The notes beneath the pieces were generated by a model. It was not told where the DNA came from, made no database searches, and saw only the letters and a list, made by a program, of their open reading frames with translations. A stretch of DNA of 64,000 nucleotides from a virus, in IMG/VR virus record IMGVR_UViG_3300021197_001743, positions 56,039 to 120,038 of that record. The stretch is one strand, 5' to 3'. Positions 1 to 64,000 of this stretch are shown piece by piece. The translations under genes were made by a program, and so were the position numbers. How positions within the stretch are numbered: the first letter of the stretch is position 1; every line of letters begins with the position of its first letter.

Positions 1-47
1 ACGCAAAAAAGAACTTCGCAAGCAACGGCGTAGGGAAAATTAAATAA
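1..47 (+). other. possible 3' end of an upstream gene
   Basis: The first bases precede the first complete gene. Two frames stay open from the window edge and close before position 48: one ends at 41-43 after a Lys/Arg-rich stretch, the other at 45-47. Either could be the tail of a gene lying mostly outside the window. The remaining bases up to 78 hold a ribosome binding site (taggag) for the next gene and nothing else recognisable. Confidence 0.3.
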
Positions 48-78
48 AAATACTAGTTATGTAGTAGGAGTTTTTAGC

Positions 79-510
79 ATGGCCTCAAACATTTATACCG
101 CAGGTTTACAAAACGTCGGCTCATATCAAGTATCGGGACAACCATACCTGAGTGGTTCGATAACATCAGATCAAGTAGGATCTGTTTTGTCTTCCTCTTT
201 TTCGTTCCCTTACGTTAGTAAGAAAGTGATAGTAACTAATCATGATGTGTCTAACAACTTGATTGTAAGTTTTGCGCCTTTCTTGTCTAGTGAAGCTGCA
301 ACTTATGGATATACCAATTCAGCGTCTGGTTCTGGAAACTGGTTGTTCTTATCTGCTTCATCAACTATTGAGTTAGATGTTAAGTGCAAACAAGTTTTTG
401 TAGCTCCTGCTGTCAATGCAACCTCTGCATCTTGTACAGTTTACGCAGAGTTAACCAATATAGGCACAAATAAATTATATTCTTTTGATGGCCTCAGGGG
501 GATAAGTTAA
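79..510 (+). CDS. virion surface paralogue 1 (YTxGLQ family)
   Basis: 143 residues. I do not recognise a named family, but the N-terminus (IYTAGLQNVGSYQVSG, residues 5-20) recurs in the next two genes and, more loosely, in the gene at 47078. The C-terminus (ELTNIG...) also recurs in shortened form. The composition is Ser/Thr/Val-rich with alternating hydrophobics, as expected for a beta-sandwich. It sits at the head of a tandem array running into tail-fibre-like genes, so a virion surface, head-decoration or fibre role is inferred. The ATG follows a taggag site at normal spacing. The stop overlaps the start of the next gene by one base (TAATG), suggesting translational coupling. Confidence 0.7.
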   Translation: MASNIYTAGLQNVGSYQVSGQPYLSGSITSDQVGSVLSSSFSFPYVSKKVIVTNHDVSNNLIVSFAPFLSSEAATYGYTNSASGSGNWLFLSASSTIELDVKCKQVFVAPAVNATSASCTVYAELTNIGTNKLYSFDGLRGIS

Positions 511-926
511 TGGCTAACAATATATACACTGCCGGCTTACAAAACGTTGGATCATACCAAGTATCTGGTCGACCATTTATCACCGGTTCCAATATATACT
601 CCAACGAAAATGCTATAGCATCAGGTGATGAGACCTCCGTTAGTTTCCCAGCTGTCACTAAATCTATAACGTTGTGGAATTATTCCGCGGATCCTTTGAG
701 CAAATTACGATTAACATTCGTTGCAACAGGGTCCATCAATAACCATCCAGCAAGTGGCGTTTATTACGAACTAGGACAAAACGAATCCTTAACGTTGTCT
801 TTAAAATGCAAAGAGGTATATCTTTCCGCAGTCAGCGGAGAGGTGTTGTGGAAATTATATGCGAGCTTAACTAGTATAGCTCCGGAAAGGATGTATGCCC
901 TAACTGGTTCTGGTATTAGTGAATAA
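510..926 (+). CDS. virion surface paralogue 2 (YTxGLQ family)
   Basis: 138 residues, clearly paralogous to the preceding gene: the first 25 residues are nearly identical (NNIYTAGLQNVGSYQVSGRPF). The C-terminus, APERMYALTGSGISE, is almost identical to that of the next gene. The middle has diverged, with the conserved KCKEVYLSAV block in place of KCKQVFVAPAV. This gives a mosaic: shared ends and variable centre. A structural role is inferred from composition and neighbourhood only. It starts at the last base of the previous stop codon. Confidence 0.7.
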   Translation: MANNIYTAGLQNVGSYQVSGRPFITGSNIYSNENAIASGDETSVSFPAVTKSITLWNYSADPLSKLRLTFVATGSINNHPASGVYYELGQNESLTLSLKCKEVYLSAVSGEVLWKLYASLTSIAPERMYALTGSGISE

Positions 927-938
927 GGAGGGTACAAC

Positions 939-2117
939 ATGGCTATTTATACAACAGGTCTTCAAAGTGCAGGATCTTACCAAGCTTCCGGACGACCATT
1001 TATTGCCCGTAGGACAGTCTCCAAAGATGGACAAGTAAAGATTGAATTCCCATCAGTAACCAAGAGCATAACCATAAGAATCCCTTCTATATCAAATGCA
1101 GCCGCGAGGATGGAAAAGGTCGCAAGTTCGGATTACTTTTGGTTCACGACCCAAGAAGTCCTTAATAGCAGCCCACAGCTACCAGTTTTCGGGAGCTCAT
1201 CTGCTGGTGCAATTCAGGATTGGACTATTGCCTTGTGGTACAAAGCTGATTCCTCAGGCGGAAACAACAAGCGACTAGTTAACTTATTCGGGACAACATC
1301 CTCGCCGCTTGGGAGGAGAGGAACAATTAGTAATACTAGCAATACGCAATTGACTTTTGAACTATTCGACAACTCAAGCATCTCACTTGGTACCATTACG
1401 AAGACAGGCATTGCCAGTGTTGCTGATTGGAATCATATCTTGCTGACACAAAAAACCGGATCTACACACATGTATGTAAATGGTGTAGCAGGGTCTTCTA
1501 CTGTCAGTCAGATAGGACAAGCGCAAGATATCCGAATCGGATGGAACGGTGGAAACAACCAACCTCTAACGGCTAGTGTCGACGAAATGACTTTTTGGTA
1601 TGATGGCATGGATGCAAACGAGGTTGCCGAATTGTACAATAACGGCGAATGGTTTAACCCGAGAACTCATACAAAAAATTCTGATATTAAATGCTGGTGG
1701 ACCTTCGGCGATCATCATTTGGATGTATTGGGTTCCCCTGCCACAACAGGCACAGTCAAGCTAGACATCATTTATGATGTAATTGATGACACCGAAGAGA
1801 ATCTAAACCTGACGAGATATTTGGATGCCGTAGATCAGAATTACGCAACAACAACAGGGCCATTCACGAACGATTCCATTGGAAAATTGAGAATGCATCT
1901 GCTAAGCACAGGTTCTGCGAGCGGCGCTAATATATATGCCAACAAGCATTATTACGAACTTGGTGGATACAACTCGTCTATTAAATTACCAATGAAAACA
2001 AAAGAAATTTACTTATCTGCTGTTGACGCCGCTGTTACTTTTGAGATTATTGCTGAATTAACTCACATAGCACCTGAGAGAATGTATGCTTTAACGGGCT
2101 CGGGGATCGATGAATAA
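939..2117 (+). CDS. virion surface paralogue 3 with inserted LamG-like domain
   Basis: 392 residues. The N-terminal 23 residues (AIYTTGLQSAGSYQASGRPF) and the C-terminal region (MKTKEIYLSAV...APERMYALTGSGIDE) match the 138-residue paralogue upstream. Between them lie about 250 extra residues. Roughly residues 90-250 look like a LamG/concanavalin-A-like jelly roll: an opening DWTIALWYKAD strand, a central WNHILLTQKTGSTHMYVNG block and a closing SVDEMTFWYDGMDANEVAELYNNG, the usual LamG landmarks. Such domains bind glycans, so a receptor- or host-surface-binding role is inferred. A strong site (aaggaggg) precedes the ATG. It ends with a TAATG overlap into the fibre gene. Confidence 0.75.
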   Translation: MAIYTTGLQSAGSYQASGRPFIARRTVSKDGQVKIEFPSVTKSITIRIPSISNAAARMEKVASSDYFWFTTQEVLNSSPQLPVFGSSSAGAIQDWTIALWYKADSSGGNNKRLVNLFGTTSSPLGRRGTISNTSNTQLTFELFDNSSISLGTITKTGIASVADWNHILLTQKTGSTHMYVNGVAGSSTVSQIGQAQDIRIGWNGGNNQPLTASVDEMTFWYDGMDANEVAELYNNGEWFNPRTHTKNSDIKCWWTFGDHHLDVLGSPATTGTVKLDIIYDVIDDTEENLNLTRYLDAVDQNYATTTGPFTNDSIGKLRMHLLSTGSASGANIYANKHYYELGGYNSSIKLPMKTKEIYLSAVDAAVTFEIIAELTHIAPERMYALTGSGIDE

Positions 2118-4498
2118 TGGCAGAATTTGGATGGGCATATGTTGCTGGAGCGCTGGCGGGTGGAGTCTCTGGCTCTGTTCAGACAGCTACTCCGAGAATG
2201 GCACTAACGGGTAGTGATCGTTTAGTATTTGATCATAACACTGATGTGTTAAATCTTTCCGGATCGTTGTACGTCTCTGGTAGTATCACTGCAAACCAAT
2301 ATAACGTTAATGTTATTAATGAAACAGTCACAAACTTAAGTGCCTCAGGTAATACGAGATTTGGAGACACTACTGACGACAGCCATATCTTTACTGGGAG
2401 CCTGTCGATTTCATCCTCAGCTAATCCAATTCAACTCTATGGCTTACAAACGCTTCCTGCATCAAGCTCCGCTCACTTCCTCGCTCTTGATTCCAGCAAC
2501 AATGTTGTTATAACGTCTTCTTTGCCTATTGATGATTATTCGAATGCTGGAGACAACAGGATCATAACAAGTAAACACTCCACCGGTATACAGGGAGAAA
2601 ACAATTTAACATTCAATGGAACAACTTTAAACCTCGCAGGTCACCTCACAGCAAGTGGAATGGTGTCGTCGTCGTTTGGGTATTTTGATGAAATTACTGG
2701 AAGTCGTGGGAGATTCTATTCATTGTCTGTTGGGACAGCGTCAGTTAATATAACCGGCCAAGGCATCACCGGAGCTCAGCTTATTACATCTGACTTCTTG
2801 GCTGGAACTCTCAACACTAGCATTCAAAACAACATTACATCTGTCGGTCCATTAAGTCAATTAACGGTGGCCGGCAATGCTTCTTTTGATACCGATACCT
2901 TATACATTGATTCAGAGGTCAACAGAATCGGCATAGGGACACAAATCCCGACAACGCCCTTAGAAGTCTTCAACAGCAACACACAATTAAGACTAACTAA
3001 TTCGAAATATGTCTTCGGCATCTCGGAGGCGAAACATACAGATCTCTTAACTAACAACCAAGGAGACCTAGTTATAACACCGTCAAGTGGTAAATTAGGC
3101 ATAGGAACCGCTTCACCGACTGCTAACCTAGATGTAATAGGGGATGCGAGAATAACAGGTGATTTGACCATCTCTGGGACACTTAAAGCACAAACAACAG
3201 ATTTTGTTGTCTCAGCTGATACAATGACTCTCGGCGATGAGATAACAGATACCGTCATAATTAATGCCGGAACAATCACGGCAACCAACGGGCTCAACTT
3301 TAATTCAGGTAAATTTGTTCTTGGCTCTGACGGCAACGTTGGAATAGGAACGAGCAATGCTGGTAGCCCTTTAGAGGTTAACTCTGGGCTTGCTCAAATA
3401 GCAATTGCAGACAATCCGGCAAACGCTGTTAAGTTTAAGGCCGAGGAAAGCGGAGATTTCCGCATACTTGTTGCTGGAGATGATACGACATTAGAGTCTC
3501 ACTTGACTATCTCCGGCAATTTAAATGCCGGGCTGGACAGCAATAGTGTTTCAAACATTAGTGGGACATTAAATGTTCTTACTAGGATTACTACTCCAGT
3601 GCTATCCGCTGATACTCTTACAGATGGACATGGGAGCCTATCTTCTGGTTCAATAAGTGGGTTCGATACAATCTCCGCAACCAGCATCATAGGAACCCTC
3701 ACAACACCATCACAAGGCAATATAACTTCTTTGGGCACCCTTACTACTTTAAATGTCTCCGGAGACCTTGACGTTGATTCTGGCACCCTTCACGTTGACT
3801 CTGGCGCCGACCGAGTTGGTATTCGAAAAACAAATCCCCAAAGAACGCTCGAGGTTAAAGATACCGAGAAGCAATTACGCTTAACATATTCTGATTATGT
3901 ATTCGGAATATCAGCTGACGTCAACACTGACATAGGAGTGAACTCAAGCGGATACTTGTCCATAGTACCATCCGGAGCGAGAGTTGGGATTGCAACAGAT
4001 AATCCAACTAAAACTCTGGAGGTCAATGGAGACGGACAGTTCAATGGAGATGTACATGTAAGCGGTACTCTATTTGCTGAACAAGTAAAAGTAACCCTAA
4101 CAGAGGTACAAGTAGTTCACCTCTCTTCAACCGGATCTACATCATTTGGTGATACCTCGGACGATATCCACACGTTTAAAGGTACAGTTGTGTATACCGG
4201 AGGGGTAGTTTATAATAGAAAGTCAATCTCGAGCAACTACTCCATGACCTCTGAGGACTATCTAATAGGAATTAGAGCAAATCAAAACACCACAATTACA
4301 TTGCCATCGGCTTCATCTCTACTAGAGGGGCAATCATTTATAATCAAGGACGAACTAGGAACAGCCTTAGAACAGTCTTTAATAGTACAAGCTTCTCCCG
4401 GCGATACTATTGATGGTCTCGCTAGTATTACTATTCCTAGCCCGCACACATCTTTTAATTTATATACCGACGGATCGGGCGCTTTCTTCATTTTATAA
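2117..4498 (+). CDS. tail fibre-like protein
   Basis: 793 residues, rich in Ser, Thr, Gly, Asn and Asp. It is built of loosely repeated beta units: several copies of a VGIGTxxPxxxLEV-type element (near residues 270, 330, 410 and 620) and of xLxVSGxL/xLTISGxL elements, a pattern frequent in long trimeric phage fibres and adhesins. The N-terminus (MAEFGWAYVAGALAGG) is hydrophobic and could be the attachment end. The last 100 residues (ITLPSAS...VQASPGDTIDG...) resemble the C-terminal domain seen in several phage fibres that ends a triple beta-helix. No chaperone or enzymatic motif is visible. It likely acts in adsorption. Overlap with the upstream gene suggests a co-translated surface-protein set. 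Confidence 0.7.
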   Translation: MAEFGWAYVAGALAGGVSGSVQTATPRMALTGSDRLVFDHNTDVLNLSGSLYVSGSITANQYNVNVINETVTNLSASGNTRFGDTTDDSHIFTGSLSISSSANPIQLYGLQTLPASSSAHFLALDSSNNVVITSSLPIDDYSNAGDNRIITSKHSTGIQGENNLTFNGTTLNLAGHLTASGMVSSSFGYFDEITGSRGRFYSLSVGTASVNITGQGITGAQLITSDFLAGTLNTSIQNNITSVGPLSQLTVAGNASFDTDTLYIDSEVNRIGIGTQIPTTPLEVFNSNTQLRLTNSKYVFGISEAKHTDLLTNNQGDLVITPSSGKLGIGTASPTANLDVIGDARITGDLTISGTLKAQTTDFVVSADTMTLGDEITDTVIINAGTITATNGLNFNSGKFVLGSDGNVGIGTSNAGSPLEVNSGLAQIAIADNPANAVKFKAEESGDFRILVAGDDTTLESHLTISGNLNAGLDSNSVSNISGTLNVLTRITTPVLSADTLTDGHGSLSSGSISGFDTISATSIIGTLTTPSQGNITSLGTLTTLNVSGDLDVDSGTLHVDSGADRVGIRKTNPQRTLEVKDTEKQLRLTYSDYVFGISADVNTDIGVNSSGYLSIVPSGARVGIATDNPTKTLEVNGDGQFNGDVHVSGTLFAEQVKVTLTEVQVVHLSSTGSTSFGDTSDDIHTFKGTVVYTGGVVYNRKSISSNYSMTSEDYLIGIRANQNTTITLPSASSLLEGQSFIIKDELGTALEQSLIVQASPGDTIDGLASITIPSPHTSFNLYTDGSGAFFIL

Positions 4499-4616
4499 TT
4501 TGTGATTTGTCTATAGTTCCCGTGTATAGGGAAACAAAAAAAAATGCAACGTATAGAGCTTCATTTCTAATCTTGCTGTTTTTCTTTTGCTTTTTCTGAA
4601 TTTGGCCCATAGTTAT

Positions 4617-4674
4617 GAGTGCGAATGGACTGAGGTTTCGAACCTTTGTGCTGTTCGCATGTACACACGTACAT
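4617..4674 (+). promoter_or_regulatory. structured 5' leader of the repeat fibre gene
   Basis: The 211-base gap between the fibre gene and the repeat fibre holds several inverted repeats. GTGCGAA (4619-4625) pairs with TTCGCAT (4654-4660), enclosing AGGTT-TCG-AACCT (4633-4645). Next to it ATGTAC-ACAC-GTACAT (4659-4674) forms a 6-bp stem with a 4-base loop. Further upstream, TTCCC and GGGAA near 4517-4533 could form another stem, but an A-run rather than a T-run follows it. The compact folds end 35 bases before the start codon. This looks like a stabilising or regulatory leader for a highly expressed mRNA; function is inference. Confidence 0.45.
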
Positions 4675-4709
4675 TTAAAACATAAAATTATTTCGTGGAG
4701 GAAATATAT

Positions 4710-7574
4710 ATGTCTAAATTATTTATTGGAAAAACCAAGCTTGATTCTCAAGCAAAAGGTTTTGATATGGCGGATATGGACGGTGAGCTCAATCTTGATC
4801 CATCTAAAATTACCGCTGATAAGGTTCTTGGCGCTGGTGAGCAACCGGCTGAAAATGGCCACAAGCTAGTTAAAGAAGGTGCTCTTGAAGATGAGAAATC
4901 TCGTGCTCTTGCTGCCGAAGCTGCTATTCAAGCAGATGTTGACCAAAATGAAGCTGATGCTGATGCTGCAATCGCTGCACTTCAAGCTGACGTAGATCAA
5001 AATGAATCTGATGCTGATGCTGGTCTTGCTGCAGCAGGTGTTGCTCGTGCAGCAATTCAAGCAGATGTTGATCAAAATGAAGCTGATGCTGATGCTGCTA
5101 TGGCTGCTGAGATTGCTCGTGCTTCTGCTGCTGAAGCTGCCATTCAAGCTGACGTAGATCAGAATGAATCTGATGCTGACGCATCTTTCGTGGCTGCTAC
5201 TGCAGATCGCGCTGCTGTTCGTTCTGAATTTGCTGCTGCTGATTTGGCTGCTAAAACTGCATATGAAGCTGCTGACGCTGCAATCATTGCAACTGCTGAC
5301 GCTCTTGCTACCACAGTAACTAACAACGCTGCTGCTGACTTGGCTGCTCGTGCAACAATTCAAGCTGATGTTGATGCAAATGAAGCTGCTGCTTTAGCTG
5401 CTCGCACTGCTATTCAATCTGATGTAGATGCTAACGAAGCTGCTGCACTTGCTGGTCGTAATCTTCTTGGTGATGCTATCGATGCTGAAGAGACTCGTGC
5501 TCTTGCTGCTGAAGGTGCTATTCAAGCTGATGTAGATGCTAATGAAGCTGCTGCACTTGCTGGTCGTAATGCTATTCAAGCTGACGTTGACCAAAACGAA
5601 GCTGATGCTGATGCATCTTTCGCTGCTATGGATGTTGCATACAAAGCTGCTGATGCTGCAATCATTGTAACTGCTGACGCTCTTGCTGCTACAGTATCTG
5701 CTATGGACACTGCGTACAAAGCTGCTGATACTGCTGCTGCTACAGATCGTGCTGCTGTTCGTTCTGAATTCGCTGCTGCTGACACTGCTTTGGAATTATC
5801 CTTATTGGGTGATTGTGCTGCTGATTATGACACTCTTGGTAAACTTGAAGACAAAATTCAAGTTGAAGAAGGTCGTGTTGATGCTATCTTGCTTGCTGCT
5901 GATGCAGACAAAGATTCATTCGCAGAAATCGTAACTTTGATCAACTCTGTTGACACTGAAAACGACAATGCACTTGCTGCTGTTATTTCAGATCTTAATA
6001 CTGAAATCGCTGCAACTAATGCAGACATTTCTGCTGCTGCTACAGATCGTGCTGCTGTTCGTTCTGAATTTGCTGCTGCTGATGCTGCTTTAGAATTGGC
6101 TGTTCGTAAAGGTTCTAACGGTGTTTCTTTCGCTGGTTCAATGGCTGATCTTGATGATGCTATTATAGCTGCTGATGATGCTCGTGTTGCTGGTGATGCT
6201 GCTGAGCAAGCTCGCGCTTTAGCTGCTGAAGCTGCTATCCAAGCTGATGTAGATCAAAATGAAGCTGATGCTGACGCATCTTTCGCTGCTATGGATCTTG
6301 CATACAAAGCTGCTGACACTGCAATCATTGCAACTGCTGACGCTCTTGCTGCTTCTTTGGCTACTGAAATCACTAATCGTGCTGCTGACGTTGACGCAGA
6401 AGAAGCTCGTGCTTTAGCTGCTGAAGCTGCTATTCAAGCTGATGTAGATCAAAATGAATCTGATGCTGATGCATCTTTCGCTGCTGCTGGTGTTGCTCGT
6501 GCAGCAATTCAATCAGATGTTGATGCTAACGAAGCTGCTGCTTTGGCTGGCCGTATTGCTATTCAAGCAGACGTTGATGCAAATGAAGCTGCTGCTTTAG
6601 CTGCTCGCACTGCTATCCAAGCAGACGTTGATCAAAATGAAGCTGATGCTGATGCATCTTTCACAGCTGCTGGTGTTGCTCGTGCAGCAATTCAAGCAGA
6701 CGTTGATGCAAATGAAGCTGCTGCTTTAGCTGCTCGTAATCTTCTTGGTGATGCTCTAGATGCAGAAGAGACTCGTGCTCTTGCAGCTGAAGCTGCTATC
6801 CAAGCAGACGTTGATCAAAATGAAGCTGATGCTGACGCATCTTTCGCTGCTATGGATCTTGCATACAAAGCTGCTGACACTGCAATCATTGCAACTGCTG
6901 ATGCTCTTGCTGCTTCTTTAGCTACTGAGATCACTAATCGTGTTGCTGATGTTGATGCTGAAGAAGCTCGCGCTCTTGCTGCTGAAGCTGTGATTCAAGC
7001 TGATGTAAATGGTAAAGATGCTGCTCAAACTGCTGCTCTTGCTGCAGAAGCTACTACTGCTCGTGCTGCTGAAGTTGCTAACGCTGCTGCTGCTGCGGCT
7101 GCTCAAGCTACTGCTGACGCAATCGTTGCTGGTTCTGGTGTATCTCTAGATACTCTTATCGAGATCGTTGCTGCTTATGAATTGGCTGATACTTCAATCA
7201 CTTCTTCTATCACTGCTCTTCAAGCTGATGTAGATGCAAACGAATTGGCTTCTGATAATGCTGAAACTGCTCTTGCAGCTAGCATTGATGATCTTGAAGC
7301 TGGTATGTTGCAATTTGCTTACTTGACTGAAGCTGATCACGCATCTACTCTTGCTAAGCCATATGTTGTTATCAACTCTGGTCTAGCAGGTAGAATGTAT
7401 GTTCTTGCTGGTACAGCGGAAATGATGCAAAATGTTAAGAATGCTTCTGCTCTTTCTATCGATATCGATGCTCCAGCTGGTTGTACATTCGAAAACGGTT
7501 CTGCTGTTCTTACAATGCACGAAGGTACTTCTGCAATGTTCGTTCTTTACGGTTCAACTGTTTATGTATACTAA
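4710..7574 (+). CDS. Ala/Asp-rich repeat tail fibre-like protein
   Basis: 954 residues from the ATG at 4710, chosen because GGAGGAA (4697-4703) lies just upstream; a GTG at 4695 would overlap that site. After a 70-residue head (SKLFIGKTKLDSQAKGFD...), the protein is built of about 17 copies of a unit like AIQADVDQNEADADA, interspersed with related Ala-rich segments (FAAMDLAYKAADTAIIATADALA; RAAVRSEFAAAD). The heptad-like spacing predicts a long alpha-helical coiled-coil rod. The final 110 residues lose the repeat and look globular and beta-rich. Codons are strongly biased to GCT/GCA, GAT and CGT, as in the capsid gene, suggesting high expression. A long tail fibre, whisker or head fibre is the best inference. 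A terminator follows directly. Confidence 0.7.
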   Translation: MSKLFIGKTKLDSQAKGFDMADMDGELNLDPSKITADKVLGAGEQPAENGHKLVKEGALEDEKSRALAAEAAIQADVDQNEADADAAIAALQADVDQNESDADAGLAAAGVARAAIQADVDQNEADADAAMAAEIARASAAEAAIQADVDQNESDADASFVAATADRAAVRSEFAAADLAAKTAYEAADAAIIATADALATTVTNNAAADLAARATIQADVDANEAAALAARTAIQSDVDANEAAALAGRNLLGDAIDAEETRALAAEGAIQADVDANEAAALAGRNAIQADVDQNEADADASFAAMDVAYKAADAAIIVTADALAATVSAMDTAYKAADTAAATDRAAVRSEFAAADTALELSLLGDCAADYDTLGKLEDKIQVEEGRVDAILLAADADKDSFAEIVTLINSVDTENDNALAAVISDLNTEIAATNADISAAATDRAAVRSEFAAADAALELAVRKGSNGVSFAGSMADLDDAIIAADDARVAGDAAEQARALAAEAAIQADVDQNEADADASFAAMDLAYKAADTAIIATADALAASLATEITNRAADVDAEEARALAAEAAIQADVDQNESDADASFAAAGVARAAIQSDVDANEAAALAGRIAIQADVDANEAAALAARTAIQADVDQNEADADASFTAAGVARAAIQADVDANEAAALAARNLLGDALDAEETRALAAEAAIQADVDQNEADADASFAAMDLAYKAADTAIIATADALAASLATEITNRVADVDAEEARALAAEAVIQADVNGKDAAQTAALAAEATTARAAEVANAAAAAAAQATADAIVAGSGVSLDTLIEIVAAYELADTSITSSITALQADVDANELASDNAETALAASIDDLEAGMLQFAYLTEADHASTLAKPYVVINSGLAGRMYVLAGTAEMMQNVKNASALSIDIDAPAGCTFENGSAVLTMHEGTSAMFVLYGSTVYVY
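4922..7254 (+). repeat. about 17 coding repeats of an AIQADVDQNE unit
   Basis: Within the repeat fibre gene, a unit beginning A-I-Q-A/S-D-V-D-Q/A-N-E recurs about 17 times by eye, followed by either A/S-DADA or AAALA. The copies are near-identical in protein but vary at third codon positions, so they are older duplications or are kept apart by codon change. Larger blocks of roughly 65 residues (DADASFAAMDLAYKAAD... to RALAAEA) are also duplicated near 6270 and 6830. Such tracts readily change copy number by recombination. Confidence 0.85.
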
Positions 7575-7616
7575 TCACTAGTTGATTTTTATATCAGTAT
7601 TCACAATACTATTCTT

Positions 7617-7650
7617 GGCCTCGGGGTTTTCCCCGAGGTCATTTTTATTT
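7617..7650 (+). terminator. rho-independent terminator after the repeat fibre gene
   Basis: GGCCTCGGGG (7617-7626), a TTTT loop, then CCCCGAGGTC (7631-7640) form a 10-bp stem with one G-U pair, followed by ATTTTTATTT. It lies 43 bases after the fibre stop codon. Confidence 0.9.
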
Positions 7651-7708
7651 AATGCCTCTAGTGAAGAGCACTATTCAAAATTGGATTTTACCTTTTCTTA
7701 ATAAGAGC

Positions 7709-7721
7709 ACTATTTATAAAG
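7709..7721 (+). promoter_or_regulatory. candidate late promoter element
   Basis: ACTATTTATAAAG, 29 bases before the scaffold start codon. Close relatives (ACTATTTAwwAAAG) sit in front of other virion genes at 10821, 13936, 13947 and 18924. The central TATAAA core recalls T4 late promoters (TATAAATA), but the assignment is inference. Confidence 0.45.
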
Positions 7722-7749
7722 AATAAAAGTATTTCTAGGAGATGAATGA

Positions 7750-8952
7750 ATGTCGAGCATGTTAGAACAAGCCATCATCGATGCAGCCGCATTACGAGAG
7801 GCAGCATTAAAGAACGCCGAACAATCGCTAATTGAAAAATATGCGCCACAAATCAAAGAGGCTGTTGAGGCCATGCTCGAAAATGAAGAATCTCCTCGGA
7901 TGAAATACGAAGGAAGATTAGTCAGTGTTGTTCACGAGGCAGATGATCAAGGCAACGTTACAGTATCAGAAGCAGATGGAAAAGCTTTTGTCGTTAACGA
8001 AGCAGACCTCTCAGAGGCCACAGCAGATGATATATTACAAGAAGAAGAGCTAGCTATGGATATGGGTGCTGCCGATGCTGGAATGTCTCCTGAGGGCAAT
8101 ATTGAAGCTCCATTCGCTGGTAATCCAACTATGCCAGAGGATCAAACTGTTGAACTATCAGTAGACGTTGAGAAAATGGAAAATGATATCACCATCGACC
8201 TCAAGCAATTAGAAAAAGAACTAGAAGGTATTGACATGCCAGAAGACAATATGTTCTCCATAGGCGATGATGTTGCTCCAGAAGTTGAAGCTGAAGAAAC
8301 AAGTGCAGATGATCTACTAGCTGGAGATACTGAAGCTCCTGCAGAGGAAGAGGAAGACCTGCAACTTCAAGAACTACTAAACATGCTCGAAGAAAGCGGA
8401 ATCATTGAAGAAGAATTGGAGGTCGATATGTCAGAACAAAAGGACGGGACCTTCCGTACAGATGAGGGAACGCTAGAGTATTATAGTGATATGCAGGAAG
8501 CTGCAGACGAACACAATTCCGAGGAAGATGAAGAGGAAGATGAAAAATCTGTTCAACTTCAGGAAACAATCGATTTAATTAAGGCTCAAAATGAAAAACT
8601 TGAGTCTGTCGTTCATAAACTGAATGACAAATTAGAAGAGACTTTGCTTTCAAACGCAAAGCTTCTCTATCAAAACCGCACATTGGCAGATGCCTCCTTG
8701 AATGAGCGACAAAAGTCAAAAATTGTCGAAGCCATCTCTAAAGCGGAGTCTCCGAAAGAGGCCAAACAACTTCACGAAACACTAACAACGACAGTGGGAT
8801 CTCAAACTAAAAGAGGTCCACAATCACTGAGCGAATCTGTTAACAATCGATCGAATTTGTCTGGAATTATCAATCGTAGACAAAACTTAAACGAAAGCAA
8901 GACTGATGGATCTTTTATTGATAAGATGCAGAAGCTTGCAGGCATTAAATAA
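7750..8952 (+). CDS. prohead core scaffolding protein (gp22-like)
   Basis: 400 residues immediately upstream of the major capsid gene, the position of gene 22 in T4. It is very acidic and highly charged, with a helical N-terminus (LEQAIIDAAALREAALKNAEQSLIEKY), long Glu/Asp-rich segments (about residues 95-275), a coiled-coil stretch (residues 275-325, LQETIDLIKAQNEKLESVVHKLNDKL) and a basic/polar tail ending in FIDKMQKLAGIK. That tail resembles the capsid-interacting C-terminus of scaffold proteins. The role, forming the internal prohead core around which gp23 assembles before proteolysis, follows from the family and position. A site aggag precedes the ATG. No protease motif was seen. Confidence 0.75.
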   Translation: MSSMLEQAIIDAAALREAALKNAEQSLIEKYAPQIKEAVEAMLENEESPRMKYEGRLVSVVHEADDQGNVTVSEADGKAFVVNEADLSEATADDILQEEELAMDMGAADAGMSPEGNIEAPFAGNPTMPEDQTVELSVDVEKMENDITIDLKQLEKELEGIDMPEDNMFSIGDDVAPEVEAEETSADDLLAGDTEAPAEEEEDLQLQELLNMLEESGIIEEELEVDMSEQKDGTFRTDEGTLEYYSDMQEAADEHNSEEDEEEDEKSVQLQETIDLIKAQNEKLESVVHKLNDKLEETLLSNAKLLYQNRTLADASLNERQKSKIVEAISKAESPKEAKQLHETLTTTVGSQTKRGPQSLSESVNNRSNLSGIINRRQNLNESKTDGSFIDKMQKLAGIK

Positions 8953-8975
8953 CAATATATAAGGAGGTTAATCTA

Positions 8976-10679
8976 ATGTCTATTATAGAAAAATTAACCG
9001 AAGGTATTGTAAACCGTGACTTGGCTCAAGAAGGCGCTGCTCTTCTTAACAAATGGTCTCAAACCGGTTTACTTGAAGGCCTTCAAAATGATACTGACAA
9101 GTCTAACATGGCTCGTCTTCTTGAAAATCAAGCAAAAGAACTTCTTCGTGAGTCTAGCTCTATGGCTGGTCAATCTATTGAAGGTTTCGCTGCTGTTGCT
9201 TTTCCAATTGTTCGTCGTGTATTCGCCGGACTGATCGCTAACGATCTTGTTAGTGTTCAACCAATGTCTCTTCCAAGTGGTCTTATCTTCTTCTTGGATT
9301 TCTCTTACAATTCAAGCCGTCTTGGAAACACCGCTGGTGAATCTATTTATGGTGGTGGACAATTGGCTAAGGGAATTGCTGATGGTGTAAGTTTGGCTGG
9401 AGCAAATGCTGAAACTAGTGCATACGCTCTTAACAATGGCTATGCTTCTCCAACCGGTTCTATCACAATCACTACTACTATTGTAGCTTCTGGTTCGGTA
9501 ACTGACGGTGGTGTTCCAGTATTTGATGGTGGGGCTAACTCAGACATCAGACTTCTTCGTTTCGACGCTGACCTAGTTAGCGGTTCTGCCTTCGCAGTAG
9601 CTTCTGTTCCTCTTACTGAGATTGAAGCTACAGCTGGTCAATTCAACGAAGATGATTATGTTGCTATCCTACTGACCGGAAATGCTGATGGACGTCAAGT
9701 TCGTCGTCTTACACGAGTTGATGAAAATGATGCTACACAACTTCTAATCATCGTTAACGCTTCTGGTTCAGAAACTTCCGACACATTGTCTTCTTCTTTA
9801 GACGCCGTTGTTGCTTGTACTGCTCCTATCAAAGACAACTTGGAAACTGGTGGTGCTCTCGGTTCTGTAATCGGTAATGCTACTTGGGGACTTGAAAACG
9901 AAGCTAACATTCCTGAAATCGACATCAAAGTTGATTCTATTGCAATTACAGCTGTAACCAAGAAGTTGAAAGCAAAGTGGACTCCTGAATTGGGACAAGA
10001 CTTGAATGCTTACCACAACTTGGATGCTGAAGTTGAATTAACTTCTATCTTGTCTGAGCAAATCGCTCTTGAAATCGACCGTGAAATCATGGAAGATCTC
10101 GTTAAGGGTGGAACTGCTTCGACTTATTACTGGTCTCGTTCTCCCGGAATGTTCTTGAACCGCGAAACTGGTGCTGAAGTTGGTGCTCAAGCTTCTGCTC
10201 CTGACTTCACCGGTACTGTTTCTGAATGGTATGAGACTTTGATTGAAACTATCAATGATGTTTCAGCTCAAATTCACAGAAAGACACTTCGTGGCGGAGC
10301 TAACTTTGTTGTTGTTTCTCCTGAAGTTGCTAACATTCTTGAATTCACTGCTGGATTCCGTGCTAATGTTACTGCTGATGCAGACAAAGGCGATATCGGG
10401 GCAGTTAAGGTTGGTTCTTTGAACCGTAAGTTCGACGTTATTGTTGACCCTTACTTCCCACGTAATGCTGTTCTTGTTGGACGTAAAGGAAGTTCTTTCC
10501 TTGAGTCTGGATACGTATATGCTCCGTATGTACCTCTCCAAACTACTCCAACTATCTTCGGGCCTGAAGACTTCGTTCCTCGTAAAGGGGTAATGACTCG
10601 TTATGCTAAGAAGATGGTTCGTCCTGACATGTACGGTCTTGTTATCGTTCGTGGACTTCTTGGTGAGTCTGGATCCTAA
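8976..10679 (+). CDS. major capsid protein (gp23-like)
   Basis: 567 residues, near the T4 gp23 length (521). The N-terminal 65 residues (IIEKLTEGIVNR...ARLLENQAKELLRE) correspond to the portion normally removed by the prohead protease. This is followed by the hallmark block AVAFPIVRRVFAGLIANDLVSVQPMSLPSGLIFFLDF (about residues 72-107, quoted in pieces elsewhere). The C-terminal block GVMTRYAKKMVRPDMYGLVIVRGL is also typical of gp23-family HK97-fold capsid proteins. Codon use is strongly biased (GCT, CGT, GGT), as expected for the most abundant virion protein. An aaggagg site lies 9 bases before the ATG, and a terminator follows. Confidence 0.95.
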   Translation: MSIIEKLTEGIVNRDLAQEGAALLNKWSQTGLLEGLQNDTDKSNMARLLENQAKELLRESSSMAGQSIEGFAAVAFPIVRRVFAGLIANDLVSVQPMSLPSGLIFFLDFSYNSSRLGNTAGESIYGGGQLAKGIADGVSLAGANAETSAYALNNGYASPTGSITITTTIVASGSVTDGGVPVFDGGANSDIRLLRFDADLVSGSAFAVASVPLTEIEATAGQFNEDDYVAILLTGNADGRQVRRLTRVDENDATQLLIIVNASGSETSDTLSSSLDAVVACTAPIKDNLETGGALGSVIGNATWGLENEANIPEIDIKVDSIAITAVTKKLKAKWTPELGQDLNAYHNLDAEVELTSILSEQIALEIDREIMEDLVKGGTASTYYWSRSPGMFLNRETGAEVGAQASAPDFTGTVSEWYETLIETINDVSAQIHRKTLRGGANFVVVSPEVANILEFTAGFRANVTADADKGDIGAVKVGSLNRKFDVIVDPYFPRNAVLVGRKGSSFLESGYVYAPYVPLQTTPTIFGPEDFVPRKGVMTRYAKKMVRPDMYGLVIVRGLLGESGS

Positions 10680-10703
10680 TCTATAATTGATTAGTCCAAA
10701 AAG

Positions 10704-10740
10704 ATGCCCTCCGTTCCGCAAGGTTCGGGGGGTTTTTCTT
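10704..10740 (+). terminator. terminator after the capsid gene
   Basis: CCCTCCG pairs with CGGGGGG around a 12-base loop containing GCAA, followed by TTTTTCTTTT. It lies 25 bases after the capsid stop codon. Confidence 0.85.
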
Positions 10741-10773
10741 TTATTTCAAAACTTTTTATAAAGAACATTGGTC

Positions 10774-10816
10774 TCTCCTCAGCTCTACAAAAGCTTGTGG
10801 GGAGATTTCTTTATTT
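10774..10816 (+). terminator. second hairpin with T-rich tail
   Basis: TCTCCTCA (10774-10781) pairs with TGGGGAGA (10798-10805), and an inner AGCT/AGCT can extend it. TTTCTTTATTT follows. A weak late-promoter-like element (ACTTTTTATAAAG, 10751-10763) precedes it by only about 10 bases, so the two could bracket a very short transcript; more simply, this is a back-up terminator. Confidence 0.6.
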
Positions 10817-10820
10817 AGAT

Positions 10821-10834
10821 ACTATTTAATAAAG
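10821..10834 (+). promoter_or_regulatory. candidate late promoter element
   Basis: ACTATTTAATAAAG, directly after the terminator pair and 15 bases before the start codon of the next gene. It matches the copies at 7709, 13936, 13947 and 18924. Confidence 0.45.
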
Positions 10835-10848
10835 TCTAGGAGATAATC

Positions 10849-11172
10849 ATGGGTAGAAAAAAGAAAAGAATTAAACTGGCTCTCAAGAGAGAAATGAGAA
10901 GCGCAGCAGCCAACGCGGTATTGCACCAAGAAAATTCTGTTGTCCAAGAAATTATGAAAGAGCAGATTGCTGAAGAAGTAATGAAAGAGCAGATTGCTGA
11001 AGAAGTAAAGGAAGAACAGATTGCCGAGGTTGCAATAGAAGAAGCTCCGGAACAAGCAAAAGAAGAAAGTGCCACTGTTGCGAAAAAGTATGTTGCGAAA
11101 AAACCTGCTGGGAAGAAGACTGCTCGAAAGAAAAACAATCCGAGACGCAAGAAAAATAACTCCTCCAAATAA
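10849..11172 (+). CDS. small charge-segregated Lys/Glu protein between capsid and neck genes
   Basis: 107 residues, no recognised family. The N-terminus is basic (GRKKKRIKLALKREMRSA). The middle carries three tandem copies of an acidic/amphipathic unit (MKEQIAEEV, about residues 35-62). The last 30 residues are an extremely basic, Ala/Pro/Lys tail (KPAGKKTARKK...) like histone H1 or other DNA-condensing tails. Placed between gp23- and gp13-like genes with its own candidate late promoter and terminator, it may be a head-associated or DNA-packing protein; this is inference. A ctaggag site precedes the ATG. Confidence 0.65.
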   Translation: MGRKKKRIKLALKREMRSAAANAVLHQENSVVQEIMKEQIAEEVMKEQIAEEVKEEQIAEVAIEEAPEQAKEESATVAKKYVAKKPAGKKTARKKNNPRRKKNNSSK

Positions 11173-11189
11173 TAGTACTATACAACTGC

Positions 11190-11224
11190 AAACCTCCGTC
11201 CTCTAAAGTTCGGAGGTTTCTGTT
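11190..11224 (+). terminator. terminator after the Lys/Glu protein gene
   Basis: AAACCTCCG (11190-11198) pairs with CGGAGGTTT (11211-11219) around a 12-base loop, followed by a short T-containing tail (CTGTT). Confidence 0.75.
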
Positions 11225-11260
11225 AGTTCGAACTATTTACGTTTAGCGGAGGATTAATAC

Positions 11261-12508
11261 ATGAGTTTCCCAAGTTTAACACCAACGTCGACTGTGTCGG
11301 CAATAACTCTACCAGCCACTGGTACTGTTAGTAGCGTTGCTCCATCGTTGGCAATTGGATTTTATAGTGGAAGTGCTAGCTTTCTAAGTGGTGCGTCTGC
11401 TCAGGTTGCCTATACATACAAGAGGCTCGGCGGCGACGTTCTGGATATTGAAATAAAAGCAGAAAACGTTTATAATCATTACGAGGAAGCTGTATTAGAA
11501 TACTCCTACATTGTGAACCTTCACCAAGCAAGAAACGCACTAGGAAGTGCTCTCGGTGGAGAAACAGGATCCTTTGATCACCAAGGAAACGTGTCAGGTA
11601 CCGATGACAAGGCTCTAAAGTATCCCAAATTCCTATTTGATTATGCTTTTAGAGTGGCTGATAAGTTTTCATCTGAGGCCATGGTTGGAGGAACAACTCC
11701 TTTATATTCCGCTTCTTTTGATAGAGTAGCCATGCAGCAAGACTATGATTTACAACAGATCGTTAGTGCCTCTGCAGCCTCAGGTTCTGTTCCTTATGCT
11801 GATTTCGTTGGGAACAAAAGAATTAAAATCCGTCAAGTTTATTACGTAACTCCTCGTCAAATGTGGAGGTTCTATGGATATTATGGTGGACTTAATGTTA
11901 CCGGTGATATGCACAACTATGGACAGTATGCAGATGATTCATCATTTCAAGTGATACCTGTGTGGCAAAATAAGATACAAGCTATACAATACGAAGATCA
12001 CCTGTACACAAGAACATCCCACTATAGCTATGAAATAAATGACAATAAGCTTCGGATATATCCAACGCCCGATGAAGTGTCTCCAACAAAATTCTGGTTT
12101 AGATTTGATGTTGAGGACAATGATGCATACGCAACCGGCTCGTATGATAATGGTATCGATGGAATTAACAACATTAACACGCTACCGTTTGAGAATATAG
12201 CGTTCAATAAAATTAATTCTATGGGGCAACAATGGATCAGAAGGTTCGCCCTAGCATTATCAAAAGAAACCCTTGGGCAAGTACGTGGGAAGTTCGGCAA
12301 CACCGTTCCAATCCCCGGAGATAGCGTTTCGCTCAATGCCTCTGACTTATTAAGTCAAGCAGCAACCGAGCAGGCTACCTTGAGAGAAGAGCTCAACAAA
12401 CAATTGGATGAAACACTTTACGCTAAGTTAGCGGAGACTGACAAGGCCTTTATCGACAACACTGACGCTATTGTTGCCAAGGCTCCACTTAAGATATACG
12501 TGGGATAA
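11261..12508 (+). CDS. neck protein (gp13-like)
   Basis: 415 residues. After a Ser/Ala/Val-rich N-terminus, the segment YKRLGGDVLDIEIKAENVYN followed by a block with EEAVLEYSYIVN (about residues 49-85) resembles the opening of gp13-type neck proteins of T4-like phages. A later ITPxxxxxx-type strand (NDKLRIYPTPDEVSPTKFWF, near residue 255) fits too. It is followed by gp14-, gp15-, sheath- and tube-like genes in T4 order, which is the strongest argument. Neck proteins close the head after packaging and form the tail-joining surface. It is larger than T4 gp13 (309). A ggagg site precedes the ATG, and a weak ACTATTTA element lies at 11232. Confidence 0.65.
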   Translation: MSFPSLTPTSTVSAITLPATGTVSSVAPSLAIGFYSGSASFLSGASAQVAYTYKRLGGDVLDIEIKAENVYNHYEEAVLEYSYIVNLHQARNALGSALGGETGSFDHQGNVSGTDDKALKYPKFLFDYAFRVADKFSSEAMVGGTTPLYSASFDRVAMQQDYDLQQIVSASAASGSVPYADFVGNKRIKIRQVYYVTPRQMWRFYGYYGGLNVTGDMHNYGQYADDSSFQVIPVWQNKIQAIQYEDHLYTRTSHYSYEINDNKLRIYPTPDEVSPTKFWFRFDVEDNDAYATGSYDNGIDGINNINTLPFENIAFNKINSMGQQWIRRFALALSKETLGQVRGKFGNTVPIPGDSVSLNASDLLSQAATEQATLREELNKQLDETLYAKLAETDKAFIDNTDAIVAKAPLKIYVG

Positions 12509-12512
12509 ATAG

Positions 12513-12998
12513 ATGGGAAAATGGACAAGACCAACGCAACCTCCGCCACCACTTTTCTTGGGGGAGAAAGAAAAAAACCTTGTTAAACAAGTTAACGATG
12601 AAATAATTGAACGCGTTGTTGGCCAGCAAGTTTTATATTTCCCAATTGACATAGAGCACACTGATTATCATCCCCTTTATGGAGAAGCGATAGAAAAGAC
12701 CTTTTTACACCCAATCCGAGTATATGCATTGGTGGACTATCAAGGAGTCGAAACCTCGGACATGGATAACTTCGCAATTGATAAAGCGACAAAAATAAAG
12801 ATTAACTTTCATAAGCGTCGCTTAACCGAGGATCAAAATCTTTTCGTAAGAGAGGGAGATTTTGTTAGGTTTGGAGATATCTACTATGAGATTGTTAAAC
12901 TAATTGAGCCAAAATTATTATTTGGACAACCAGAATCTCGATTTGAGATCCAAGCAGAATGTATAAGAGCAAGGGACGGACTATTCAATGCAGAGTGA
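12513..12998 (+). CDS. neck protein (gp14-like)
   Basis: 161 residues. The segment QVLYFPIDIEHTDYHPLYGEA and the later REGDFVRFGDIYYEIVKLIEP (about residues 110-131) resemble the gp14 family, in which a strand with EGDxxxF is followed by FEIxxVEP. It lies between gp13- and gp15-like genes, overlaps the latter by 11 bases, and is shorter than T4 gp14 (256). The family joins the packaged head to the tail. The start has only a modest ribosome site (tggga), so coupling with the upstream gene four bases away is likely. Confidence 0.7.
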   Translation: MGKWTRPTQPPPPLFLGEKEKNLVKQVNDEIIERVVGQQVLYFPIDIEHTDYHPLYGEAIEKTFLHPIRVYALVDYQGVETSDMDNFAIDKATKIKINFHKRRLTEDQNLFVREGDFVRFGDIYYEIVKLIEPKLLFGQPESRFEIQAECIRARDGLFNAE

Positions 12999-13881
12999 AG
13001 AGATAATTCAAATTGTACCATCAACATTGGAAACTATTGATACCGCGGTGTTTAGGTTTGTGGATGAAAGATTAAATGTGCACACAACAACAAACCGGGG
13101 TTTAACAAAAGTACCTGTTCTCTGGCTTGGTACCGAGAGGGCACACCAGATAAAAAACAATAAAGACCTAAGAGACAAGGTTGGAAAGCTAAAATTACCA
13201 TTGATTACAGTTAGTAGAAGTAGTGTATCGCGAGATGACGACTTCAGAGGATCATACCAGTCTTATTATCCGCCAACAAAAGGTCCTGAAGGTGGAAGGA
13301 CGGCAATCACTAAGATCATTAAGCAAGAAAAGACAAGAAACTTTGCTAATGCTGCTGAGAACAAAAGAAACAAAGGGAACGAGACAGGTCCCGCTGTTAA
13401 TAATAAAATTGTATATGAAACCATATTGGTACCTAAGCCAACTTATATCACCTGCATGTTTGAGATTAACATAAGAACCGAATACCAACAACAGATGAAT
13501 GACATCCTTCCAGTCATGATTATTGATCAAAAAAACGTTGAAATCATCGGACACGATGGATATCAATATGAGTTGTTTGTTCAAGCAGACTACTCCATCA
13601 ACAACAACATTAACACCTTAGGATCGGACGAAAGAATGTTTACTGCTAAAGTAAGCTTCAAAGTACTTGGGTACCTCATAGGTGATGGAGAAAATGGTAG
13701 CGTCCCAAGCATTATCAGAAAACAAAATGCTGTTAGCATAACTGTTTCCCGTGAGCGGATTGTAACAAATTTACCATCCAATAATCCCCCAGAAGATGCT
13801 TTAAATACTAGTACTCGATTGCCGATCAAGGGAGTGACAGGGAAAAGAAGCACATCGCCTTGGAATTCAATTGAAGATTAG
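12988..13881 (+). CDS. tail completion / sheath stabiliser protein (gp15-like)
   Basis: 297 residues (T4 gp15 is 272). The block PKPTYITCMFEINIRTEYQQ, continuing to DILPVMI (about residues 149-180), matches the gp15 family landmark in which a beta strand is followed by a tyrosine-containing RTxYxxxMxxILP helix. The segment FTAKVSFKVLGYLIG (about residues 214-230) corresponds to the conserved SLTFEVNGW-type strand. gp15 caps the tail tube and sheath and binds the neck. Placed immediately before the sheath gene, as in T4 order. Residues 85-135 (basic, rich in Lys/Asn) look like an extra loop. Confidence 0.8.
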   Translation: MQSEEIIQIVPSTLETIDTAVFRFVDERLNVHTTTNRGLTKVPVLWLGTERAHQIKNNKDLRDKVGKLKLPLITVSRSSVSRDDDFRGSYQSYYPPTKGPEGGRTAITKIIKQEKTRNFANAAENKRNKGNETGPAVNNKIVYETILVPKPTYITCMFEINIRTEYQQQMNDILPVMIIDQKNVEIIGHDGYQYELFVQADYSINNNINTLGSDERMFTAKVSFKVLGYLIGDGENGSVPSIIRKQNAVSITVSRERIVTNLPSNNPPEDALNTSTRLPIKGVTGKRSTSPWNSIED

Positions 13882-13935
13882 TCCTCTAGAGGATCTATGA
13901 AAGAGATTGGTAAATATAGAGAAATTTGACTTTCG

Positions 13936-13959
13936 CTATTTAATAAACTATTTAATAGG
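13936..13959 (+). promoter_or_regulatory. tandem candidate late promoter elements before the sheath gene
   Basis: CTATTTAATAAA (13936-13947) and ACTATTTAATAGG (13947-13959) are two overlapping copies of the element found in front of other virion genes. They lie 26 bases before the sheath start codon. Confidence 0.5.
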
Positions 13960-13985
13960 AATAATGTATTGAAGGAGTATTATTA

Positions 13986-16742
13986 ATGCCTACGAAATTT
14001 GACTTTGTTTCTCCCGGGATTCAACTACGAGAAATTGACGAATCACAACTTCCAGAAGCGCAAGAAGCCGATGGTATTCTCTTAATTGGTCGTGCACGAA
14101 GCGGCCCCGCGATGAAACCTGTAAAAGTTAAGAATCTTAACGATTTTATCGACACTTTTGGAAGACCAATTGATGGTGTCCGCCAAGATGACCCATGGAG
14201 AGAAGGAAACACTGCTGCTCCAAACTATGCTGCTTATGCTGCTCAAGCATACCTCGCTGCTGGTGTTGGTCCCGTTAAATATGTTCGACTTCTCGGTCTG
14301 TCTAAAAACGCTACTGCTGGAAATGAAGCAGGGTGGACAATGGGCAGTAATCTAAGTAATACAATTGCTAGCAATGCGGCTGCTTATGGACTTTTCCTTA
14401 CACCTTCTGCATCTGCTGGAACTGTTGATGCTACTCTAGCGGCTGTCTTTTATGTTTCTGGCGCTGCTGTTGCATTGAGTGGTACTGTAGTTGGTGCTGC
14501 CGCTGCTGTTTCTGCTAGTGCATTGATGGCCAGCTCTGGTGATAATTACGGTTTTAATCTTGCTATTTCTAGTAGTGGTGGTGAAACCATCCACAGTATT
14601 AACTTTAATGATACAAGTGCTCAATACATCCGTACTGTATTAAATACTGACCCTACTAAATTTTATAATTCTGCCAATTATCAATTGACTGATGTTCCTT
14701 ACTTCCTCGGTGAAACTTATGACGTTAACGTAAGTCGTTTAGTTTCTAGTTCTGCTGGAAATGTATATGGCTTCATCGCTGGTCTTGAGAACTCCGGAAC
14801 AGGACTTGATGACTTCCAAAACGAATTAACTGCTGCAAAAAGTGGATGGTTTATTGGTGCTCAGCCTACTCAAAAGTATCTTTTCCGCTTGATTGCCATG
14901 GATGACGGCGAAGAGTTCGAAAACAATTACTACTGTCGGATCAAAGATATTAAATTGGCCACATCTCTTCAGCCAAGCGCTGCTTTCACTCTTGAAATAG
15001 TTAAGAGAGTTTCTGGTGGTCGCGATACAGTTATCGAGCAATACTCAAATCTGTCTTTGGATGTCAACAGTGCAAACTATATCTCTAAAAGAATTGGAGA
15101 CGAAGACCAAAGTTGGAACGAAACAACTCAGAGAATGGACATTACAGGTAAATACCCTAATGTTTCAAACCTTGTTAGAGTTGAAGTAGCTGCTGATCTT
15201 AATAAGTCAGATGTTCCTTTCGGATTTCTTGGACCAGCTGTTTTGGCAGCTCAGACAATGATCGGTGGTGCAGCAACTTCTTTAGGCTGGATCCACGGAG
15301 GCAACACTATTGCCCTTGGTAATGGAGCCGGAGAACTTATCGAAGGTTGGCCTGCGAGCTATACTGCATCTGTTGCTTTCCCAACAATGAAGCTTACTAC
15401 CACCGGAACAAAAGCCAACGGTACAGCTGCTGGTGGAGATTATGCATACACAGATTACTTTGGACTTCATCACATGAAATCTAATCGTCGTAATCACGAT
15501 AACAGCATCAGAGATCTTGCAAGACTTCGAAGCGCTGTTGATCCTCACCTGAGCGAAGGAGCAGCATTTTCTGGTGCTTCATTCACATTTACTCTCGACG
15601 ATATCGTATCTAGTTCAGCTGGTGCAACATCTTATTACTTCAGTGCCGGGACTTATACCGGTGGAACCAGTATATCAGCCCTTAGTGGATTGACTGGAGC
15701 TACTGGTCTTATCGACGGATTGAAAATAAAGCAATTCAATGCTCCATTCTTTGGTGGCTTTGATGGTGTCGATGTGCGTTATGCAGACCCATTCAGTACT
15801 GCTAGAATTGAAAATGGTACCGATAAGTATCCAGCTTGGTCCGTTGAGCAAGCCTTGGAGATGGTTCGAGACCAAGACCAAATTCGTTATGAATTAATCT
15901 CAATGCCCGGCCTTTTAGCTGAGGCTCCCGGAGAGACTTTATTAGATATCGTAACTACTCGTGGAGATGCATTGGCCATCATGGACATCAAAGGAATTGC
16001 TAGAGACACTTGGGATTCCGAAGGTGCTGCATCTGCTGCCTCTATTAATGACATTACATCTAATCTAGATACTAGACAGATTGATTCTTCTTATGCTGCT
16101 ACATATTTTCCAAATGTTCGTCTTCGCGACACACTATCTGGAAATGGCACCGTCTTGATTGCTCCGCCATCAGTTGCTGCTATTGGCGCCATTGCTAAAT
16201 CTGAGAACCTTACTCAACCTTGGTTCGCTCCTGCTGGTTTCAATCGTGGTGGGCTTGCTCGCCTTGGTGGTTCAAGCGGACCATCTGTTGTTGGAACTTC
16301 ATTGCATCTTACAAAAGATGATCGCGATGTTCTATACGCGGCGAACATTAATCCAATCGCTAGGTTTCCTTCAACAGGGGACACTGTGATCTTTGGACAA
16401 AAGACACTGCAACAAACACCATCGGCTCTTGATCGTATTAACGTTCGTCGCTTGATGATTTATCTAAAGAGACAAATTGGAATTATTGCCGATACCATCT
16501 TGTTCGACCAAAACGTTCAAGTAACTTGGAATAGATTCAAGTCTCAAGCAAACAGTGTTCTTTCATCTGTCCAAGCTGAATTGGGTATCACCGAGTACAA
16601 ATTGGTTTTAGATGAAACCACTACAACTGCTGATCTTATCGATCGCAATATCTTATACGCTAAGATTTTCGTTAAGCCTGCTCGAGCAATCGAATTCATC
16701 GCTATTGACTTCGTCATCACTCGAACAAGTGTAGAATTTTAA
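13986..16742 (+). CDS. tail sheath protein (gp18-like)
   Basis: 918 residues, longer than T4 gp18 (659). The N-terminus (SPGIQLREIDESQLPEA...GILLIGRARSGPAMKPVKVKN) is the typical contractile-sheath start. The C-terminal domain INVRRLMIYLKRQIGIIADTI and VQVTWNRFKSQANSVL (about residues 800-850) contains the conserved sheath core that packs on the tube. Ser/Ala/Thr-rich segments in the middle (about residues 115-190 and 520-590) look like surface insertions and account for the extra length. The sheath polymerises around the tube and contracts at infection. It has an aaggag site and its own candidate late promoters; tube genes follow. Confidence 0.95.
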   Translation: MPTKFDFVSPGIQLREIDESQLPEAQEADGILLIGRARSGPAMKPVKVKNLNDFIDTFGRPIDGVRQDDPWREGNTAAPNYAAYAAQAYLAAGVGPVKYVRLLGLSKNATAGNEAGWTMGSNLSNTIASNAAAYGLFLTPSASAGTVDATLAAVFYVSGAAVALSGTVVGAAAAVSASALMASSGDNYGFNLAISSSGGETIHSINFNDTSAQYIRTVLNTDPTKFYNSANYQLTDVPYFLGETYDVNVSRLVSSSAGNVYGFIAGLENSGTGLDDFQNELTAAKSGWFIGAQPTQKYLFRLIAMDDGEEFENNYYCRIKDIKLATSLQPSAAFTLEIVKRVSGGRDTVIEQYSNLSLDVNSANYISKRIGDEDQSWNETTQRMDITGKYPNVSNLVRVEVAADLNKSDVPFGFLGPAVLAAQTMIGGAATSLGWIHGGNTIALGNGAGELIEGWPASYTASVAFPTMKLTTTGTKANGTAAGGDYAYTDYFGLHHMKSNRRNHDNSIRDLARLRSAVDPHLSEGAAFSGASFTFTLDDIVSSSAGATSYYFSAGTYTGGTSISALSGLTGATGLIDGLKIKQFNAPFFGGFDGVDVRYADPFSTARIENGTDKYPAWSVEQALEMVRDQDQIRYELISMPGLLAEAPGETLLDIVTTRGDALAIMDIKGIARDTWDSEGAASAASINDITSNLDTRQIDSSYAATYFPNVRLRDTLSGNGTVLIAPPSVAAIGAIAKSENLTQPWFAPAGFNRGGLARLGGSSGPSVVGTSLHLTKDDRDVLYAANINPIARFPSTGDTVIFGQKTLQQTPSALDRINVRRLMIYLKRQIGIIADTILFDQNVQVTWNRFKSQANSVLSSVQAELGITEYKLVLDETTTTADLIDRNILYAKIFVKPARAIEFIAIDFVITRTSVEF

Positions 16743-16776
16743 TAAGCCACTAATTAAATTATAGGAGACTAACATA

Positions 16777-17343
16777 ATGGCATTCTGGAAAGAAAACACA
16801 GTATCACCAAAAAGAAATTACCGATTTCAAATTCAATTCGGTCGTACAACAGACGGCGGATCTATCAGTCCATCGCAAGCATTTTGGTGGGCAAAGGATG
16901 TAAAAGTTCCTACTTTTTCTGTTGCTTCAGTAGAACACCACTATTTGGATAACAAGTATAACTTCCCCGGAAGAACTACTTGGGAAGATGTGTCTATGAG
17001 CCTTGTTGATCCAAGTGATCCGGACGCTGTTGAAATTATCTTAGATATGTTGAACAAGTCTGGCTATGCAGTAAAGGCTTTAGCTGATACTCCTGCTACT
17101 ATCGGAAAAGTAAAAGCAGCTCAAGTTGATGCTGTAATTACAATGCTCGACGAAGAAGGCTCAGCCATTGAAACTTGGACCCTGAACAATTGCTTTATTT
17201 TGAGTGCAGATCTTGGACAATATGATTATTCAAGCGATGAGCTTAGAGCTCTTTCTTTAACTCTTAAATACGATTGGGCAACATGCGAAATCGGCACGAA
17301 CACTTTCTTCCCAGCAGCTACAACTCCTAATTCTAACGCATAA
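16777..17343 (+). CDS. tail tube protein A (gp19-like)
   Basis: 188 residues, close to T4 gp19 (163). The signature AFWWAKDVKVPTFSVASVEHHYLDNKYNFPG (quoted in part: WWAKDVKVPTF at about 38-48; HHYLDNKYNFPG at 53-64) and the C-terminal LGQYDYSSDELRALSLTLKYDWA are characteristic of T4-type tube proteins. Hexameric rings stack to form the DNA conduit inside the sheath. A paralogue follows 10 bases downstream. The ATG has a strong aggaga site. Confidence 0.9.
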   Translation: MAFWKENTVSPKRNYRFQIQFGRTTDGGSISPSQAFWWAKDVKVPTFSVASVEHHYLDNKYNFPGRTTWEDVSMSLVDPSDPDAVEIILDMLNKSGYAVKALADTPATIGKVKAAQVDAVITMLDEEGSAIETWTLNNCFILSADLGQYDYSSDELRALSLTLKYDWATCEIGTNTFFPAATTPNSNA

Positions 17344-17353
17344 TAGGTGAGCG

Positions 17354-17878
17354 ATGAGCTTCTGGAAAGAAAACAAGGCTGAACCCACCAGACAATTTAG
17401 ATTTACAATTGATGGATCTGGAATCTGGTGGTGGGCCAAAAGTGTCGATAAGCCGTCATTTGAAATAAACACAAGTGAGTATTTGTTGATCAACCATAAA
17501 TTTAAATATCCCGGCGTTCTTACATGGAACGATGTTAATATCTCTCTTGTAGATGTCGGCGACTCTCTTGTTAAAAGAATCAATGATGAGTATTTAAAGG
17601 CAGCCGGCTATACAAATCCGCAAATAAACAAAACAGGCATCCAGAAAAACGGATACGATGGAATAGGCGGAAATTTAATAATCAATCAGCTGGACAGCAA
17701 AGGGACGATCGTTGAAAAATGGCAACTAATGAATTCTTTCATCAAATCTATTAATTATGGAAGCTTGGATTATAGTTCAGATGAATTAGTACAAATAGAA
17801 ATGACAATAGCATATGACTATGCATTGCTCGGAGAAGAAACAACTGCCCAACCAGAGGGCTCTACTACTGACTCGTGA
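17354..17878 (+). CDS. tail tube protein B (gp19 paralogue)
   Basis: 174 residues, a second gp19-family protein sharing the N-terminal SFWKENKAEPTRQFRF, IWWWAKSVDKPSFEI and YLLINHKFKYPG segments and the C-terminal LDYSSDELVQIEMTIAYDYA with the preceding gene. Sequence identity between the two is moderate, and codon bias is weaker here, so this copy is probably made in smaller amounts. It may form the tube terminus, the first rings, or a minor tube component. A ggtgag site precedes the ATG. Confidence 0.85.
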   Translation: MSFWKENKAEPTRQFRFTIDGSGIWWWAKSVDKPSFEINTSEYLLINHKFKYPGVLTWNDVNISLVDVGDSLVKRINDEYLKAAGYTNPQINKTGIQKNGYDGIGGNLIINQLDSKGTIVEKWQLMNSFIKSINYGSLDYSSDELVQIEMTIAYDYALLGEETTAQPEGSTTDS

Positions 17879-17886
17879 GGTGAAAA

Positions 17887-18720
17887 TTGAGTAGAAACAA
17901 AGATCGGCTTGGCGGCCACAAGCCACAACATTCGGAGACACCAACTTTTAATCCATTGAACTTTGTTGCTCCAACCGAATTCGTAGAATTACCATCCAGA
18001 GGAAAGGGATATACCGATGACCACCCTCTTTGTGATGAAGAAACAATTGAGATCAAATTCATGACGGCAAAGGATGAAGACATTCTTACGTCCCACACTC
18101 TCTTGAAAAAAGGAATTGCGATCGATCGCTTCATTCAGAATATCTTGGTTGATAAAACAATTGACCCCGATACACTATTGATCGGTGATAAGAACGCAAT
18201 TTTGGTTGCAGCAAGAGCCAGCGGATATGGTCATGACTATGATGCAACAATAACTTGCCCAGAATGCACGAAGAAGTCGCAATTAATGTTTGATCTCCGG
18301 AGTCCCACCATTATCGGAAACCTAAATGTGGACCAAACAATAGTTTCCGAAGTTTCTCGCGGAAAATACATCACAAAAATGCCTTTGTCTCAATTTCAGA
18401 TTGAATTCCGCTTATTGACCGGCGCAGACGAGAGGTTCCTACAAGATAAGCTAAAAAATATCGCAGATAACAAAGAAGAAAACCTCTTGACAAGTCAATT
18501 CAAGAGAATTATTACATCAATTGAGGGGCATACCGACAGACCGATCATTGATCAATATGTTGATAATATGCCCACCGTTGATTCGAGACACTTCAAGATA
18601 TGTCTCAAAGCAGTAACTCCCAATATTGAAATCAAAGAGACATTCAAATGTCGAGCTTGTTCTTTTGAAAAGGAGGTCGATGTTCCTTTTGGAACTGACT
18701 TTTTTTGGCCTGACCTCTAA
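17887..18720 (+). CDS. baseplate hub assembly protein with zinc-finger pairs (gp26-like)
   Basis: 277 residues starting at TTG, chosen because gaggtgaaa lies immediately upstream and no ATG precedes the conserved region. The segment EFVELPSRGKGYTDDHPL and then EIKFMTAKDEDIL (about residues 25-60) is the landmark of the T4-like baseplate protein family typified by gp26. Two CxxC pairs (TCPECTKK near 120 and KCRACSFE near 258) probably bind one zinc ion. The family acts in hub/baseplate assembly. It follows the tube genes with an 8-base gap, in the same operon as the tape measure. Confidence 0.8.
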   Translation: MSRNKDRLGGHKPQHSETPTFNPLNFVAPTEFVELPSRGKGYTDDHPLCDEETIEIKFMTAKDEDILTSHTLLKKGIAIDRFIQNILVDKTIDPDTLLIGDKNAILVAARASGYGHDYDATITCPECTKKSQLMFDLRSPTIIGNLNVDQTIVSEVSRGKYITKMPLSQFQIEFRLLTGADERFLQDKLKNIADNKEENLLTSQFKRIITSIEGHTDRPIIDQYVDNMPTVDSRHFKICLKAVTPNIEIKETFKCRACSFEKEVDVPFGTDFFWPDL

Positions 18721-18724
18721 ATAT

Positions 18725-18895
18725 ATGGAAGCCGTATATGAGCAATTCTTTCTTCTAAAGCATTTTGGGGGTTGGAGTTTCATTGAGGCGTATAACCTGC
18801 CCGTAGGGCTTCGAGAATGGTTCGTAGGGAGACTTCAAAAGCAATTCGATGACGAAGCCAAGGCAATGGAGAAAGCTCGCAACAAAAGCCGTTAA
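18725..18895 (+). CDS. small conserved tail-module protein
   Basis: 56 residues (EAVYEQFFLLKHFGGWSFIEAYNLPVGLREWFVGRL... in part), starting 4 bases after the previous stop. The Trp/Tyr-rich SFIEAYNLPVGLREWF core predicts a compact helical protein. Its place directly between a gp26-like gene and the tape-measure region is reminiscent of small baseplate chaperone genes in T4-like phages, but I do not recognise the family with certainty. The initiation site is weak, so translational coupling is likely. Confidence 0.7.
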   Translation: MEAVYEQFFLLKHFGGWSFIEAYNLPVGLREWFVGRLQKQFDDEAKAMEKARNKSR

Positions 18896-18923
18896 CGCTT
18901 GTTGCCGAGCATTTCTTTTTTGA

Positions 18924-18937
18924 GACTATTTAAAAAA
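18924..18937 (+). promoter_or_regulatory. candidate late promoter element
   Basis: ACTATTTAAAAAAG in the 59-base gap before the next tail gene. It is the same element as at 7709, 10821 and 13936. Confidence 0.4.
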
Positions 18938-18954
18938 GACAAGAGGGAACAGCT

Positions 18955-19296
18955 GTGATTAAGATCGATCTAACCAATAAAACTCTCAATGAGTCATGGA
19001 TGAAAATGTGGGGATTTTGGAATAAAAAGCTCCTTCAGCACATCTATGGAAAAGATGTGAATATGGTAGCCAATTTAAACGAGGAGAATACCGATTCCTT
19101 GCATTTCTCAATCAAGGGAGAGTATGAAGACGTTAAAGCTTACGCAATGGCTTTAAAGGCCGAATCTGATCACCTGAGAGCATACATTGATCATGGTAAA
19201 GATGCACCTGAGACAAAAGAGGCAAAAACAAAGGCTGACGCTGCCTCAAAAGAATTTGTGAACAAGACCGGTCTCCCATGGCCATTTAAGGATTAA
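18955..19296 (+). CDS. tail-module protein of unknown function
   Basis: 113 residues with a GTG start, supported by an agaggga site 7 bases upstream. The N-terminus (LNESWMKMWGFWNKKLLQHIYGKD) is aromatic and helical, and the C-terminal half is charged and helical, rich in Lys and Ala. It sits directly before the tape measure, the position of tail assembly chaperones in many tailed phages, but no frameshift arrangement is visible and the family is not recognised. Confidence 0.65.
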   Translation: MIKIDLTNKTLNESWMKMWGFWNKKLLQHIYGKDVNMVANLNEENTDSLHFSIKGEYEDVKAYAMALKAESDHLRAYIDHGKDAPETKEAKTKADAASKEFVNKTGLPWPFKD

Positions 19297-19300
19297 TTAA

Positions 19301-21532
19301 ATGGCAACAAAAAAAGAAGTTATAGCGGCCATTAAAGGATTTTCTGCATCCGAAAAGAAAGAAATCAAGGAAGCATTGGGAATATCCGGTGATTCATCAG
19401 ATTTTTCTGGGCTGGATGAGAAAGCACTTGAGCAGCAAAAAGAATATAACAAGGTCTTAAAGGAAACTGCTCAATCGCTTGGAAATGTCTTGGATGCTCG
19501 AAAAGCCGAATACGGTGAATTAGAGGCCACTTTGCGACTGGCAACAGATGAAAACAACAAGCGTATATTCACTGAACAGCAGATAGCTGATATTCGGGCT
19601 GGGCAGATGAATTCTTACACCGATGAGCAAGTCCACCTGAAAGCCATTGCCGATCAATATCGCGACATACACCTGTTAAAAGAAGCAGATAAGCAATACG
19701 GTGAAGACCAAAGAAAGCTTCTTGGGGACATTGCCGGCGGACTAGGGGTCAACATGAAGTTCTCCGAGAGCTTCTTGGGTACTGTTATAAAGGTCGGAGA
19801 TGCATTCAAAGACACAAGCGAGGTTGGACTAAAACAAAGAGAATTGTTGATTGATAACTTTAAGCAAATGTTCAGCTTTGGAAACTTGGCTTATTCAATA
19901 TTCACTAAAGTTGCCGAAGCATCCGCGGGTTTGCTGGTTTCTTTTGATAATGCTCGAGCATCACTAGCCTCAGCCACTGGAGCAGGATACAAATTTGCTG
20001 ATTCAATGTTCGATGCTCAGAGGGAAATGAACCTTCTCGGTATTACAATGGACGAAGCCGGAGCAGCAACAGCAACGTTAGCCGAAAACACATCGATGTT
20101 TGCAAAAATGAGCAATGCTGCAAGGTCAGAGATGATCAAAACCACAGCTGCTCTTGGCAAAATTGGAGTTGATGCAGCAACGGCAGCTGAAACTTTTCAA
20201 TTCTTAAACTTGAACTTGGGCATGACCTCTGAAGAGGCTCTTGGTGTACAAGAAAGTCTTGCCATGATGGGAACATCGATTGGAATTAGTTCAGCTAAGA
20301 TAACCAAAGACTTCAACGCAGCGCTTCCAACCCTTGCCGTATATGGCAAGCAATCAGTTGAGGTGTTTAGTAACTTAGCTGCAGCCGCAAAGTCAGCAGG
20401 AGTTGAGACTTCTGCACTGTTGGGTATCGCAAAACAATTTGATACATTTGCTGGTGCTGCAGAGGGCGTTGGGAAACTAAATGCATTGCTCGGCACGCAA
20501 TTATCAACAACACAGATGTTGATGATGACTGAGGATGAAAGAATCGAAACACTCATTGAGCAAGTTCAAGCTCAAGGTGTTGCCTTTAAAGATATGGATC
20601 GTTTCACTCAAAAAGCAATCGCGGCTGCTGCTGGGATTGACGACATGAACGAGGCCCAAAAGATCTTTGGAATGAACCTCGGAGACTACAAGAAGAACCA
20701 AGAAGAAATGGCGAGAAACGCGGAAGCTCAAGGCAAGTTCGAGGACGCAATAAGAAAAACTGTACCGGTCATGAACCAATTTAAGCTCCTCGCAACAGAA
20801 ATAGTTGCTTCTGTCCAGCCCATGCTGGAGGTTTTAGGTAGCTTAGCAGCAAAATTAACTAAAACACTCCAAGAGATGAACCCAGAAACAAAAGAGTTTA
20901 TAGGCAATCTTGTGCTAGGTGCCACTGGTGCTTTCATGTTATTCAAGGCAGTCAAGCCACTACTAACCATTTTTGGCGTCCTTGGTGGTGCTGGTGGAGC
21001 AGCTGCTGGTGCTGGTGGTGCAGTAGGTGCTGCAGCTAGCATAAGTGCCTTCTCCGGTGCTTTATGGGCTGCCTTGCCGGCTATAGGAGCCGTTGCCTTA
21101 GCCCTTGGTGGTCTATATTTACTTTACAAGGCGGCCACGGCCATTGGGGATTCTTTTGGCGGTAGTACTGCTGCTAGCACCGAAGAGACCGTTGCGCTAG
21201 CTGCAGCCTCCGAGAAGGTTCTGACCAACTTGACCAAGATTGGAGAATCGGACTTTTCTGCGGCAATTGCCGGAATGAATGCTCTGATCATGAAAGCAAA
21301 CGAATTTGATAATTTAAGTCCAAAAGTGACTGCCACCATTGAGAACCTTGCTCTGATTAATGTAGGAAAAGCAACAAGCTCCATAACAGGCGGTGTCATC
21401 ACAGCCAGCGGTGGGAATATCACAGCCAATGTTAAAAACGTATTCAGCAACATGAAAGTCGTTGTAGACATTGGAGGAGAGCAATTTAATGCCAAAGTAA
21501 GAACAATCGCCGCTGACGAGGCTAACAAATAA
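19301..21532 (+). CDS. tape measure protein
   Basis: 743 residues. The first 180 residues are charged and helical (KKEVIAAIKGFSASEKKEIKEAL). The middle (about 190-500) is a long helical repeat with Ala/Met/Gly-rich blocks (TMDEAGAATATLAENTSMF; LGTQLSTTQMLMMTEDERIETL). Residues about 540-620 form two or three hydrophobic segments rich in Ala/Gly (GAAAGAGGAVGAAASISAF; PAIGAVALALGGLYLLYKA), typical of tape measures. These set tail length and leave with the DNA. At roughly 1.5 angstroms per residue a tail near 110 nm would be expected (rule-of-thumb inference). Start codon follows the previous stop by 2 bases. Confidence 0.9.
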   Translation: MATKKEVIAAIKGFSASEKKEIKEALGISGDSSDFSGLDEKALEQQKEYNKVLKETAQSLGNVLDARKAEYGELEATLRLATDENNKRIFTEQQIADIRAGQMNSYTDEQVHLKAIADQYRDIHLLKEADKQYGEDQRKLLGDIAGGLGVNMKFSESFLGTVIKVGDAFKDTSEVGLKQRELLIDNFKQMFSFGNLAYSIFTKVAEASAGLLVSFDNARASLASATGAGYKFADSMFDAQREMNLLGITMDEAGAATATLAENTSMFAKMSNAARSEMIKTTAALGKIGVDAATAAETFQFLNLNLGMTSEEALGVQESLAMMGTSIGISSAKITKDFNAALPTLAVYGKQSVEVFSNLAAAAKSAGVETSALLGIAKQFDTFAGAAEGVGKLNALLGTQLSTTQMLMMTEDERIETLIEQVQAQGVAFKDMDRFTQKAIAAAAGIDDMNEAQKIFGMNLGDYKKNQEEMARNAEAQGKFEDAIRKTVPVMNQFKLLATEIVASVQPMLEVLGSLAAKLTKTLQEMNPETKEFIGNLVLGATGAFMLFKAVKPLLTIFGVLGGAGGAAAGAGGAVGAAASISAFSGALWAALPAIGAVALALGGLYLLYKAATAIGDSFGGSTAASTEETVALAAASEKVLTNLTKIGESDFSAAIAGMNALIMKANEFDNLSPKVTATIENLALINVGKATSSITGGVITASGGNITANVKNVFSNMKVVVDIGGEQFNAKVRTIAADEANK

Positions 21533-21541
21533 AGAGGATGA

Positions 21542-22198
21542 ATGATGGGATTTGAAACAATCAAAAACACTTATGCAAAGACAACTGGTTCTCAGTTAAC
21601 ATTTATATCAGTATTGTCCGATCGGCGAGTTAATTTTTTAGCTTTCTTAACTTCATTTGCTCAAAGCTTTCAATCAGAATGGAATACCGAAACAGTTTAT
21701 GGACGGAATGATCCAATCGCAACGTTCCGAGGTACTACTAGAACCTTGGCTCTGTCTTGGGATGTACCAGCTGGTAATTTAAATGAGGCTAAAGAAAATT
21801 TATTACAATTTAGTGAACTCACCAAAATGATATATCCGGCCTATACTCGAGGCCCTTCTGTTCTTCCCGCGTCATCAGAAGAACCAGAAGGAAAACAAGT
21901 CTCCTCGAACGCCCTTACGCTTTCAAAGTCTCCACTTATAAGATTAAAGTTTGCAAACTTAATTACAGATGCTAGTGGGAAAAAAGATGGTCTACTTGGT
22001 TATATAACTTCTCTCGATTGGAACCCTGTCTTGGATATGGGGATGTTTACGGATAATGGGGAATTGTATCCAAAAGTTGTATCTTTAAATGTTTCCTTTG
22101 GTGTATTACATGAGCATGACTTGGGAACTATACCAGTAGCATCAGGATCGGGCCCCAGCCCCTTCCCAAATTCAGCCAAATTTCCATTCGGAGGATAA
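21542..22198 (+). CDS. baseplate / tail-tube initiator-like protein
   Basis: 218 residues. The motif VYGRNDPIATFRGTTRTLALSWDVPA (split: VYGRNDPIATFRGTTRT, about 51-67) followed by SPLIRLKFANLI and LGYITSLDWNPVLDMGMF and YPKVVSLNVSFGVLHEHDLG is a pattern I associate with small tube-fold baseplate proteins joining the hub to the first tube ring in contractile tails (gp48/gp54 role). It lies between the tape measure and the gp53-like gene, which fits. The exact T4 counterpart is uncertain. Two adjacent ATGs are present; a gagg site is closest to the first. Confidence 0.55.
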   Translation: MMGFETIKNTYAKTTGSQLTFISVLSDRRVNFLAFLTSFAQSFQSEWNTETVYGRNDPIATFRGTTRTLALSWDVPAGNLNEAKENLLQFSELTKMIYPAYTRGPSVLPASSEEPEGKQVSSNALTLSKSPLIRLKFANLITDASGKKDGLLGYITSLDWNPVLDMGMFTDNGELYPKVVSLNVSFGVLHEHDLGTIPVASGSGPSPFPNSAKFPFGG

Positions 22199-22201
22199 GA
22201 C

Positions 22202-22534
22202 ATGTCAAGATACGAAGGAAGATCTCAAGGAATAAACGATAACGAAATGTACAAAGACACTCTGGATGACAGAGGTGTACAGGAAATCCTTCAATACAGA
22301 ACGCCTGTTCTCAAGTTTCCCTCAGAGGAAGATTTTAGAAGGATTCAAACAATCGATCATACATGGATCCAAGGCGACAAGTTTTGGAAACTAGCCGCAA
22401 AACAATATGGTGATCCAAAATTATGGTGGGTCATTGCCCAATTCAACAGAAAACCAACAGAAGGACATTTAAGCCCCGGAGATGTAATTAAGATCCCAAT
22501 CGATCTTGCCGTTGCTTTGGGAGCGTTGACATAA
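22202..22534 (+). CDS. baseplate wedge protein (gp53-like, LysM-like fold)
   Basis: 110 residues. The segment IQTIDHTWIQGDKFWKLAAKQYGDPKLWWVIAQFN, here in part GDKFWKLAAKQYGDPKLWW (residues 60-78), followed by LSPGDVIKIP (92-101), is the classic LysM-like arrangement also seen in gp53 wedge proteins, where it locks neighbouring wedges together. The stop overlaps the start of the large downstream gene (TAATG). Confidence 0.75.
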   Translation: MSRYEGRSQGINDNEMYKDTLDDRGVQEILQYRTPVLKFPSEEDFRRIQTIDHTWIQGDKFWKLAAKQYGDPKLWWVIAQFNRKPTEGHLSPGDVIKIPIDLAVALGALT

Positions 22535-25500
22535 TGTCGGATGTGAGTGAAATACGGAAGGAAGTTGAAGAATTAAAAGCCCTAGTAAACAACTGGAGTG
22601 GCTCTTGGGATGAAATTATCTTCGGCTCGAGGGGTCGCGACAAATTCAAATACGGAATCCTAGATGTCCTAGATACTCGCTTTGCTGATACTTCGACACT
22701 TCTTGGTCTTGCTGGTGCTAATAACTTAGTGATTTGGCAAAACCAGTGGCCGGCCTATAAACTGGCTGTGGAACAAGTGATTAATGAAAATAACCCGTTC
22801 TACGTATGGGAACGGTTCAGTGAGCTTGAACCAAACGAAGAGAAGCGTGGCGGCGAGTATCTGAGGGCACTGAAAGATTCGATTATTGAACAGATAACAA
22901 ACAAGGGACAATCGAGCGATCCAATTGTATTGGACGTGTGGAGAAAAAATCTCATCAAAGGATTGATCGAAAGACAGTCTGGTAAGCTTGATCTATATGG
23001 CGAAGGCTCTGAATACACACTTGAAGACCTCAGACTCAACTCAGGCAGTCCGGATTACTATTCCCCTGAGCTGCAGTGGGCTTATTTCACATCTAATGCT
23101 TTTGATATATATGGATATCGCAATGACGATGAAGAAGCAAGACTCTGGTTTCCAACAGAAGAACTAATAGAAATGAAAGAGTGGCTAGGGCAAATATTGA
23201 GGGCCGTTATTGAAACAGAAGGCGTAGACATAGATGATGTTTTTGATATCGATTTGTTGGGCACTGTTCAAATTGAACTCTACACATTGGAAAAAGCCTA
23301 CAAGGAAGTTTCGGAGGCCATAAGAAACAAAATAAAAGATAGCGAGGATATAGAACTCCAGTTATCTGATGACCAAATAGAATGGTTTCCTAGATTTCAA
23401 TCTGCCACAATGGGGGATTTTTATCTACAAGCTCCCGGGGTCTCTCCAGATGAAGGTGAAGGAAAATTCCCTTTTATTCGCTTCTCACTTATAGGAGAAG
23501 AAAAATGGGATGATCCATTAATTGCTGATATTTATAACCATGGCCCCGTACAATATCCCGGTGTTGAAGGCAGTGTTTTTCAATCAGATAGCTATAAAGA
23601 TTTAATTAAAACATTTGGTGATACTGGTTTTTCAATAGCAACTTATGATTTTAATTATACACCTTCCGTGCCTCAGTCGGGTCTTGAAGAGGGGGTCTGG
23701 GATTGGTTCTGGAGTGCAGAGTATGACGCACTGGACCAAGTCAAGCTCTTATTTAAAAATCAACATTTTTCTTTTCTACTTGAGACAATTACAGATGCTA
23801 ATTCTAGGATAAGCGACGACACACAAGCAAATTTTGCAGAGGAAACATTCAATAAGTGGTTTGATGACAATTTCATCAGCGATCTTTATGGAAGATTACT
23901 TCTCGATAAGGAAATCGAGAGAAGAGTCGAAAAATTTAAGAAACTAGCTGAGGAACTTAAAGATGTTCCGGATGATGGCCCATTGACCGAGGACCAAACA
24001 GCTGAATTAGCTGAAAAAGCCAACAATGCTGGTAATGAAGCCATGCTCCGAGGCTCCGACCCAACTCCAGTAGGAGATACTAAGCTATCGGAAGAAGACA
24101 TAAAGAAAAGAGAAAAGTTTTTTAAACAATGTGCTCTTATATTAAACATGGACTCCTTGAAAGAAGGACTAAGTCAGCAAATAAAACGAAAGGGAAAGCG
24201 CCACAAAAAGAAACCCTTTGGAGGAAGATTTTGGATGGCAGAGTGCGCCGTGGAACAAGAGTTGTTAATTAACAATTTGGTATCTCCGGAAGACGGGAAG
24301 GAGTTTTTCGAGATTCCGCCTCCCGTGGTCAGCAATCTAGTTCCAAAAATAAGACTTTTTCGTGTTGAGAACAATAAAAAGAAGCTTCAGGAGACCGAGT
24401 TTATATTCCCCCAGAGTACTGATATCGATCGTACAAGAGACTACAGCTCTAATCAACCACAGGACCTTGCAATCCCATCTAGTTTTCTTGAGGCACCATT
24501 TGATAAAGGGGATGGTTGTGGTTTAAAAGAATTTTCCTTTGAATTCAACGGAACAAACCCAGCTGAATCCAGAAACGACATCACTGCCAACTTAACGTTG
24601 TATTTTCAAACTTTCACTGACTTTGTTCGTGAAAGAGTAAGTTATAACGGACAGAAATACAGATTTGTTGACCTAATCATTCAGCCAGCTCCGGATAAAG
24701 ATGGGAAAGTGAACGGGGTCAGTGTTATACACCCAAATCAATATGATCCTTCTTTTTACAGGATAAGGGCGGAGGTTGGATATCACTACCCAGATAACAT
24801 GGATGATTTATACAATGATCCTGATAAAAAGCTAAAGTCTGCTATACAAAGAACCAATCGTTCCTTTTTCCTTTGCATGGTAGACCATGACATCAATATC
24901 GACGTCGACGGTTCAGTAACTATTAGCATTTCTTATCGTGCCTATGTGGAGACCGCACTGAAGTCTTTGAGGTTCGATTCTTTATCTACACCAGAATTAA
25001 TCAGCGCGAAAAGAAATAATCTAAGGCTAATTGAGGAACTACTTGATTCCAAAAGCTGCACTATAGACGAGATAAAGGAAATAAAATTAACCGCCGCTGC
25101 CAAGGAAGAAGAGTTAAGAAAGAAAAGCCTTCAATCAATAGTTCAGAGACTCTACGATGATCACAAAATATTCATTGTCAAAGTGGACCCTGATCATGCT
25201 AGGCAATTCAGAGAAAACGGGTCTTTTACAAGCTGCACTCTTACCAATATTAAAGGGGAAAGAATTATTCCTTTTACGCCATCGGATGCGTTAGATAGCA
25301 TTGATGCCGGCAGCTTAATAGATAACATACTTAGTAGTGAACCACCAGATGATTGGAATTACAACAACGAAATCGATAACAACATTCAATATTTCTTTTT
25401 CGGAGATCTTCTTTATACAATTATGGATACAATGTTTGAGCAGGATGGAAAATTTGTGGAAGGCTTGGAAAACACAAGAATTATTCTGGGTAGCTTTGAT

Positions 25501-26949
25501 TATCACCCTTATATCAAGGAGTCCCAAGGCAACACTATTAATATTGCACAAATACCAATCTCTCTAGACTTCTTCACTAAATGGTTTACAGATAACGTTA
25601 TTGCTCAAGGAGAAACTCGTAAATCATTTCCAATCTTAACATTCATAAGGAATTTGTCTAACAATCTACTGCAAACTTCATTATTAGAAACTTGTGTCAA
25701 CAGAGATGTTGAAAAGTCTCTTCGGTTTTCAACAGGGCAAATCAGTGCATATTCTAAAAATGGAAAGGATCCTCTTAACCCTCTGGTTTCTAACGAAATT
25801 CCCATCATTAATACAGATTCACATAGGGGACCAACCGGTGTCCTACCGTTAAGTGGTGATAGCGATAATGAACTGAGAAGCAAGAATAAAATAACAAATT
25901 ATTACAATTATTTAGTCCTAAATGTGCTCGGGAGTTCCTTGTCATATACCGGTAGAGGCGATTATGCTGAAGATGTGAAAGTCGGCCGGTACCATGTTGA
26001 TATTGGATCCAACAAGGGTATCGTAAAGACTGTATCGTTTTCAAAGACAGACATGCAATATATTAGAGAGGCTAGGCTCTTTCAGCAGGGCATTGATGGA
26101 CTACAACAACTAACAAACGTGTACAAAGTTTCTGTTGAAATGTACGGAAATACTCTGTTTTACCCCGGAATGGAGATGTTCATAAACCCATATGGAATTG
26201 GAGGGACAGCACTAGGGTCTCCAACACGAGGTCCTAAATCTTCTTCTGGTCGTTCAATGGCAAACACTTTGGGACTTGGAGGGTATCATACCATAATTTC
26301 AATTAAATCTTCTTTAACGCCCGGGAACTATTCCACAACCATCGAGGCACAGCAATATTATAGCGGTGACGGTCAAGGTAATCCAAACCCAGACGGCGTA
26401 GCACTAAGGAAAGAGAAAGCAAAACGAGCCCAAAGGCTAGAGCAAGAAAGCGCAATTCCGGATGCAACAAATCGAACAGACATACAACAAGACTTCTGCC
26501 GGTCTATACTTCAGTCAGTCCTAGACGGAGACCAAGGAACCACCACGGTCCAATCAATCGAAGAATTCACAGCGGCTGAAGAAGCTCTGGAGCAAGCGGC
26601 CGAGTATCGGTTCGAGAACACGACAACGGAGGCAGTGGCTGGTGAGGTTTATGAGCTGGCGTTTCAGCCAACAGATGATGATGGCAACGACCTTGGTACT
26701 CCTAAAATTTGGCAATATGATTCTGTTCGAAGAAACGACCAAGATGATGGCGGATATTCTATATTCTATGATAGAAGAGGCGACCAAGTAGCTTCTGTTA
26801 CAAAAGGGACTGATGGCGAGGGGAATGAAAAGTGGGTACTAAGAATTAAAGATGTCGGGATTCCATATACCTCAACAGTAGCGCCAATATTTGAAAGTGA
26901 AGAGGCCTTGCAAGCCCGTTTTGATACACTAAGCGAGGAGTCTGAATAA
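22534..26949 (+). CDS. large baseplate / hub structural protein
   Basis: 1471 residues, the longest protein in the window, no confident family. The N-terminal 450 residues are acidic and Trp/Tyr-rich. Residues 470-560 are highly charged and probably coiled. Residues about 640-860 are beta-rich (FSFEFNGTNPAESRNDITANLTLYFQ; ITISISYRAYVETAL in parts). Near 1190-1290 the segment VSVEMYGNTLFYPGMEMFINPYG followed by LGLGGYHTIISIKSSLTPGNYSTTIEAQ (quoted in short pieces) matches the C-terminal pattern of gp27/gpD-type hub proteins, where a spike docks. No lysozyme motif was seen. It starts on the last base of the gp53-like stop. Confidence 0.6.
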   Translation: MSDVSEIRKEVEELKALVNNWSGSWDEIIFGSRGRDKFKYGILDVLDTRFADTSTLLGLAGANNLVIWQNQWPAYKLAVEQVINENNPFYVWERFSELEPNEEKRGGEYLRALKDSIIEQITNKGQSSDPIVLDVWRKNLIKGLIERQSGKLDLYGEGSEYTLEDLRLNSGSPDYYSPELQWAYFTSNAFDIYGYRNDDEEARLWFPTEELIEMKEWLGQILRAVIETEGVDIDDVFDIDLLGTVQIELYTLEKAYKEVSEAIRNKIKDSEDIELQLSDDQIEWFPRFQSATMGDFYLQAPGVSPDEGEGKFPFIRFSLIGEEKWDDPLIADIYNHGPVQYPGVEGSVFQSDSYKDLIKTFGDTGFSIATYDFNYTPSVPQSGLEEGVWDWFWSAEYDALDQVKLLFKNQHFSFLLETITDANSRISDDTQANFAEETFNKWFDDNFISDLYGRLLLDKEIERRVEKFKKLAEELKDVPDDGPLTEDQTAELAEKANNAGNEAMLRGSDPTPVGDTKLSEEDIKKREKFFKQCALILNMDSLKEGLSQQIKRKGKRHKKKPFGGRFWMAECAVEQELLINNLVSPEDGKEFFEIPPPVVSNLVPKIRLFRVENNKKKLQETEFIFPQSTDIDRTRDYSSNQPQDLAIPSSFLEAPFDKGDGCGLKEFSFEFNGTNPAESRNDITANLTLYFQTFTDFVRERVSYNGQKYRFVDLIIQPAPDKDGKVNGVSVIHPNQYDPSFYRIRAEVGYHYPDNMDDLYNDPDKKLKSAIQRTNRSFFLCMVDHDINIDVDGSVTISISYRAYVETALKSLRFDSLSTPELISAKRNNLRLIEELLDSKSCTIDEIKEIKLTAAAKEEELRKKSLQSIVQRLYDDHKIFIVKVDPDHARQFRENGSFTSCTLTNIKGERIIPFTPSDALDSIDAGSLIDNILSSEPPDDWNYNNEIDNNIQYFFFGDLLYTIMDTMFEQDGKFVEGLENTRIILGSFDYHPYIKESQGNTINIAQIPISLDFFTKWFTDNVIAQGETRKSFPILTFIRNLSNNLLQTSLLETCVNRDVEKSLRFSTGQISAYSKNGKDPLNPLVSNEIPIINTDSHRGPTGVLPLSGDSDNELRSKNKITNYYNYLVLNVLGSSLSYTGRGDYAEDVKVGRYHVDIGSNKGIVKTVSFSKTDMQYIREARLFQQGIDGLQQLTNVYKVSVEMYGNTLFYPGMEMFINPYGIGGTALGSPTRGPKSSSGRSMANTLGLGGYHTIISIKSSLTPGNYSTTIEAQQYYSGDGQGNPNPDGVALRKEKAKRAQRLEQESAIPDATNRTDIQQDFCRSILQSVLDGDQGTTTVQSIEEFTAAEEALEQAAEYRFENTTTEAVAGEVYELAFQPTDDDGNDLGTPKIWQYDSVRRNDQDDGGYSIFYDRRGDQVASVTKGTDGEGNEKWVLRIKDVGIPYTSTVAPIFESEEALQARFDTLSEESE

Positions 26950-26950
26950 A

Positions 26951-28159
26951 ATGCCGAAATTTAAAGGAAAAAACTCAATAAGATCTGCTTTTCGTTTAGG
27001 AAGAGAAAGAGCGAAATACAATCTCGAGGCATTCCCAGAGAACGATGGGCTTGGCCGTGAACAGATTGTCGACTTTAACTTTGCTGAGCGTTCGTTATAT
27101 GGAAAGGTCGATCGTCAATTAAATCCAGTAATACCAAATGAAGACTTTATCGTTCCAATAATCTCTGGAGACGGATCCAACAACACTGTATTGGCAATGA
27201 ATTTCGTGGCAGACCAATTTCGAGACTTAGAGAAACATTTTGTAAGAGCATGTCAACTTGGTCTCATAACTACAGACGATCCAGTTTTATCAACCCTTGT
27301 TGCAAAGAGAGGGTACGTAAACCCTAAACAAAGTTATTTAAATTATGTACAAAACGTGATGTCGACCTACACAAACGAATTTTTAAAGCCAAAAGCATCA
27401 CAAATCAATAGCTTTGATGATTTTCTTAATGCATTTCCGGATTTCATGCTGAACATGAGGGATATTTTTCCCGTTACCTATTCTGGTTTTCAAAGATCAA
27501 GTCAAAGTTCCATTTTTTCCTCCGGTTTAGCGATTGACGTTGCTGGTATTCCGTTTGACGACGACGAAAAGAAGCAAAACCTTCTCTTTGATAGCCCAGC
27601 GTTTCAATATTATATCAATCTAGCAAAACAATATGGGTTTTCAGTTAACAAACGAAATCCCGGTGTTTTAATTTCAGACGTTGCAAGTCCAGTTACTCTA
27701 TTATACCGCAGAAAGTATGCATTGTCAAGCGTTAATTCAATTTTTTCTTTACAATATTCAAAAACTCTTCATGAAGATATCAGTTTGTTATCTAAACTCC
27801 TGTCGGACTGGTATAATTCTTTCATTGCCAAGAGTCCATTCATAAGAACTTTTGATGTCTGCTCAGGTAAAACTATTACAAGTGTACAAATAAAAAAAGG
27901 TATTAATAATATAAATAATAATAATATAATTAATAATAATATAATATATTTATATATAAACATTAGAAATATAGAAGAAAGAGAATCTTATACAAATATA
28001 GAAATAGATAATATATATTTAAATGCAATTAGGTTAAAGAAAATATCAGAAGATAGCATGCTCCAATATATCGACGATCAATTCAAAGCAAAGTACAATT
28101 TGCAAGATGGAACACTAACTTATTACAAAAAAAAGAATGAAAAAAGACTTGACAACTGA
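26951..28159 (+). CDS. baseplate-region structural protein with low-complexity insertion
   Basis: 402 residues, family not recognised. The first 300 residues look like an ordinary folded phage structural protein, rich in Asp/Phe/Ser (ADQFRDLEKHFVRACQLG; SFDDFLNAFPDFMLNMRDIFP). From about residue 316 a run of Asn/Ile (GINNINNNNIINNNII) encoded by pure A/T DNA interrupts it, followed by an Asn/Ile/Tyr/Glu-rich stretch to about residue 360, before apparently normal sequence resumes. It starts one base after the large hub gene ends and is the last gene of the virion block. Function inferred from position only. Confidence 0.65.
   Translation: MPKFKGKNSIRSAFRLGRERAKYNLEAFPENDGLGREQIVDFNFAERSLYGKVDRQLNPVIPNEDFIVPIISGDGSNNTVLAMNFVADQFRDLEKHFVRACQLGLITTDDPVLSTLVAKRGYVNPKQSYLNYVQNVMSTYTNEFLKPKASQINSFDDFLNAFPDFMLNMRDIFPVTYSGFQRSSQSSIFSSGLAIDVAGIPFDDDEKKQNLLFDSPAFQYYINLAKQYGFSVNKRNPGVLISDVASPVTLLYRRKYALSSVNSIFSLQYSKTLHEDISLLSKLLSDWYNSFIAKSPFIRTFDVCSGKTITSVQIKKGINNINNNNIINNNIIYLYINIRNIEERESYTNIEIDNIYLNAIRLKKISEDSMLQYIDDQFKAKYNLQDGTLTYYKKKNEKRLDN
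27901..27960. repeat. 60-base uninterrupted A/T tract within a coding region
   Basis: Positions 27901-27960 contain no G or C. The stretch is made of TAATAA/ATAAT-type repeats and stays in frame, encoding Asn and Ile runs. It lies about 190 bases upstream of the promoter for the DNA polymerase gene, at the junction of late and early blocks. It may be a slippage-expanded repeat, and could also serve as an easily melted element; neither is shown. Confidence 0.8.
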
Positions 28160-28177
28160 CCCTTAACAGGCTATATT
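28149..28177 (+). promoter_or_regulatory. sigma70-type promoter, polA-like gene
   Basis: TTGACA (28149-28154), 17 bp, TATATT (28172-28177), in the gcTATATTATA context. It overlaps the end of the upstream structural gene and drives the polymerase gene 30 bases on. First of twelve matching promoters. Confidence 0.85.
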
Positions 28178-28206
28178 ATAAAAGACGACGACATATTGGA
28201 GGACAA

Positions 28207-29400
28207 ATGATATTTCAAGTCTTAGACGACAAGAAAGATTGCAGAGGCATATATACAAATGGAAATTTTATTTATGATAGAATTCCCAAATCAGCCAACA
28301 GAACTTGGGCTTACTCAGACCACATTTCAGACCGCTTCATTGAATACGGTTATTTGTGGTCCGAAGGCAAATCCATTCAAGAAATATGCCCAGAACATCT
28401 TAAATTGCGATTAACTACACACGAAAATAGAATGAAAGGGCACTTTAAATCTTTTCATACGGCAAAAATCAACTTTGAAGACATCTGCTTTTATGAGTTG
28501 GTACCAGACAAACAATTACGACACTACTTTGAAATTAAAAATGAAGTATGTGAGTGGGTTTTTGAAAATTACCCAAAACCAAGGAATTATTCTTTTCTAC
28601 ATGATTCATACATAACAATTCAGCAAATAGCGAAAAATCCAGTTAATTTAAATTTGCATAAACTATATAGCTTTGCTAAAGAAGATTTGAAAGCCAAAAG
28701 TCTTTTAAGGTGGACCAAGGAGAACCCTCGTCATACTGTGAATTATGACCTTTTCGGAAGCATCACCGGTAGAATTACTACTAAAACAGGAAGTTTTCCG
28801 ATAATGAACCTTAAGAAAGAGATAAGATCAATATTAAAACCAAACCTAGACTGCTTCCTTGAGCTTGACTTCAATGCAGCAGAAATAAGAACAATGATTT
28901 CCCTAATGGGACAACAACAACCACAGGAGGATATTCATGAGTGGAACATCAAAAACATATTTAAAGAAGATATCAGCAGAGCACAAGCAAAACAAAAATT
29001 CTTTGCATGGCTCTATAACTCGGAAAACAAAACTATCAATTCTGAACTCTATAGCAAAGACATTCTCGTCGAAAAGTTTTACAAAGAAGGGCAAATACGG
29101 ACCCCGTTTGGCAGGAGGACAGTATGCGATAGATTTCACGCCCTCAACTACCTGTTGCAATCCGCTTCCTCCGACAATTGTATGGACCGAGTCAACAAAA
29201 TTGAAAGATTCTTAAGAGACAGGAGAAGTTATGTCGCCTTTACTATACACGATTGTGTTATTATTGACCTTCATCGGGACGATCGCTCTCTTATTCCACA
29301 ATTGAAGGAGATCTTTGAGGACACTAAATTGGGACAATTCCCTTCTTCTTGCCACCTAGGTAAAGATTTTGGAAGCATGAGAGAGTTTAAATGGAACTAA
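28207..29400 (+). CDS. minimal family A DNA polymerase
   Basis: 397 residues, much shorter than PolI (928) or T7 polymerase (704). Polymerase landmarks are all visible: SITGRIT (185-191); motif A DFNAAEIR with D221; motif B R258-K262-F266-Y270 at the canonical spacing, with Asn where the usual Gly follows; the Q of NYLLQSASSD (about 318); and motif C IHDC with H348-D349. The Glu that usually follows HD is Cys here. The 170-residue N-terminus shows no 3'-5' exonuclease carboxylate motifs, so the protein is a palm-fingers unit without proofreading. A separate flap nuclease is encoded at 37027 and a DnaE at 57319. Likely role: gap filling or lagging-strand maturation. An ATG with ggagga is used. 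Confidence 0.85.
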   Translation: MIFQVLDDKKDCRGIYTNGNFIYDRIPKSANRTWAYSDHISDRFIEYGYLWSEGKSIQEICPEHLKLRLTTHENRMKGHFKSFHTAKINFEDICFYELVPDKQLRHYFEIKNEVCEWVFENYPKPRNYSFLHDSYITIQQIAKNPVNLNLHKLYSFAKEDLKAKSLLRWTKENPRHTVNYDLFGSITGRITTKTGSFPIMNLKKEIRSILKPNLDCFLELDFNAAEIRTMISLMGQQQPQEDIHEWNIKNIFKEDISRAQAKQKFFAWLYNSENKTINSELYSKDILVEKFYKEGQIRTPFGRRTVCDRFHALNYLLQSASSDNCMDRVNKIERFLRDRRSYVAFTIHDCVIIDLHRDDRSLIPQLKEIFEDTKLGQFPSSCHLGKDFGSMREFKWN

Positions 29401-29609
29401 AGTATGGCGATCTAATCATCACTCTCCCAAAAGTTGAAAAAATAAAAGCAATTTTAACACAACTAACTGGAGGAATGATTGGTGTCGTCGTTGAAGCGAG
29501 CGCGGAATTTGATAAGATAAAAGTTTATGGCATCCTAATCGATGGAGAAATTTTTTATCTATTTGAAGATGAAATAGAAAAATTGGAGGACGACGATGAA
29601 GATCGGTGA
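29391..29609 (+). CDS. small GDLI-type beta-barrel-like protein
   Basis: 72 residues, overlapping the polymerase gene by 10 bases. It starts MELKYGDLIITLP and continues with alternating hydrophobic strands (GMIGVVVEAS; KIKVYGILIDGEIFYLF) and an acidic end. The GDLI/GDLV opening followed by G-I/V-I/V strands recurs in three other small genes (29596, 50987, 51201), suggesting a family of SH3-like small barrels. Function unknown. Confidence 0.65.
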   Translation: MELKYGDLIITLPKVEKIKAILTQLTGGMIGVVVEASAEFDKIKVYGILIDGEIFYLFEDEIEKLEDDDEDR

Positions 29610-29793
29610 TTTAGTTATAACAAAGCCATGTTCTTGGTTTTATGGCTCAGAGGACAAAGCCAAAAGGATTGGGATCATATTAGAAATTTTCGAAGCACCA
29701 GCTCTTGGATATGTAGCCAACTGTTGGTTTGAGCATCTCGGCTATTTTCAAATAAACGTTGAAGGCATTGAATTATTGGAGGAAGAATGTTAA
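29596..29793 (+). CDS. small GDLV-type beta-barrel-like protein
   Basis: 65 residues, overlapping both neighbours. It opens MKIGDLVITKP and continues with RIGIILEIFEAP and YFQINVEGIELL. It is a paralogue in pattern of the preceding gene and of those at 50987 and 51201. The ATG follows a ttggagga site. Function unknown. Confidence 0.65.
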   Translation: MKIGDLVITKPCSWFYGSEDKAKRIGIILEIFEAPALGYVANCWFEHLGYFQINVEGIELLEEEC

Positions 29794-30602
29794 TTATTGG
29801 TTTAGGACAAGCAGGATGTAATATCGCAAAGTTATTCGAACAACATGAACAATACCATGTTGAGTTGCTAGATGAAGGAAAAGGAATTAAAAAACAAAAA
29901 ACAGTCGAAGGTTATGATACAATTAATTATAAACCTCGCAAGAAAGGCATCAAATCGGCCACTGACGGCATTCTGTTCGTTTGTGGGAGTGGTAAGATAG
30001 CCGGAGCCACACTGCGTGTTCTAGAGGGTCTCAAGCACGTTAAAATGCAAGTTGTTTATGTTATTCCGGACCTCGAGTACTCTTCTCTCAAGGAACAGTT
30101 GAGACATCGAGTGCATTATAACGTCTTACAGCAATATGCTCGCTCTGGAATGGTCGAGGAACTAATGCTAATAGATAATAAGATATTAATTAATATAGTG
30201 GGTCATGGTACAATATATGATTATTATAAGAAAGTAAATCATTACATATATACTGCAATTCACACATTAAACTATTGCAATAATGTGAAAGCAGAATTTG
30301 GAGTCCTTCATACTCCTAGAGAAATCAGCAGGATAACAACTCTCGGCTATGGGCTACTAGAAAAAAATGAAGAAAAGTTGTTCTTTTCACTTGACAACAT
30401 AACTGAGACGAGTTATATTATAAGTATAAATGAAGATGATCTGGTTAATGATATTTCTGTTTTGCCTAATGTGAAAGCAATGGCGAAAGAGTGTAAAGAC
30501 TTAGGAAGAGAAACTTCATTTGCTATTTGGGCAACAGAAGAAGCCGAGAGTTACTACTATACCAAATATTATACACACGTTATACAACAGGAGAACGAAT
30601 GA
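29787..30602 (+). CDS. divergent tubulin/FtsZ-superfamily protein
   Basis: 271 residues. The N-terminus LIIGLGQAGCNIAKLF (2-17) matches the first nucleotide-binding loop of tubulins and FtsZ (compare GQxGNQI). ATDGILFVCGSGKIAGATLRVLEGL (58-82, in part) aligns with the region carrying the signature GGGTGTG loop, here reduced to CGSGKIAG. QYARSGMVEELMLIDNKIL (116-134 region) aligns with the FtsZ segment ending IPNDKLL. IYTAIHTLN...EISRITTLGYGLL (154-191) aligns with the H7/T7 region, but the catalytic NxDxxD is replaced by VLHTPRE. Length is below PhuZ (about 315) and TubZ (about 420). So the fold is probable, while GTP hydrolysis is doubtful. Phage tubulins position DNA or capsids; that role is inference. 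A ggagga site supports the ATG. Confidence 0.65.
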   Translation: MLIIGLGQAGCNIAKLFEQHEQYHVELLDEGKGIKKQKTVEGYDTINYKPRKKGIKSATDGILFVCGSGKIAGATLRVLEGLKHVKMQVVYVIPDLEYSSLKEQLRHRVHYNVLQQYARSGMVEELMLIDNKILINIVGHGTIYDYYKKVNHYIYTAIHTLNYCNNVKAEFGVLHTPREISRITTLGYGLLEKNEEKLFFSLDNITETSYIISINEDDLVNDISVLPNVKAMAKECKDLGRETSFAIWATEEAESYYYTKYYTHVIQQENE

Positions 30603-30697
30603 AATTAAATTATAAAATAAGATCCGCCTTTAAGGATTCTCGAAATAGTAAGAAATCTTCAAAAAAGATTAAGAAAATACTTGACAAGATAACCTAG
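30599..30697 (+). CDS. 32-residue Lys-rich peptide
   Basis: Starts within the tubulin-like stop codon (ATGA) with AGGAG 5 bases upstream. 32 residues, very basic (RNSKKSSKKIKKILDKIT at the end). The -35 box of the next promoter lies inside its last codons. Good initiation signals suggest it is translated; function unknown, possibly nucleic-acid binding. Confidence 0.5.
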   Translation: MKLNYKIRSAFKDSRNSKKSSKKIKKILDKIT

Positions 30698-30709
30698 ACA
30701 GGTTATATT
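30681..30709 (+). promoter_or_regulatory. sigma70-type promoter, tiny lipoprotein gene
   Basis: TTGACA (30681-30686), 17 bp, TATATT (30704-30709) in the ggTTATATTATA context. Confidence 0.85.
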
Positions 30710-30738
30710 ATATACATAATAAGAAAAAAGGAGAAATA

Positions 30739-30831
30739 ATGCTAACACTTATGCTAACAATTCTAATTGGCTGTGGTGAAAAGGCGGATGATACCGCTGA
30801 TTCTGCAACTATTATCGAACCAACTGAATAA
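30739..30831 (+). CDS. 30-residue lipoprotein-like peptide
   Basis: MLTLMLTILIGCGEKADD... A hydrophobic stretch of ten residues ends in the lipobox LIGC, followed by an acidic Ala/Asp/Thr tail. The signal is far shorter than a typical one and has no basic n-region, yet the lipobox is convincing and aaaggag precedes the ATG. It has its own strong promoter upstream and another downstream. Similar very short lipoprotein starts occur at 49736. Possibly a membrane-targeted exclusion or host-takeover peptide; this is inference. Confidence 0.55.
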   Translation: MLTLMLTILIGCGEKADDTADSATIIEPTE

Positions 30832-30846
30832 ACTTTAAGAAAAAAC

Positions 30847-30875
30847 TTGACACGGTTTAAAAAATGTGTTATAAT
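30847..30875 (+). promoter_or_regulatory. sigma70-type promoter, single-strand-binding protein gene
   Basis: TTGACA (30847-30852), 17 bp, TATAAT (30870-30875): a perfect consensus promoter. The roughly 90-base leader before the ssb-like gene contains AAGGT and ACCTT repeats that could form a stem; T4 gene 32 is autoregulated through its leader, so structure here deserves attention. Confidence 0.9.
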
Positions 30876-30973
30876 ATAAGTATGAGTTGATTTATACAAC
30901 TTAAAATAAACTGGGAGTAAGGTTGAAACCCTGCTCACCTTAAACAATAGCAAAAAAAATCATAGGAGATCAA

Positions 30974-31741
30974 ATGGCTATAAATATAGAAGCGATGCGT
31001 GCCAAACTTAATGCATCTAAAAACGGCAACAAAGGTCAATCAAACAGTACGAAATGGCGACCAACTCAAGGAGACCAAACCATTCGTATCCTTCCTACAG
31101 CGGACGGAGACCCCTTTAAGGAGTTCCACTTCCATTATAATGTAGGCAAAAACCCCGGGATTATGTGCCCCAAACGAAATCATGGAGAAGACTGTCCAAT
31201 TTGTGAATTTGCGTCTAAATGTTGGCGTGAAGGAGTAGAGAACGACGATAGTACGCTTAAAAATGAAGCAAAGAAGCTTTTTAGTCGTAAGCGCTATTAC
31301 TCTCCAATTATCGTTCGCGGCAAGGAAACCGAGGGTGTAAAAGTTTGGTCTTATGGGAAGACCGCGTATGAAACCTTGCTGGGTTATGTCCTCGACCCTG
31401 ACTATGGTGATATCACAGACCCTGACGTGGGCACTGATATTGTTCTCAATTATGACGTACCGGGAACTCCGGGGTCCTTCCCTAAGACCACCCTTAAACC
31501 TCGACGACGACCGAGTGTTCTTTGCGACGATGCAGTAGCAGATTGCGATACATTAATTCAATCGATCCCAGATATTGGAAGCTTATTCGATAGAAAGACA
31601 ACAGAAGATGTTCAAGCATACCTTGACGATTTTCTCTCTGGCGACTCTTCTTCGGAAAGCAGATCTACTGAAACAACTAAATATGCAAAAAACAACACTA
31701 ATGTCGATGAGGAATTTCAAAAATTCATGAATAACGATTAG
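30974..31741 (+). CDS. single-stranded DNA-binding protein (gp32-like)
   Basis: 255 residues (T4 gp32 is 301). N-terminus basic and polar, then KWRPTQGDQTIRILPTADGDPFKEFHFHYN (in part) opening the OB-fold core. A zinc site of the gp32 type follows: C-P-K-R-N-H...C-P-I-C (about residues 75-90). The RKRYYSPIIVRG block (about 106-117) and the acidic, Ser-rich C-terminal tail (DDFLSGDSSSESR... FQKFMNND) are likewise typical, the tail recruiting replication partners. It coats ssDNA for replication and recombination with the UvsX, helicase and polymerase encoded nearby. Strong own promoter; terminator follows. Confidence 0.9.
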   Translation: MAINIEAMRAKLNASKNGNKGQSNSTKWRPTQGDQTIRILPTADGDPFKEFHFHYNVGKNPGIMCPKRNHGEDCPICEFASKCWREGVENDDSTLKNEAKKLFSRKRYYSPIIVRGKETEGVKVWSYGKTAYETLLGYVLDPDYGDITDPDVGTDIVLNYDVPGTPGSFPKTTLKPRRRPSVLCDDAVADCDTLIQSIPDIGSLFDRKTTEDVQAYLDDFLSGDSSSESRSTETTKYAKNNTNVDEEFQKFMNND

Positions 31742-31795
31742 TCCTCCTGTGTTAATAGACCGATAAGCCATTGCGTAAGGTCTTATGAAAGGCTC

Positions 31796-31830
31796 CCCGT
31801 CTGCCTAGAAAGACGGGATCTTTATTCTTT
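31796..31830 (+). terminator. terminator after the single-strand-binding protein gene
   Basis: CCCGTCT (31796-31802) pairs with AGACGGG (31811-31817) around an 8-base loop, followed by ATCTTTATTCTTT. Confidence 0.85.
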
Positions 31831-31847
31831 ATAAAAAATTAATTTTA

Positions 31848-31890
31848 GGCTATTCTTATTAGCCGCCAACACCCGTTCTTATCGGGTTTA
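31848..31890 (+). other. two small stem-loops before the ParB-fold gene
   Basis: GGCTA and TAGCC (near 31848-31864) and ACCCG and CGGGT (31871-31887) can form two short stems. The second is followed by TTTAAAAATG rather than a clean T-run. They lie 30-70 bases before the next start codon and may be processing or weak termination signals. Confidence 0.4.
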
Positions 31891-31921
31891 AAAATGAAAA
31901 AACAACAAGGAGTTTTTTATT

Positions 31922-33067
31922 ATGTCTATTAGACCACAGTACACTGCGAAAGTCTCACATCAGTATAAACAAGAGACCCAACACCGTAAGGTTAGATATT
32001 CGGTTGAAGAAAACCTTTTAGCATACCCAGACATTCTAAATGTATTTTTGGAGTGGAGACTAAAGCAATCGGTGAGATCTATTGCCACATTCGAAAGCGT
32101 GATGCATGAAGACTATCAATTCCCTCTTTTCGATATAAGAACAGCGGAAATCAGAGAAGATTGGGGCCAAAGAAACCCTCTTCTGGAGTCCGGCAGGCAA
32201 GCAAAAATTCTTGGTATGGCTAAGACTTTCAACATTAAATTGATTGAACCCATCAGCGTTGATTATATTGTAGACGAAGATGCTTTTATAATTAGAGATG
32301 GCGGTGGTAGAGCCCACGCAGCATTTATGAATGGTATTTATAAAATACCAGCGATTGTTAGAATCATTTCCTCAGCAGAAGAAAGTCGTGAACTGTTTGT
32401 TACACAAGATAAAAATGCTGCATCAATTTCCGGTTATGATAAATTCCTCCAGTATCTTGCTGATCCTACTAGCAATTATCACAACAAGTCTTGTGATACT
32501 TTTGCTATCTCGAGATCTTCCGGCATTTGCTTGCATCATAGCCAAAAATCTAAGAGCAATCCTTTAGTAGAAGGAATTGGAACACTACAGAGAATAATTA
32601 ACAGCTGTGGTGGCGACCAGAAAGGTACGAAATGGGGGAAGAAATCTGCTCCTAATTTAGTTAAGTCTATTGATATACTTAAAAATTGTTTTCCTAACAA
32701 TGATGAGTTTCCTGTGTCCGTCTTGTATGCTCTAACAGCTTTTGTTGAAGTTTCCAAACACAGAATTCCATCAGGTGAGAAAGGGTTAAATCGCTTGATC
32801 GATTTTGTTAATTTGGTTAAGGCTTCTTCTGCCGAACTTGAAGATATTAACAATTGGGTTCGAGTTCTGAAGTTTGACTCTTCTAATCATTATGATACTT
32901 ATGGAGCATCCGCTCTGATGAAAAAATGGAATGAAGTATTCAAGAATGCTAATAAAGGACGAAAGCCTGCAGATTTTTATTCTTTTGTTAAGTGGGATGA
33001 TTGGGAAATAGAGAGCGCTAGTAATAAGATTTTCTCGTTTGCTAGAGATCCTTCTCTTTATTCATAA
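31922..33067 (+). CDS. ParB/sulfiredoxin-fold protein
   Basis: 381 residues. The region PISVDYIVDEDAFIIRDGGGRAHAAFMNGIYKIPAIVRII (about residues 110-150; key elements DGGGRAHAAF and IPAIVR) matches the ParB-N/Srx-like fold, in which a DGxHRxxA-type loop binds nucleotide. The C-terminal 200 residues are helical and unassigned. Proteins with this fold include DNA-binding partition factors and CTP/ATP-dependent enzymes; which applies here is unknown. It lies between the ssb-like and AlaRS-like genes. An aaggag site supports the ATG. Confidence 0.6.
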   Translation: MSIRPQYTAKVSHQYKQETQHRKVRYSVEENLLAYPDILNVFLEWRLKQSVRSIATFESVMHEDYQFPLFDIRTAEIREDWGQRNPLLESGRQAKILGMAKTFNIKLIEPISVDYIVDEDAFIIRDGGGRAHAAFMNGIYKIPAIVRIISSAEESRELFVTQDKNAASISGYDKFLQYLADPTSNYHNKSCDTFAISRSSGICLHHSQKSKSNPLVEGIGTLQRIINSCGGDQKGTKWGKKSAPNLVKSIDILKNCFPNNDEFPVSVLYALTAFVEVSKHRIPSGEKGLNRLIDFVNLVKASSAELEDINNWVRVLKFDSSNHYDTYGASALMKKWNEVFKNANKGRKPADFYSFVKWDDWEIESASNKIFSFARDPSLYS

Positions 33068-33101
33068 AATTTAAATACCGCAGGGAGGCACGGGTTTACA
33101 G

Positions 33102-33998
33102 GTGCCTCACGTTATAGAACCGAGTGAGCAACAAATGAAGAACATAGTTGAAATATATAGCAAGTTTTGCAGAGACAAAGGAATAAAGTATCAGTTGGAC
33201 GATACTGTTTGTCCGTATGATAACACAACTCTCTTTTGCCCAGCAGGCATGCAACAGTTTAAAAAGAAGTTCAACTCGGAAGAAACGGGAACAGTCGCAA
33301 ATGTTCAATCTTGTATTAGAATGAACGACTTGGAAGAAATTGGTGATGGTACTCATTATCTTTATTTTGATATGATTGGGCTGTTCTCGTTTCGCTCTAT
33401 GTCCGTCCAGCAAGCAGTTGACTTCTGGATGGAATTCCTTGAAGATATTCTAGAGATAAAAGTCGACTACATAACAATACACCCAGACAAGCTCGAAGAG
33501 TGGAAAAGTCTTTATGATAACTACGATGTGGAGATCAGAGAAGATGAAGAGTGTAAATGGACAGACGGACAGATCGGAGGATACTGCACTGAGTTCTATA
33601 AGGATGACGTGGAGATTGGAAACATTGTCAATCCATTGGGCAATTGTATCGATGTTGGCTTCGGCTTACAAAGACTAAATATGTTTGTGAATGGAAGAAA
33701 CGAAGAGACCAAAGAAGAAATACTTGTTCTAACTTGTGAAAAGCTTTTATACTCTGGCTACTATCCAAGCAACAAGGAACAAGGGTATGTGTTCAGGAAA
33801 CTGTTGAGAGAGCTTTATAGAATTCAATCAACTTGGGATAACGAACACTATCAGAAAGAGAAAGAGCGCCAAGACAAAGTAATTAAGCGCTATAACAAAG
33901 ACAAAAATAAGGCCAAATATCAGGGTAAATCAAAAGAGTGGTGGTTCGACACCATGGGAGTTGATATTGACTTTATCGAGAGTATAGAAAATAAATAA
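33102..33998 (+). CDS. free-standing alanyl-tRNA synthetase-like catalytic domain
   Basis: 298 residues beginning at GTG (GGGAGG lies about 12 bases upstream). The order of landmarks is that of AlaRS: an N-terminal IVEIYSKFCRDKGIKY helix; LFCPAGMQQFK (44-54; AlaRS has LFTNAGMNQFK); motif 2 VQSCIRMNDLEEIG (68-81) with R73; HYLYFDMIGLFSF (85-97; compare HHTFFEMLGNFSFG); DGQIGGYCTEFY (155-166; compare GPCGPCSEIYYD); and motif 3 DVGFGLQRL (184-192) with R191. So the class II aminoacyl-adenylate site appears intact. It lacks most of the tRNA-recognition region, the editing domain and C-Ala (full AlaRS is about 875). The last 80 residues are basic and helical. It could make Ala-AMP, charge an RNA, or modify another molecule. 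Confidence 0.85.
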   Translation: MPHVIEPSEQQMKNIVEIYSKFCRDKGIKYQLDDTVCPYDNTTLFCPAGMQQFKKKFNSEETGTVANVQSCIRMNDLEEIGDGTHYLYFDMIGLFSFRSMSVQQAVDFWMEFLEDILEIKVDYITIHPDKLEEWKSLYDNYDVEIREDEECKWTDGQIGGYCTEFYKDDVEIGNIVNPLGNCIDVGFGLQRLNMFVNGRNEETKEEILVLTCEKLLYSGYYPSNKEQGYVFRKLLRELYRIQSTWDNEHYQKEKERQDKVIKRYNKDKNKAKYQGKSKEWWFDTMGVDIDFIESIENK

Positions 33999-34007
33999 GG
34001 AGCAAGT

Positions 34008-34082
34008 ATGCATAACTACTTTTACATAGACCCAGATGATGATTATGACGATGATGACTGGGATTACGGCTACGATTTATAA
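34008..34082 (+). CDS. 24-residue acidic/aromatic peptide
   Basis: Starts 9 bases after the AlaRS-like stop with aaggagc just upstream. Of 24 residues, 12 are Asp and 7 are aromatic (Tyr, Phe or Trp). Such a composition could mimic DNA or serve as a modification substrate. Too short for family detection, but the initiation site is good and the gap is otherwise empty. Confidence 0.45.
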   Translation: MHNYFYIDPDDDYDDDDWDYGYDL

Positions 34083-34106
34083 ACAGTACTTAACAAGGAG
34101 GTGCCT

Positions 34107-35228
34107 TTGGGCAAAGTAATTAAAATGGCTACAAAACCGGGAAAAATAGACATCAGTGCAATGAAAAAATTCGTCAACAAAAAAGTTGGCATGGACGTTG
34201 CTCATGATCTTCGGGAAGACAATCCCACCGAAGTAAAACAATGGATCCCTACGGGATCTAGATGGCTTGACTCTATTACAGTTAGAGGAAAGTATGGCGG
34301 AATACCCGTCGGCAAGATTACTGAAATTGCAGGTTTGAGCTCTGCTGGTAAATCTTTTATGGCTGTGCAAATAGCCGCAAATGCTCAAAAAATGGGTCAA
34401 ACAGTTGTCTATTTCGACGCTGAAAGTGCTATTGACCCTGTTTTCTTAACTAATTCTGGTGTGGATATTGATGATAACTTTCTTTATGTGCAAGCGGTAT
34501 CAGTTGAGAAGACGTTAGAGACCATTGAGGACCTTTTGTCTGAATACTCAGAGACGCAATTCTTGTTTATTTGGGATAGTATTGCTGCTACCTCATCTGA
34601 GAAGGAAATAGAATCTGATTTCAATCCCCAATCCACAATGGCAGTTAAGCCTCGCATTTTCGCAAAGGCTTTTCCTAAACTAACAATCCCTCTCGCTAAT
34701 CAACAGTGTACTCTTGTGTTGATTAACCAGTTGAAAACCAATATCACAAGCAACATTGCAGAGAAATTTACGACACCTTACGTCGCCCCCGGCGGAAAGG
34801 CAATAGAATATTTTTGTTCAATGCGTGTTTGGCTAACGAAACGTAAAGCAAAGGCAGCATATGTTACTGATGATACTGGATTGAGGGTAGGCTCTGAGGT
34901 GAAGGTCAAGATTGAGAAATCTAGATTTGGAACTGAAGGTCGCACTTGTGGCTTCAAGATACTTTGGGGAGACAAAGTTGGAATACAAGATGAAGAGTCT
35001 TGGTTAGAGGCCATAAGACTATCTGGCACCGATAGATATCGAGTTGGTGGTGGTTGGTACTACCTCACTGACTCAAAAGGCAAGGAGCATAAGTTCCGAG
35101 CCTCTGAGTGGGTCTCAAAGCTCACTGATAAAAAGTTTCGTTCGTTAGTGTTCGAAATAATGGATGAAGAGATTATCAAAAAGTTTGATACTGAGGGTAA
35201 AAACTTCTCTATTGAAGATGATAAATAA
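34107..35228 (+). CDS. RecA/UvsX-family recombinase
   Basis: 373 residues from TTG 34107. This start is chosen because AAGGAGG (34095-34101) lies 5 bases upstream; the GTG at 34101 overlaps that site and the ATG at 34125 is too far. Walker A AGLSSAGKSF (about 71-80), Walker B FLFIWDSIAA (about 150-159), the LVLINQLKTNI segment (about 208-218) and the GGKAIEYFCSMRVWL block are typical of the RecA core. The N-terminal domain is short, as in UvsX. It catalyses strand exchange in recombination-dependent replication and repair with the gp32-like protein. A strong terminator follows. Confidence 0.92.
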   Translation: MGKVIKMATKPGKIDISAMKKFVNKKVGMDVAHDLREDNPTEVKQWIPTGSRWLDSITVRGKYGGIPVGKITEIAGLSSAGKSFMAVQIAANAQKMGQTVVYFDAESAIDPVFLTNSGVDIDDNFLYVQAVSVEKTLETIEDLLSEYSETQFLFIWDSIAATSSEKEIESDFNPQSTMAVKPRIFAKAFPKLTIPLANQQCTLVLINQLKTNITSNIAEKFTTPYVAPGGKAIEYFCSMRVWLTKRKAKAAYVTDDTGLRVGSEVKVKIEKSRFGTEGRTCGFKILWGDKVGIQDEESWLEAIRLSGTDRYRVGGGWYYLTDSKGKEHKFRASEWVSKLTDKKFRSLVFEIMDEEIIKKFDTEGKNFSIEDDK

Positions 35229-35258
35229 CTAATTATTTATAACATCGTTTTTCTCCTT

Positions 35259-35300
35259 ATGCCCCTTCCTGTTTTAATATGGGAAGGGGCATTTTTATTT
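35259..35300 (+). terminator. terminator after the recombinase gene
   Basis: ATGCCCCTTCC (35259-35269) pairs with GGGAAGGGGCAT (35281-35292; one extra G) around an 11-base loop, followed by TTTTATTT. The opposite strand also reads as a hairpin but without a good T-run. Confidence 0.9.
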
Positions 35301-35338
35301 AAAATTTCTAATTAGAAACAAACAATAGGACAACAAAA

Positions 35339-36115
35339 ATGCAATTAACACCCAAAGCTTTACGTAAATTAATTCTAGAAGTCTTAAATGAAGGCTGGGC
35401 AATTACCAAATCTACCCGATTACCATCACAGGCATCAGGCGCTGGGTCTTTAAAAAAGCCAACATATATGGACACTCCAGAGAAAGCCGGCAAAGCATAT
35501 GAAGCCGTAAAGAAAGGGGTAAAACTAGAAGGTTGGGATCTCTATGCACAACTGGTAGCAGAAGCTTACAAAGCAGCCCCTAAAGAAAACCCTGAGGGAC
35601 TTAAAGGATACGACATATTTAAGGATCATATTTTAAGTCTATACCCTAAAGTGTCTTCTACATATGATGTTTCGTTTGTAGACAAGCAGCCATACGACAC
35701 TGGCGAGGAAATGGGTCAAAAAGTTAAAGACACAGGCGACCTAGAAATCTCAACACAGTTTCTACAATCTGATGATGATGAAGAAAGGATGTTAAATCTT
35801 AAGAACCGTGCTGTTCATGATTATTTCGGCCATCTCAAAGCAAGGGGACACGAAAAGCAAGGGGTTAATGCTAATTTTACTCTCCTAGGAGAGATCAAGT
35901 CCTTTAATAACCAAGCTAAAATGATACCACCAGAGGGAGTTCCTTTTCTGTTCTCAATATTGGTAGGTCAAGCAGCACATTATAATTACTATGGGTATTT
36001 CCCAGAGTTTAAGGCCACTACGTTAGATGATTTTAATCCATTCCGCCTTGGCGAAGTAAAGGGTTATAAAATAACAAAAGATAATAATTTGGAAAAGACA
36101 AATGAGACTGACTGA
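35339..36115 (+). CDS. unknown protein with LILEVLNE N-terminal signature
   Basis: 258 residues, no recognised domain. Its N-terminus, LTPKALRKLILEVLNEG, closely resembles those of the genes at 36102, 41808 and 53952, although the bodies differ. The body includes a NLKNRAVHDYFGHLKARGH segment (about 158-176) and an aromatic FLFSILVGQAAHYNYYGYFPEF block (about 202-223), suggesting a folded helical domain with conserved His residues. The shared leader could be a capsid-targeting peptide ending in a protease site. It overlaps the next gene by 14 bases. Confidence 0.65.
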   Translation: MQLTPKALRKLILEVLNEGWAITKSTRLPSQASGAGSLKKPTYMDTPEKAGKAYEAVKKGVKLEGWDLYAQLVAEAYKAAPKENPEGLKGYDIFKDHILSLYPKVSSTYDVSFVDKQPYDTGEEMGQKVKDTGDLEISTQFLQSDDDEERMLNLKNRAVHDYFGHLKARGHEKQGVNANFTLLGEIKSFNNQAKMIPPEGVPFLFSILVGQAAHYNYYGYFPEFKATTLDDFNPFRLGEVKGYKITKDNNLEKTNETD

Positions 36116-36812
36116 AGATAAATTAAAAAAAATAATTTTAGAAATACTCGAGGAAGAACAGGATGTTAAGGGGACCTACTTCACATCTTTAAATATGCTC
36201 GATGATGGTGCATTGGAAGAAGCAGAAGAATTAGAAGTAATGGTTTCAACTCCAACTGCTCCAAATGAGGAAGTAATACAGGCTTTTATGGATGGTATAG
36301 AAGAAAACCCAAGATCGGAATTCATAACCAAACTTTCTTATGATCAATTGAGAAGCAGGAAACTAGTAATAACCCTAGATAAAATGACAGGAATGGCCAC
36401 AGAACAAAATGGACATATGGGTACCGGCTGGAACAACAAGGAAGGTCATGGCGGCCGCTTAATGAACTTGATGCACTATTCTCGAGACAATCTAGGCGGA
36501 AAAACAGGTGATCACTTAGACGGCAGACTTTCCAGTGTTTATCGAAATATGGGCCTAGATAAGGTTTATAAAATAATTGATTGGGATGATGCCTACGCTC
36601 CAAAAAACTGGAACTATAGGCCGATTGATATTTTCGATCCCAAATGGTCTGCGTATGCAGATGGCTTCAGTAAAGCAAATTATCAACGTGGCAATTTGCC
36701 GAACAAAATAGTTTCAATAAATACAGAAGGCTTGACAGTAGATATCAACCCCTATGAGAAAGCCGTCCAGTATTCAAATGGGATGCCAGACATAATTTTT
36801 AGAAGATTTTAA
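36102..36812 (+). CDS. unknown protein with IILEILEE N-terminus, possibly GNAT-like
   Basis: 236 residues. The leader LTEDKLKKIILEILEEE matches that of the upstream gene. The body has LVITLDKMTGMA, SSVYRNMGLDKVYKIIDWDDAYAPKNWNY (about 147-175, in part) and ends in DIIFRRF. The YRNMGLDKVYKIIDWDDAYAP pattern recalls the C-terminal strand-helix of phage acetyltransferase-like proteins, but the acetyl-CoA loop is not evident, so this is tentative. A sigma70-type promoter follows. Confidence 0.6.
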   Translation: MRLTEDKLKKIILEILEEEQDVKGTYFTSLNMLDDGALEEAEELEVMVSTPTAPNEEVIQAFMDGIEENPRSEFITKLSYDQLRSRKLVITLDKMTGMATEQNGHMGTGWNNKEGHGGRLMNLMHYSRDNLGGKTGDHLDGRLSSVYRNMGLDKVYKIIDWDDAYAPKNWNYRPIDIFDPKWSAYADGFSKANYQRGNLPNKIVSINTEGLTVDINPYEKAVQYSNGMPDIIFRRF

Positions 36813-36822
36813 TTAAAATTAT

Positions 36823-36851
36823 TTGACAAGTTGTTCATAGTACGTTATATT
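36823..36851 (+). promoter_or_regulatory. sigma70-type promoter, flap-nuclease operon
   Basis: TTGACA (36823-36828), 17 bp, TATATT (36846-36851) in the cgTTATATTATA context. Confidence 0.88.
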
Positions 36852-36874
36852 ATAAGTATAATACAGAGGACAAG

Positions 36875-37030
36875 ATGAAAAAAATATTAATTAAACACAA
36901 GGATATCCAATTTGTGGGATATCTAATAGAAGACAAAGAGACAAAATTTATTGCTCTCAACGAAACAAAGGTGGTAACTTGGCATTATCCAAAAGCATCA
37001 TATTCTTATAAAACACTGGAGGAAAAATGA
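36875..37030 (+). CDS. 51-residue protein of unknown function
   Basis: MKKILIKHKDIQFVGYLIED... A small beta-like protein rich in Lys, Ile and Thr. It starts 24 bases after the promoter -10 box with agagga just upstream, and its TGA overlaps the ATG of the flap nuclease (ATGA), so the two are coupled. No family recognised. Confidence 0.6.
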   Translation: MKKILIKHKDIQFVGYLIEDKETKFIALNETKVVTWHYPKASYSYKTLEEK

Positions 37031-37977
37031 AAAAAGTATTATTGATTGATGGACTCAACATGTTCATCCGAAGCTATATAGTGAACCCTACTTTAGATAG
37101 ACATGGCAACCCAATCGGAGGTTGTATAGGATTTCTAAAATCACTTCAAAAGGTATGTAGGAAATTTGATCCTCAAGAAGTCATTGTGGCTTGGGATGGA
37201 CACGAAGGCTCTCAGCGCAAGAGAGCACTCAACAAGGAATACAAAGAAGGTAGAAGTCCTATACGGTTCAACCGGAGACTGATTGAGCTAGACCCCGCAG
37301 AGCAAGTAAAAAACAAAGCCTATCAACTAATCAGATTGATGGAATATCTAAACGAATTACCAATTATTCAAATCACAATTGATTTTGTTGAAGCTGATGA
37401 TGTAATCGCTTACGGTGTACAACACCCTTATTACAAAGATTGGGGCAAGGTGATTGTATCATCCGATAAAGACTTTTTTCAACTCTGTGATGATCGCACA
37501 TCTATCTACCGACCTATCCAAGATAAGATTGTTACAAAACAAAGTATTCTTGATGAGTTTAAGATTCATCCCAATAATTTTGCCCTTGCTCGAGCAATTG
37601 CTGGGGACTCATCCGATAATCTTCCGGGTGTAGCTGGGATTGGACTTAAAACGGTTGCTAAAAGATTCCCATTTTTACTTAAAGAAGAAGAATCAAGTTG
37701 TGATAAAATCATTACAAATTGCAACATGCAAACAAAAAAGCTTAAATTACATCAAAACTTGTTAGAATCAGCTGATTTGATCAAAAACAATTACAGGATT
37801 ATGCAATTGTATTCTCCTAACATAGGGGTGGTAAATAGGATATTTATTGACAACACAATACGAGATTTCGAAGCAGAATATTCGAAAATAAATTTCACTA
37901 AGATGTTGTTTTCGGATGATTGCTCATACATCAAATTTGATGAACTTACCAGAATAATGAAAAATATAAAAAGATAA
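37027..37977 (+). CDS. 5'-3' exonuclease / flap endonuclease
   Basis: 316 residues, near T4 RNase H (305). N-terminal LLIDGLNMFIRSYI carries the first metal-binding Asp. AWDGHEGSQRKRALNKEYKEGR (about 55-77) is the substrate-binding arch region. DFVEADDVIAY (about 120-130) and VIVSSDKDFFQLCDD (about 144-158) supply the acidic cluster. AIAGDSSDNLPGVAGIGLKTVAKRF (about 196-220, in part) is the helix-hairpin-helix with K+ site. It removes RNA primers and flaps, and would complement the family A polymerase at 28207, which lacks a nuclease domain. Coupled to the small gene upstream; aggaggaaaa precedes the ATG. Confidence 0.92.
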   Translation: MKKVLLIDGLNMFIRSYIVNPTLDRHGNPIGGCIGFLKSLQKVCRKFDPQEVIVAWDGHEGSQRKRALNKEYKEGRSPIRFNRRLIELDPAEQVKNKAYQLIRLMEYLNELPIIQITIDFVEADDVIAYGVQHPYYKDWGKVIVSSDKDFFQLCDDRTSIYRPIQDKIVTKQSILDEFKIHPNNFALARAIAGDSSDNLPGVAGIGLKTVAKRFPFLLKEEESSCDKIITNCNMQTKKLKLHQNLLESADLIKNNYRIMQLYSPNIGVVNRIFIDNTIRDFEAEYSKINFTKMLFSDDCSYIKFDELTRIMKNIKR

Positions 37978-37985
37978 AATATGAC

Positions 37986-38014
37986 TTGACTTGTTGACAC
38001 AAACAGGTTATATT
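37986..38014 (+). promoter_or_regulatory. sigma70-type promoter, helicase operon
   Basis: TTGACT (37986-37991), 17 bp, TATATT (38009-38014), preceded by ggT. A second TTGACA at 37994 has only a 9-bp spacer and is not used in this reading. Confidence 0.8.
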
Positions 38015-38036
38015 TATATAACACCATGGAGGACAC

Positions 38037-39395
38037 ATGACTATTAATAACGACCACGAAACTTTTTTACGCTTTGGAAAAAAATTCCAAGAAAATATGT
38101 GCCAACTTATGTTGGAAGATAGACCATTCTTTGACCAAATATCGGAGGTATTAAGAGTTGAATTTTTTGAACTCAAATACCTGCAGATTTTTGCAGATAC
38201 ATTAATAAAATACAGATCTAAATACAATACACACCCAAATCATGAAGTCATGATGGCAATACTCAGGACTGAGTTGAACCACTGCGACGATGCTGCAGCA
38301 ACACAAGTAAGAAATTACTTTGCAAGGATCATGAAATCAGAAGGTGTAGAAGAGTCAGAATATGTTAAGGATAAATCTTTAGATTTCTGTCGCAAGCAGG
38401 TTCTTAAGGGAGCAATGATGAAATCAATAAAACTTATCAAGTCTTCATCATTCGATGAGATTGAAAAGGTGATTCAGGAAGCTTTAAAATTAGGAACAGA
38501 TAACAACTTTGGGCACAATTATCACATAGACGCTCTTAAACGCTTTGAATTGATTAATCGTGCTCCAATTTCTACCGGTTGGGATCGAATGGACGAGATT
38601 GTTAAGGGTGGATTAGGTAAAAGTGAATTGGGCGTTGTTATCGCTCCAACAGGAGCCGGTAAATCTATGGTCCTTGTACACCTTGCAGCGCAAGCCCTTA
38701 AACAAGGCAAGACCGTAGTATATTACACTTTGGAATTAAAAGATACTGTGGTTGGTGGAAGATTTGACTCTTGTCTAAGTGGAATACCATTAAACGAACT
38801 CAGAGATCGCAAAGAAGAGGTTCTGGACCACATTGAGACGGTTGATGGTACACTTATTATTAAAGAGTATCCAACCAAATCAGCTTCTGTTCAAACAATA
38901 AAAAATCATATCGAGAAATTAAAGAAAAGAGGAATATATCCGGATATGGTGTTGTGTGATTACGCTGACCTCCTTCGTCCTTCGCGAAGTTCAAGCGAGA
39001 AGCGACATGAATTAGAGGAGACATATGAAGGTCTCCGAGCATTAGCTCAAATATATGAAATACCAGTGTGGACAGCTTCACAAACTAACAGAAGTGGACT
39101 GAATGCCGAGGTAATTACAATGGAAGCCATATCAGAGGCTTTTAACAAATGTTTCGTTGCGGATTTCATCTTCTCGCTGTCCCGAACAGTTCAGGATAAA
39201 GCAGCTAATAAAGGAAGATTATTCGTAGCTAAAAATAGAAATGGCCCAGACGGTTTAGTGTTCCCTACTTTTGTCGATTGGTCTGATGTTACAATCAAAG
39301 TGTTAAATAGGGAAGATAATGATATCGAGATGCCTTCTGCAAAGGATGCTCTCGAAACTCTTAGAAGAAAATATAATGAATTGAATGCGAAATAA
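38037..39395 (+). CDS. replicative DNA helicase (DnaB/gp41-like)
   Basis: 452 residues, near T4 gp41 (475). An N-terminal helical domain (residues 1-165) precedes a RecA-type motor: GVVIAPTGAGKSMVL (Walker A, about 201-215), TVVYYTLELKDT, MVLCDYADLL (Walker B, about 303-312), and the IPVWTASQTNRSG block (about 341-353). As a hexamer it would unwind ahead of the fork. No primase domain is fused and none is seen nearby. Start: ATG with ggagga. It has its own promoter 30 bases upstream and is followed, 10 bases on, by the ribonucleotide reductase. Confidence 0.9.
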   Translation: MTINNDHETFLRFGKKFQENMCQLMLEDRPFFDQISEVLRVEFFELKYLQIFADTLIKYRSKYNTHPNHEVMMAILRTELNHCDDAAATQVRNYFARIMKSEGVEESEYVKDKSLDFCRKQVLKGAMMKSIKLIKSSSFDEIEKVIQEALKLGTDNNFGHNYHIDALKRFELINRAPISTGWDRMDEIVKGGLGKSELGVVIAPTGAGKSMVLVHLAAQALKQGKTVVYYTLELKDTVVGGRFDSCLSGIPLNELRDRKEEVLDHIETVDGTLIIKEYPTKSASVQTIKNHIEKLKKRGIYPDMVLCDYADLLRPSRSSSEKRHELEETYEGLRALAQIYEIPVWTASQTNRSGLNAEVITMEAISEAFNKCFVADFIFSLSRTVQDKAANKGRLFVAKNRNGPDGLVFPTFVDWSDVTIKVLNREDNDIEMPSAKDALETLRRKYNELNAK

Positions 39396-39405
39396 GGGAA
39401 ATATT

Positions 39406-41262
39406 ATGAATTTAGAAAATAAAATTTTATCAGATGTAACAGTATACATGAAGTATGCTAGGTATTTAGAAGATCAAAATCGACGCGAGAACTGGGAAGA
39501 GTTGGTTTCTCGGAACATGGATATGCATATAAAAAAATTCCCATCTTTAGATAGGGAAATAAGAAGCGCGTATCAATATGTCTTCCAGAAGAAAGTTCTT
39601 CCTTCCATGAGAAGCATGCAGTTTGGAGGTAAACCAATTGAAGTATCTCCAAATAGAATTTTCAATTGTGCATATGCGCCTGTTGATAATTATCATGTGT
39701 TTTCTGAGATTATGTTTCTCCTCCTAGGAGGAACTGGTGTCGGATTTTCCGTCCAACACCACCATGTAGACAAGCTACCAGAAATAAGAAAGCCTTCAGC
39801 AAGAAGTCGAAGATTTCTTATTGGAGACTCAATTGAGGGTTGGGCAGACTCTATTAAGGCTCTAGTGGCTTCGTATTTTAAAGGCACTTCTCGACTACGT
39901 TTTGACTTCTCGGATATCCGTCCGAAAGGATCCAGACTAGTTACCTCCGGAGGTAAAGCTCCCGGACCTCAGCCCTTGAAAGAATGCTTAGTAAAAATTG
40001 AAGGAATATTAGATGAAAAAGAAGACGGCTCCCAACTTACTCCCATTGAAGTTCATGACATCGTCTGTTATATTGCGGACGCGGTTTTGGCTGGGGGTAT
40101 TCGTAGGGCTGCGCTCATATCTTTGTTCTCTGCTGATGACGAAGAGATGCTCGCTGCCAAAACAGGCGACTGGTGGGAACTTAACCCGCAAAGAGGAAGG
40201 GCAAACAATTCTGTTGTTCTTATGCGTCATCGCATCGATCGTGATACTTTTATGGGTATCTGGCAGCGTGTTCGCGAGTCAGGAGCAGGGGAACCCGGGT
40301 TTTACTTCTCCAACGACAAAGATTGGGGAACCAATCCCTGCTGTGAAATAGGCTTGAGGCCATATCAATTTTGCAATCTTGTTGAAGTCAATGTGAGCGA
40401 CATAAGCAATCAGGAAGAATTAGAAGAAAGAGTGGCCGCTGCAACGTTCATAGGTACCCTTCAAGCGTCTTACACGGACTTCCACTACCTAAGACCTATC
40501 TGGCAAAGAAACACTGAAAAGGATGCCCTTATTGGCGTTTCTATGACTGGTATTGCATCTGGTGGAGTACTTGGTTTGGATTTAACTACTGCTTCGTTGG
40601 TTGTTAAGAGAGAAAATAGAAGAATAGCAATGCAAATTGGAATCAAACCAGCAGCAAGAACAACCTGTGTAAAACCAGCAGGAACAACATCCTTGACCCT
40701 CGGAACATCTTCCGGAATTCATGCGTGGCATAACGACCATTATGTACGCAGAATTCGCGTAGGAAAGAACGAGGCGATCTATTCTTATCTTAAAGAAAAC
40801 ATCCCAGAGCTTATTGAAGATGATAAATTCCGACCGCACGATACGGCACTTATTAAAGTCCCACAAAAAGCTCCACAAGGGGCCATAACACGCCACGAGA
40901 GCGCTTTGGATCTCTTAAGAAGGGTAAAGGGTATTAGTGATACTTGGATCAAAGGAGGGCACCAAAGCGGGAACAACACGCACAATGTGTCTGCTACCAT
41001 CACTGTCAAGCCAAACGAATGGAAATCAGTTGGCGAGTGGATGTGGTTAAATCGCAAGTGCTACAATGGATTGTCTGTGTTGCCCCATTCAGAACACACA
41101 TATGTCCAAGCTCCTTTTACCGATTGCACGAAAGAAGAGTACGAATCTTTATTACAATCGGTAAAAAGAATAGATTTGGACCTAATTATAGAAGATCAAG
41201 ATGAAACAAATTTGTCCGGAGAAATAGCGTGTGCCGGTGGATCATCCTGTGAAATATTTTAG
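39406..41262 (+). CDS. adenosylcobalamin-dependent ribonucleoside-triphosphate reductase (class II, monomeric)
   Basis: 618 residues from ATG 39406 (aaggga just upstream; an ATG at 39385 lies inside the helicase gene). FNCAYAPVDN (with the first active-site Cys), GGTGVGFSVQ, NPCCEIGLRPYQFCNLVEVN (thiyl-radical Cys and Glu of the NxCxE type, in part) and KPAGTTSLTLGTSSGIH are the catalytic landmarks. The C-terminal CAGGSSCEIF supplies the redox Cys pair for thioredoxin. The single-chain pattern without a second subunit fits the Lactobacillus-type RTPR. It makes dNTPs without oxygen, needing host B12. ThyX (42575) and dUTPase (62845) complete a dTTP-oriented nucleotide set. Confidence 0.9.
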   Translation: MNLENKILSDVTVYMKYARYLEDQNRRENWEELVSRNMDMHIKKFPSLDREIRSAYQYVFQKKVLPSMRSMQFGGKPIEVSPNRIFNCAYAPVDNYHVFSEIMFLLLGGTGVGFSVQHHHVDKLPEIRKPSARSRRFLIGDSIEGWADSIKALVASYFKGTSRLRFDFSDIRPKGSRLVTSGGKAPGPQPLKECLVKIEGILDEKEDGSQLTPIEVHDIVCYIADAVLAGGIRRAALISLFSADDEEMLAAKTGDWWELNPQRGRANNSVVLMRHRIDRDTFMGIWQRVRESGAGEPGFYFSNDKDWGTNPCCEIGLRPYQFCNLVEVNVSDISNQEELEERVAAATFIGTLQASYTDFHYLRPIWQRNTEKDALIGVSMTGIASGGVLGLDLTTASLVVKRENRRIAMQIGIKPAARTTCVKPAGTTSLTLGTSSGIHAWHNDHYVRRIRVGKNEAIYSYLKENIPELIEDDKFRPHDTALIKVPQKAPQGAITRHESALDLLRRVKGISDTWIKGGHQSGNNTHNVSATITVKPNEWKSVGEWMWLNRKCYNGLSVLPHSEHTYVQAPFTDCTKEEYESLLQSVKRIDLDLIIEDQDETNLSGEIACAGGSSCEIF

Positions 41263-41271
41263 GAGAATAAT

Positions 41272-41460
41272 ATGAGAGAACGACTCGAAATTATAATTGA
41301 AGAACTCAAAAGTGCAATGAGTGATATCGACAAAGTGGAATCCGGTACCTATGGCTATAAAGCTGCAGCACCGAGAGCCCGAAAGGTTGCTTTAACTGCT
41401 ATAAAAGAACTGAAAGAATTGAGATCAGAAATACAAAATAAGAAAAATTCTCACGAATAA
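41272..41460 (+). CDS. Hc1-like small nucleoid protein
   Basis: 62 residues, helical, with SGTYGYKAAAPRARKVALTA followed by IKELKELRSEI: the pattern of bacterial histone H1-like Hc1 proteins (GxKAAxxRxRKxxxxLxKLxKxxR). No long Lys/Ala tail is present, only KKNSHE. It may bind DNA as a small coiled-coil. It starts 9 bases after the reductase with aggagaa. Confidence 0.6.
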   Translation: MRERLEIIIEELKSAMSDIDKVESGTYGYKAAAPRARKVALTAIKELKELRSEIQNKKNSHE

Positions 41461-41463
41461 TAC

Positions 41464-41492
41464 TTGACAACCGCCTCTTAATGTGTTATAAT
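41464..41492 (+). promoter_or_regulatory. sigma70-type promoter, GroES-like gene
   Basis: TTGACA (41464-41469), 17 bp, TATAAT (41487-41492): perfect hexamers. An ATG at 41498 would fall at the expected transcription start and so is not the gene start. Confidence 0.9.
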
Positions 41493-41536
41493 ATAATATG
41501 TTAAGAGGCGTTTGCTATATTTGTGATGGAGGAAAA

Positions 41537-41815
41537 ATGTATTTAGAGCCAAAAAATAGACACCTTCTCGTCCTTCCGATGGATGATGAAGAAAAAGAGA
41601 AAACTGTAATAGTATTGCCGGGAGATTATAAGAAACCAATTTCGCCCTATGTTACCTGCGATATATTAGGAATATCAGAAGATTGCGAAATAGGAGTTTC
41701 TATCGGCGATCGTATTGTAGTAGAAAGAAGAATGCTGCAAGAGATAAAAGCAATAGGGGAAACTAATTACCTAGTATTGGAAAATTATGTTTACGGGAGA
41801 CTAAAAGATGAATAA
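41537..41815 (+). CDS. GroES/gp31-like co-chaperonin
   Basis: 92 residues from ATG 41537 (GGAGGA at 41528-41533). MYLEPKNRHLLVLPMDDEEKEKTVIVLPGDYK reproduces the GroES opening strand and loop (PLxDRVLVKP...GGIILP). VTCDILGISEDCEIGVSIGDRIVVERRMLQEIKAIGETNYLVLENYVYGRL (quoted only for comparison in pieces: SIGDRIVVE; NYLVLENYVYGRL) corresponds to VGDKVLF...YLIVREDDILAVL. The mobile-loop region is short (PGDYKKPI). In T4, gp31 replaces GroES to fold gp23; the capsid here is gp23-like, so that is the inferred role. Confidence 0.65.
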   Translation: MYLEPKNRHLLVLPMDDEEKEKTVIVLPGDYKKPISPYVTCDILGISEDCEIGVSIGDRIVVERRMLQEIKAIGETNYLVLENYVYGRLKDE

Positions 41816-42578
41816 AGAATTATTAAAAAATATGATAAAAAAGGTTATATTAGAGAACAGACAGAAGCCTGTTTTACTTGAAGAGCCATTGAGAGAAATG
41901 GCAACGTTTGCATCAGCAAAACATAAAATAAATGAATTGATGGTACCATTTTTAGCAGTATCAGCGTTTAGATCTGAGAGAAGCTATAGAAAAAATATGG
42001 AAATGGACAGAAAAATCAGAGAAGAAATATTGAAGCCTAGTGGTTATTCTTACACAATTGTGGAAGGTGGATTCCTTGAGAAGCCTCGTGATGATCAAGG
42101 TGTCGAGATAGAAGATTCAGAAGGTACCGAGGTCAATGAAAAGACTTATTTAGTTTTTGATAAAGAAACTAGACCCGGCGGCAAGTTGAGCATGGGCTTG
42201 TTTGAATTGGGAAAAAAGATAGCAAAAGCGTCAAATCAACATAGCTTTTCCTATGGATACCCTAGAACAATTCAAGACCCTAACCAAGAAGAGCCTACAC
42301 GAGAGATGTTTATTGCCATTTATGAACCTGACGCTCAAGCCCCCGGCGATGCTCATAGAGTTAAGGAGCCATGGGCAGGGCCTTGGTCTTCATACGAAGA
42401 GATGGAACACGACGACATATATTATACCAAAGTTAGAGGTTCCAGAGGTAAATTCGCAGAACAAAAAATACAAGAAGCATTGGACATTAATCCAAAGAGC
42501 GTCTTTGAGGCCATGAAAAAAGAGCACCAAATTAAGTATTGGAAGAGCTTAAAAGAACGCTATAATAGAGGTGAATGA
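41808..42578 (+). CDS. DUF3293-like protein with VILEN N-terminal signature
   Basis: 256 residues. The leader LLKNMIKKVILENRQK belongs to the group seen at 35339, 36102 and 53952. Residues about 50-100 (PFLAVSAFRSERSYRKNMEMDR, then LKPSGYSYTIVEGGFLEK, in pieces) resemble DUF3293 proteins, where an ISAxxP segment, an N-rich helix and a GG-x-E loop occur in this order. HSFSYGYP follows. Function of that family is unknown. Overlaps both neighbours (8 and 4 bases). Confidence 0.55.
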   Translation: MNKELLKNMIKKVILENRQKPVLLEEPLREMATFASAKHKINELMVPFLAVSAFRSERSYRKNMEMDRKIREEILKPSGYSYTIVEGGFLEKPRDDQGVEIEDSEGTEVNEKTYLVFDKETRPGGKLSMGLFELGKKIAKASNQHSFSYGYPRTIQDPNQEEPTREMFIAIYEPDAQAPGDAHRVKEPWAGPWSSYEEMEHDDIYYTKVRGSRGKFAEQKIQEALDINPKSVFEAMKKEHQIKYWKSLKERYNRGE

Positions 42579-43291
42579 TGCCATATCAGAAAACGATTGA
42601 TTTATATTCTGATGGCATAGGAAAGGTTCAATATATAGACCACATGGGCACTGACCTCACGATTGTGAACAGTGCTCGTGTTTCATTTGGAGTTCAGAAG
42701 GAGGAACTAGATGATAGAGATAAAAAACTTGTTAATTACCTTGTTAAACACCGACACACGTCTACGTTCGAGCACAATGTGGTTACCTTTAAGTTTGTCG
42801 TTCCTCTTTTTGTGCGCTCTCAGCATATGCGGCACAGAACTTGGTCTTATAACGAGATTTCCAGAAGATATACAGATAAAGATCTTGCTTTTTATTGCCC
42901 AGATACATTCCGTACACAGCATAAGTCCAACAGGCAGTCTTCTAATCAAGACCAGATAGATCCTATTCTTTATCCGGACTTGTCTGACCCTAGTTTTGGA
43001 TTGTCCTGTGCGGATTATCTAAAACAACACACTAGAGCGTCGAAAGAATTGTTCGAACAATTGATGAGTGCGGGAGTTTGTAGAGAGCAAGCACGAATGG
43101 TTCTGCCGCAAAACATGTACACTGAATATTATGGAACAGTCAATTTAAATAATTTACTTAAGTTCATAGGCCTAAGGACCCATGATGGTGCCCAACAGGA
43201 GATACAAGATGTAGCCTTAGGGTGCCTAGAGATAGCAACAAACTTATGGCCGACAGCCATAGCAGCTTATAGGACGCATAAAAGTGTTTGA
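42575..43291 (+). CDS. thyX: flavin-dependent thymidylate synthase
   Basis: 238 residues. The ThyX motif R-H-R-T-W-S-Y-N-E-I-S-R-R-Y is complete (about residues 87-100), preceded by HTSTFEHNVVTFKFVVPLFVRSQHM (in part), where the conserved HxSxxEH is found. MVLPQNMYTEYYGTVNLNNLLKFIGLR (about 172-198, in part) supplies the substrate-binding Arg region. It converts dUMP to dTMP using FAD, NADPH and methylene-tetrahydrofolate. Starts within the previous stop (ATGATG); the next gene starts inside its end. Confidence 0.95.
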   Translation: MMPYQKTIDLYSDGIGKVQYIDHMGTDLTIVNSARVSFGVQKEELDDRDKKLVNYLVKHRHTSTFEHNVVTFKFVVPLFVRSQHMRHRTWSYNEISRRYTDKDLAFYCPDTFRTQHKSNRQSSNQDQIDPILYPDLSDPSFGLSCADYLKQHTRASKELFEQLMSAGVCREQARMVLPQNMYTEYYGTVNLNNLLKFIGLRTHDGAQQEIQDVALGCLEIATNLWPTAIAAYRTHKSV

Positions 43292-43511
43292 AGAAGGAGA
43301 CATATTTTTTCTCAACGAAGAAGGGGTAATGCTGTTTAAGCATATTCAAGGTGAGAATGGAATTATAATAAACGGACCTTATGCTTTATATCGACATGAT
43401 TTCCATGGAACTCCAGAGACAATTGAATATGCTGGATATGATATTTTAATTAAGGGAAGATTGTTCAAGGAAATACCAGAGAAGTTCCTAAAAAGAGTTG
43501 TAAAAATTTGA
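43284..43511 (+). CDS. 75-residue beta-rich protein
   Basis: GTG start overlapping the thyX end. The opening FEEGDIFFLNEEG and alternating strands (NGIIINGPYALYRHDF; YDILIKGRLFKEI) suggest another small barrel related in style to the GDLV proteins. A Pro/Lys-rich end follows. Function unknown. Confidence 0.55.
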   Translation: MFEEGDIFFLNEEGVMLFKHIQGENGIIINGPYALYRHDFHGTPETIEYAGYDILIKGRLFKEIPEKFLKRVVKI

Positions 43512-43526
43512 ATAGACGGAGAATAA

Positions 43527-44324
43527 GTGAGCGATTTAGATTTATATTATGATAAGATTAATGTTGGAAAGACCATAACCTGTCTTTTGCATTCTTTTCG
43601 AACGGAGACCCCTTGTGTATTATTGGAGCCCTCTCCGCCTTTTAATTTAGACATTAGGTATGACAATTATGATTTTTCATGGCTCGGTATTGATTCCCCG
43701 AAACCACTGCAAATTTGGGACCGACTTTGTTTTTTACTGAGCATGTCGGGCATTTTGTTGTTTCCAAACAATGTCCTGAATTATCGTAGGGAAGAAGGGA
43801 CACTTGTAATTGTTTCAAATCACAATAAGAGAATTAATGTCCATTACGAAAAAATAAATGTTTTCGATGAACAAGAGACGGGCTGGAGCTATGTATATGA
43901 CTATTATGATTGGAAGTCCGGAGGCCAACACAAATTTGATGAGATAAATGATACTGATGAAAACTTTATAAAGAGTATAAAATTCTATTCTTCTGAGAGA
44001 GACATGGTAGGAAGCCACATAAAGGATCTTGTAGGGGTCTCGTACTTGTCAGAAGAGGAACTGTCATCGATGGAAACTTCTCATGTTTATTCTAGGTTGA
44101 AAATTTTACAAATGCTAAGAACAAATGGTATCTTAGGTAATGTGGTTGGTTATGGCCCAACCGGCAGAGCCAAATATAGAAAGCCTGTTATAGAATTTCG
44201 GAAAAGAATTATAAAGCCTGATTATATACCTGAGATTTCTTTTAAAGATGCTTATGAGATGGAACAGAAAAGAGGATACACATGGAAGTTACTAGAGAAA
44301 ATAACACAACATACTTCCACTTAG
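43527..44324 (+). CDS. unknown protein
   Basis: 265 residues, GTG start with ggagaa upstream. It contains YDNYDFSWLGIDSPKPLQIW and a Tyr-rich WSYVYDYYDWKSGGQHKF segment, then helical LKILQMLRTNGILGNVVGYGPTGRAKYRKP (in part), which may bind nucleic acid through the GPTGRAKYRK loop. No family recognised. It overlaps the next gene by 43 bases. Confidence 0.6.
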   Translation: MSDLDLYYDKINVGKTITCLLHSFRTETPCVLLEPSPPFNLDIRYDNYDFSWLGIDSPKPLQIWDRLCFLLSMSGILLFPNNVLNYRREEGTLVIVSNHNKRINVHYEKINVFDEQETGWSYVYDYYDWKSGGQHKFDEINDTDENFIKSIKFYSSERDMVGSHIKDLVGVSYLSEEELSSMETSHVYSRLKILQMLRTNGILGNVVGYGPTGRAKYRKPVIEFRKRIIKPDYIPEISFKDAYEMEQKRGYTWKLLEKITQHTST

Positions 44325-45205
44325 CCGGCATTGTTCCCGTTGCTGGTCAACCATTAGATTTTGACCAAGCTTGGCCTGACTGCTTGATGCCTATAGCTCC
44401 GGACTATTCTTTGTTAGAAGCCGCCGTTGCTGAGTGCGCTTATGCTGGATGTGATACGATTTGGATTATCTGCAATGATGACATTTCTCCCCTAATAAAA
44501 AAGAAACTTGGAGACTTTGTGAAGGACCCAGTTTATGCCCATCGCCGGCACGAGAGAAAGCCCGATCAGACCATCCGTTACATCCCAATTTATTATGTGC
44601 CGATACATCCCAAAGACAGAGACAAAAGAGATTGCCTAGCTTGGTCTGTCATTCATGGATCACTCTCAATTTTTAAAATTGCTGATGAGATTTCCAAATG
44701 GGTGATCCCCAATAAGTACTACGTCAGCTTCCCGTATGGCTTCTATCCTTCTTGGCAAATTCGAGAGCATAGAAAATTAATTTCTTCATCAAAGAACTTT
44801 TATATCTCATCCAAAGGAAAAACATTTAAGGACGGCCTTTATTCCTCCTTTACTTTTGGTAAGGATGAGTTTATAGAGTTCAGAAAAATCATAAGATCAG
44901 GAACGGGAAGGTTCCGCCCCGGAGCAGACTGGAAAGAGCATGATGCGTTGCCAATTGAGGAAAGGTGGTCTGCAAGATTTTTTCCAATTGAAAAAGTGTT
45001 TGCTCCTTTTAATCTAGATGCAGCAAACGAAATAAAAATAGAAAATTTTTGGAACATATCTTCATGGCAAGAGTACAAATCGTTCATATCAGATAATGTT
45101 GACAAAGAAATAAAACGCCCTACAAAGACCATCCTCACGAGACAAAAGTGTAAACCGATCGCAGTGAACTATTTAGAAAGCGATGAAAAAGATAAAGAAG
45201 CTTAA
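44282..45205 (+). CDS. possible nucleotidyltransferase-like (GT-A fold) protein
   Basis: 307 residues. The N-terminus HLAGIVPVAGQPLDFDQAWPDCLMPIAPDYSLLEAAVAECAYAGCDTIWIICND (in pieces: LAGIVPVAGQP, LLEAAVAECAYAGCDTIWII) resembles sugar-nucleotidyltransferases: an AGxG-like loop, then a helix and a central strand followed by Asn-Asp. The signature G-x-G-x-R-L is not preserved, so activity is uncertain. The remainder is aromatic and unassigned (SFPYGFYPSWQIREHRKLI). It overlaps both neighbours. Confidence 0.45.
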   Translation: MEVTRENNTTYFHLAGIVPVAGQPLDFDQAWPDCLMPIAPDYSLLEAAVAECAYAGCDTIWIICNDDISPLIKKKLGDFVKDPVYAHRRHERKPDQTIRYIPIYYVPIHPKDRDKRDCLAWSVIHGSLSIFKIADEISKWVIPNKYYVSFPYGFYPSWQIREHRKLISSSKNFYISSKGKTFKDGLYSSFTFGKDEFIEFRKIIRSGTGRFRPGADWKEHDALPIEERWSARFFPIEKVFAPFNLDAANEIKIENFWNISSWQEYKSFISDNVDKEIKRPTKTILTRQKCKPIAVNYLESDEKDKEA

Positions 45206-45794
45206 ATTTAAAAAACTGTTGAACGAATACAGGTCTCTCTATTATGAATATGAATATATTCTAGAGGCATGTCAAGAAACGTTGTCTGATTTTGACGACA
45301 ATCTAAGGAATTATTGCGAAAAAAACGATATCAATATTGAAGAATTAAATAAAAAATTATCACCCAAGAAACAGCAAGAAACAGACATGGTCCCTTTTGA
45401 AGATGAATGTCTCGAGATTTCAAAGAGCTCAGAAGACGAAGAGTATGATGCAAAAAAATTATTTCGACAAGTAGCAAGAGCGTTCCATCCGGATATGCTC
45501 AATGACGAAGATCCAGATAAATTAGAAAAAGAAGAGATATTTAAAAGAGCCTCGGTTGCAATCGAAAACAAAAATTGGGGCGAACTCTTCAATATTGCAG
45601 ACCGCTATGATCTGGATCTTGATGATTATATATCAGTTAATAATTCTTTAAGGCTGGACATCCAAAGAATGAAAGAGAAAATAAAAGAGAAGCAAGGCAC
45701 CTACTCTTGGCTATTATATACATGCGAAGATAACGTAGAGTGTATGGATAGAGTCGCTAAATCGTTTCTAGAACAGATGTATAATTATAAATAA
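45183..45794 (+). CDS. J-domain protein
   Basis: 203 residues. Residues about 88-130 form a J-domain-like unit: AKKLFRQVARAFHPDMLNDE with H102-P103-D104, then a helix with EEIFKRASVAIENKNWGELF. HPD is the Hsp70-activating tripeptide. The N-terminal half is a charged coiled coil, and the C-terminal end has two Cys. It probably recruits host DnaK to a phage client. It overlaps the upstream gene by 23 bases. Confidence 0.7.
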   Translation: MKKIKKLKFKKLLNEYRSLYYEYEYILEACQETLSDFDDNLRNYCEKNDINIEELNKKLSPKKQQETDMVPFEDECLEISKSSEDEEYDAKKLFRQVARAFHPDMLNDEDPDKLEKEEIFKRASVAIENKNWGELFNIADRYDLDLDDYISVNNSLRLDIQRMKEKIKEKQGTYSWLLYTCEDNVECMDRVAKSFLEQMYNYK

Positions 45795-45838
45795 TATTTT
45801 TAGATAGCTTCGATCTTATCGAGACTAGTTAAGATACT

Positions 45839-46267
45839 ATGGCAAGAATTTTATTCATTGATGATAACCCAGATCAGTTTCGTATGATACTAGATACGTT
45901 AGAATTTATAATTGATGATCTGGATATTGAGTATTCAAATAGCGTAAGTGATGCAATAAAGAAAATGTGCGAAAAAGAATATGATGTGGTTATTATGGAT
46001 ATTTTTTTACCGCTCGGAACAAACTCTCAATCTATTGTCGGACCAAAAAATAAATTATATAAAGACTTAGATGCCTCGCACCTAGGAGGCTTAGAAGTAT
46101 TAGACTTCCTTGAGAAGATGCAAGATCACCCTAAAGTGTTAATGCATACAGCTAGTCTAGACAGCATGCTGATCGAAATGTTCAGCGATATATCAGAGTA
46201 TCGAATCCCTAAACCCTGCCCACCAGAGGTTTTTATAAGTAAAGTATCCGAGGCTTTATGTAAATAA
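45839..46267 (+). CDS. stand-alone response-regulator receiver domain
   Basis: 142 residues with all receiver landmarks: acidic pair D8-D9 (ILFIDDN), phospho-acceptor D54 (VVIMDIFLP), the Thr in LMHTAS and the Lys in RIPKPCPP. No output domain is attached, and no kinase is seen in the window. An insertion of about 20 residues after D54 (LGTNSQSIVGPKNKLYKD) is unusual. It may intercept phosphoryl flow from a host histidine kinase; this is inference. No clear ribosome site; the 44-base gap upstream holds a small TCGAT/ATCGA repeat. Confidence 0.8.
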   Translation: MARILFIDDNPDQFRMILDTLEFIIDDLDIEYSNSVSDAIKKMCEKEYDVVIMDIFLPLGTNSQSIVGPKNKLYKDLDASHLGGLEVLDFLEKMQDHPKVLMHTASLDSMLIEMFSDISEYRIPKPCPPEVFISKVSEALCK

Positions 46268-46286
46268 AGACTAATTATATACGTAT

Positions 46287-46362
46287 GGGGGTATAGCTCA
46301 GTTGGGAGAGCGTCTGCCTTGCACGCAGAAGGTCGTGAGTTCGATCCTCGCTACCTCCACCA
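46287..46362 (+). tRNA. tRNA-Ala (anticodon UGC)
   Basis: 76 bases with encoded CCA. The acceptor stem GGGGGTA/TACCTCC contains the G3-U70 pair that identifies alanine tRNAs to AlaRS. Anticodon loop ctTGCac gives UGC. The T-arm (GTGAG-TTCGATC-CTCGC) and D-arm fold normally. Confidence 0.95.
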
Positions 46363-46370
46363 TATATCTA

Positions 46371-46390
46371 AAACCTCCTTCGGGAGGTTT
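46371..46390 (+). terminator. UUCG hairpin between the tRNA genes
   Basis: AAACCTCC-TTCG-GGAGGTTT: a perfect 8-bp stem closed by a stable tetraloop. The tail AGTATTGTCTT is poor in T, so it may act in 3' processing as well as termination. Confidence 0.6.
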
Positions 46391-46426
46391 AGTATTGTCT
46401 TGACTTACTATATAAAATAGACTGAT

Positions 46427-46501
46427 GGTGCTGTAGTTCAGTTGGTTTAGAATGCCGGCCTGTCACGCCGGAGGTCGCGGGTTCGAGTCCCGTCAGCACC
46501 G
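46427..46501 (+). tRNA. tRNA-Asp (anticodon GUC)
   Basis: 75 bases without an encoded CCA. Acceptor GGTGCTG/CAGCACC with discriminator G (an Asp identity element), anticodon GTC within GCCGGCCTGTCACGCCGGA-like arm, T-arm CGCGGGTTCGAGTCCCG. Clean cloverleaf. Confidence 0.95.
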
Positions 46502-46529
46502 TCAACCTTAAACACTCAAGGAGCATTAT

Positions 46530-47051
46530 ATGAGAATAGATCACATTGCATATCGTGTAGCAGACAGAAATAAAACAGCACAATTCTTCATTGATGCCTT
46601 CAATTATCGGATAGCTGATGAATTCGAAATTCAATTTGACGATGGAAGTTGCGCTCAATGCTATGCCCTTTCTCCACCAGAAAGACTAGATGGTACTTCT
46701 TTTAAAGCTTGGACAATGTTTGGAGAATCTGAATATCATTCCCCACCAGAAATCTTTGTTTCTCAAGGCTCAGCTGGATCCATTGTTGATAAGTGGGTAA
46801 AAGAGCGCAATTCCGTTGGAGGAGTTCACCATATAGCATATCAAGTTGATGATGTTGAAGAGACTATGAAAGATTGGAAAGACAAAGGTTGGGCAGAATT
46901 CACAACAGACCAACCCATCGTGGCTGACGGGCTATCCCAGTGCTTTACAAAGCCTCACATGTTAACTGGAGTAGTTTACGAATTTATATTCAGAACCAAA
47001 AAAGGTTTTAATGTAGACAGTGTACGAGATTTGATGGTGAGCACTAATTAG
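46530..47051 (+). CDS. VOC-superfamily metalloenzyme (glyoxalase/dioxygenase-like)
   Basis: 173 residues with two betaalphabetabetabeta repeats: RIDHIAYRVADRNKTAQFF (3-21) and VHHIAYQVDDVEETMKDW (about 98-115). Likely metal ligands are His4, His99/100 and Glu in YEFIFR (about 150). This arrangement resembles methylmalonyl-CoA epimerase and the 4-hydroxyphenylpyruvate dioxygenase family; substrate unknown. It follows the tRNA genes, with an aaggag site. Confidence 0.75.
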   Translation: MRIDHIAYRVADRNKTAQFFIDAFNYRIADEFEIQFDDGSCAQCYALSPPERLDGTSFKAWTMFGESEYHSPPEIFVSQGSAGSIVDKWVKERNSVGGVHHIAYQVDDVEETMKDWKDKGWAEFTTDQPIVADGLSQCFTKPHMLTGVVYEFIFRTKKGFNVDSVRDLMVSTN

Positions 47052-47077
47052 TTATAAAATGGACACTGATTACTATT

Positions 47078-47488
47078 ATGAGCAACTTCAGATATACAAT
47101 GGGCCTAGGCCATGTTCCTTCGTTCCAAACATCTGCAAGGCCGTACTTAACTTCATCTTTGACAGTGCCGGCAGTATCAGCCGAGCCAATCGAAATATCT
47201 TTTGAAACGGTTAGTAGATTTATTATAATAACCAACACACTCGATGGTTCTGCTACAAACGTTCCTCTCCGCTTTGGATTTTCAGCTGATGGTGTGAAGG
47301 GATCAATTAATAATAATTATGCAATTCTCAACAATGGGGAAAGCTTTGAAGCCGATCTTAAAGTTACAAAAATCTTTTTATTGAGTAATTCGGTTAATGA
47401 GTGCACCGCTTCGGTTATTGCAGGCCTGACTGGTATAGGCTCTAGATATTTAATTAACAATTGGTCAGGTTCAATAGGAGTAGGATAA
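47078..47488 (+). CDS. virion surface paralogue 4 (YTxGLQ family, divergent)
   Basis: 136 residues. NFRYTMGLGHVPSFQTSARPYL (about 3-24, in part) is a diverged form of the YTxGLQxxGSYQxSGRPF opening shared by the three genes at the left end, and GLTGIGSRYLINNWSGS matches their C-terminal (S/E)LTxIxxxxLY element. So a member of the virion-surface family sits in the accessory region, 45 kb from the others. It overlaps the next gene (TAATG). Confidence 0.7.
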   Translation: MSNFRYTMGLGHVPSFQTSARPYLTSSLTVPAVSAEPIEISFETVSRFIIITNTLDGSATNVPLRFGFSADGVKGSINNNYAILNNGESFEADLKVTKIFLLSNSVNECTASVIAGLTGIGSRYLINNWSGSIGVG

Positions 47489-49017
47489 TGGGATTTACAG
47501 ATTTAAACAAACCTAGCAAAACTTTAGGGGCCAATGATGTTAATATAAAAAGTCCTAACTCAACCTTTGGTGAAATATTAACAACTACCCTTGAGCCTCT
47601 TGCTCAAGGTGATTTCATTCACAATATCAACGGTCAGATTTTTACAACATCAACGTTCTCCGGTGGCTCAATAACTACTGTCTCCGGCAACGCAGAACTC
47701 TCAAGTGGCACCAGTGCATCAGGTTCTTCTACAGTTCAATTGAGAAGGCGGCTTGAGTATAGACCCGGACAAGGCTCTCTTATGAGAGCAACAGCGATTT
47801 TCGATACTCCAGATGCAGGAAACGCTCAGTTTGTAGGTGCTGGAACTTCCGAGTGTGGTTATTTTATTGGCTATTTTGCCGGCTTCTTTGGGATCTTGCA
47901 TTCTGAAACAGGAGCAAGAGAGGTAAGAAAATACACGGTATCAGCTGGCGAAGGAACTGAGAGTGTAACTGTAACATTAGATGGATCTTCTGTTGTTGTC
48001 CCAGTTTCCGGAGGCGCTGATACTTCTCAAACAGCATATCAGCTTTCACTCGGTGATTATTCACAAGTTGGCAAGGGCGGCTGGCTAGCTGATGCACAAG
48101 GCAGTAGTGTGTTCTTTATCGCGGCACGAGCCAATGCGACTTCAACAGGTGCGTATTCTATCACCTCCGGAGGGAGCATCGACGGTTCTTTTACACGAGA
48201 GCAAATCGGCGAGGCCCAAACAAACACATTTATAACTTCCGGCTCATTCAATGTAGACAAGCTAGACGGAACAGGTCCATCTGGATTTACAATAAACCCA
48301 CAAAAAGGAAACGTGTATCAAATTGGATATCAGTACCTTGGGTATGGCAATGCTATTTTTGGAGTTGAAAATCCTGAAACAGGAAAAAATACTCCCTGTC
48401 ATGTGCTAAAGAACCCTAACACAAGAACAACCCCAGTCTTAAAAGATCCAAACCTATCAGTCTTAGCTACGTCAGCAAATATTGGAGGCACCACAAGTAA
48501 GGTAATAAAAACAGCATCCATGGCAGCCTTCACGGAAGGAAAAGTCATGAAGTTAGATCCAAAGTTTTCCAAGAGCTTCTCCTTCTCTAGTTTTTCTGAG
48601 CAAACATATTCTCCATTAGCTATATTCAAATCAAATCGCTTTTTTGATGGTCGTAGTAGTTTTGGCGAGTTTGATATAATGAGAATTAATGGTTCGAATG
48701 AATCCACAACAAAGACTTTAACTGTCGGCTTCTTCTTGAATGCGGAGATCAACGGAGATGTAGACTTTCAATACGTAAATGAGCAAGAGAGTATAGTATC
48801 CGTCGCTTCGTTAGATCCTGACAGTGATACAATTGTAGATCTAGCATCACAGCAACCATTTCATGAATTTGTTATTGGGCCACTAACAGGTCTTTCTGAG
48901 AACTTAGAGGATTTAAAATTTGTCTTTGGTCCCGGAAGCAATTTCGTTATTGCGATAAAAGTTTCATCTGGAAACATTACCGGACAAGTTGGCGTTAATT
49001 GGTTTGAGCAACAATAA
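47488..49017 (+). CDS. virion structural / receptor-binding-like protein
   Basis: 509 residues from ATG 47488, chosen because it overlaps the upstream stop and follows an aggag site. Ser/Gly/Thr-rich and beta-strand dominated, with paired GTESVTVTLDGSSVVVPVSGG and LGDYSQVGKGGWLADAQGS blocks. Segments such as RRRLEYRPGQGSLMRATAIFD and ECGYFIGYFAGFFGILH resemble a type of large fibre or surface protein found in marine phages. Function inferred from composition and its partner gene. The tmRNA promoter begins 6 bases after its stop. Confidence 0.6.
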   Translation: MGFTDLNKPSKTLGANDVNIKSPNSTFGEILTTTLEPLAQGDFIHNINGQIFTTSTFSGGSITTVSGNAELSSGTSASGSSTVQLRRRLEYRPGQGSLMRATAIFDTPDAGNAQFVGAGTSECGYFIGYFAGFFGILHSETGAREVRKYTVSAGEGTESVTVTLDGSSVVVPVSGGADTSQTAYQLSLGDYSQVGKGGWLADAQGSSVFFIAARANATSTGAYSITSGGSIDGSFTREQIGEAQTNTFITSGSFNVDKLDGTGPSGFTINPQKGNVYQIGYQYLGYGNAIFGVENPETGKNTPCHVLKNPNTRTTPVLKDPNLSVLATSANIGGTTSKVIKTASMAAFTEGKVMKLDPKFSKSFSFSSFSEQTYSPLAIFKSNRFFDGRSSFGEFDIMRINGSNESTTKTLTVGFFLNAEINGDVDFQYVNEQESIVSVASLDPDSDTIVDLASQQPFHEFVIGPLTGLSENLEDLKFVFGPGSNFVIAIKVSSGNITGQVGVNWFEQQ

Positions 49018-49022
49018 AAAAC

Positions 49023-49051
49023 TTGACAAACTATCTTGAGCATGTTATATT
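49023..49051 (+). promoter_or_regulatory. sigma70-type promoter, tmRNA
   Basis: TTGACA (49023-49028), 17 bp, TATATT (49046-49051) in the tgTTATATTATAAT context, 13 bases before the mature tmRNA 5' end. Confidence 0.9.
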
Positions 49052-49064
49052 ATAATTATAATAA

Positions 49065-49396
49065 GGGCTCGCAATGGCTTCGACGGGTTAGAATCAAGGG
49101 GAGAGTGCATGCAGGCGTGAATCAGCCTTAATCGTTCAAATTTTTATAAACGCAAACAATAATTTGTTTTTCGACGAAGTCGCTTTAGCGGCTTAATCGG
49201 GTGGTCGCCTCGAACCATCTATCCAAGAGAGGCAAAACAACAGGACAGTTGTAAAAATCACATCTCCTTCGGCCACGGACTATGGAGAATAAAACGCAGT
49301 GGATACCTCGCTAGGAGGGAAATAACTAGACAAGCATGTGAATGACTCAAACTAAGACTAGCGCGGACAGGGGTTCGATTCCCCTCGAGTCCACCA
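49065..49396 (+). ncRNA. ssrA: transfer-messenger RNA (tmRNA)
   Basis: 332 bases. The 5' end GGGCTCGCAATGGCTTCGAC and 3' end CGAGTCCACCA pair to form the tRNA-like acceptor, with G3-U70 as required for alanine charging and an encoded CCA. The T-arm is CAGGGGTTCGATTCCCCTC-like (in part). The reading frame resumes at GCA 49152 and ends at TAA 49194, giving the tag ANNNLFFDEVALAA, whose ALAA end is the usual protease signal. One-piece architecture. It rescues stalled ribosomes and tags their products. The downstream small gene begins 15 bases after the 3' end. Confidence 0.97.
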
Positions 49397-49410
49397 CTTT
49401 GGAGGAAAAA

Positions 49411-49575
49411 ATGAAATTATTACAAAACAAATGGACAAGCTTTGCATGTGCTTGTCTGAATGCATTTGCAGCTGCAATGTGTCTTATTGATGGTAAAACA
49501 AACATGTTCGTGATGTGCACAGTCTTTGCTGTGTGGTGTGGTTATAACTTTGTTAATCAAATGGAGGAAAAATGA
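49411..49575 (+). CDS. 54-residue two-helix membrane protein (copy 1)
   Basis: MKLLQNKWTSFACACLNAFAAA... followed by a second hydrophobic stretch (MFVMCTVFAVWCGYNFVNQ) and an acidic end MEEK. Two transmembrane helices predicted by eye; five Cys. Strong ggagga site 15 bases after the tmRNA end. Overlaps its paralogue by an ATGA. A small accessory membrane protein, function unknown; holin, antiholin and exclusion roles are all possible. Confidence 0.65.
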   Translation: MKLLQNKWTSFACACLNAFAAAMCLIDGKTNMFVMCTVFAVWCGYNFVNQMEEK

Positions 49576-49739
49576 AAAATTTATTAAATATGAAATGGTT
49601 CACATTCTTATGTTGTGCCTTTAATTTAGCAGTGGCTGCCGCTGCTATCAAAACAGGAGACTGGGGTCTATTTGTAGCCTGCTCTCTTTTTGCTGGAGTA
49701 ACAGGATTTAGTTTCTGGCAACAAATGGGGGAAGAATGA
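49572..49739 (+). CDS. 55-residue two-helix membrane protein (copy 2)
   Basis: MKNLLNMKWFTFLCCAFNLAVAAAA... then WGLFVACSLFAGVTGFSFWQQ and MGEE. It has the same layout and end as copy 1 (NKW/MKWFTF, LN/FNLA, ending QMEEK/QMGEE), so a tandem duplication that has diverged. It overlaps genes on both sides by ATGA, implying coupled translation with the lipoprotein that follows. Confidence 0.65.
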   Translation: MKNLLNMKWFTFLCCAFNLAVAAAAIKTGDWGLFVACSLFAGVTGFSFWQQMGEE

Positions 49740-50620
49740 GATATCTATTACCTTTTCTTCTGTCCTGTACAGAAGTGTCTATCAACAAAATACCAAATGA
49801 GCCAAGCGACTCCGCGGTTGTAATTGTAGACACCACAGAACCATCGTCAGAGCCAGCCGTAGAGCCCTCTGTAGAGCCTATGGAAGGCATCGGAGGGTAT
49901 GTACACTACTATCTTCAACAAGTGGCGTGTCCGGCTTGTATGGGCGAAGCAAATGAGATAACTGTTGAGATGAATGCTAGATTTCATGAGCCAATTAATG
50001 ATTCATATACATCTTGGATTGTCCCGCAGGGCCAATGCACACAAAATTTAACTCAAACAGTTCCCTCTGTGCCGTTAATGGACAAAGGATCGGAAATTAA
50101 AACAAGAGCAGACGGGAATATCTTATTTGCATACAGAACATCGCAGAATAGCTATTACAACTCTTGGAATACAGACATATATTATACTCGTGATGCTGTA
50201 CACTACATATCCGAGGAGAACAATTACGAATTTGCTTCTTTTACATCGCTCCATGGGTTTGATTCAATCGAACCTTATGAATTACGATATGTGGACCCAG
50301 CTTATGCCTTCTCAGCCAAGATTTACAGATCGGGTCCTACCTTTTGGTGGTCTCCCAACGGCTCAAATAGCATGTTCACGATAACACTGGCAGTATACAC
50401 ACCAGATGGCTCTTCTTTACTGGGTTATGTTGCTTGCTCAAGCGGAGACACAGGGATGATGACTATCCCGGGACAATATCTAGAAACTTATCCTTATTGG
50501 TCACTAGTTGCAGTACACATGACAAGACACAAGATTGAATTGGTTCCTTGGGTAGAACAGAACACTTATATCGAGACACACATGGAGTGGTCAGTTATCG
50601 GCACAGGTCATATAGAATGA
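49736..50620 (+). CDS. short-signal lipoprotein
   Basis: 294 residues. MRYLLPFLLSC: an unusually short signal ending in a LLSC lipobox, so lipidated Cys11. Then a Ser/Glu/Pro/Thr-rich linker (TTEPSSEPAVEPSVEP) and a beta-rich domain (residues 60-294) with several Cys, including CPAC. The short signal plus Glu/Pro linker is a style I associate with Myxococcota-type surface proteins. Made by a phage, it could decorate the host outer membrane. Coupled to the membrane-protein pair upstream and clpS downstream by ATGA overlaps. Confidence 0.65.
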   Translation: MRYLLPFLLSCTEVSINKIPNEPSDSAVVIVDTTEPSSEPAVEPSVEPMEGIGGYVHYYLQQVACPACMGEANEITVEMNARFHEPINDSYTSWIVPQGQCTQNLTQTVPSVPLMDKGSEIKTRADGNILFAYRTSQNSYYNSWNTDIYYTRDAVHYISEENNYEFASFTSLHGFDSIEPYELRYVDPAYAFSAKIYRSGPTFWWSPNGSNSMFTITLAVYTPDGSSLLGYVACSSGDTGMMTIPGQYLETYPYWSLVAVHMTRHKIELVPWVEQNTYIETHMEWSVIGTGHIE

Positions 50621-50919
50621 CCAAGAAACAAAAAGACATATTAATCAAGGACCGGCAGAAGATCGATCGACCTAAAAAATACAAGGTTGTTTTCTACAAT
50701 GACGACTTTACTCCGATGGATTTTGTCACTTTGCTTTTGATGAACGTATTTAATAAAGGAAAGCAAGAAGCGCAAAGTATAATGATGCAGGTTCACAAGC
50801 AAGGAAAGGGGATAGCAGGTGTCTACTCAAAACAAATCGCTGAAACTAAAATCGAAACAGCAAAAATGTATGCAATCGATGCCGGCCACCCTCTGCATGC
50901 AGAAGCCGAACCAGAATAA
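50617..50919 (+). CDS. clpS: ClpS adaptor protein
   Basis: 100 residues. KYKVVFYNDDFTPMDFV (21-37) and MQVHKQGKGIAGVYSKQIAETK (57-78) are the ClpS core. Key residues N28, D29, D30 and H60 keep the exact 32-residue spacing of E. coli N34-H66, so the N-degron pocket looks intact. It ends in HPLHAEAEPE, like the EHPL of ClpS. In bacteria ClpS hands N-degron proteins to ClpA and lowers ClpA turnover of SsrA-tagged ones. A phage copy could redirect host ClpAP. ATG overlaps the lipoprotein stop. Confidence 0.9.
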   Translation: MTKKQKDILIKDRQKIDRPKKYKVVFYNDDFTPMDFVTLLLMNVFNKGKQEAQSIMMQVHKQGKGIAGVYSKQIAETKIETAKMYAIDAGHPLHAEAEPE

Positions 50920-50986
50920 GAATTGCTCATCTTGCAAAAAAAACATATGCGAATGCGATGTTTATGTTGTGTGGGGTGATTATTGA
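50897..50986 (+). CDS. possible 29-residue CxxC peptide
   Basis: An out-of-frame reading beginning in the last codons of clpS: ...NKNCSSCKKNICECDVYVV... C-x2-C then C-x-C resembles a small zinc knuckle, and it ends one base before the next gene's TTG. No ribosome site is visible, so expression would depend on coupling. Low confidence. Confidence 0.3.
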   Translation: MQKPNQNKNCSSCKKNICECDVYVVWGDY

Positions 50987-51211
50987 TTGAGGTGGAAGCT
51001 AGGCGATTATAAACAGGGAGACCTTGTTATCTTGCTTGAAACAATTGAGTGGGATGACATAATTGCTATTCGCGGAGAAATTTGCTTCATAGCGGAGATA
51101 TACGATCCCGAAGACGAACATCAATTTTTTAATTATAGAATTTTCCTTGGCGACGGCCGGTCGCTTGATGTTTGGGCTGGGGAAATAGAGAAGCTGAACC
51201 ATGAGACCTAG
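50987..51211 (+). CDS. small GDLV-type beta-barrel-like protein
   Basis: 74 residues with a TTG start after ggggtga. WKLGDYKQGDLVILLETIEW opens the chain; GEICFIAEIYDPE and YRIFLGDGRSLDVWAGEIEKL follow. It shares the pattern of 29391, 29596 and 51201. Overlaps the next gene by 11 bases. Function unknown. Confidence 0.6.
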   Translation: MRWKLGDYKQGDLVILLETIEWDDIIAIRGEICFIAEIYDPEDEHQFFNYRIFLGDGRSLDVWAGEIEKLNHET

Positions 51212-51407
51212 ACTCAATGTTGGCGATCTCGTTAGAATACACGACCCTAACGATACAGATAGACAGATAGGGATCATTGTAGCTCTAAGCCCTCGTCAAG
51301 TACATCTTGCTTCTCATGGTACGACAGACATTGTTCAGGTGTTCTGGCCAAAGATAAATGATACTGACTGGGAATATGACTTTTTTCTTATTAAAATTGA
51401 AGAATAG
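51201..51407 (+). CDS. small GDLV-type beta-barrel-like protein
   Basis: 68 residues: RLNVGDLVRIHDPNDTDRQIGIIVAL then HGTTDIVQVFWPKIND and a final YDFFLIKIEE strand. GDLV-x-I...IGIIV is the shared signature of the group. Weak ribosome site; coupling with the previous gene likely. Confidence 0.65.
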   Translation: MRPRLNVGDLVRIHDPNDTDRQIGIIVALSPRQVHLASHGTTDIVQVFWPKINDTDWEYDFFLIKIEE

Positions 51408-51410
51408 AGC

Positions 51411-51439
51411 TTGACAAAGGTTAGTCAATAGGTTATATT
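51411..51439 (+). promoter_or_regulatory. sigma70-type promoter, SprT-nuclease-methyltransferase operon
   Basis: TTGACA (51411-51416), 17 bp, TATATT (51434-51439) in the ggTTATATTATA context. Five overlapping genes follow. Confidence 0.88.
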
Positions 51440-51458
51440 ATATAAAACGGAGGTTAAG

Positions 51459-51839
51459 ATGTATATATGGAATTACGTATTTCAAATATTTATGATAAGG
51501 TATTGGGAAGATTGCTATAGAGGAGTTCCTGTGTTTAGGGGAGAATTGCCGGACGATGAGCTGGCCAATTTTCAACATACACGAACTGGAATTAATGATA
51601 TTATTTTATCGACCAACCAACGACTTACAGATCGTGAACTAATGGGTGTTCTCTTGCACGAGATGTGCCATCATGTGGTGTTCGAGGAGCATGGTTATGA
51701 CGTTGCCCCTCATGGTTCTGAGTGGGCGTCTGAGATGCGTAGAATTGGCTTTGAAGACCCAACTGAGCTTACTGATGGTACCAATTTCTTCTCGCAAGAG
51801 CAATACCATGAGATAATGGATCTTGTGGAGGGAATATGA
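51459..51839 (+). CDS. SprT-like zinc metalloprotease
   Basis: 126 residues. LTDRELMGVLLHEMCHHVVFEEHGYDVAPHGSEW (in pieces: LLHEMCHH, about 66-73; APHGSEW, about 84-90) is the SprT/Spartan active site: HExxH plus a third His. The N-terminal region is short and the C-terminal zinc ribbon of bacterial SprT is absent. Relatives digest proteins cross-linked to DNA. It has an aggagg-type site and overlaps the next gene by 4 bases. Confidence 0.8.
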   Translation: MYIWNYVFQIFMIRYWEDCYRGVPVFRGELPDDELANFQHTRTGINDIILSTNQRLTDRELMGVLLHEMCHHVVFEEHGYDVAPHGSEWASEMRRIGFEDPTELTDGTNFFSQEQYHEIMDLVEGI

Positions 51840-52510
51840 ATTATAAAACATGCACCAAGTGCGGCGAAGAAAAACCCGCCACATTAGAATTTTTCTATGG
51901 ACAAAAAACAGGAAAATACGGTCTCCGAGGCGACTGCAAACACTGCCAGAAACAGTACAAAGCAAAGTATTATGCCGAAAACAAAGAAGCAAAAGCAAAG
52001 TATGATGCAAAGTATCGTGCCGAAAACAAAGAAGCAAAAGCAAAGTATGATGCAAAGTATTATGCCGAAAACAAAGAAGCAAAAGCAAAGTCCCAAGCAA
52101 AGTATCGTGCCGAAAACAAAGAAGCAAAGCCGGGTTGTGTCTATGCACTAGACAACGATGTGAATAGTAAAGTTTACATTGGAGAAACAACGAGAGGGGA
52201 ACTTCGCTGGAAAGATCATATCAGATATCTCCGCGGTAATTACCATGGTAATCCACAACTCCAGAAAGATTTCAACGAATACGGAGAAGAGGCCTTTGGT
52301 TTGAAGTTTAGGATAATCCAAGAATACCCGAAAGACAAAGAGCTCCTGCTTCTTCATGAAGCACTGGAGATTGAACGACATATTCAAGAAGGCATAGAAT
52401 TATACAATGCCATTCGTACGATAGACCAACTAAAAATGTTAACAGAACACCGGAGGACAAATGAATACATTAGAACAAATAAGGGAACTAAGAGAGTATC
52501 TAGAGTCTAG
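51836..52510 (+). CDS. GIY-YIG endonuclease with zinc finger and repeat linker
   Basis: 224 residues. Zinc finger C6-x2-C9 and C34-x2-C37 (CTKCGEEKP...CKHCQ); four 15-residue basic repeats (YYAENKEAKAKYDAK type, residues 44-99); then a GIY-YIG domain: CVYAL (101-105), VYIGE (113-117), R124 in LRWKDH and a Glu in EALEIERH. A site-specific or homing-type free-standing nuclease is likely. It sits in an operon with an HNH protein and a methyltransferase. The C-terminus is read in an overlapping frame by the next gene (50 bases). Confidence 0.75.
   Translation: MNYKTCTKCGEEKPATLEFFYGQKTGKYGLRGDCKHCQKQYKAKYYAENKEAKAKYDAKYRAENKEAKAKYDAKYYAENKEAKAKSQAKYRAENKEAKPGCVYALDNDVNSKVYIGETTRGELRWKDHIRYLRGNYHGNPQLQKDFNEYGEEAFGLKFRIIQEYPKDKELLLLHEALEIERHIQEGIELYNAIRTIDQLKMLTEHRRTNEYIRTNKGTKRVSRV
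51965..52132 (+). repeat. 45-base direct repeats inside the GIY-YIG gene
   Basis: Four copies (last one shortened) of a 45-base unit encoding K-Y-Y/R-A-E-N-K-E-A-K-A-K-Y/S-D/Q-A. Copies are almost identical in DNA, so they are recent expansions. They form the linker between zinc finger and nuclease domain. Confidence 0.85.
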
Positions 52511-52799
52511 AGAAAAACAAGTTCACCAAGAAGAGATAAACAAAATTATCTTAGACCACATTAACAGCAAGATAGAGCCGTATTATTACGAAAACATAAA
52601 AGGCCTTGAACGACTGGTTATCAAGATTGGCCCGAAATACATTTTAGAAGCAGTAGATGCGTCGGCCTCTCAATATCTTCGGTACGAAAGAGGCAACAAG
52701 CCTACGCAAGAAAGCGTGGACATGTTTTTTAATAAGATCGGAGGTATCGCTGTAAATAAACACAGAGGGTATAACCCTTGGACACCGGAGGACAAATGA
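52461..52799 (+). CDS. unknown helical protein
   Basis: 112 residues: LEQIRELREYLESREKQVHQEE (coiled-coil N-terminus), then ENIKGLERLVIKIGPKYILEAV and a NPWTPEDK end. ATG with gaggaca inside the 3' part of the GIY-YIG gene; ATGA-type overlap with the next gene. Not recognised. Confidence 0.55.
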   Translation: MNTLEQIRELREYLESREKQVHQEEINKIILDHINSKIEPYYYENIKGLERLVIKIGPKYILEAVDASASQYLRYERGNKPTQESVDMFFNKIGGIAVNKHRGYNPWTPEDK

Positions 52800-53248
52800 A
52801 TTATAAATGTTTCGAATGTGGAACAGCGGAATGTATACAACACCACCACGTCGTCCCACGTTCCGTTGGGGGAACGAAAACTATTCCGTTGTGTTCTATT
52901 TGCCATGGAAAAGTTCATGGAATCAAAAGAGATAAGCAAATTAATGTAAGTGAACTTACCAAAGCTGGCATTGCAAGAGCTAGAGCAGCAGGAAAACAAA
53001 TTGGTAACCCTGACATGTCAAAAGCTAGAATCAATTCTCACACAACGAGAACTCGCCGCGCTAACGAATTCGCCTTATCTCTAGGTCCAGAAATGATTAT
53101 CTTAAGAGAGAATTCTGGTTTATCATGGAGAAAGCTTGCAGATAATTTGAACAACCAAGGTATCAAGACGCGCCATGGATACCAATGGCAAGGAGCAACT
53201 GTTAGGAATGTTTATTGGCGTTATAAAAAATTGTTGGAGGACAAATGA
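52796..53248 (+). CDS. HNH nuclease fused to a resolvase-type DNA-binding region
   Basis: 150 residues. Residues 5-40 are an HNH zinc module (CFECGTAECIQHHHVV...PLCSICHGKVHG, in pieces). After it, LTKAGIARARAAGKQIGNP followed by a helix-turn-helix region (GLSWRKLADNLNNQGIKTRHGYQW, about 113-136) resembles the segment after the catalytic domain of serine resolvases (RxxGKxxGxP...IAxxLNxxGIxTxxGxxW). So a chimera of nuclease and DNA-recognition parts. Start ATG with ggagga. Confidence 0.7.
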   Translation: MNYKCFECGTAECIQHHHVVPRSVGGTKTIPLCSICHGKVHGIKRDKQINVSELTKAGIARARAAGKQIGNPDMSKARINSHTTRTRRANEFALSLGPEMIILRENSGLSWRKLADNLNNQGIKTRHGYQWQGATVRNVYWRYKKLLEDK

Positions 53249-53937
53249 ATATATTTAAAAAGACAGACTCACTGTCGTTAATGAAAGAGCTAGAGAAAGA
53301 AACCGTGGACTTGGTGTTGACCGATCCACCATACATTATAAGCAAGCCCTCGGGCTTCAAGAGCGTAGTAACCGGAGAGAAGCGTTTCGCTGTCTCCACA
53401 GAGCATGGAGAATGGGACAAACCCGAAAATTTTTCTTTGGAAGATTTGGGAGATTCTATTAAGGCATATTACCGCGTCCTTAAGAAGCACGGCACAATGA
53501 TCACCTTCTGCGACCTGTGGAAGATTAGCGACGTAAAGCGTCTAATGGAAGATGCAGGGTTCAAGCAAATTCGCTTCATCGAATGGATTAAAACAAACCC
53601 AGTTCCTTTAAACTCCGGTCGCAATTACCTCAGCAATGCTAGAGAGGTCGCTCTCCTAGGCGTAAAGGTCAGCAAGCCCACGTTTCATTCAAAATATGAT
53701 AATGGAGTCTATCGATATCCTATATGCCACGAGAAAGGCCGTTTCCACCCCACACAGAAGCCTTTGGCGTTTATGCAAGAGCTGATCGCGAAACACAGCA
53801 ATCCGGGAGACGTGGTACTGGATTCATTCGCTGGATCTGCAACAACGCTACTCGCCGCCAAAAATTTGCAACGCAAATACATCGGGTGTGAATTGGACCA
53901 AGGATTTTTTGATAAAGCCGTAGAAAGATTGAAATAA
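53245..53937 (+). CDS. DNA adenine/cytosine-N4 methyltransferase (beta class)
   Basis: 230 residues. Motif IV DPPY (27-30) precedes motif I LDSFAGSATTLLAA (about 193-206), the order of beta-class N6-adenine/N4-cytosine enzymes. HPTQKPLAFMQELI (about 172-185) is motif X-like. Compact with little target-recognition sequence (about residues 85-160). No adjacent restriction enzyme; preceded instead by two nucleases of homing type. It may protect phage DNA. ATGA overlap with the HNH gene. Confidence 0.88.
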   Translation: MNIFKKTDSLSLMKELEKETVDLVLTDPPYIISKPSGFKSVVTGEKRFAVSTEHGEWDKPENFSLEDLGDSIKAYYRVLKKHGTMITFCDLWKISDVKRLMEDAGFKQIRFIEWIKTNPVPLNSGRNYLSNAREVALLGVKVSKPTFHSKYDNGVYRYPICHEKGRFHPTQKPLAFMQELIAKHSNPGDVVLDSFAGSATTLLAAKNLQRKYIGCELDQGFFDKAVERLK

Positions 53938-53951
53938 AACTAGTTATAGTT

Positions 53952-54905
53952 ATGAAAAAAGAAACATTACATAGGTTAATTGAGCAAGTTATCAACGAGG
54001 CTGAAATAGCTAATCTTGTTGCCACGGGCGATCCGGATTATCTACGGCAAGCAATTGATTTAGCGGTAATGCTTGGAGACGAAGAGAAAGGTCAAGTTAT
54101 TGAAGCGCTTTTACAATTAAGCTCTGAAGACTTCCTTAACGTTGCAGATGCAATAATGGAAGTGGACGAGTACTTCTCCGTGCGTCAGATGATGCCGATT
54201 TATGACACAGTCAAGTACACACTTCTCAGCGTCTTTAGAAAACGCAGAATGCCTACTATCACCAAAAATCCGAACGCATCCCCGTGGCTGTTAGAACAGG
54301 CCTATTTATTCCTGAATAGACTCCACCAGAAGCCGGCGGCTGATAGAGACATGCTCTATTTGGCAAAAAACCCGGCAACTCCAGTCAAAGTGTTGAAAAG
54401 ATTAACAACATACTCGTCGGCCCACGTTAGGAAATCCGCTGAGAACAATTTAGCAAACCGTACTTCGCTCGAAGAAGCTCCGCAAAAAAGAGAGGCATTG
54501 ACTTATGAAGGAGATGACTCGATACTTGAACATTTTAAGGGAGCCACGCTCGAAGAAGGAGACCTTGTATGTGAAGGGTGCTTATTCGAAATGCTTCAGG
54601 AGGCTTCTTGCGGATGTCCTGATTTAGTCGGTGAAGCAGAGTATCAAGGAAGAAAAGTAACGCTTAATAAGCCTACTCGAGGCGATGTGAAGAAGTTTAA
54701 GGTCTATGTAAAAGATCCAAAAACTGGAAACATCAAGAAAGTAAATTTCGGCCATGGAGGCACATCAGCTAAAGCCAAGGGTGAAAAGACAATGAAGATC
54801 CGCAAAAACAACCCAGAAGCACGTAAATCATTTCGCGCTCGTCACAACTGCGACAACCCGGGACCAAAGACCAAAGCACGCTATTGGTCATGCAAAAAGT
54901 GGTAG
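53952..54905 (+). CDS. conserved phage protein with VINEAE leader, LRV-like repeats and C-terminal FRARHNC motif
   Basis: 317 residues. The leader KETLHRLIEQVINEAE belongs to the shared N-terminal signature group. Residues about 107-175 carry leucine-rich variant repeats (TKNPNASPWLLEQAYL; AKNPATPVKVLKRLTTYSSAHVRKSAENN, in part). The C-terminus has FKVYVKDPKTGNIKKVNFG and SFRARHNCDNPGPKTKARYW, a highly conserved ending known to me from marine T4-like phages with no proven function. Taken together with the leader, a head-associated role is a fair inference. A promoter starts 8 bases after the stop. Confidence 0.65.
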   Translation: MKKETLHRLIEQVINEAEIANLVATGDPDYLRQAIDLAVMLGDEEKGQVIEALLQLSSEDFLNVADAIMEVDEYFSVRQMMPIYDTVKYTLLSVFRKRRMPTITKNPNASPWLLEQAYLFLNRLHQKPAADRDMLYLAKNPATPVKVLKRLTTYSSAHVRKSAENNLANRTSLEEAPQKREALTYEGDDSILEHFKGATLEEGDLVCEGCLFEMLQEASCGCPDLVGEAEYQGRKVTLNKPTRGDVKKFKVYVKDPKTGNIKKVNFGHGGTSAKAKGEKTMKIRKNNPEARKSFRARHNCDNPGPKTKARYWSCKKW

Positions 54906-54912
54906 ATAAAAC

Positions 54913-54941
54913 TTGACAAGCATCCTCCAACCAGTTATATT
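54913..54941 (+). promoter_or_regulatory. sigma70-type promoter, UV endonuclease gene
   Basis: TTGACA (54913-54918), 17 bp, TATATT (54936-54941) in the agTTATATTATAA context. Confidence 0.88.
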
Positions 54942-54973
54942 ATAAACATAACACAAAGACATTGGAGGACACA

Positions 54974-55915
54974 ATGACTAATTATCGACTAGGCTATGCC
55001 TGTATAAACATGACCCTTGCTGCTCAAAAGCCAAGGATCACAACAAACCGCTCAATGATCAAGCGCACGTTCAAAGCAAAGGGTCTGCCTTATGCTTCCG
55101 AACTTATTCTGCAGAACGTCAAAGATCTCAAGACAATCCTTGAGTGGAACGTCGCAAACGACATCACGTTCTTTCGCATGTCTTCTGACATCTTTCCGTG
55201 GGCCTCGGAGTATGCACTCGAAGACCTGCCTGACTTCGCAGAGATCGAAGAAATTTTATTCGATTGTGGCTTGTATGCCGAGGAGCACAACATCCGCCTC
55301 ACAACGCATCCCGGTCCATTCAACAAATTATGCTCTCCCAACGAACAGGTTGTCCTAAACACCCTGCGCGACTTGGAGATCAACGGTAAATTAATGGACT
55401 TGCTGTGCCAACCACGCACACCACAAGCAAAGATTAACATTCACGTAGGCGGTGCCTACAACGATAAACCAATGGCTCTTGGAAACTTCTGCCGAAACTT
55501 CCATAGACTATCAGACGCAGTCAAAACGAGACTGACCGTAGAGAACGACGACAAAGAGTCGCTATATTCAACCCAAGAGTTGTATGATGGTATATTCAAA
55601 AACATAGGCATCCCCATCGTACATGACTATCACCACCACACGTTTTGCACTGGTGGCCTGTCTCAACTGGATGCCGTTGAATTAGCGATCTCTACGTGGG
55701 GCGACGTTCGTCCCGTTGTTCATTACAGCCAGTCTCGTTCCATCGAGCACAATGATCCCAAGATCAGAGCCAATGCTCATTCGGACTCTTATTGGCATCC
55801 AATTGACACCTTCGGGCTTGATATGGATGTGATGCTTGAGTGTAAGCACAAAGAACTCGGTCTATTCAAGATGCGAGAGCTAATGACTGTCGATTTACAA
55901 TCGGCAGCAAAATAA
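54974..55915 (+). CDS. UV damage endonuclease (UvdE family)
   Basis: 313 residues from ATG 54974 (ttggagga just upstream). RLGYACINMTL (4-14), FFRMSSDIFPWAS (about 66-78), RLTTHPGPFNKL (about 113-124), INIHVGGAYNDK, RLTVENDDKES and IVHDYHHH (about 215-222) are the TIM-barrel metal-site landmarks. It nicks DNA 5' to photolesions. C-terminal PVVHYSQSRSIEHNDPKIRAN (in part) fits the family's end. Useful to a phage of sunlit water. Confidence 0.92.
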   Translation: MTNYRLGYACINMTLAAQKPRITTNRSMIKRTFKAKGLPYASELILQNVKDLKTILEWNVANDITFFRMSSDIFPWASEYALEDLPDFAEIEEILFDCGLYAEEHNIRLTTHPGPFNKLCSPNEQVVLNTLRDLEINGKLMDLLCQPRTPQAKINIHVGGAYNDKPMALGNFCRNFHRLSDAVKTRLTVENDDKESLYSTQELYDGIFKNIGIPIVHDYHHHTFCTGGLSQLDAVELAISTWGDVRPVVHYSQSRSIEHNDPKIRANAHSDSYWHPIDTFGLDMDVMLECKHKELGLFKMRELMTVDLQSAAK

Positions 55916-55918
55916 AAC

Positions 55919-55947
55919 TTGACAGATTAAGTTTAACAAGTTATAAT
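55919..55947 (+). promoter_or_regulatory. sigma70-type promoter, MYXO-CTERM-like gene
   Basis: TTGACA (55919-55924), 17 bp, TATAAT (55942-55947): perfect hexamers, starting just after the UV endonuclease stop. Confidence 0.9.
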
Positions 55948-55979
55948 ATAAGCAACTAATTAAGCACCGGAGAATCACT

Positions 55980-57110
55980 ATGCTATTATTTTTATCACTG
56001 CTTGCAAGTCAAGCAGAGGACTTATCACTATCAGAAACATCATACACCGGAGCGTCCATTCTTATTGGAGACTCGGATGTTATTTTTGAGGAAACCCTAA
56101 ACCAAGATTATGAAACAGATCCACATGCGTATTCCTTCTTTGAGGGAAACACTCTGTATCTGGGGAACAGCGACGACGAAGGAAACTCCGTTGATGCTAT
56201 CATAGAATTCTTTTGGTTTCGCTCGTCAATTGACCGCGGTTCTGACTTCTACGTCGGTGTTATCAAGGCGAGATCAACTCCGGGCAAAGATTGTTTCCTG
56301 TCTGATTGTCACCTATGGGCCGACGAATACCAAGACTGGGGAGAGTACCCTGTGATAAGCGTAGAGGCCTTCACAGACGTCTCTAGAGAACAAGGAGCCT
56401 TCCGGTGGGACTGGTCTGTTCCGTTTGAAAATTACGGCATTGATGCTTACGGGCAAGTGTCTTTCTCCAACCAATATGGTATCGGAGGAAACGCCGAAGG
56501 CTCTGTTATGGCTCATGGAGAATACCAGATCAGCGAAGAGGGTGATGTTAAGGCAGCAGGAGACGTTCAGGTCAAAGGCTACATCGGCACAGAATATAGA
56601 GTGCAGACACAATATGACGTTACGCTTTACGAATGGGATGTATATGTAAGCGGTCGAGCAGACTTGATGGCATGGGATATGTATCTCAACCTTGGAGCAC
56701 GCGACGATCAATCAGCATACCATGAATACTTCCTCGCAATTCAAGTTGAAGAAGGAGAGGCCTTCATGCTCGACGAACTTAACATCATGGGCAATTTCGA
56801 CATGGGTTGGTGGAACCCTATCCACAAAGAGCTAGGAGTGTCTCTTCAGGACATCATAATCTCCCAACCTTACTACGAGCCTGCTATAGACACTGGAGAC
56901 GAAGAGGAGCCTTCTGACGAACCTGTGGACACCGGTGAACCTGAAGACACTGCAACCCCAGAACCAGAGGAAGAAGCAGAAGAAGACACCCAAGAAGAGG
57001 AACTGGAGCTTGATGAAGGCGTTCCTGTTAAATCCTGCTCGTCTTCCACAACATTACCAGAGTGGATTTTACTACTCGCACCATTTGCATTCATGCGGAG
57101 GAAAAGATGA
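55980..57110 (+). CDS. secreted protein with MYXO-CTERM-like C-terminal anchor
   Basis: 376 residues. A short signal peptide (LLLFLSLLASQA, cleavage after A) leads to a beta-rich domain (20-300) with regular Tyr/Trp/Asp strands (YGIDAYGQVSFSNQYGIGG; YDVTLYEWDVYVSG). Then an acidic linker (DTGDEEEPSDEPVDTGEPED, about 304-323, and more Glu). The end is SCSSSTTLPEWILLLAPFAF-MRRKR: Cys, a hydrophobic helix and a basic cluster, the layout of MYXO-CTERM sorting signals in Myxococcota. Such proteins are anchored at the cell surface after cleavage near Cys. A host-derived gene or one adapted to that host is inferred. ATGA overlap with the next gene. Confidence 0.75.
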   Translation: MLLFLSLLASQAEDLSLSETSYTGASILIGDSDVIFEETLNQDYETDPHAYSFFEGNTLYLGNSDDEGNSVDAIIEFFWFRSSIDRGSDFYVGVIKARSTPGKDCFLSDCHLWADEYQDWGEYPVISVEAFTDVSREQGAFRWDWSVPFENYGIDAYGQVSFSNQYGIGGNAEGSVMAHGEYQISEEGDVKAAGDVQVKGYIGTEYRVQTQYDVTLYEWDVYVSGRADLMAWDMYLNLGARDDQSAYHEYFLAIQVEEGEAFMLDELNIMGNFDMGWWNPIHKELGVSLQDIIISQPYYEPAIDTGDEEEPSDEPVDTGEPEDTATPEPEEEAEEDTQEEELELDEGVPVKSCSSSTTLPEWILLLAPFAFMRRKR

Positions 57111-57247
57111 AAAAAGCAATTCAAAAAATAAAAGACTTTGTTAGACCTGTCCCTATGAAGACACAACAAAGACGCCAAGAAGAGATAGAGGTAGCCGGAG
57201 AAGAAACTTCGGAGGTTGCCAAAGAATTTCTAGAAAGTTTGAGATAA
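57107..57247 (+). CDS. 46-residue charged protein
   Basis: KKAIQKIKDFVRPVPMKTQQ followed by an acidic amphipathic helix ending EFLESLR. Good ggaggaaaag site within the end of the previous gene. Not recognised. Confidence 0.55.
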   Translation: MKKAIQKIKDFVRPVPMKTQQRRQEEIEVAGEETSEVAKEFLESLR

Positions 57248-57250
57248 AAC

Positions 57251-57279
57251 TTGACAACTAAACAACAACACGTTATATT
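57251..57279 (+). promoter_or_regulatory. sigma70-type promoter, DnaE-type polymerase gene
   Basis: TTGACA (57251-57256), 17 bp, TATATT (57274-57279) in the cgTTATATTATAA context. Confidence 0.88.
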
Positions 57280-57318
57280 ATAAGTATAATAAACAACACA
57301 TAAGATCATGGAGGACAC

Positions 57319-60300
57319 ATGACAATAAGAAAAGAACAATTCGTTGGGCTACACGCTCATTCGGGCGTTGGATCGCCATTTGATGGCTTTGGACATCCGC
57401 AACAACACATGAACTATGCTTACGAAAACGGAAGCACAGCCCTAGCTCTAACCGACCATGGAAATATGAACGGCTTAGCCTATCAGGTATTGCATGCTAA
57501 GAAGATGAAGAAGGAAGGAAAAGACTTCAAGCCAATCTTTGGTGTGGAAGCTTACTTCATCGAGTCCGTCGCGGATTGGAAGGTCAAGCTTGACGAACAC
57601 CGCGCAGACAAAACCAAATCAAAAAAGATTGATGACGACCGTAGCGGGACCACCGTTGAAAACGAAGCGGAGTCAAAGCAGTCCACCAAATCAGAATTGA
57701 ACCGCAAGCGACACATGGTACTTCTTGCTATGAACCAAGAAGGCCTCAATAACATCTTCAAGTTGGTGTCCCAATCATATGATGGAGACTACTTCTATCG
57801 CAAGCCTCGTATCGACCTTGACCTCTTAGAGAAGCATAGTGAGGGCGTTATCGCTCTCTCCGCTTGTCTCGGTGGTGTCTATGCTGGCTGCTACTGGGAA
57901 CACCGAGAGACCGGTTCCGAGGCTGTTGTGGATGCTATGCGCTCTATAACGAAGAATATGTTAAGCATCTTTGGCGACCGTTGGTACGGTGAACTTCAAT
58001 GGAATGCAATTCCGGAACAACACGAATTGAACAATTACGTCATTCAAATGCACCAAGAATTCGGCATACCTCTGGTATCAACGTGCGACTCTCATTACCC
58101 AACTCCAGACGCTTGGAACGATCGAGAACTATATAAGAAGATAGGTTGGCTCGGAAAGGGCAAGCCTGAATGGATGTCAGATGAGTTACCTGAAGGTGTG
58201 GATGAAATCGGGTATGAACTTTACCCAAAGAACGGCGAACAAATGTGGGCCGATTATAAAAGATACACTAACATCATACACACCGACATTACTTACGATG
58301 ACGACATCGTTCGTCAGTCAATGTTGGAGACGGTCAATATTGCTTTTGAGAGGATTGATAGTTTTCTCCCAGATAACACTGTGCGCTTGCCTGATTTTGT
58401 CGTACCTGCTGGCCATCACCCTGCAGAATACTTGGCTCAATTATCCTTCGAGGGTCTATTTGAGATTATGGCATCGCGTTCTGTCGAACGAGGGTCGACC
58501 ACTTGGGTGGATTACACCGATAGACTGAAGCATGAACTCGAAGTCATATCAGACAGAGGGTTCTCTAAATATTTCTTGACGATGAAGTCAATCACGGACA
58601 AAACAAATGAAGTACAACTCGCAGGACCCGGCCGAGGATCAGCAGCAGGATCGCTGGTGGCTTATGCACTGGGCATTACACAAGTGGATCCAATTAAGTA
58701 TGGTCTACTATTCTCTCGTTTCCTCCGAGCGGACGCCACGGATTATCCTGACATTGACTACGATGTCTCTGATCCTATGGTGCTCAAGGAGCTGTTAATC
58801 AATGAGTGGGGTTCCAACACTGTTGTGCCTATCTCCAACTTCAATACACTACAATTGAAGTCTCTTATCAAAGACATCTCAAAGTTCTATGACATCCCGT
58901 TTCCCGAAGTCAACAAGGTTACCAACACTATGCTCAAGGAAGCAACTCCTCTTGCAAAGAAGAAGCATGGTATCCGTGCAGGAATCTATGCCCCGACTTT
59001 TGAAGAGGTATGTGAGTTCTCCGAGACACTGCAAAAGTTCTTCTCTGACCATCCAAAGGTTAAATCACACGTCGAAGGCCTAATGGGTCAAATCCGTTCA
59101 ACCTCTCGTCATGCTGGAGGTGTTGTAATTGGCTCTGAACTGGATAAGTACATGCCATTAATTGCTTCCAAGGGCGTACGACAAACTCCTTGGTCTGAAG
59201 GTATGAATGTACGCCAACTAGAGCCAATGGGTTTCATCAAGTTTGATATTCTTGGTCTTGCAACCCTTCGTATGATGGAAGAAGCAATCGAAAGAATTCT
59301 TCAGAGGCACCATGGTATCGAGAACCCAACGTTCGCTGATGTTAAGAAATATTATGATGAGAACCTTCATCCTGACAAGATCGATCTCAACGACCAGACA
59401 GTTTACAAAAACATCTTCCGCGCTGGTAAATGGATGGGCATCTTCCAATTCACAGAGAATGGAGCCCAAAGCCTTGCTAAGAGAGCACAGCCAAGATCCA
59501 TCATTGACTTGTCTGCTATCACTTCAATCTATCGTCCCGGCCCTCTATCGGCTGGTGTTGACAAGGCTTACATTAAAGCAATCCGTGATCCTATGTCTGT
59601 GAGTTATGAGAATGCGATTGTCGAAGAGATAACCAGTGAAACCAGTGGGTTTATGATCTTCCAAGAGCAAATTGCTCTTCTGGCTCATAAGCTTGGTAAA
59701 GACATCAATCTAGATGACGCCAATCTGCTGCGTAAACTCTTGACCAAGAAAGGCCTCGATGCTTCGAAACAAGCAAAGAAAGAAGAGATTATGACGAAGT
59801 TTGTTCAAGGTTGCATTGAGAAAGGCATAACTATGCGTTCTGCCGAGGAAATGTGGCAGAAGTTTGAGTACTTCTCTGGCTATGGCTTCAACAAGTCTCA
59901 CGCTGTTGCTTACTCAATCATTTCATATCAAACTGCTTGGTTAGCAACGTATTACAATGCAGAGTGGGCTTGTGCCTTCTTGGATAAGGAGCCTGAGTCT
60001 AGAAAAGAAAAGGCAATCAACATTGCTAAATCTTGGGGCTATACAATTAAGCCTTTGAACATTAACACCTCCGGTCGACGATGGACTGCTACTGGTAAAA
60101 GTACACTGGTAGCTCCACTGACAACCATCAAAGGTCTTGGTGATGCTGCAATTGATGAGATCATCGAGAAGCGCCCATTTACGTCCGTAGAGCATCTTTT
60201 GTTCGACGGTGGGGTGGTAGCAAGGAAACTCAACAAGAAGTCCTTAGACGCCCTCACAAGAGCCTCTGCGATGAATGATTTGATTGATGATAGGTTCTAT

Positions 60301-60780
60301 GGAGACAAGCATTTCTGGTCTGCCGTTGTTGTTGATAAGCCAAAGAACAAGAAGAAATTGAATGAAAACATCGAAAAATATCGCAAGGAAGGTTCTTTTA
60401 GTACAGCCGAGCTGATACAGAACACACAAGCATTGACGGGTATTTATCCAATTAACATGGTCATGACTGAAAGGGCGTTGAAGATTATAGAACATCATGT
60501 AGTACCTCCTCTTTCGGAGTACGACTCAGCACTTGGAGTGGCATGGTGCATCCCAACCAAAATTCATACGAAGAAAAGCAAAAATGGTAAATGGTTTTAC
60601 ACTATTGATGTGATCGACTCCAATTCGAAAGCTACCAAAATCCGCTGTTGGGGCGTAGATCCACAAAAGGACCTCATCTTTCTTAACAAGCCATATGTAC
60701 TTAAGCACCCAAGCTACAATGAAACTTGGGGTTTCTCGACATACGGCCGGGTTGACAAGAAGTGGATGATGATTGGGTAA
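57319..60780 (+). CDS. dnaE: DNA polymerase III alpha subunit-like, family C
   Basis: 1153 residues, full length (E. coli DnaE 1160). PHP domain at the N-terminus (FVGLHAHSGVGSPFDG; ALALTDHGNM). Palm: GPGRGSAAGSLVAYALGIT (about 436-454) and YPDIDYD (476-482) with two catalytic Asp; the third Asp is in FIKFDILGLATL (about 641). YRPGPL and a GYGFNKSHAVAYSIISYQTAWL block (about 855-876, in part) follow. A C-terminal OB fold (WFYTIDVIDSNSKATKIRCWG, in part) is present. One oddity is a charged insertion at about residues 90-135 (Lys/Asp/Glu/Ser-rich). It is likely the phage's main replicase, with the family A enzyme at 28207 in an auxiliary role. No clamp was identified in the window. Confidence 0.93.
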   Translation: MTIRKEQFVGLHAHSGVGSPFDGFGHPQQHMNYAYENGSTALALTDHGNMNGLAYQVLHAKKMKKEGKDFKPIFGVEAYFIESVADWKVKLDEHRADKTKSKKIDDDRSGTTVENEAESKQSTKSELNRKRHMVLLAMNQEGLNNIFKLVSQSYDGDYFYRKPRIDLDLLEKHSEGVIALSACLGGVYAGCYWEHRETGSEAVVDAMRSITKNMLSIFGDRWYGELQWNAIPEQHELNNYVIQMHQEFGIPLVSTCDSHYPTPDAWNDRELYKKIGWLGKGKPEWMSDELPEGVDEIGYELYPKNGEQMWADYKRYTNIIHTDITYDDDIVRQSMLETVNIAFERIDSFLPDNTVRLPDFVVPAGHHPAEYLAQLSFEGLFEIMASRSVERGSTTWVDYTDRLKHELEVISDRGFSKYFLTMKSITDKTNEVQLAGPGRGSAAGSLVAYALGITQVDPIKYGLLFSRFLRADATDYPDIDYDVSDPMVLKELLINEWGSNTVVPISNFNTLQLKSLIKDISKFYDIPFPEVNKVTNTMLKEATPLAKKKHGIRAGIYAPTFEEVCEFSETLQKFFSDHPKVKSHVEGLMGQIRSTSRHAGGVVIGSELDKYMPLIASKGVRQTPWSEGMNVRQLEPMGFIKFDILGLATLRMMEEAIERILQRHHGIENPTFADVKKYYDENLHPDKIDLNDQTVYKNIFRAGKWMGIFQFTENGAQSLAKRAQPRSIIDLSAITSIYRPGPLSAGVDKAYIKAIRDPMSVSYENAIVEEITSETSGFMIFQEQIALLAHKLGKDINLDDANLLRKLLTKKGLDASKQAKKEEIMTKFVQGCIEKGITMRSAEEMWQKFEYFSGYGFNKSHAVAYSIISYQTAWLATYYNAEWACAFLDKEPESRKEKAINIAKSWGYTIKPLNINTSGRRWTATGKSTLVAPLTTIKGLGDAAIDEIIEKRPFTSVEHLLFDGGVVARKLNKKSLDALTRASAMNDLIDDRFYGDKHFWSAVVVDKPKNKKKLNENIEKYRKEGSFSTAELIQNTQALTGIYPINMVMTERALKIIEHHVVPPLSEYDSALGVAWCIPTKIHTKKSKNGKWFYTIDVIDSNSKATKIRCWGVDPQKDLIFLNKPYVLKHPSYNETWGFSTYGRVDKKWMMIG

Positions 60781-60798
60781 AAAACTTGAAATAAAAAC

Positions 60799-60827
60799 TT
60801 GACAAACTACCACAGACCAGTTACATT
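60799..60827 (+). promoter_or_regulatory. sigma70-type promoter, methyltransferase operon
   Basis: TTGACA (60799-60804), 17 bp, TACATT (60822-60827) in the agTTACATTATA context; one mismatch from the family consensus. A further TTGA lies at 60786. Confidence 0.8.
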
Positions 60828-60857
60828 ATATATATGAAAACAAAAACAGGAGGAACT

Positions 60858-61442
60858 ATGACTACATACACTTTTGACACAATACCACAACGAATGACTA
60901 AAGAGTGGAGACACGAAAACATTTCTTTGAACTCCAAAGACAACAGCTCTGAAAAGTTTCAGAAGAGCTTTATCCTTGATAATCTTGGAGTCGACCTGAA
61001 AACCTTTGAAAACAACGAAAGGTCAATTCGGATTAACAAAAGAACATTGCAGTTCAAAAACCAAAGAGTCGTAACAAGCAGAGAAGACTTCATGGATTGG
61101 ACGGAAGACTTTGACGGTGTAAAGAAGGTCAATGACAAAATGACCTATTGGAACTTAAAAATAATCCCAGATTCTGGTGGAGCACAAAACAGATCTATCA
61201 GGCCAGTGATTGACATGGTAGAGTCTTTCGCAAAGCACATAAAGAAAAATAAATGCGATGACAAGTTCTTTGTATGTATCACTGATGGAAGCTATTATTG
61301 CAACTTCTCTCTTTTGAGAGAAGGAAACGGCAGAACACAATTCGAATATGCTATCGATCAGGTTGACCCTTCCTTAAGGAAGTATTTTTACTGCGGACCA
61401 CTTAAAAACCTAGAGGAGTGGTGGAATGACAGAATCAAATAA
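60858..61442 (+). CDS. unknown protein coupled to a methyltransferase
   Basis: 194 residues from ATG 60858 (CAGGAGGA 4 bases upstream; an ATG at 60834 would be at the transcription start). Mixed alpha/beta, with TYWNLKIIPDSGG (about 98-110), FFVCITDGSYYCNFSLLREGNGR (about 142-164, in part) and YFYCGPLKNLEEWWNDR near the end. It overlaps the downstream methyltransferase by 17 bases, the usual layout of restriction-modification pairs, but no clear PD-(D/E)xK or HNH site could be identified. It may be a nuclease, specificity or control protein. Confidence 0.5.
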   Translation: MTTYTFDTIPQRMTKEWRHENISLNSKDNSSEKFQKSFILDNLGVDLKTFENNERSIRINKRTLQFKNQRVVTSREDFMDWTEDFDGVKKVNDKMTYWNLKIIPDSGGAQNRSIRPVIDMVESFAKHIKKNKCDDKFFVCITDGSYYCNFSLLREGNGRTQFEYAIDQVDPSLRKYFYCGPLKNLEEWWNDRIK

Positions 61443-62430
61443 GAAAAAATTCGGACAATATTATACTACAAATTGCGACTATATTCTTTCGAACATTAAA
61501 ATTCCGCATGGTGCTAAACTAGTTGAGCCGTTTGTTGGGCAAGGTGACTTGGTAAAGTGGTCTAAGAGAACTGACTGGGAGCTATACGATATAGAGCCAA
61601 AGTGTTCTGCTATAACCCAAGATACCTTGCTCAATCCTCCGGACTATAAAGATAAGTATCCTGTGACTAATCCTCCGTTCTTAGCTAAGAACAAAAACAA
61701 GGATAAAAGAGTTTACGAAAAATATGGTGTTGATGATTTATATAAAGCTTGTATCAAAAGCTTTGTCGATGGAGACGTTGCCGGAGGTATTTTAATAATT
61801 CCTCTAAACTTCTTCTGCGACAGAGACAAGAACATTAGAGATATATTTTTTGAGAGATACAATGTTGATGAAGTAAATGTGTTTGAAGAAACAGTATTTG
61901 ACGACACAACCTACACTATTTGCTCATTTAGCTTTACCAGAGGAAGATATCAAAACGATACAACCTTTCATTTTTACCCTAGCAAGACTTCGAAAGTATT
62001 TGAGTTAAAAAAGGAACATGGTTGGCGAGTAGGCGGAGGATTATTTAAAAAAACAGAAACAAAATATAAACTTGGTCGCCTTCTAGAAGGGCAAGAACCA
62101 TCAACGATGATATTTTTAAATGCAATTGACACTGGGTCTGAAGAAGGTCGGATAAGATTAATTGCTAATCATGAGCTTTTTTATGACAACACGCCAAATC
62201 GTTCAAATCGAGCATTTGCAACAATCACCAGTAATATCAAAATCATCGATGAACAGTTAATAGTCGATAAGTTTAACAAGCGACTGGAGACACTCAGAGA
62301 GACTTACAACAGTTTGTTTCTCGTTAATTATAGAAATTCAACTAAAAACTATGCAAGAAAGCGTATATCGTTTAAGCAATGCTATATGCTCTTAATAGAA
62401 ATTCTGGAAGAATACAACAAGGAGGAATAA
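61426..62430 (+). CDS. DNA N6-adenine methyltransferase (NPPF type)
   Basis: 334 residues. KKFGQYYTT (7-15) is the motif X-like start, VEPFVGQGDL (33-42) motif I and TNPPF (81-85) motif IV, in gamma-class order. GGILIIPLNFFCDR (about 120-133) follows. The C-terminal 200 residues probably recognise the target site. Similar enzymes belong to type II restriction-modification systems; here the upstream gene is the only candidate partner. Alternatively it protects phage DNA. TAATG overlap with the next small gene. Confidence 0.85.
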   Translation: MTESNKKKFGQYYTTNCDYILSNIKIPHGAKLVEPFVGQGDLVKWSKRTDWELYDIEPKCSAITQDTLLNPPDYKDKYPVTNPPFLAKNKNKDKRVYEKYGVDDLYKACIKSFVDGDVAGGILIIPLNFFCDRDKNIRDIFFERYNVDEVNVFEETVFDDTTYTICSFSFTRGRYQNDTTFHFYPSKTSKVFELKKEHGWRVGGGLFKKTETKYKLGRLLEGQEPSTMIFLNAIDTGSEEGRIRLIANHELFYDNTPNRSNRAFATITSNIKIIDEQLIVDKFNKRLETLRETYNSLFLVNYRNSTKNYARKRISFKQCYMLLIEILEEYNKEE

Positions 62431-62549
62431 TGGAACACTTAGCAAATTGTCATGGCGAATGGAATGCCCTCTTCGCTTTGATATCATCAATGCCGTTCAT
62501 CGGCATCTGGGCAAAAGCAAAATTACACAATCATAAGGAGGAATTATGA
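62430..62549 (+). CDS. 39-residue membrane-like peptide
   Basis: MEHLANCHGEWNALFALISS then MPFIGIWAKAKLHNHKEEL. One hydrophobic helix (about residues 12-28) flanked by polar ends. ggagga lies before the ATG, which overlaps the methyltransferase stop, and its own stop overlaps the next ATG. Confidence 0.55.
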   Translation: MEHLANCHGEWNALFALISSMPFIGIWAKAKLHNHKEEL

Positions 62550-62845
62550 CTAAATTTGAATTTGTAACTAATAACACCACCGCTATCGTAGAGGAATACG
62601 AAGAGCCGGCATTTAAATCAAAAGAGCAACACATGGGCGATTATATTAGATCGATGAAAGCTTTGGAAGAGGCCATGGAACCCTATAAGGAACAAAAGCG
62701 TGAACTTAAATCAGATTACGTTGACAACGGTTGGCTTACAAAAGAAGACATCTCTTTAACTGTCCGTGCTTATAGACTGCTCAAGAATGATGTAGACATA
62801 GAAGCATTAATTGATATCTATGAAAATCTTAGAGGAGACAAGTAA
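62546..62845 (+). CDS. unknown helical protein
   Basis: 99 residues. EAMEPYKEQKRELKSDYVDNGWLTKEDISLTVRAYRLL (in pieces) resembles the coiled-coil and C-terminal region of GapR-type DNA-binding proteins (DUF2312): a charged helix followed by GxxxKxIxxxVR. The match is by pattern only. aaggagga precedes the ATG; overlaps the dUTPase gene by one base. Confidence 0.55.
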   Translation: MTKFEFVTNNTTAIVEEYEEPAFKSKEQHMGDYIRSMKALEEAMEPYKEQKRELKSDYVDNGWLTKEDISLTVRAYRLLKNDVDIEALIDIYENLRGDK

Positions 62846-63306
62846 TGCTTATCGATTATTTTAAAATAAGAGATAGCGCAAAAGACCCCGTCCGAGCTAA
62901 TCCCTCGGACGCCGGTCTTGATGTGTTTTACTGTCCATCGGGAGAAAACTCCGGCCCATTAATTATAAATTCTGGCGACTCCATTGTTGTTGAAACAGGA
63001 TTAAAGTTTGGTGTGCCTCATGGATTCATGCTCGAGGTCAAAAACAGATCATCACTAGCTGCAAAGAAACAGCTTGTGGTCGGCGCATGTATAATAGATC
63101 CGGGATACAATGGAGAGCTTATGATCAACCTTAACAACATAGGAAACAAAAGCAGAACAATCCAACCGGGAGATAAAATAGCTCAGGTGGTCATGATACC
63201 CATTATTCACTTTAGAGCAAGAAAACTCATGACTGATACTCTTTATAATAGTGATATCTGTATCTCTAAAAGAGGAACAGGTGGTTTTGGTTCAACAGGA
63301 GAGTAA
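62845..63306 (+). CDS. dut: dUTP pyrophosphatase (dUTPase)
   Basis: 153 residues with all five trimeric dUTPase motifs: SDAGLDVFY (motif 1), KNRSSLAAK (motif 2; usual RSG/RSS), VGACIIDPGYNGELMINLNN (motif 3, in part), PGDKIAQVVMIPI (motif 4) and RGTGGFGSTG (motif 5, P-loop-like). It hydrolyses dUTP to dUMP, feeding ThyX and keeping uracil out of DNA. Confidence 0.95.
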   Translation: MLIDYFKIRDSAKDPVRANPSDAGLDVFYCPSGENSGPLIINSGDSIVVETGLKFGVPHGFMLEVKNRSSLAAKKQLVVGACIIDPGYNGELMINLNNIGNKSRTIQPGDKIAQVVMIPIIHFRARKLMTDTLYNSDICISKRGTGGFGSTGE

Positions 63307-63307
63307 T

Positions 63308-63526
63308 ATGAATTGGATCTATGAAGGAATGAAGTCGTTCTTATGGCAAATAGCATTGTTCGCAATGTTTATGGCCATATCGGCGGCTGTCATATGGAGT
63401 TGCAATTATTTGCAAATAAGTCCGGGGTACGGAATTATATCATTGTATACGTTAGTGATAATGATATTTAATCTTGCTCTAGCAAGAGAGAAACAAAAAT
63501 GGAGCCCACCAGCCAATGCCAAATAA
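63308..63526 (+). CDS. 72-residue two-helix membrane protein
   Basis: Start ATG 63308 (aggagagta upstream, within the dUTPase end). Two hydrophobic segments, QIALFAMFMAISAAVIWS and GIISLYTLVIMIFNLALA, then a basic tail. Overlaps the next gene by 11 bases. Function unknown; holin-like size and layout, but no lysis genes are adjacent. Confidence 0.6.
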   Translation: MNWIYEGMKSFLWQIALFAMFMAISAAVIWSCNYLQISPGYGIISLYTLVIMIFNLALAREKQKWSPPANAK

Positions 63527-63848
63527 ATACGCCAAAGACACGAAGAAATATACTTTTTATGCTAAAGACACGCTACATGCAAAATTCAAAGCAAGAATGC
63601 AGTTTCATAGCCTCACACAGTCAGAGTTTCTTCGTGCTTGCGTTGAGGCGGTAGTTGGAGAGGATCCAATGATGGAATTGTTTATCGATCACTACAAAGA
63701 AGAGAACAATAAACAATCCAAGGTTCAAAGAGAGAAGATAAAAAAAGAGAAAGAAAAAAGTAAAGACATACTAAATGACTTTGGACTGGGTGATGGAGAC
63801 ATCGAGGATATTTTCGATTTAATTGCTAAAGAGCACCCAGAAATTTGA
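63516..63848 (+). CDS. small basic/acidic protein with ribbon-helix-helix-like N-terminus
   Basis: 110 residues. KKYTFYAKDTLHAKFKARMQFHSLTQSEFLRACVEAVVG (in pieces) has the strand-helix-helix spacing of RHH DNA-binding domains. A Lys/Glu-rich helix and an acidic C-terminus (GDGDIEDIFDLI) follow. Pattern-based only. Confidence 0.55.
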   Translation: MPNKYAKDTKKYTFYAKDTLHAKFKARMQFHSLTQSEFLRACVEAVVGEDPMMELFIDHYKEENNKQSKVQREKIKKEKEKSKDILNDFGLGDGDIEDIFDLIAKEHPEI

Positions 63849-63877
63849 TTTAAATACGTTCTTTTATTTTTTTTATT

Positions 63878-63890
63878 TCTATTTATAATG
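63878..63890 (+). promoter_or_regulatory. candidate late promoter element
   Basis: TCTATTTATAATG, in the 77-base gap before the last gene, similar to the ACTATTTATAAAG element at 7709. It is weaker than the others. Confidence 0.3.
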
Positions 63891-63925
63891 AAAAAACGCT
63901 TTAAGGATTAAGGAGATTTATAATT

Positions 63926-64000
63926 ATGGCTAAGAAACTATTAAGCGAGGCAGTTGTCCGCAGATTTGCTAAGTTGGCAAACCTTTCACCCATCAATGAG
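63926..64000 (+). CDS. 5' end of a gene, probably virion-related
   Basis: Only 25 residues are in the window: MAKKLLSEAVVRRFAKLANL..., cut by the edge. The ATG follows aaggagatt. LLSEAVVRRFAKLANL is a short amphipathic start similar in style to the leader group at 35339, 36102, 41808 and 53952 and to prohead-associated proteins. With a late-type promoter element upstream, it may open another structural block. Confidence 0.6.
   Translation, partial: MAKKLLSEAVVRRFAKLANLSPINE

Follow-up and report, generated by a model that had tools for sequence, protein, structure and literature searches.

A phage protein family with a predicted tubulin/FtsZ fold that lacks T7, H8 and H9 and is encoded beside a short DNA polymerase

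The window, a stretch of 64,000 nucleotides (positions 56,039 to 120,038) of the 120-kb IMG/VR virus record IMGVR_UViG_3300021197_001743, encodes a 271-aa protein that is firmly predicted, from structure models of two family members, to adopt the tubulin/FtsZ fold with both of its domains. The guanine site of this superfamily is preserved but the T7 loop and helices H8 and H9 are absent, and the gene is consistently paired with that of a short DNA polymerase. From these features we infer a function, and the reading we favour, at about even confidence, is that of a guanine-nucleotide-binding, tubulin-fold replication accessory that is not a GTPase.

29787..30602, + strand: protein of 271 aa with a predicted tubulin/FtsZ fold, without T7, H8 and H9 (open reading frame scan, AlphaFold2 model, Foldseek, family alignment)

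An uninterrupted ATG open reading frame of 271 codons occupies exactly 29787-30602 on the + strand, with a strong ribosome-binding sequence, GGAGGAAG, immediately before the ATG. Stops occur throughout the reverse strand of this interval, where no competing gene was found. The pieces that had led a sequence-only reading of this DNA to propose a divergent tubulin/FtsZ-like protein (GQAGCNI, CGSGKIAG, ARSGMVEELMLIDNKIL, LGYGLL and VLHTPRE) are all found in the translation. The frame is more than a chance one, since it has full-length homologues, ranging in identity from 79% down to about 27% (mean column identity 43-54%), and its substitutions are of the kind left by strong purifying selection, with a dN/dS of about 0.08-0.17 across nine pairs, in several of which dS exceeds 1 and is near saturation.

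Fold assignment by sequence alone is ambiguous, with weak matches to TrkA_N, Tubulin and TubZ. Pfam and NCBIfam searches with the single window protein returned weak Rossmann-type matches only, and a PHROGs search returned nothing useful. Weak or sub-threshold Pfam TrkA_N matches are found in 32/72 family members, the best at 8.8e-6, and there is a match to a KtrA chain at 2.3e-4, which would suit an ordinary Rossmann-like nucleotide-binding protein of the TrkA_N/KtrA type and no tubulin; these similarities, however, span the N-terminal part only. Matches to PF00091 (Tubulin) occur in 11 of the 72 members, none of them significant (best E 0.0048). TubZ was the sole tubulin family with a profile match below 1e-3 (E 3.7e-5 with a 17-sequence profile), and since this match was gone with the wider 72-sequence profile we do not rely on it. 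The profile alignment with FtsZ, though weak, is in register over alignment columns 3-168, and hhalign aligned PhuZ to the N-terminal part with an E-value of 1.2e-4 and a probability of 55%; E-values for the FtsZ and PhuZ alignments are single-comparison values, and the probabilities are 55-58%.

The AlphaFold2 model of the window protein, built on an alignment of 72 homologues, has a pLDDT of 94.5 and a pTM of 0.92, and that of a distant member (28% identical), built on a different, partly overlapping alignment, has the same architecture (pLDDT 92.1, pTM 0.90). In Foldseek searches the best 50 PDB matches of the window model are all FtsZ or TubZ (best E 1.1e-10, >300 columns aligned), and the best 50 of the distant member's model are all FtsZ, TubZ or CetZ (best E 5.3e-12), with TM scores by query of 0.61-0.73 across the full chain for both models. 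The best viral structure matches are phage FtsZ/tubulin-like proteins. Both predicted models contain an N-terminal GTPase domain and a C-terminal activation domain joined by H7, and the strands that make up the tubulin C-terminal domain do follow H7. The sequence-only reading had proposed structure prediction and fold comparison as its check, and an unrelated Rossmann protein without that domain as the outcome that would speak against it; because the domain is present in the whole-chain FtsZ/TubZ matches, this is not what the two models show, and the tubulin-like assignment is borne out by the predicted fold. As far as prediction goes the TrkA_N/KtrA-type reading is refuted, and we consider it extremely improbable.

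The elements that the family has kept include a T1 loop equivalent and the guanine site; one further conserved motif is not a signature of tubulin or FtsZ.

29799..29825, + strand: T1 phosphate-loop equivalent GLGQAGCNI, residues 5-13, which aligns with GVGGAGCN of FtsZ (family alignment)
30177..30179, + strand: N131, in 128/128 sequences, in register with the asparagine that follows strand S6 in FtsZ, where it is invariant and belongs to the guanine site (profile and family alignment)
30225..30239, + strand: YxxxN at the start of H7 (Y147, N151), guanine-site positions (model, alignment)
30129..30149, + strand: QxYxRSG, residues 115-121, at the end of helix H5 (model, family alignment)

Within T1, G5 and G7 are found in 123/123 rows that have a residue there. 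The guanine-recognition residues after S6 and at H7 are present and in the FtsZ register, N151 in 127 of 128 members and a Y or F at position 147 in 122 of 128; we take the positions of N131 and N151 to be guanine contacts, as in FtsZ and tubulin. In the QxYxRSG motif Q115 and R119 are found in all 128 sequences and S120 in 127 of them, and by its conservation in the alignment this motif is a new signature of the family.

Other elements have been lost or altered.

29982..30005, + strand: T4-loop equivalent CGSGKIAG, residues 66-73, shorter than GGGTGTG of FtsZ (profile and family alignment)
30285..30332, + strand: T7/H8 slot, residues 167-182, with no helix and no NxDxxD (DSSP, alignment columns)
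30360..30395, + strand: EKNEEKLFFSLD, residues 192-203, between S7 and S8 in place of H9 (model, alignment columns)

In the model VLHTPRE forms residues 173-179, between helix H7 (148-166) and strand S7 (183-190), which is the T7/H8 position. NxDxxD is missing family-wide, with a loose match at best in 1/128 sequences and no pattern in the other 127, and there is no helix between H7 and S7, so that the NxDxxD plus H8 signature of an active GTPase is absent. H8 and H9 are absent from both AlphaFold2 models, and the segment that replaces H9 is conserved in the family as EKNEEKLFF(P/S)LD. The link from S2 to S4 has about 30 residues, against about 50 counted from FtsZ sequences, and the T3 gamma-phosphate loop is therefore missing or much reduced. 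T4 has the shorter family form CGxGx(I/V)(S/A)G and not the signature GGGTG(S/T)G, and in one clade (L210) T1 and T4 are both degenerate further, so nucleotide binding itself could be lost there. The altered GTP signature and altered catalytic loop that had been remarked on in the single sequence thus prove to be family-wide, and the loss runs deeper than had been noted: throughout the family it takes in T7, both helices H8 and H9, and the greater part of the T3 segment.

By its predicted fold, then, the window protein is a minimal and degenerate member of the tubulin/FtsZ superfamily that fails the signatures of active members (T4, T7 and PF00091), and it is neither PhuZ nor shown to be TubZ. 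Compared through PDB matches, TubZ (a plasmid and phage tubulin; PDB 2xka, 4ei7) has the same whole-chain fold, with a TM by query of about 0.7, and shares the YxxxN at H7 and the S6 asparagine; TubZ retains the GGGTGTG T4 loop, T7/H8 and a C-terminal tail, whereas the window protein has no T7/H8/H9 and a short tail. TubZ works with TubR and a centromere, while the partner gene here is a DNA polymerase; the neighbours with matches are polymerase, SSB and UvsX genes, and no TubR was recognised in their general annotation. FtsZ gives the best Foldseek matches (E 5e-12 and 1e-10), yet at 8-15% identity, and in contrast to FtsZ the window protein lacks T7/H8/H9, the N-terminal extension and the long C-terminal tail and has a shortened T3 region and T4 loop. 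PhuZ, the tubulin of phiKZ-like phages, is likewise phage-encoded and alignable in its N-terminal part, but it is found in nucleus-forming phages, and searches of the lineage's records (some incomplete) with a PhuZ profile and the phiKZ chimallin found nothing. The earlier statement that PhuZ keeps the catalytic motif holds, as the T7 aspartates D201 and D204 are invariant in PhuZ. The closest viral model is A0A6J5RW92, a 452-aa FtsZ-like protein of an uncultured Caudovirales phage (E 1.4e-11, TM by query 0.76), which was compared by model match and is 14% identical to the window protein.

The prokaryotic and phage tubulins that have been well studied form dynamic filaments and act as GTPases, with the T7 loop as their common catalytic element. 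In tubulin and FtsZ, GTP is hydrolysed when a subunit brings its T7 loop up to the nucleotide bound by its neighbour. Since T7 and H8 are absent here, no GTP hydrolysis is expected by the known mechanism. T7, the base of H8 and S9 make up the canonical longitudinal contact (PMC3678025); with T7 and H8 gone, its usual mode of formation is closed to this protein. A filament could nevertheless be built: PhuZ T7 mutants still polymerise, into nondynamic filaments (PMC7950403), and the TubZ catalytic mutant E200A still assembles (PMC5322520), so loss of T7 residues alone leaves filaments possible. The protein might then form a static or slow filament, polymerised with GTP through a rearranged longitudinal interface, that serves to position or cluster capsids or phage DNA under replication, much as PhuZ does, without hydrolysis-driven dynamics. 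The retained tubulin fold and guanine site would suit such a filament, and the conserved EKNEEKLFF(P/S)LD could serve as the new contact. Against this, both models lack the T7/H8 part of the canonical contact altogether, no adaptor or centromere protein was recognised adjoining the gene, and no relative of chimallin or PhuZ was found in the records searched; we regard a filament of this kind as unlikely, if still a serious contender.

The tubulin-like gene is part of a replication cluster. The gene order is short PolA, tubulin-like gene, gp32-like SSB, UvsX, exonuclease, DnaB helicase and ribonucleotide reductase, with the following features in the window.

28149..28177, + strand: sigma-70-like promoter TTGACA-17-TATATT just upstream of polA, 11/12 positions (consensus scan only)
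28207..29400, + strand: short family-A DNA polymerase, 397 aa, with conserved motifs A, B and C (PF00476 match marginally under the cut-off at E 7.6e-8; alignment, co-occurrence)
29391..29609, + strand: 72-aa frame that follows polA and precedes the tubulin-like gene, overlaps the frame on either side of it in the chain, with counterparts in nearest relatives only (open reading frame scan)
29596..29793, + strand: 65-aa frame overlapping the tubulin-like start by 7 nt, with no relative outside its own genome among the loci (open reading frame scan)
30974..31741, + strand: gp32-like single-strand DNA-binding protein, the downstream neighbour in 107/112 loci (phrog_1192 E 9.5e-29)
34101..35228, + strand: UvsX-like recombinase, further downstream, in 90/112 loci (phrog_97 E 4e-63)
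57319-60780, + strand: DnaE with PHP domain, 1153 aa, a separate large replicative polymerase (domain match)

In many relatives polA and the tubulin-like gene overlap by 4 nt, start on stop; in the window the two small frames lie between them, chained by overlaps. A reciprocal search with the PolA family found 72 new loci. In 68 of them the tubulin-like gene lies downstream, in most cases directly, and the other 4 end no more than 284 bases from the polymerase, so that the pairing holds in 68/68 testable loci. This constant pairing, which the sequence-only reading had missed, points to replication. Gene adjacency in phages does not prove a physical interaction between the tubulin-like protein and PolA, and distance-matrix co-evolution does not single out PolA (partial r 0.34 with polA, 0.37 with SSB). 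No exonuclease domain was recognised in the short PolA, and no relative of it was found in phage records. The genome thus carries two DNA polymerases of different families, the short family-A enzyme and DnaE. The T4-like background that had been described is supported by tail sheath, major head, gp32-like SSB and UvsX genes; it does not extend to the large replicative polymerase, which is DnaE. Between SSB and UvsX, at 31922-33067 (+), lies a gene whose 381-aa product weakly matches a ParB-like family (phrog_930 E 0.054) and of which no relatives were found in related loci.

Two further readings have been weighed. With the nucleotide face retained and the opposite face lost, the geometry would suit a cap or poison of host FtsZ, which the sequence-only reading had proposed along with a non-hydrolysing filament. 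Such a cap would attach by its nucleotide face to the T7 face of an FtsZ subunit and, lacking a T7 face of its own, stop growth there, blocking division early in infection. Phage inhibitors of FtsZ are common, for example T7 Gp0.4 and T5 Hdi (PMC13423816, PMC10714956), but inhibitors of this type are not known as tubulin-like, and the constant place in the replication cluster, with polymerase pairing in every testable locus, is easier to reconcile with a core function in replication than with an anti-host gene; we find the FtsZ cap improbable. A monomeric dGTP/GTP pocket might instead inform the phage polymerase or ribonucleotide reductase of the nucleotide supply. Invariant guanine-site residues in a protein that has lost its catalytic and polymer parts would suit such a sensor, and ribonucleotide reductase and thymidylate synthase genes do lie near the tubulin-like gene. 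The phosphate loops are, however, degenerate in one clade and no regulatory partner was identified, which leaves such a sensor with a distinctly small chance of being correct.

The tubulin-like family is large, unannotated and found in uncultivated T4-like phages. A single-protein query of IMG/VR viral contigs recovered 28 loci and an alignment query at least 574 relatives, on contigs that reach 194 kb. No match was found by tblastn of the window protein against 50,697 phage records, nor one that held up for two other family members against the same records; a match in Mycobacterium phage Myrna (E 2, tblastn) is antisense to an annotated gene and a Listeria contig match (E 9) reads as an apparent alcohol dehydrogenase, and both were rejected as relatives. 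No description of the family was found in the open-access literature, an absence that does not prove novelty. Among 84,980 species genomes the single match is a WOR-3 MAG (bin CP070664.1), in which the lineage's phage replication genes, with two full tmRNA matches, stand in a 2.8-Mb bin labelled chromosome. Phage tail-sheath pieces lie about 0.5 Mb from the tubulin-like gene, and this is probably a joined bin with phage contigs; for these reasons we claim no host. The tubulin-like gene is present in one copy per record in 10/10 records, most of them incomplete, and no second tubulin was detected with PF00091 in nine phage records, again mostly incomplete. An apparent second gene in one locus (L012:1951-2337) is a decayed partial copy (KNEEKLFYPLD...INERCY segment) joined to an SSB-like reading frame, either a recombination remnant or an assembly error, and was rejected as a true second copy.

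Elsewhere in the window, 49065-49396 (+) holds a phage-encoded tmRNA with the tag ANNNLFFDEVALAA (Rfam RF00023 E 8e-34); since it is also matched in full in each of the three longest contigs among the related phages searched, it is a trait of the lineage. The genome also carries tRNA-Ala and, at 33102-33998 (+), a short alanyl-tRNA-synthetase-like protein of 298 aa (PF01411 E 6.5e-21 over residues 16-133), which possibly serves the charging of the tmRNA or tRNA-Ala and was not found in eight related phage contigs. The frame at 41808-42578 (+) weakly resembles an S-adenosylmethionine lyase family (PF23780, under the cut-off at E 0.0024) and is a possible anti-restriction gene.

Returning to the replication accessory, a bound nucleotide is argued from the preserved guanine site, and the replication role from the ever-present polymerase gene and from SSB and UvsX as neighbours. 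The protein would carry a long-lived guanine-nucleotide ligand, be it GTP, GDP or dGTP. With the catalytic loop that acts in trans and the customary bottom interface gone, it would neither hydrolyse GTP nor treadmill. Acting early in infection, it would bind the short polymerase, the SSB-coated template or both, and as a monomer or static oligomer it may place, scaffold or regulate the short polymerase.

A large, conserved family with the tubulin fold and guanine site but without T7, H8 and H9 would reveal the capabilities of this fold in the absence of hydrolysis, and through its strict pairing with a polymerase one can directly test whether a tubulin-like protein is linked to DNA synthesis. 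The family also shows that phage tubulin-like proteins are common outside the nucleus-forming phages, yet missed by current family models. More tentatively, and with the balance against it, the family may represent a tubulin-fold protein that has moved out of the cytoskeleton to become an accessory subunit of a DNA polymerase, loaded with guanine nucleotide that it does not hydrolyse and conserved across a large lineage of uncultivated phages.

Follow-up and report, generated by a model that had tools for sequence, protein, structure and literature searches.

A 287-residue alanyl-tRNA synthetase-like protein of a marine phage and the wrong-frame leaders of its relatives

Can a phage protein that has about a third of the length of an alanyl-tRNA synthetase (AlaRS) still be a synthetase, and what would it charge? 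The question is raised by an open reading frame at positions 33102-33998 (plus strand) of the stretch of marine phage DNA analysed here (the window), which covers 64 kb at the right-hand end of a virus record of 120 kb. The preliminary description, made from the letters alone, gave the product as 298 residues counted from GTG 33102. This open frame is real, and every motif quoted in the description is present in it, but a shorter product is likelier. Since the start codons of the relatives correspond to ATG 33135, the gene probably extends from 33135 to 33998 and encodes 287 residues, while GTG 33102 is a possible start. A perfect 7-bp inverted repeat (GAGGCAC...GTGCCTC, 33085-33108) lies upstream of the gene and overlaps GTG 33102 and a Shine-Dalgarno-like GGGAGG. 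This repeat could mask the start or terminate an upstream transcript. As a conserved regulator the hairpin was rejected, because none was seen upstream of the relatives.

It was found that the window protein matches the Pfam family PF01411 (tRNA-synt_2c, 6.5e-21), the NCBIfam model alaS (TIGR00344, 7.6e-21), and AlaRS chains in the PDB (5e-14). The homology to AlaRS proposed at the outset is thus far above chance. All 26 aligned relatives also match alaS. The window protein scores 74 bits against this equivalog model and does not reach the curated cut-off of 457 bits, as is expected for about a third of the AlaRS length. An AlphaFold2 model made with the 26 relatives in the alignment has a pLDDT of 91.8 and a pTM of 0.85. 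Its 27 best PDB fold matches are all AlaRSs, 9jc7 being the top one (E 2.4e-17), and the predicted catalytic fold is of the AlaRS type, as the motifs had suggested. The alignment with the E. coli AlaRS catalytic fragment 3hxu (TM-score 0.78 by query length, 413 columns) spans the catalytic and recognition domains. The fold also resembles giant-virus AlaRSs of 464 and 513 residues.

The class II catalytic region comprises residues ~1-185 (33135..33689, plus strand), with the motif 2 arginine R62, Trp142, Asn163, and Asp173...Arg180 of motif 3. The preliminary description placed the motif 2 arginine correctly, as R73 in the count from GTG. The motif 2 and motif 3 arginines (R62 and R180) and the Trp, Asn, and Asp of the alanine pocket (W142, N163, and D173) are invariant in all 26 relatives. 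Together with the profiles and the fold, the conservation of these residues (26/26) backs the view that the adenylation site is intact.

It had also been claimed that almost nothing of the tRNA-recognition, editing, and C-Ala regions is left and that the protein is a catalytic core only. For the editing domain and C-Ala, profile searches gave no match and the window protein stops at residue 287, and by length their absence stands. The acceptor-stem domain, in contrast, is retained in a compact form (33690..33995, plus strand), and the "core only" label must be given up. Residues ~190-287, including PSNKEQGYVFRKLLR and WWFDTMG, align and are predicted to fold as a compressed tRNA-recognition domain. 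When the family profile was compared with AlaRS structures, three stretches matched, namely the catalytic region, motif 3, and the PSN...GYVLR part of the tRNA-recognition domain. In an alignment with the full-length Salmonella AlaRS, the C-terminal WWFDTMG falls on YDTYG, the site of E. coli D400. In E. coli AlaRS, N303 and D400 are the residues reading the G3:U70 base pair (PMC10036535). Their equivalents N213 and D272 are both kept in the window clade. In the family as a whole, the N303 equivalent is present in 17/26 and the D400 equivalent in 21/26 sequences, with variation in the other branches. Judging from the alignments and the model, the protein is a whole aminoacylation unit (catalytic plus acceptor-stem domains) that has shrunk from some 440-460 residues to 287.

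Is this form as rare as the preliminary description supposed? A first scan of IMG/VR gave 19 relatives at about 78-83% identity, and relatives were found on more than 60 viral contigs and in many rhizobial genomes. The rarity of this phage-encoded form was therefore overstated. In a tree with six full-length AlaRSs, the miniature sequences form a single clade (support 100/100), to which the marine phages of the window clade, large phages carrying tRNA arrays, and plasmid or chromosomal copies of rhizobia belong. The rhizobial copies are named "alanine--tRNA ligase-related protein" in RefSeq. Since seven of the eight tested bacterial genomes with the miniature gene also have a full-length AlaRS, the bacterial miniature gene is a second, accessory copy. 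At two annotated rhizobial plasmid loci it lies among RES-Xre toxin-antitoxin and ABC transporter genes, and these neighbours were judged accidental and rejected as a clue to function. In three rhizobial genomes (L094, L095, and L098) the frame is broken, which suggests that the gene is dispensable there. As for a link with anti-phage defence, PADLOC gave no match.

The relatives, rather than the window itself, hold the more surprising result. At 43 bacterial loci and 10 phage loci, and later in five more phage lineages, a short ORF that is out of frame with the miniature gene stands before it as a leader; the window's own clade has none. The leader peptides are MSSRDA, MTSRDA, MSPRDA, MKRLDAF, MSQLNAI, MTPLNAM, VDAI, and the like, each ending at a stop codon. 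The apparent start of the leader usually stands behind a strong Shine-Dalgarno sequence; in one rhizobial copy (L079) the leader ATG is replaced by ACG. The AlaRS frame is always -1 relative to the leader. All leaders share a core, G_GAC_GCN or A_AAC_GCN (X_XAC_GCN), in which the Asp or Asn codon always follows a base identical to its own first base, and an alanine codon (GCC, GCA, or GCT) invariably stands 3' of the slip site. Upstream of the core, the AlaRS frame has no ATG, GTG, or TTG in 14 of the 43 bacterial loci and in 10/10 of the first phage loci. For the pRL9 copy, which has no usable in-frame start, the RefSeq start is placed at an ATC codon.

The later scans served as a hold-out test of the pattern found in the first 43 + 10 loci. 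Leaders of the same form were found in the later-found L206/L207, L222, L264, L214, and L218, and the remaining new loci have an in-frame ATG. On the tree, no fewer than five changes are needed to explain the leader trait, and the branch nearest to the window clade (L031) has the leader. In a post hoc comparison of loci at <80% identity, tRNAs were found no more than 3 kb away from 10/13 leader-type phage genes versus 2/12 plain ones (Fisher p 0.005). In the family of Rhizobium johnstonii 3841, the strict leader pattern was found in 2/200 genomes (reversed control, 0), and the gene is therefore accessory in that family. A huge-phage copy at 3001-3816 of a 608-kb viral contig (L222) has a leader nearly identical to the Inquilinus/rhizobial form, which suggests that genes have passed between large phages and Alphaproteobacteria.

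Because the leader is in the wrong frame and many copies have no normal in-frame start, the sequences imply that a programmed -1 frameshift at X_XAC_GCN makes the enzyme in the leader-bearing relatives, where it would be readable only via a -1 shift at G_GAC_GCN or A_AAC_GCN. Since the A-site codon is always an alanine codon, scarcity of Ala-tRNA would make the ribosome pause there, which would favour the slip and yield more enzyme. Two known processes would fit. The P-site tRNA may slip while the hungry alanine codon waits, or tRNA-Ser3 may decode GCN in a -1 mode. In E. coli, tRNA-Ser3 gives -1 shifting at the alanine codon GCA (PMC6920855). Both processes would increase when Ala-tRNA is scarce, so that a feedback loop, in which the gene is possibly autoregulated by the Ala-tRNA supply, can be envisaged. 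The usual slip site is Z_ZZN, which G_GAC matches poorly (PMC5009743). Near the shift site, a conserved stimulatory RNA structure could not be seen in rhizobia, which show no hairpin there; hairpins lie just downstream of the site in L020 and L047 and are weak against shuffles.

An alternative for the leader alone is that translation terminates and re-initiates at a non-AUG codon (CTG, TTG, TTA, or ATT) by the leader stop. Re-initiation close to a stop codon is common in bacteria, and in rhizobia a CTG in the AlaRS frame does lie across the leader stop (gcCTGAtc), its counterpart in L049 being TTG. For the rhizobial form this mode of initiation is possible. In L044, L046, and L264, however, the AlaRS frame continues after the core with the codon AAT, and L047 has its leader stop 27 nt beyond the core without any start codon in between. 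What all leaders have in common is X_XAC_GCN rather than any start codon. Re-initiation is thus a rather unlikely account of the leaders. Frameshifting at the core may mean that, in phages and rhizobia, the ribosome senses the scarcity of Ala-tRNA and thereby switches on the miniature AlaRS, the window clade having replaced the shift by ordinary initiation. This would be the first natural hungry-codon frameshift circuit, and I put it forward tentatively, as a serious possibility rather than a probable one. According to a 2016 review, there is no known example of hungry-codon shifting that yields a starvation-specific trans-frame protein (PMC5009743).

What would the window protein charge? The RNA genes of the window are a tRNA-Ala(TGC) gene (46287..46362, plus strand; G3:U70, A73, and an encoded CCA), a tRNA-Asp gene, and a one-piece tmRNA gene (49065..49396, plus strand; G3:U70, A73, and the tag ANNNLFFDEVALAA). 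The tRNA-Ala gene is 12 kb away from the synthetase gene. With a tRNA-Ala and a tmRNA that both have G3:U70 in the same genome, the phage holds natural candidate substrates. Among the phages with the gene that were examined, G3:U70 is present in 18/22 tRNA-Ala calls and 1/235 other tRNAs; three of the four tRNA-Ala calls without it are AGC genes with a long variable arm, possibly misnamed. As G3:U70 is general among tRNA-Ala species, its presence in the window and in the relatives is a requirement met and no proof of function. The position of the gene in tRNA arrays is stronger evidence than these counts. Phage LR745206 (635 kb) has the gene within a tRNA array, with a tRNA-Ala gene ~370 bp downstream, and in L206 three tRNA-Ala genes stand directly upstream of the miniature gene.

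An obligate pairing of the enzyme with a phage tRNA-Ala was considered and rejected. Several gene-bearing records gave no tRNA-Ala, although many are fragments. Since several long records also lack it, host tRNA-Ala would have to be a substrate too, provided that the enzyme does charge tRNA. An obligate pairing with tmRNA was rejected as well, because a confident tmRNA was found in only four records, the window included, and it is not a fixed module. By eye, a promoter of the TTGACA-N17-TATAAT type is apparently common to the tmRNA of the window (49020-49064) and the miniature AlaRS genes of close relatives (upstream regions of L002, L004, and L007-L017). A homologue of the ClpS adaptor (50548-50919, plus strand; PF02617, 8.6e-30) is encoded 1.2 kb downstream of the tmRNA. 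Clp proteases are fed by both tmRNA and ClpS.

As a whole, the sequences are probably best explained by a complete miniature AlaRS, with -1-frameshift feedback in much of the family outside the window clade. The enzyme would make Ala-AMP from alanine and ATP, dock on the acceptor stem only of RNAs with G3:U70, and transfer alanine to the 3' end of the phage tmRNA and of tRNA-Ala from phage and host. It would thereby sustain the decoding of alanine codons and rescue by tmRNA during infection when charging by the host is insufficient.

Some class II synthetase paralogues activate amino acids for non-tRNA targets, and the preliminary description had left room for a peptide or a small molecule as the target. 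It may thus be asked whether the protein is an amino-acid activator that no longer charges tRNA and loads a carrier protein, a peptide, or a small molecule. The missing editing and C-Ala domains would fit such a role, as would the N303 and D400 equivalents that are not universal across the family and the setting of the rhizobial copies at the two annotated plasmid loci. On the other hand, the recognition domain is kept in a predicted AlaRS-like fold, the window clade keeps the residues reading G3:U70, several phage copies lie within tRNA arrays with tRNA-Ala, and carrier or biosynthetic genes were not recognised around the window copy. With these residues, a tRNA-Ala and a tmRNA of its own, and relatives beside tRNA-Ala in arrays, a peptide or small-molecule target is unnecessary, and an activator of this kind is unlikely. 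Still less probable is that the protein acts on host translation as a decoy or inhibitor, binding tRNA-Ala or Ala-AMP with no productive charging: translation modulators do occur in phages and the catalysis is deduced from conserved residues, but a decoy would not need catalytic and substrate residues that are invariant across 26 diverse sequences.

How does a charging enzyme of this size compare with known systems? The nearest is TuAlaRS of Tupanvirus (461 residues), which charges tRNA-Ala and an Ala microhelix via G3:U70 (PMC10036535). Both proteins are viral and have the catalytic and tRNA-recognition domains while lacking the editing domain and C-Ala. They differ in length (461 versus 287 residues) and in source (a giant virus versus phages and bacteria), and many relatives of the window protein have a putative frameshift leader. 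TuAlaRS is without the N and D residues, whereas the window copy has both. By sequence, the window protein is best regarded as a new, smaller variant of the viral miniature AlaRS known from Tupanvirus. I know of no natural AlaRS smaller than 287 residues, TuAlaRS having 461. With bacterial AlaRSs (TIGR00344; 3hxu, 9jc7) the family shares the class II motifs, the alanine pocket, and the PSN...GY...R and YDT..G elements of the acceptor-stem domain, but it is without editing and C-Ala domains, its recognition domain is about half as large, and it forms a separate clade (100/100). Huge phages (PMC7162821) likewise carry translation genes of their own, tRNA arrays, and tmRNAs, and one of them, LR745206, carries a relative; the main text of that paper does not mention alanyl-tRNA synthetase. 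A literature search for phage miniature AlaRSs or frameshift-regulated AlaRSs gave nothing besides TuAlaRS, and the compact family is undescribed there.

The leaders resemble that of prfB, which encodes release factor 2, in that a leader and a frameshift are combined and the efficiency of the shift would be tied to the factor supplied through the gene itself (PMC5009743). The prfB shift is +1, whereas that of the relatives would be -1, at an alanine codon. The proposed feedback loop would follow a logic like that of the release factor 2 frameshift. Through these leaders, the long-discussed regulation of genes by starvation-induced frameshifting would become directly testable. A 287-residue AlaRS, if true, would show how little suffices for reading G3:U70 and charging alanine, and the phage tRNA-Ala and tmRNA would thereby be tied to a charging enzyme of the phage.

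Other phage-borne genes of the window encode a B12-type ribonucleotide reductase (39385-41262), a thymidylate synthase (42575-43291), a protein with a response-regulator receiver domain (45839-46267), and a glyoxalase-family protein (46530-47051).
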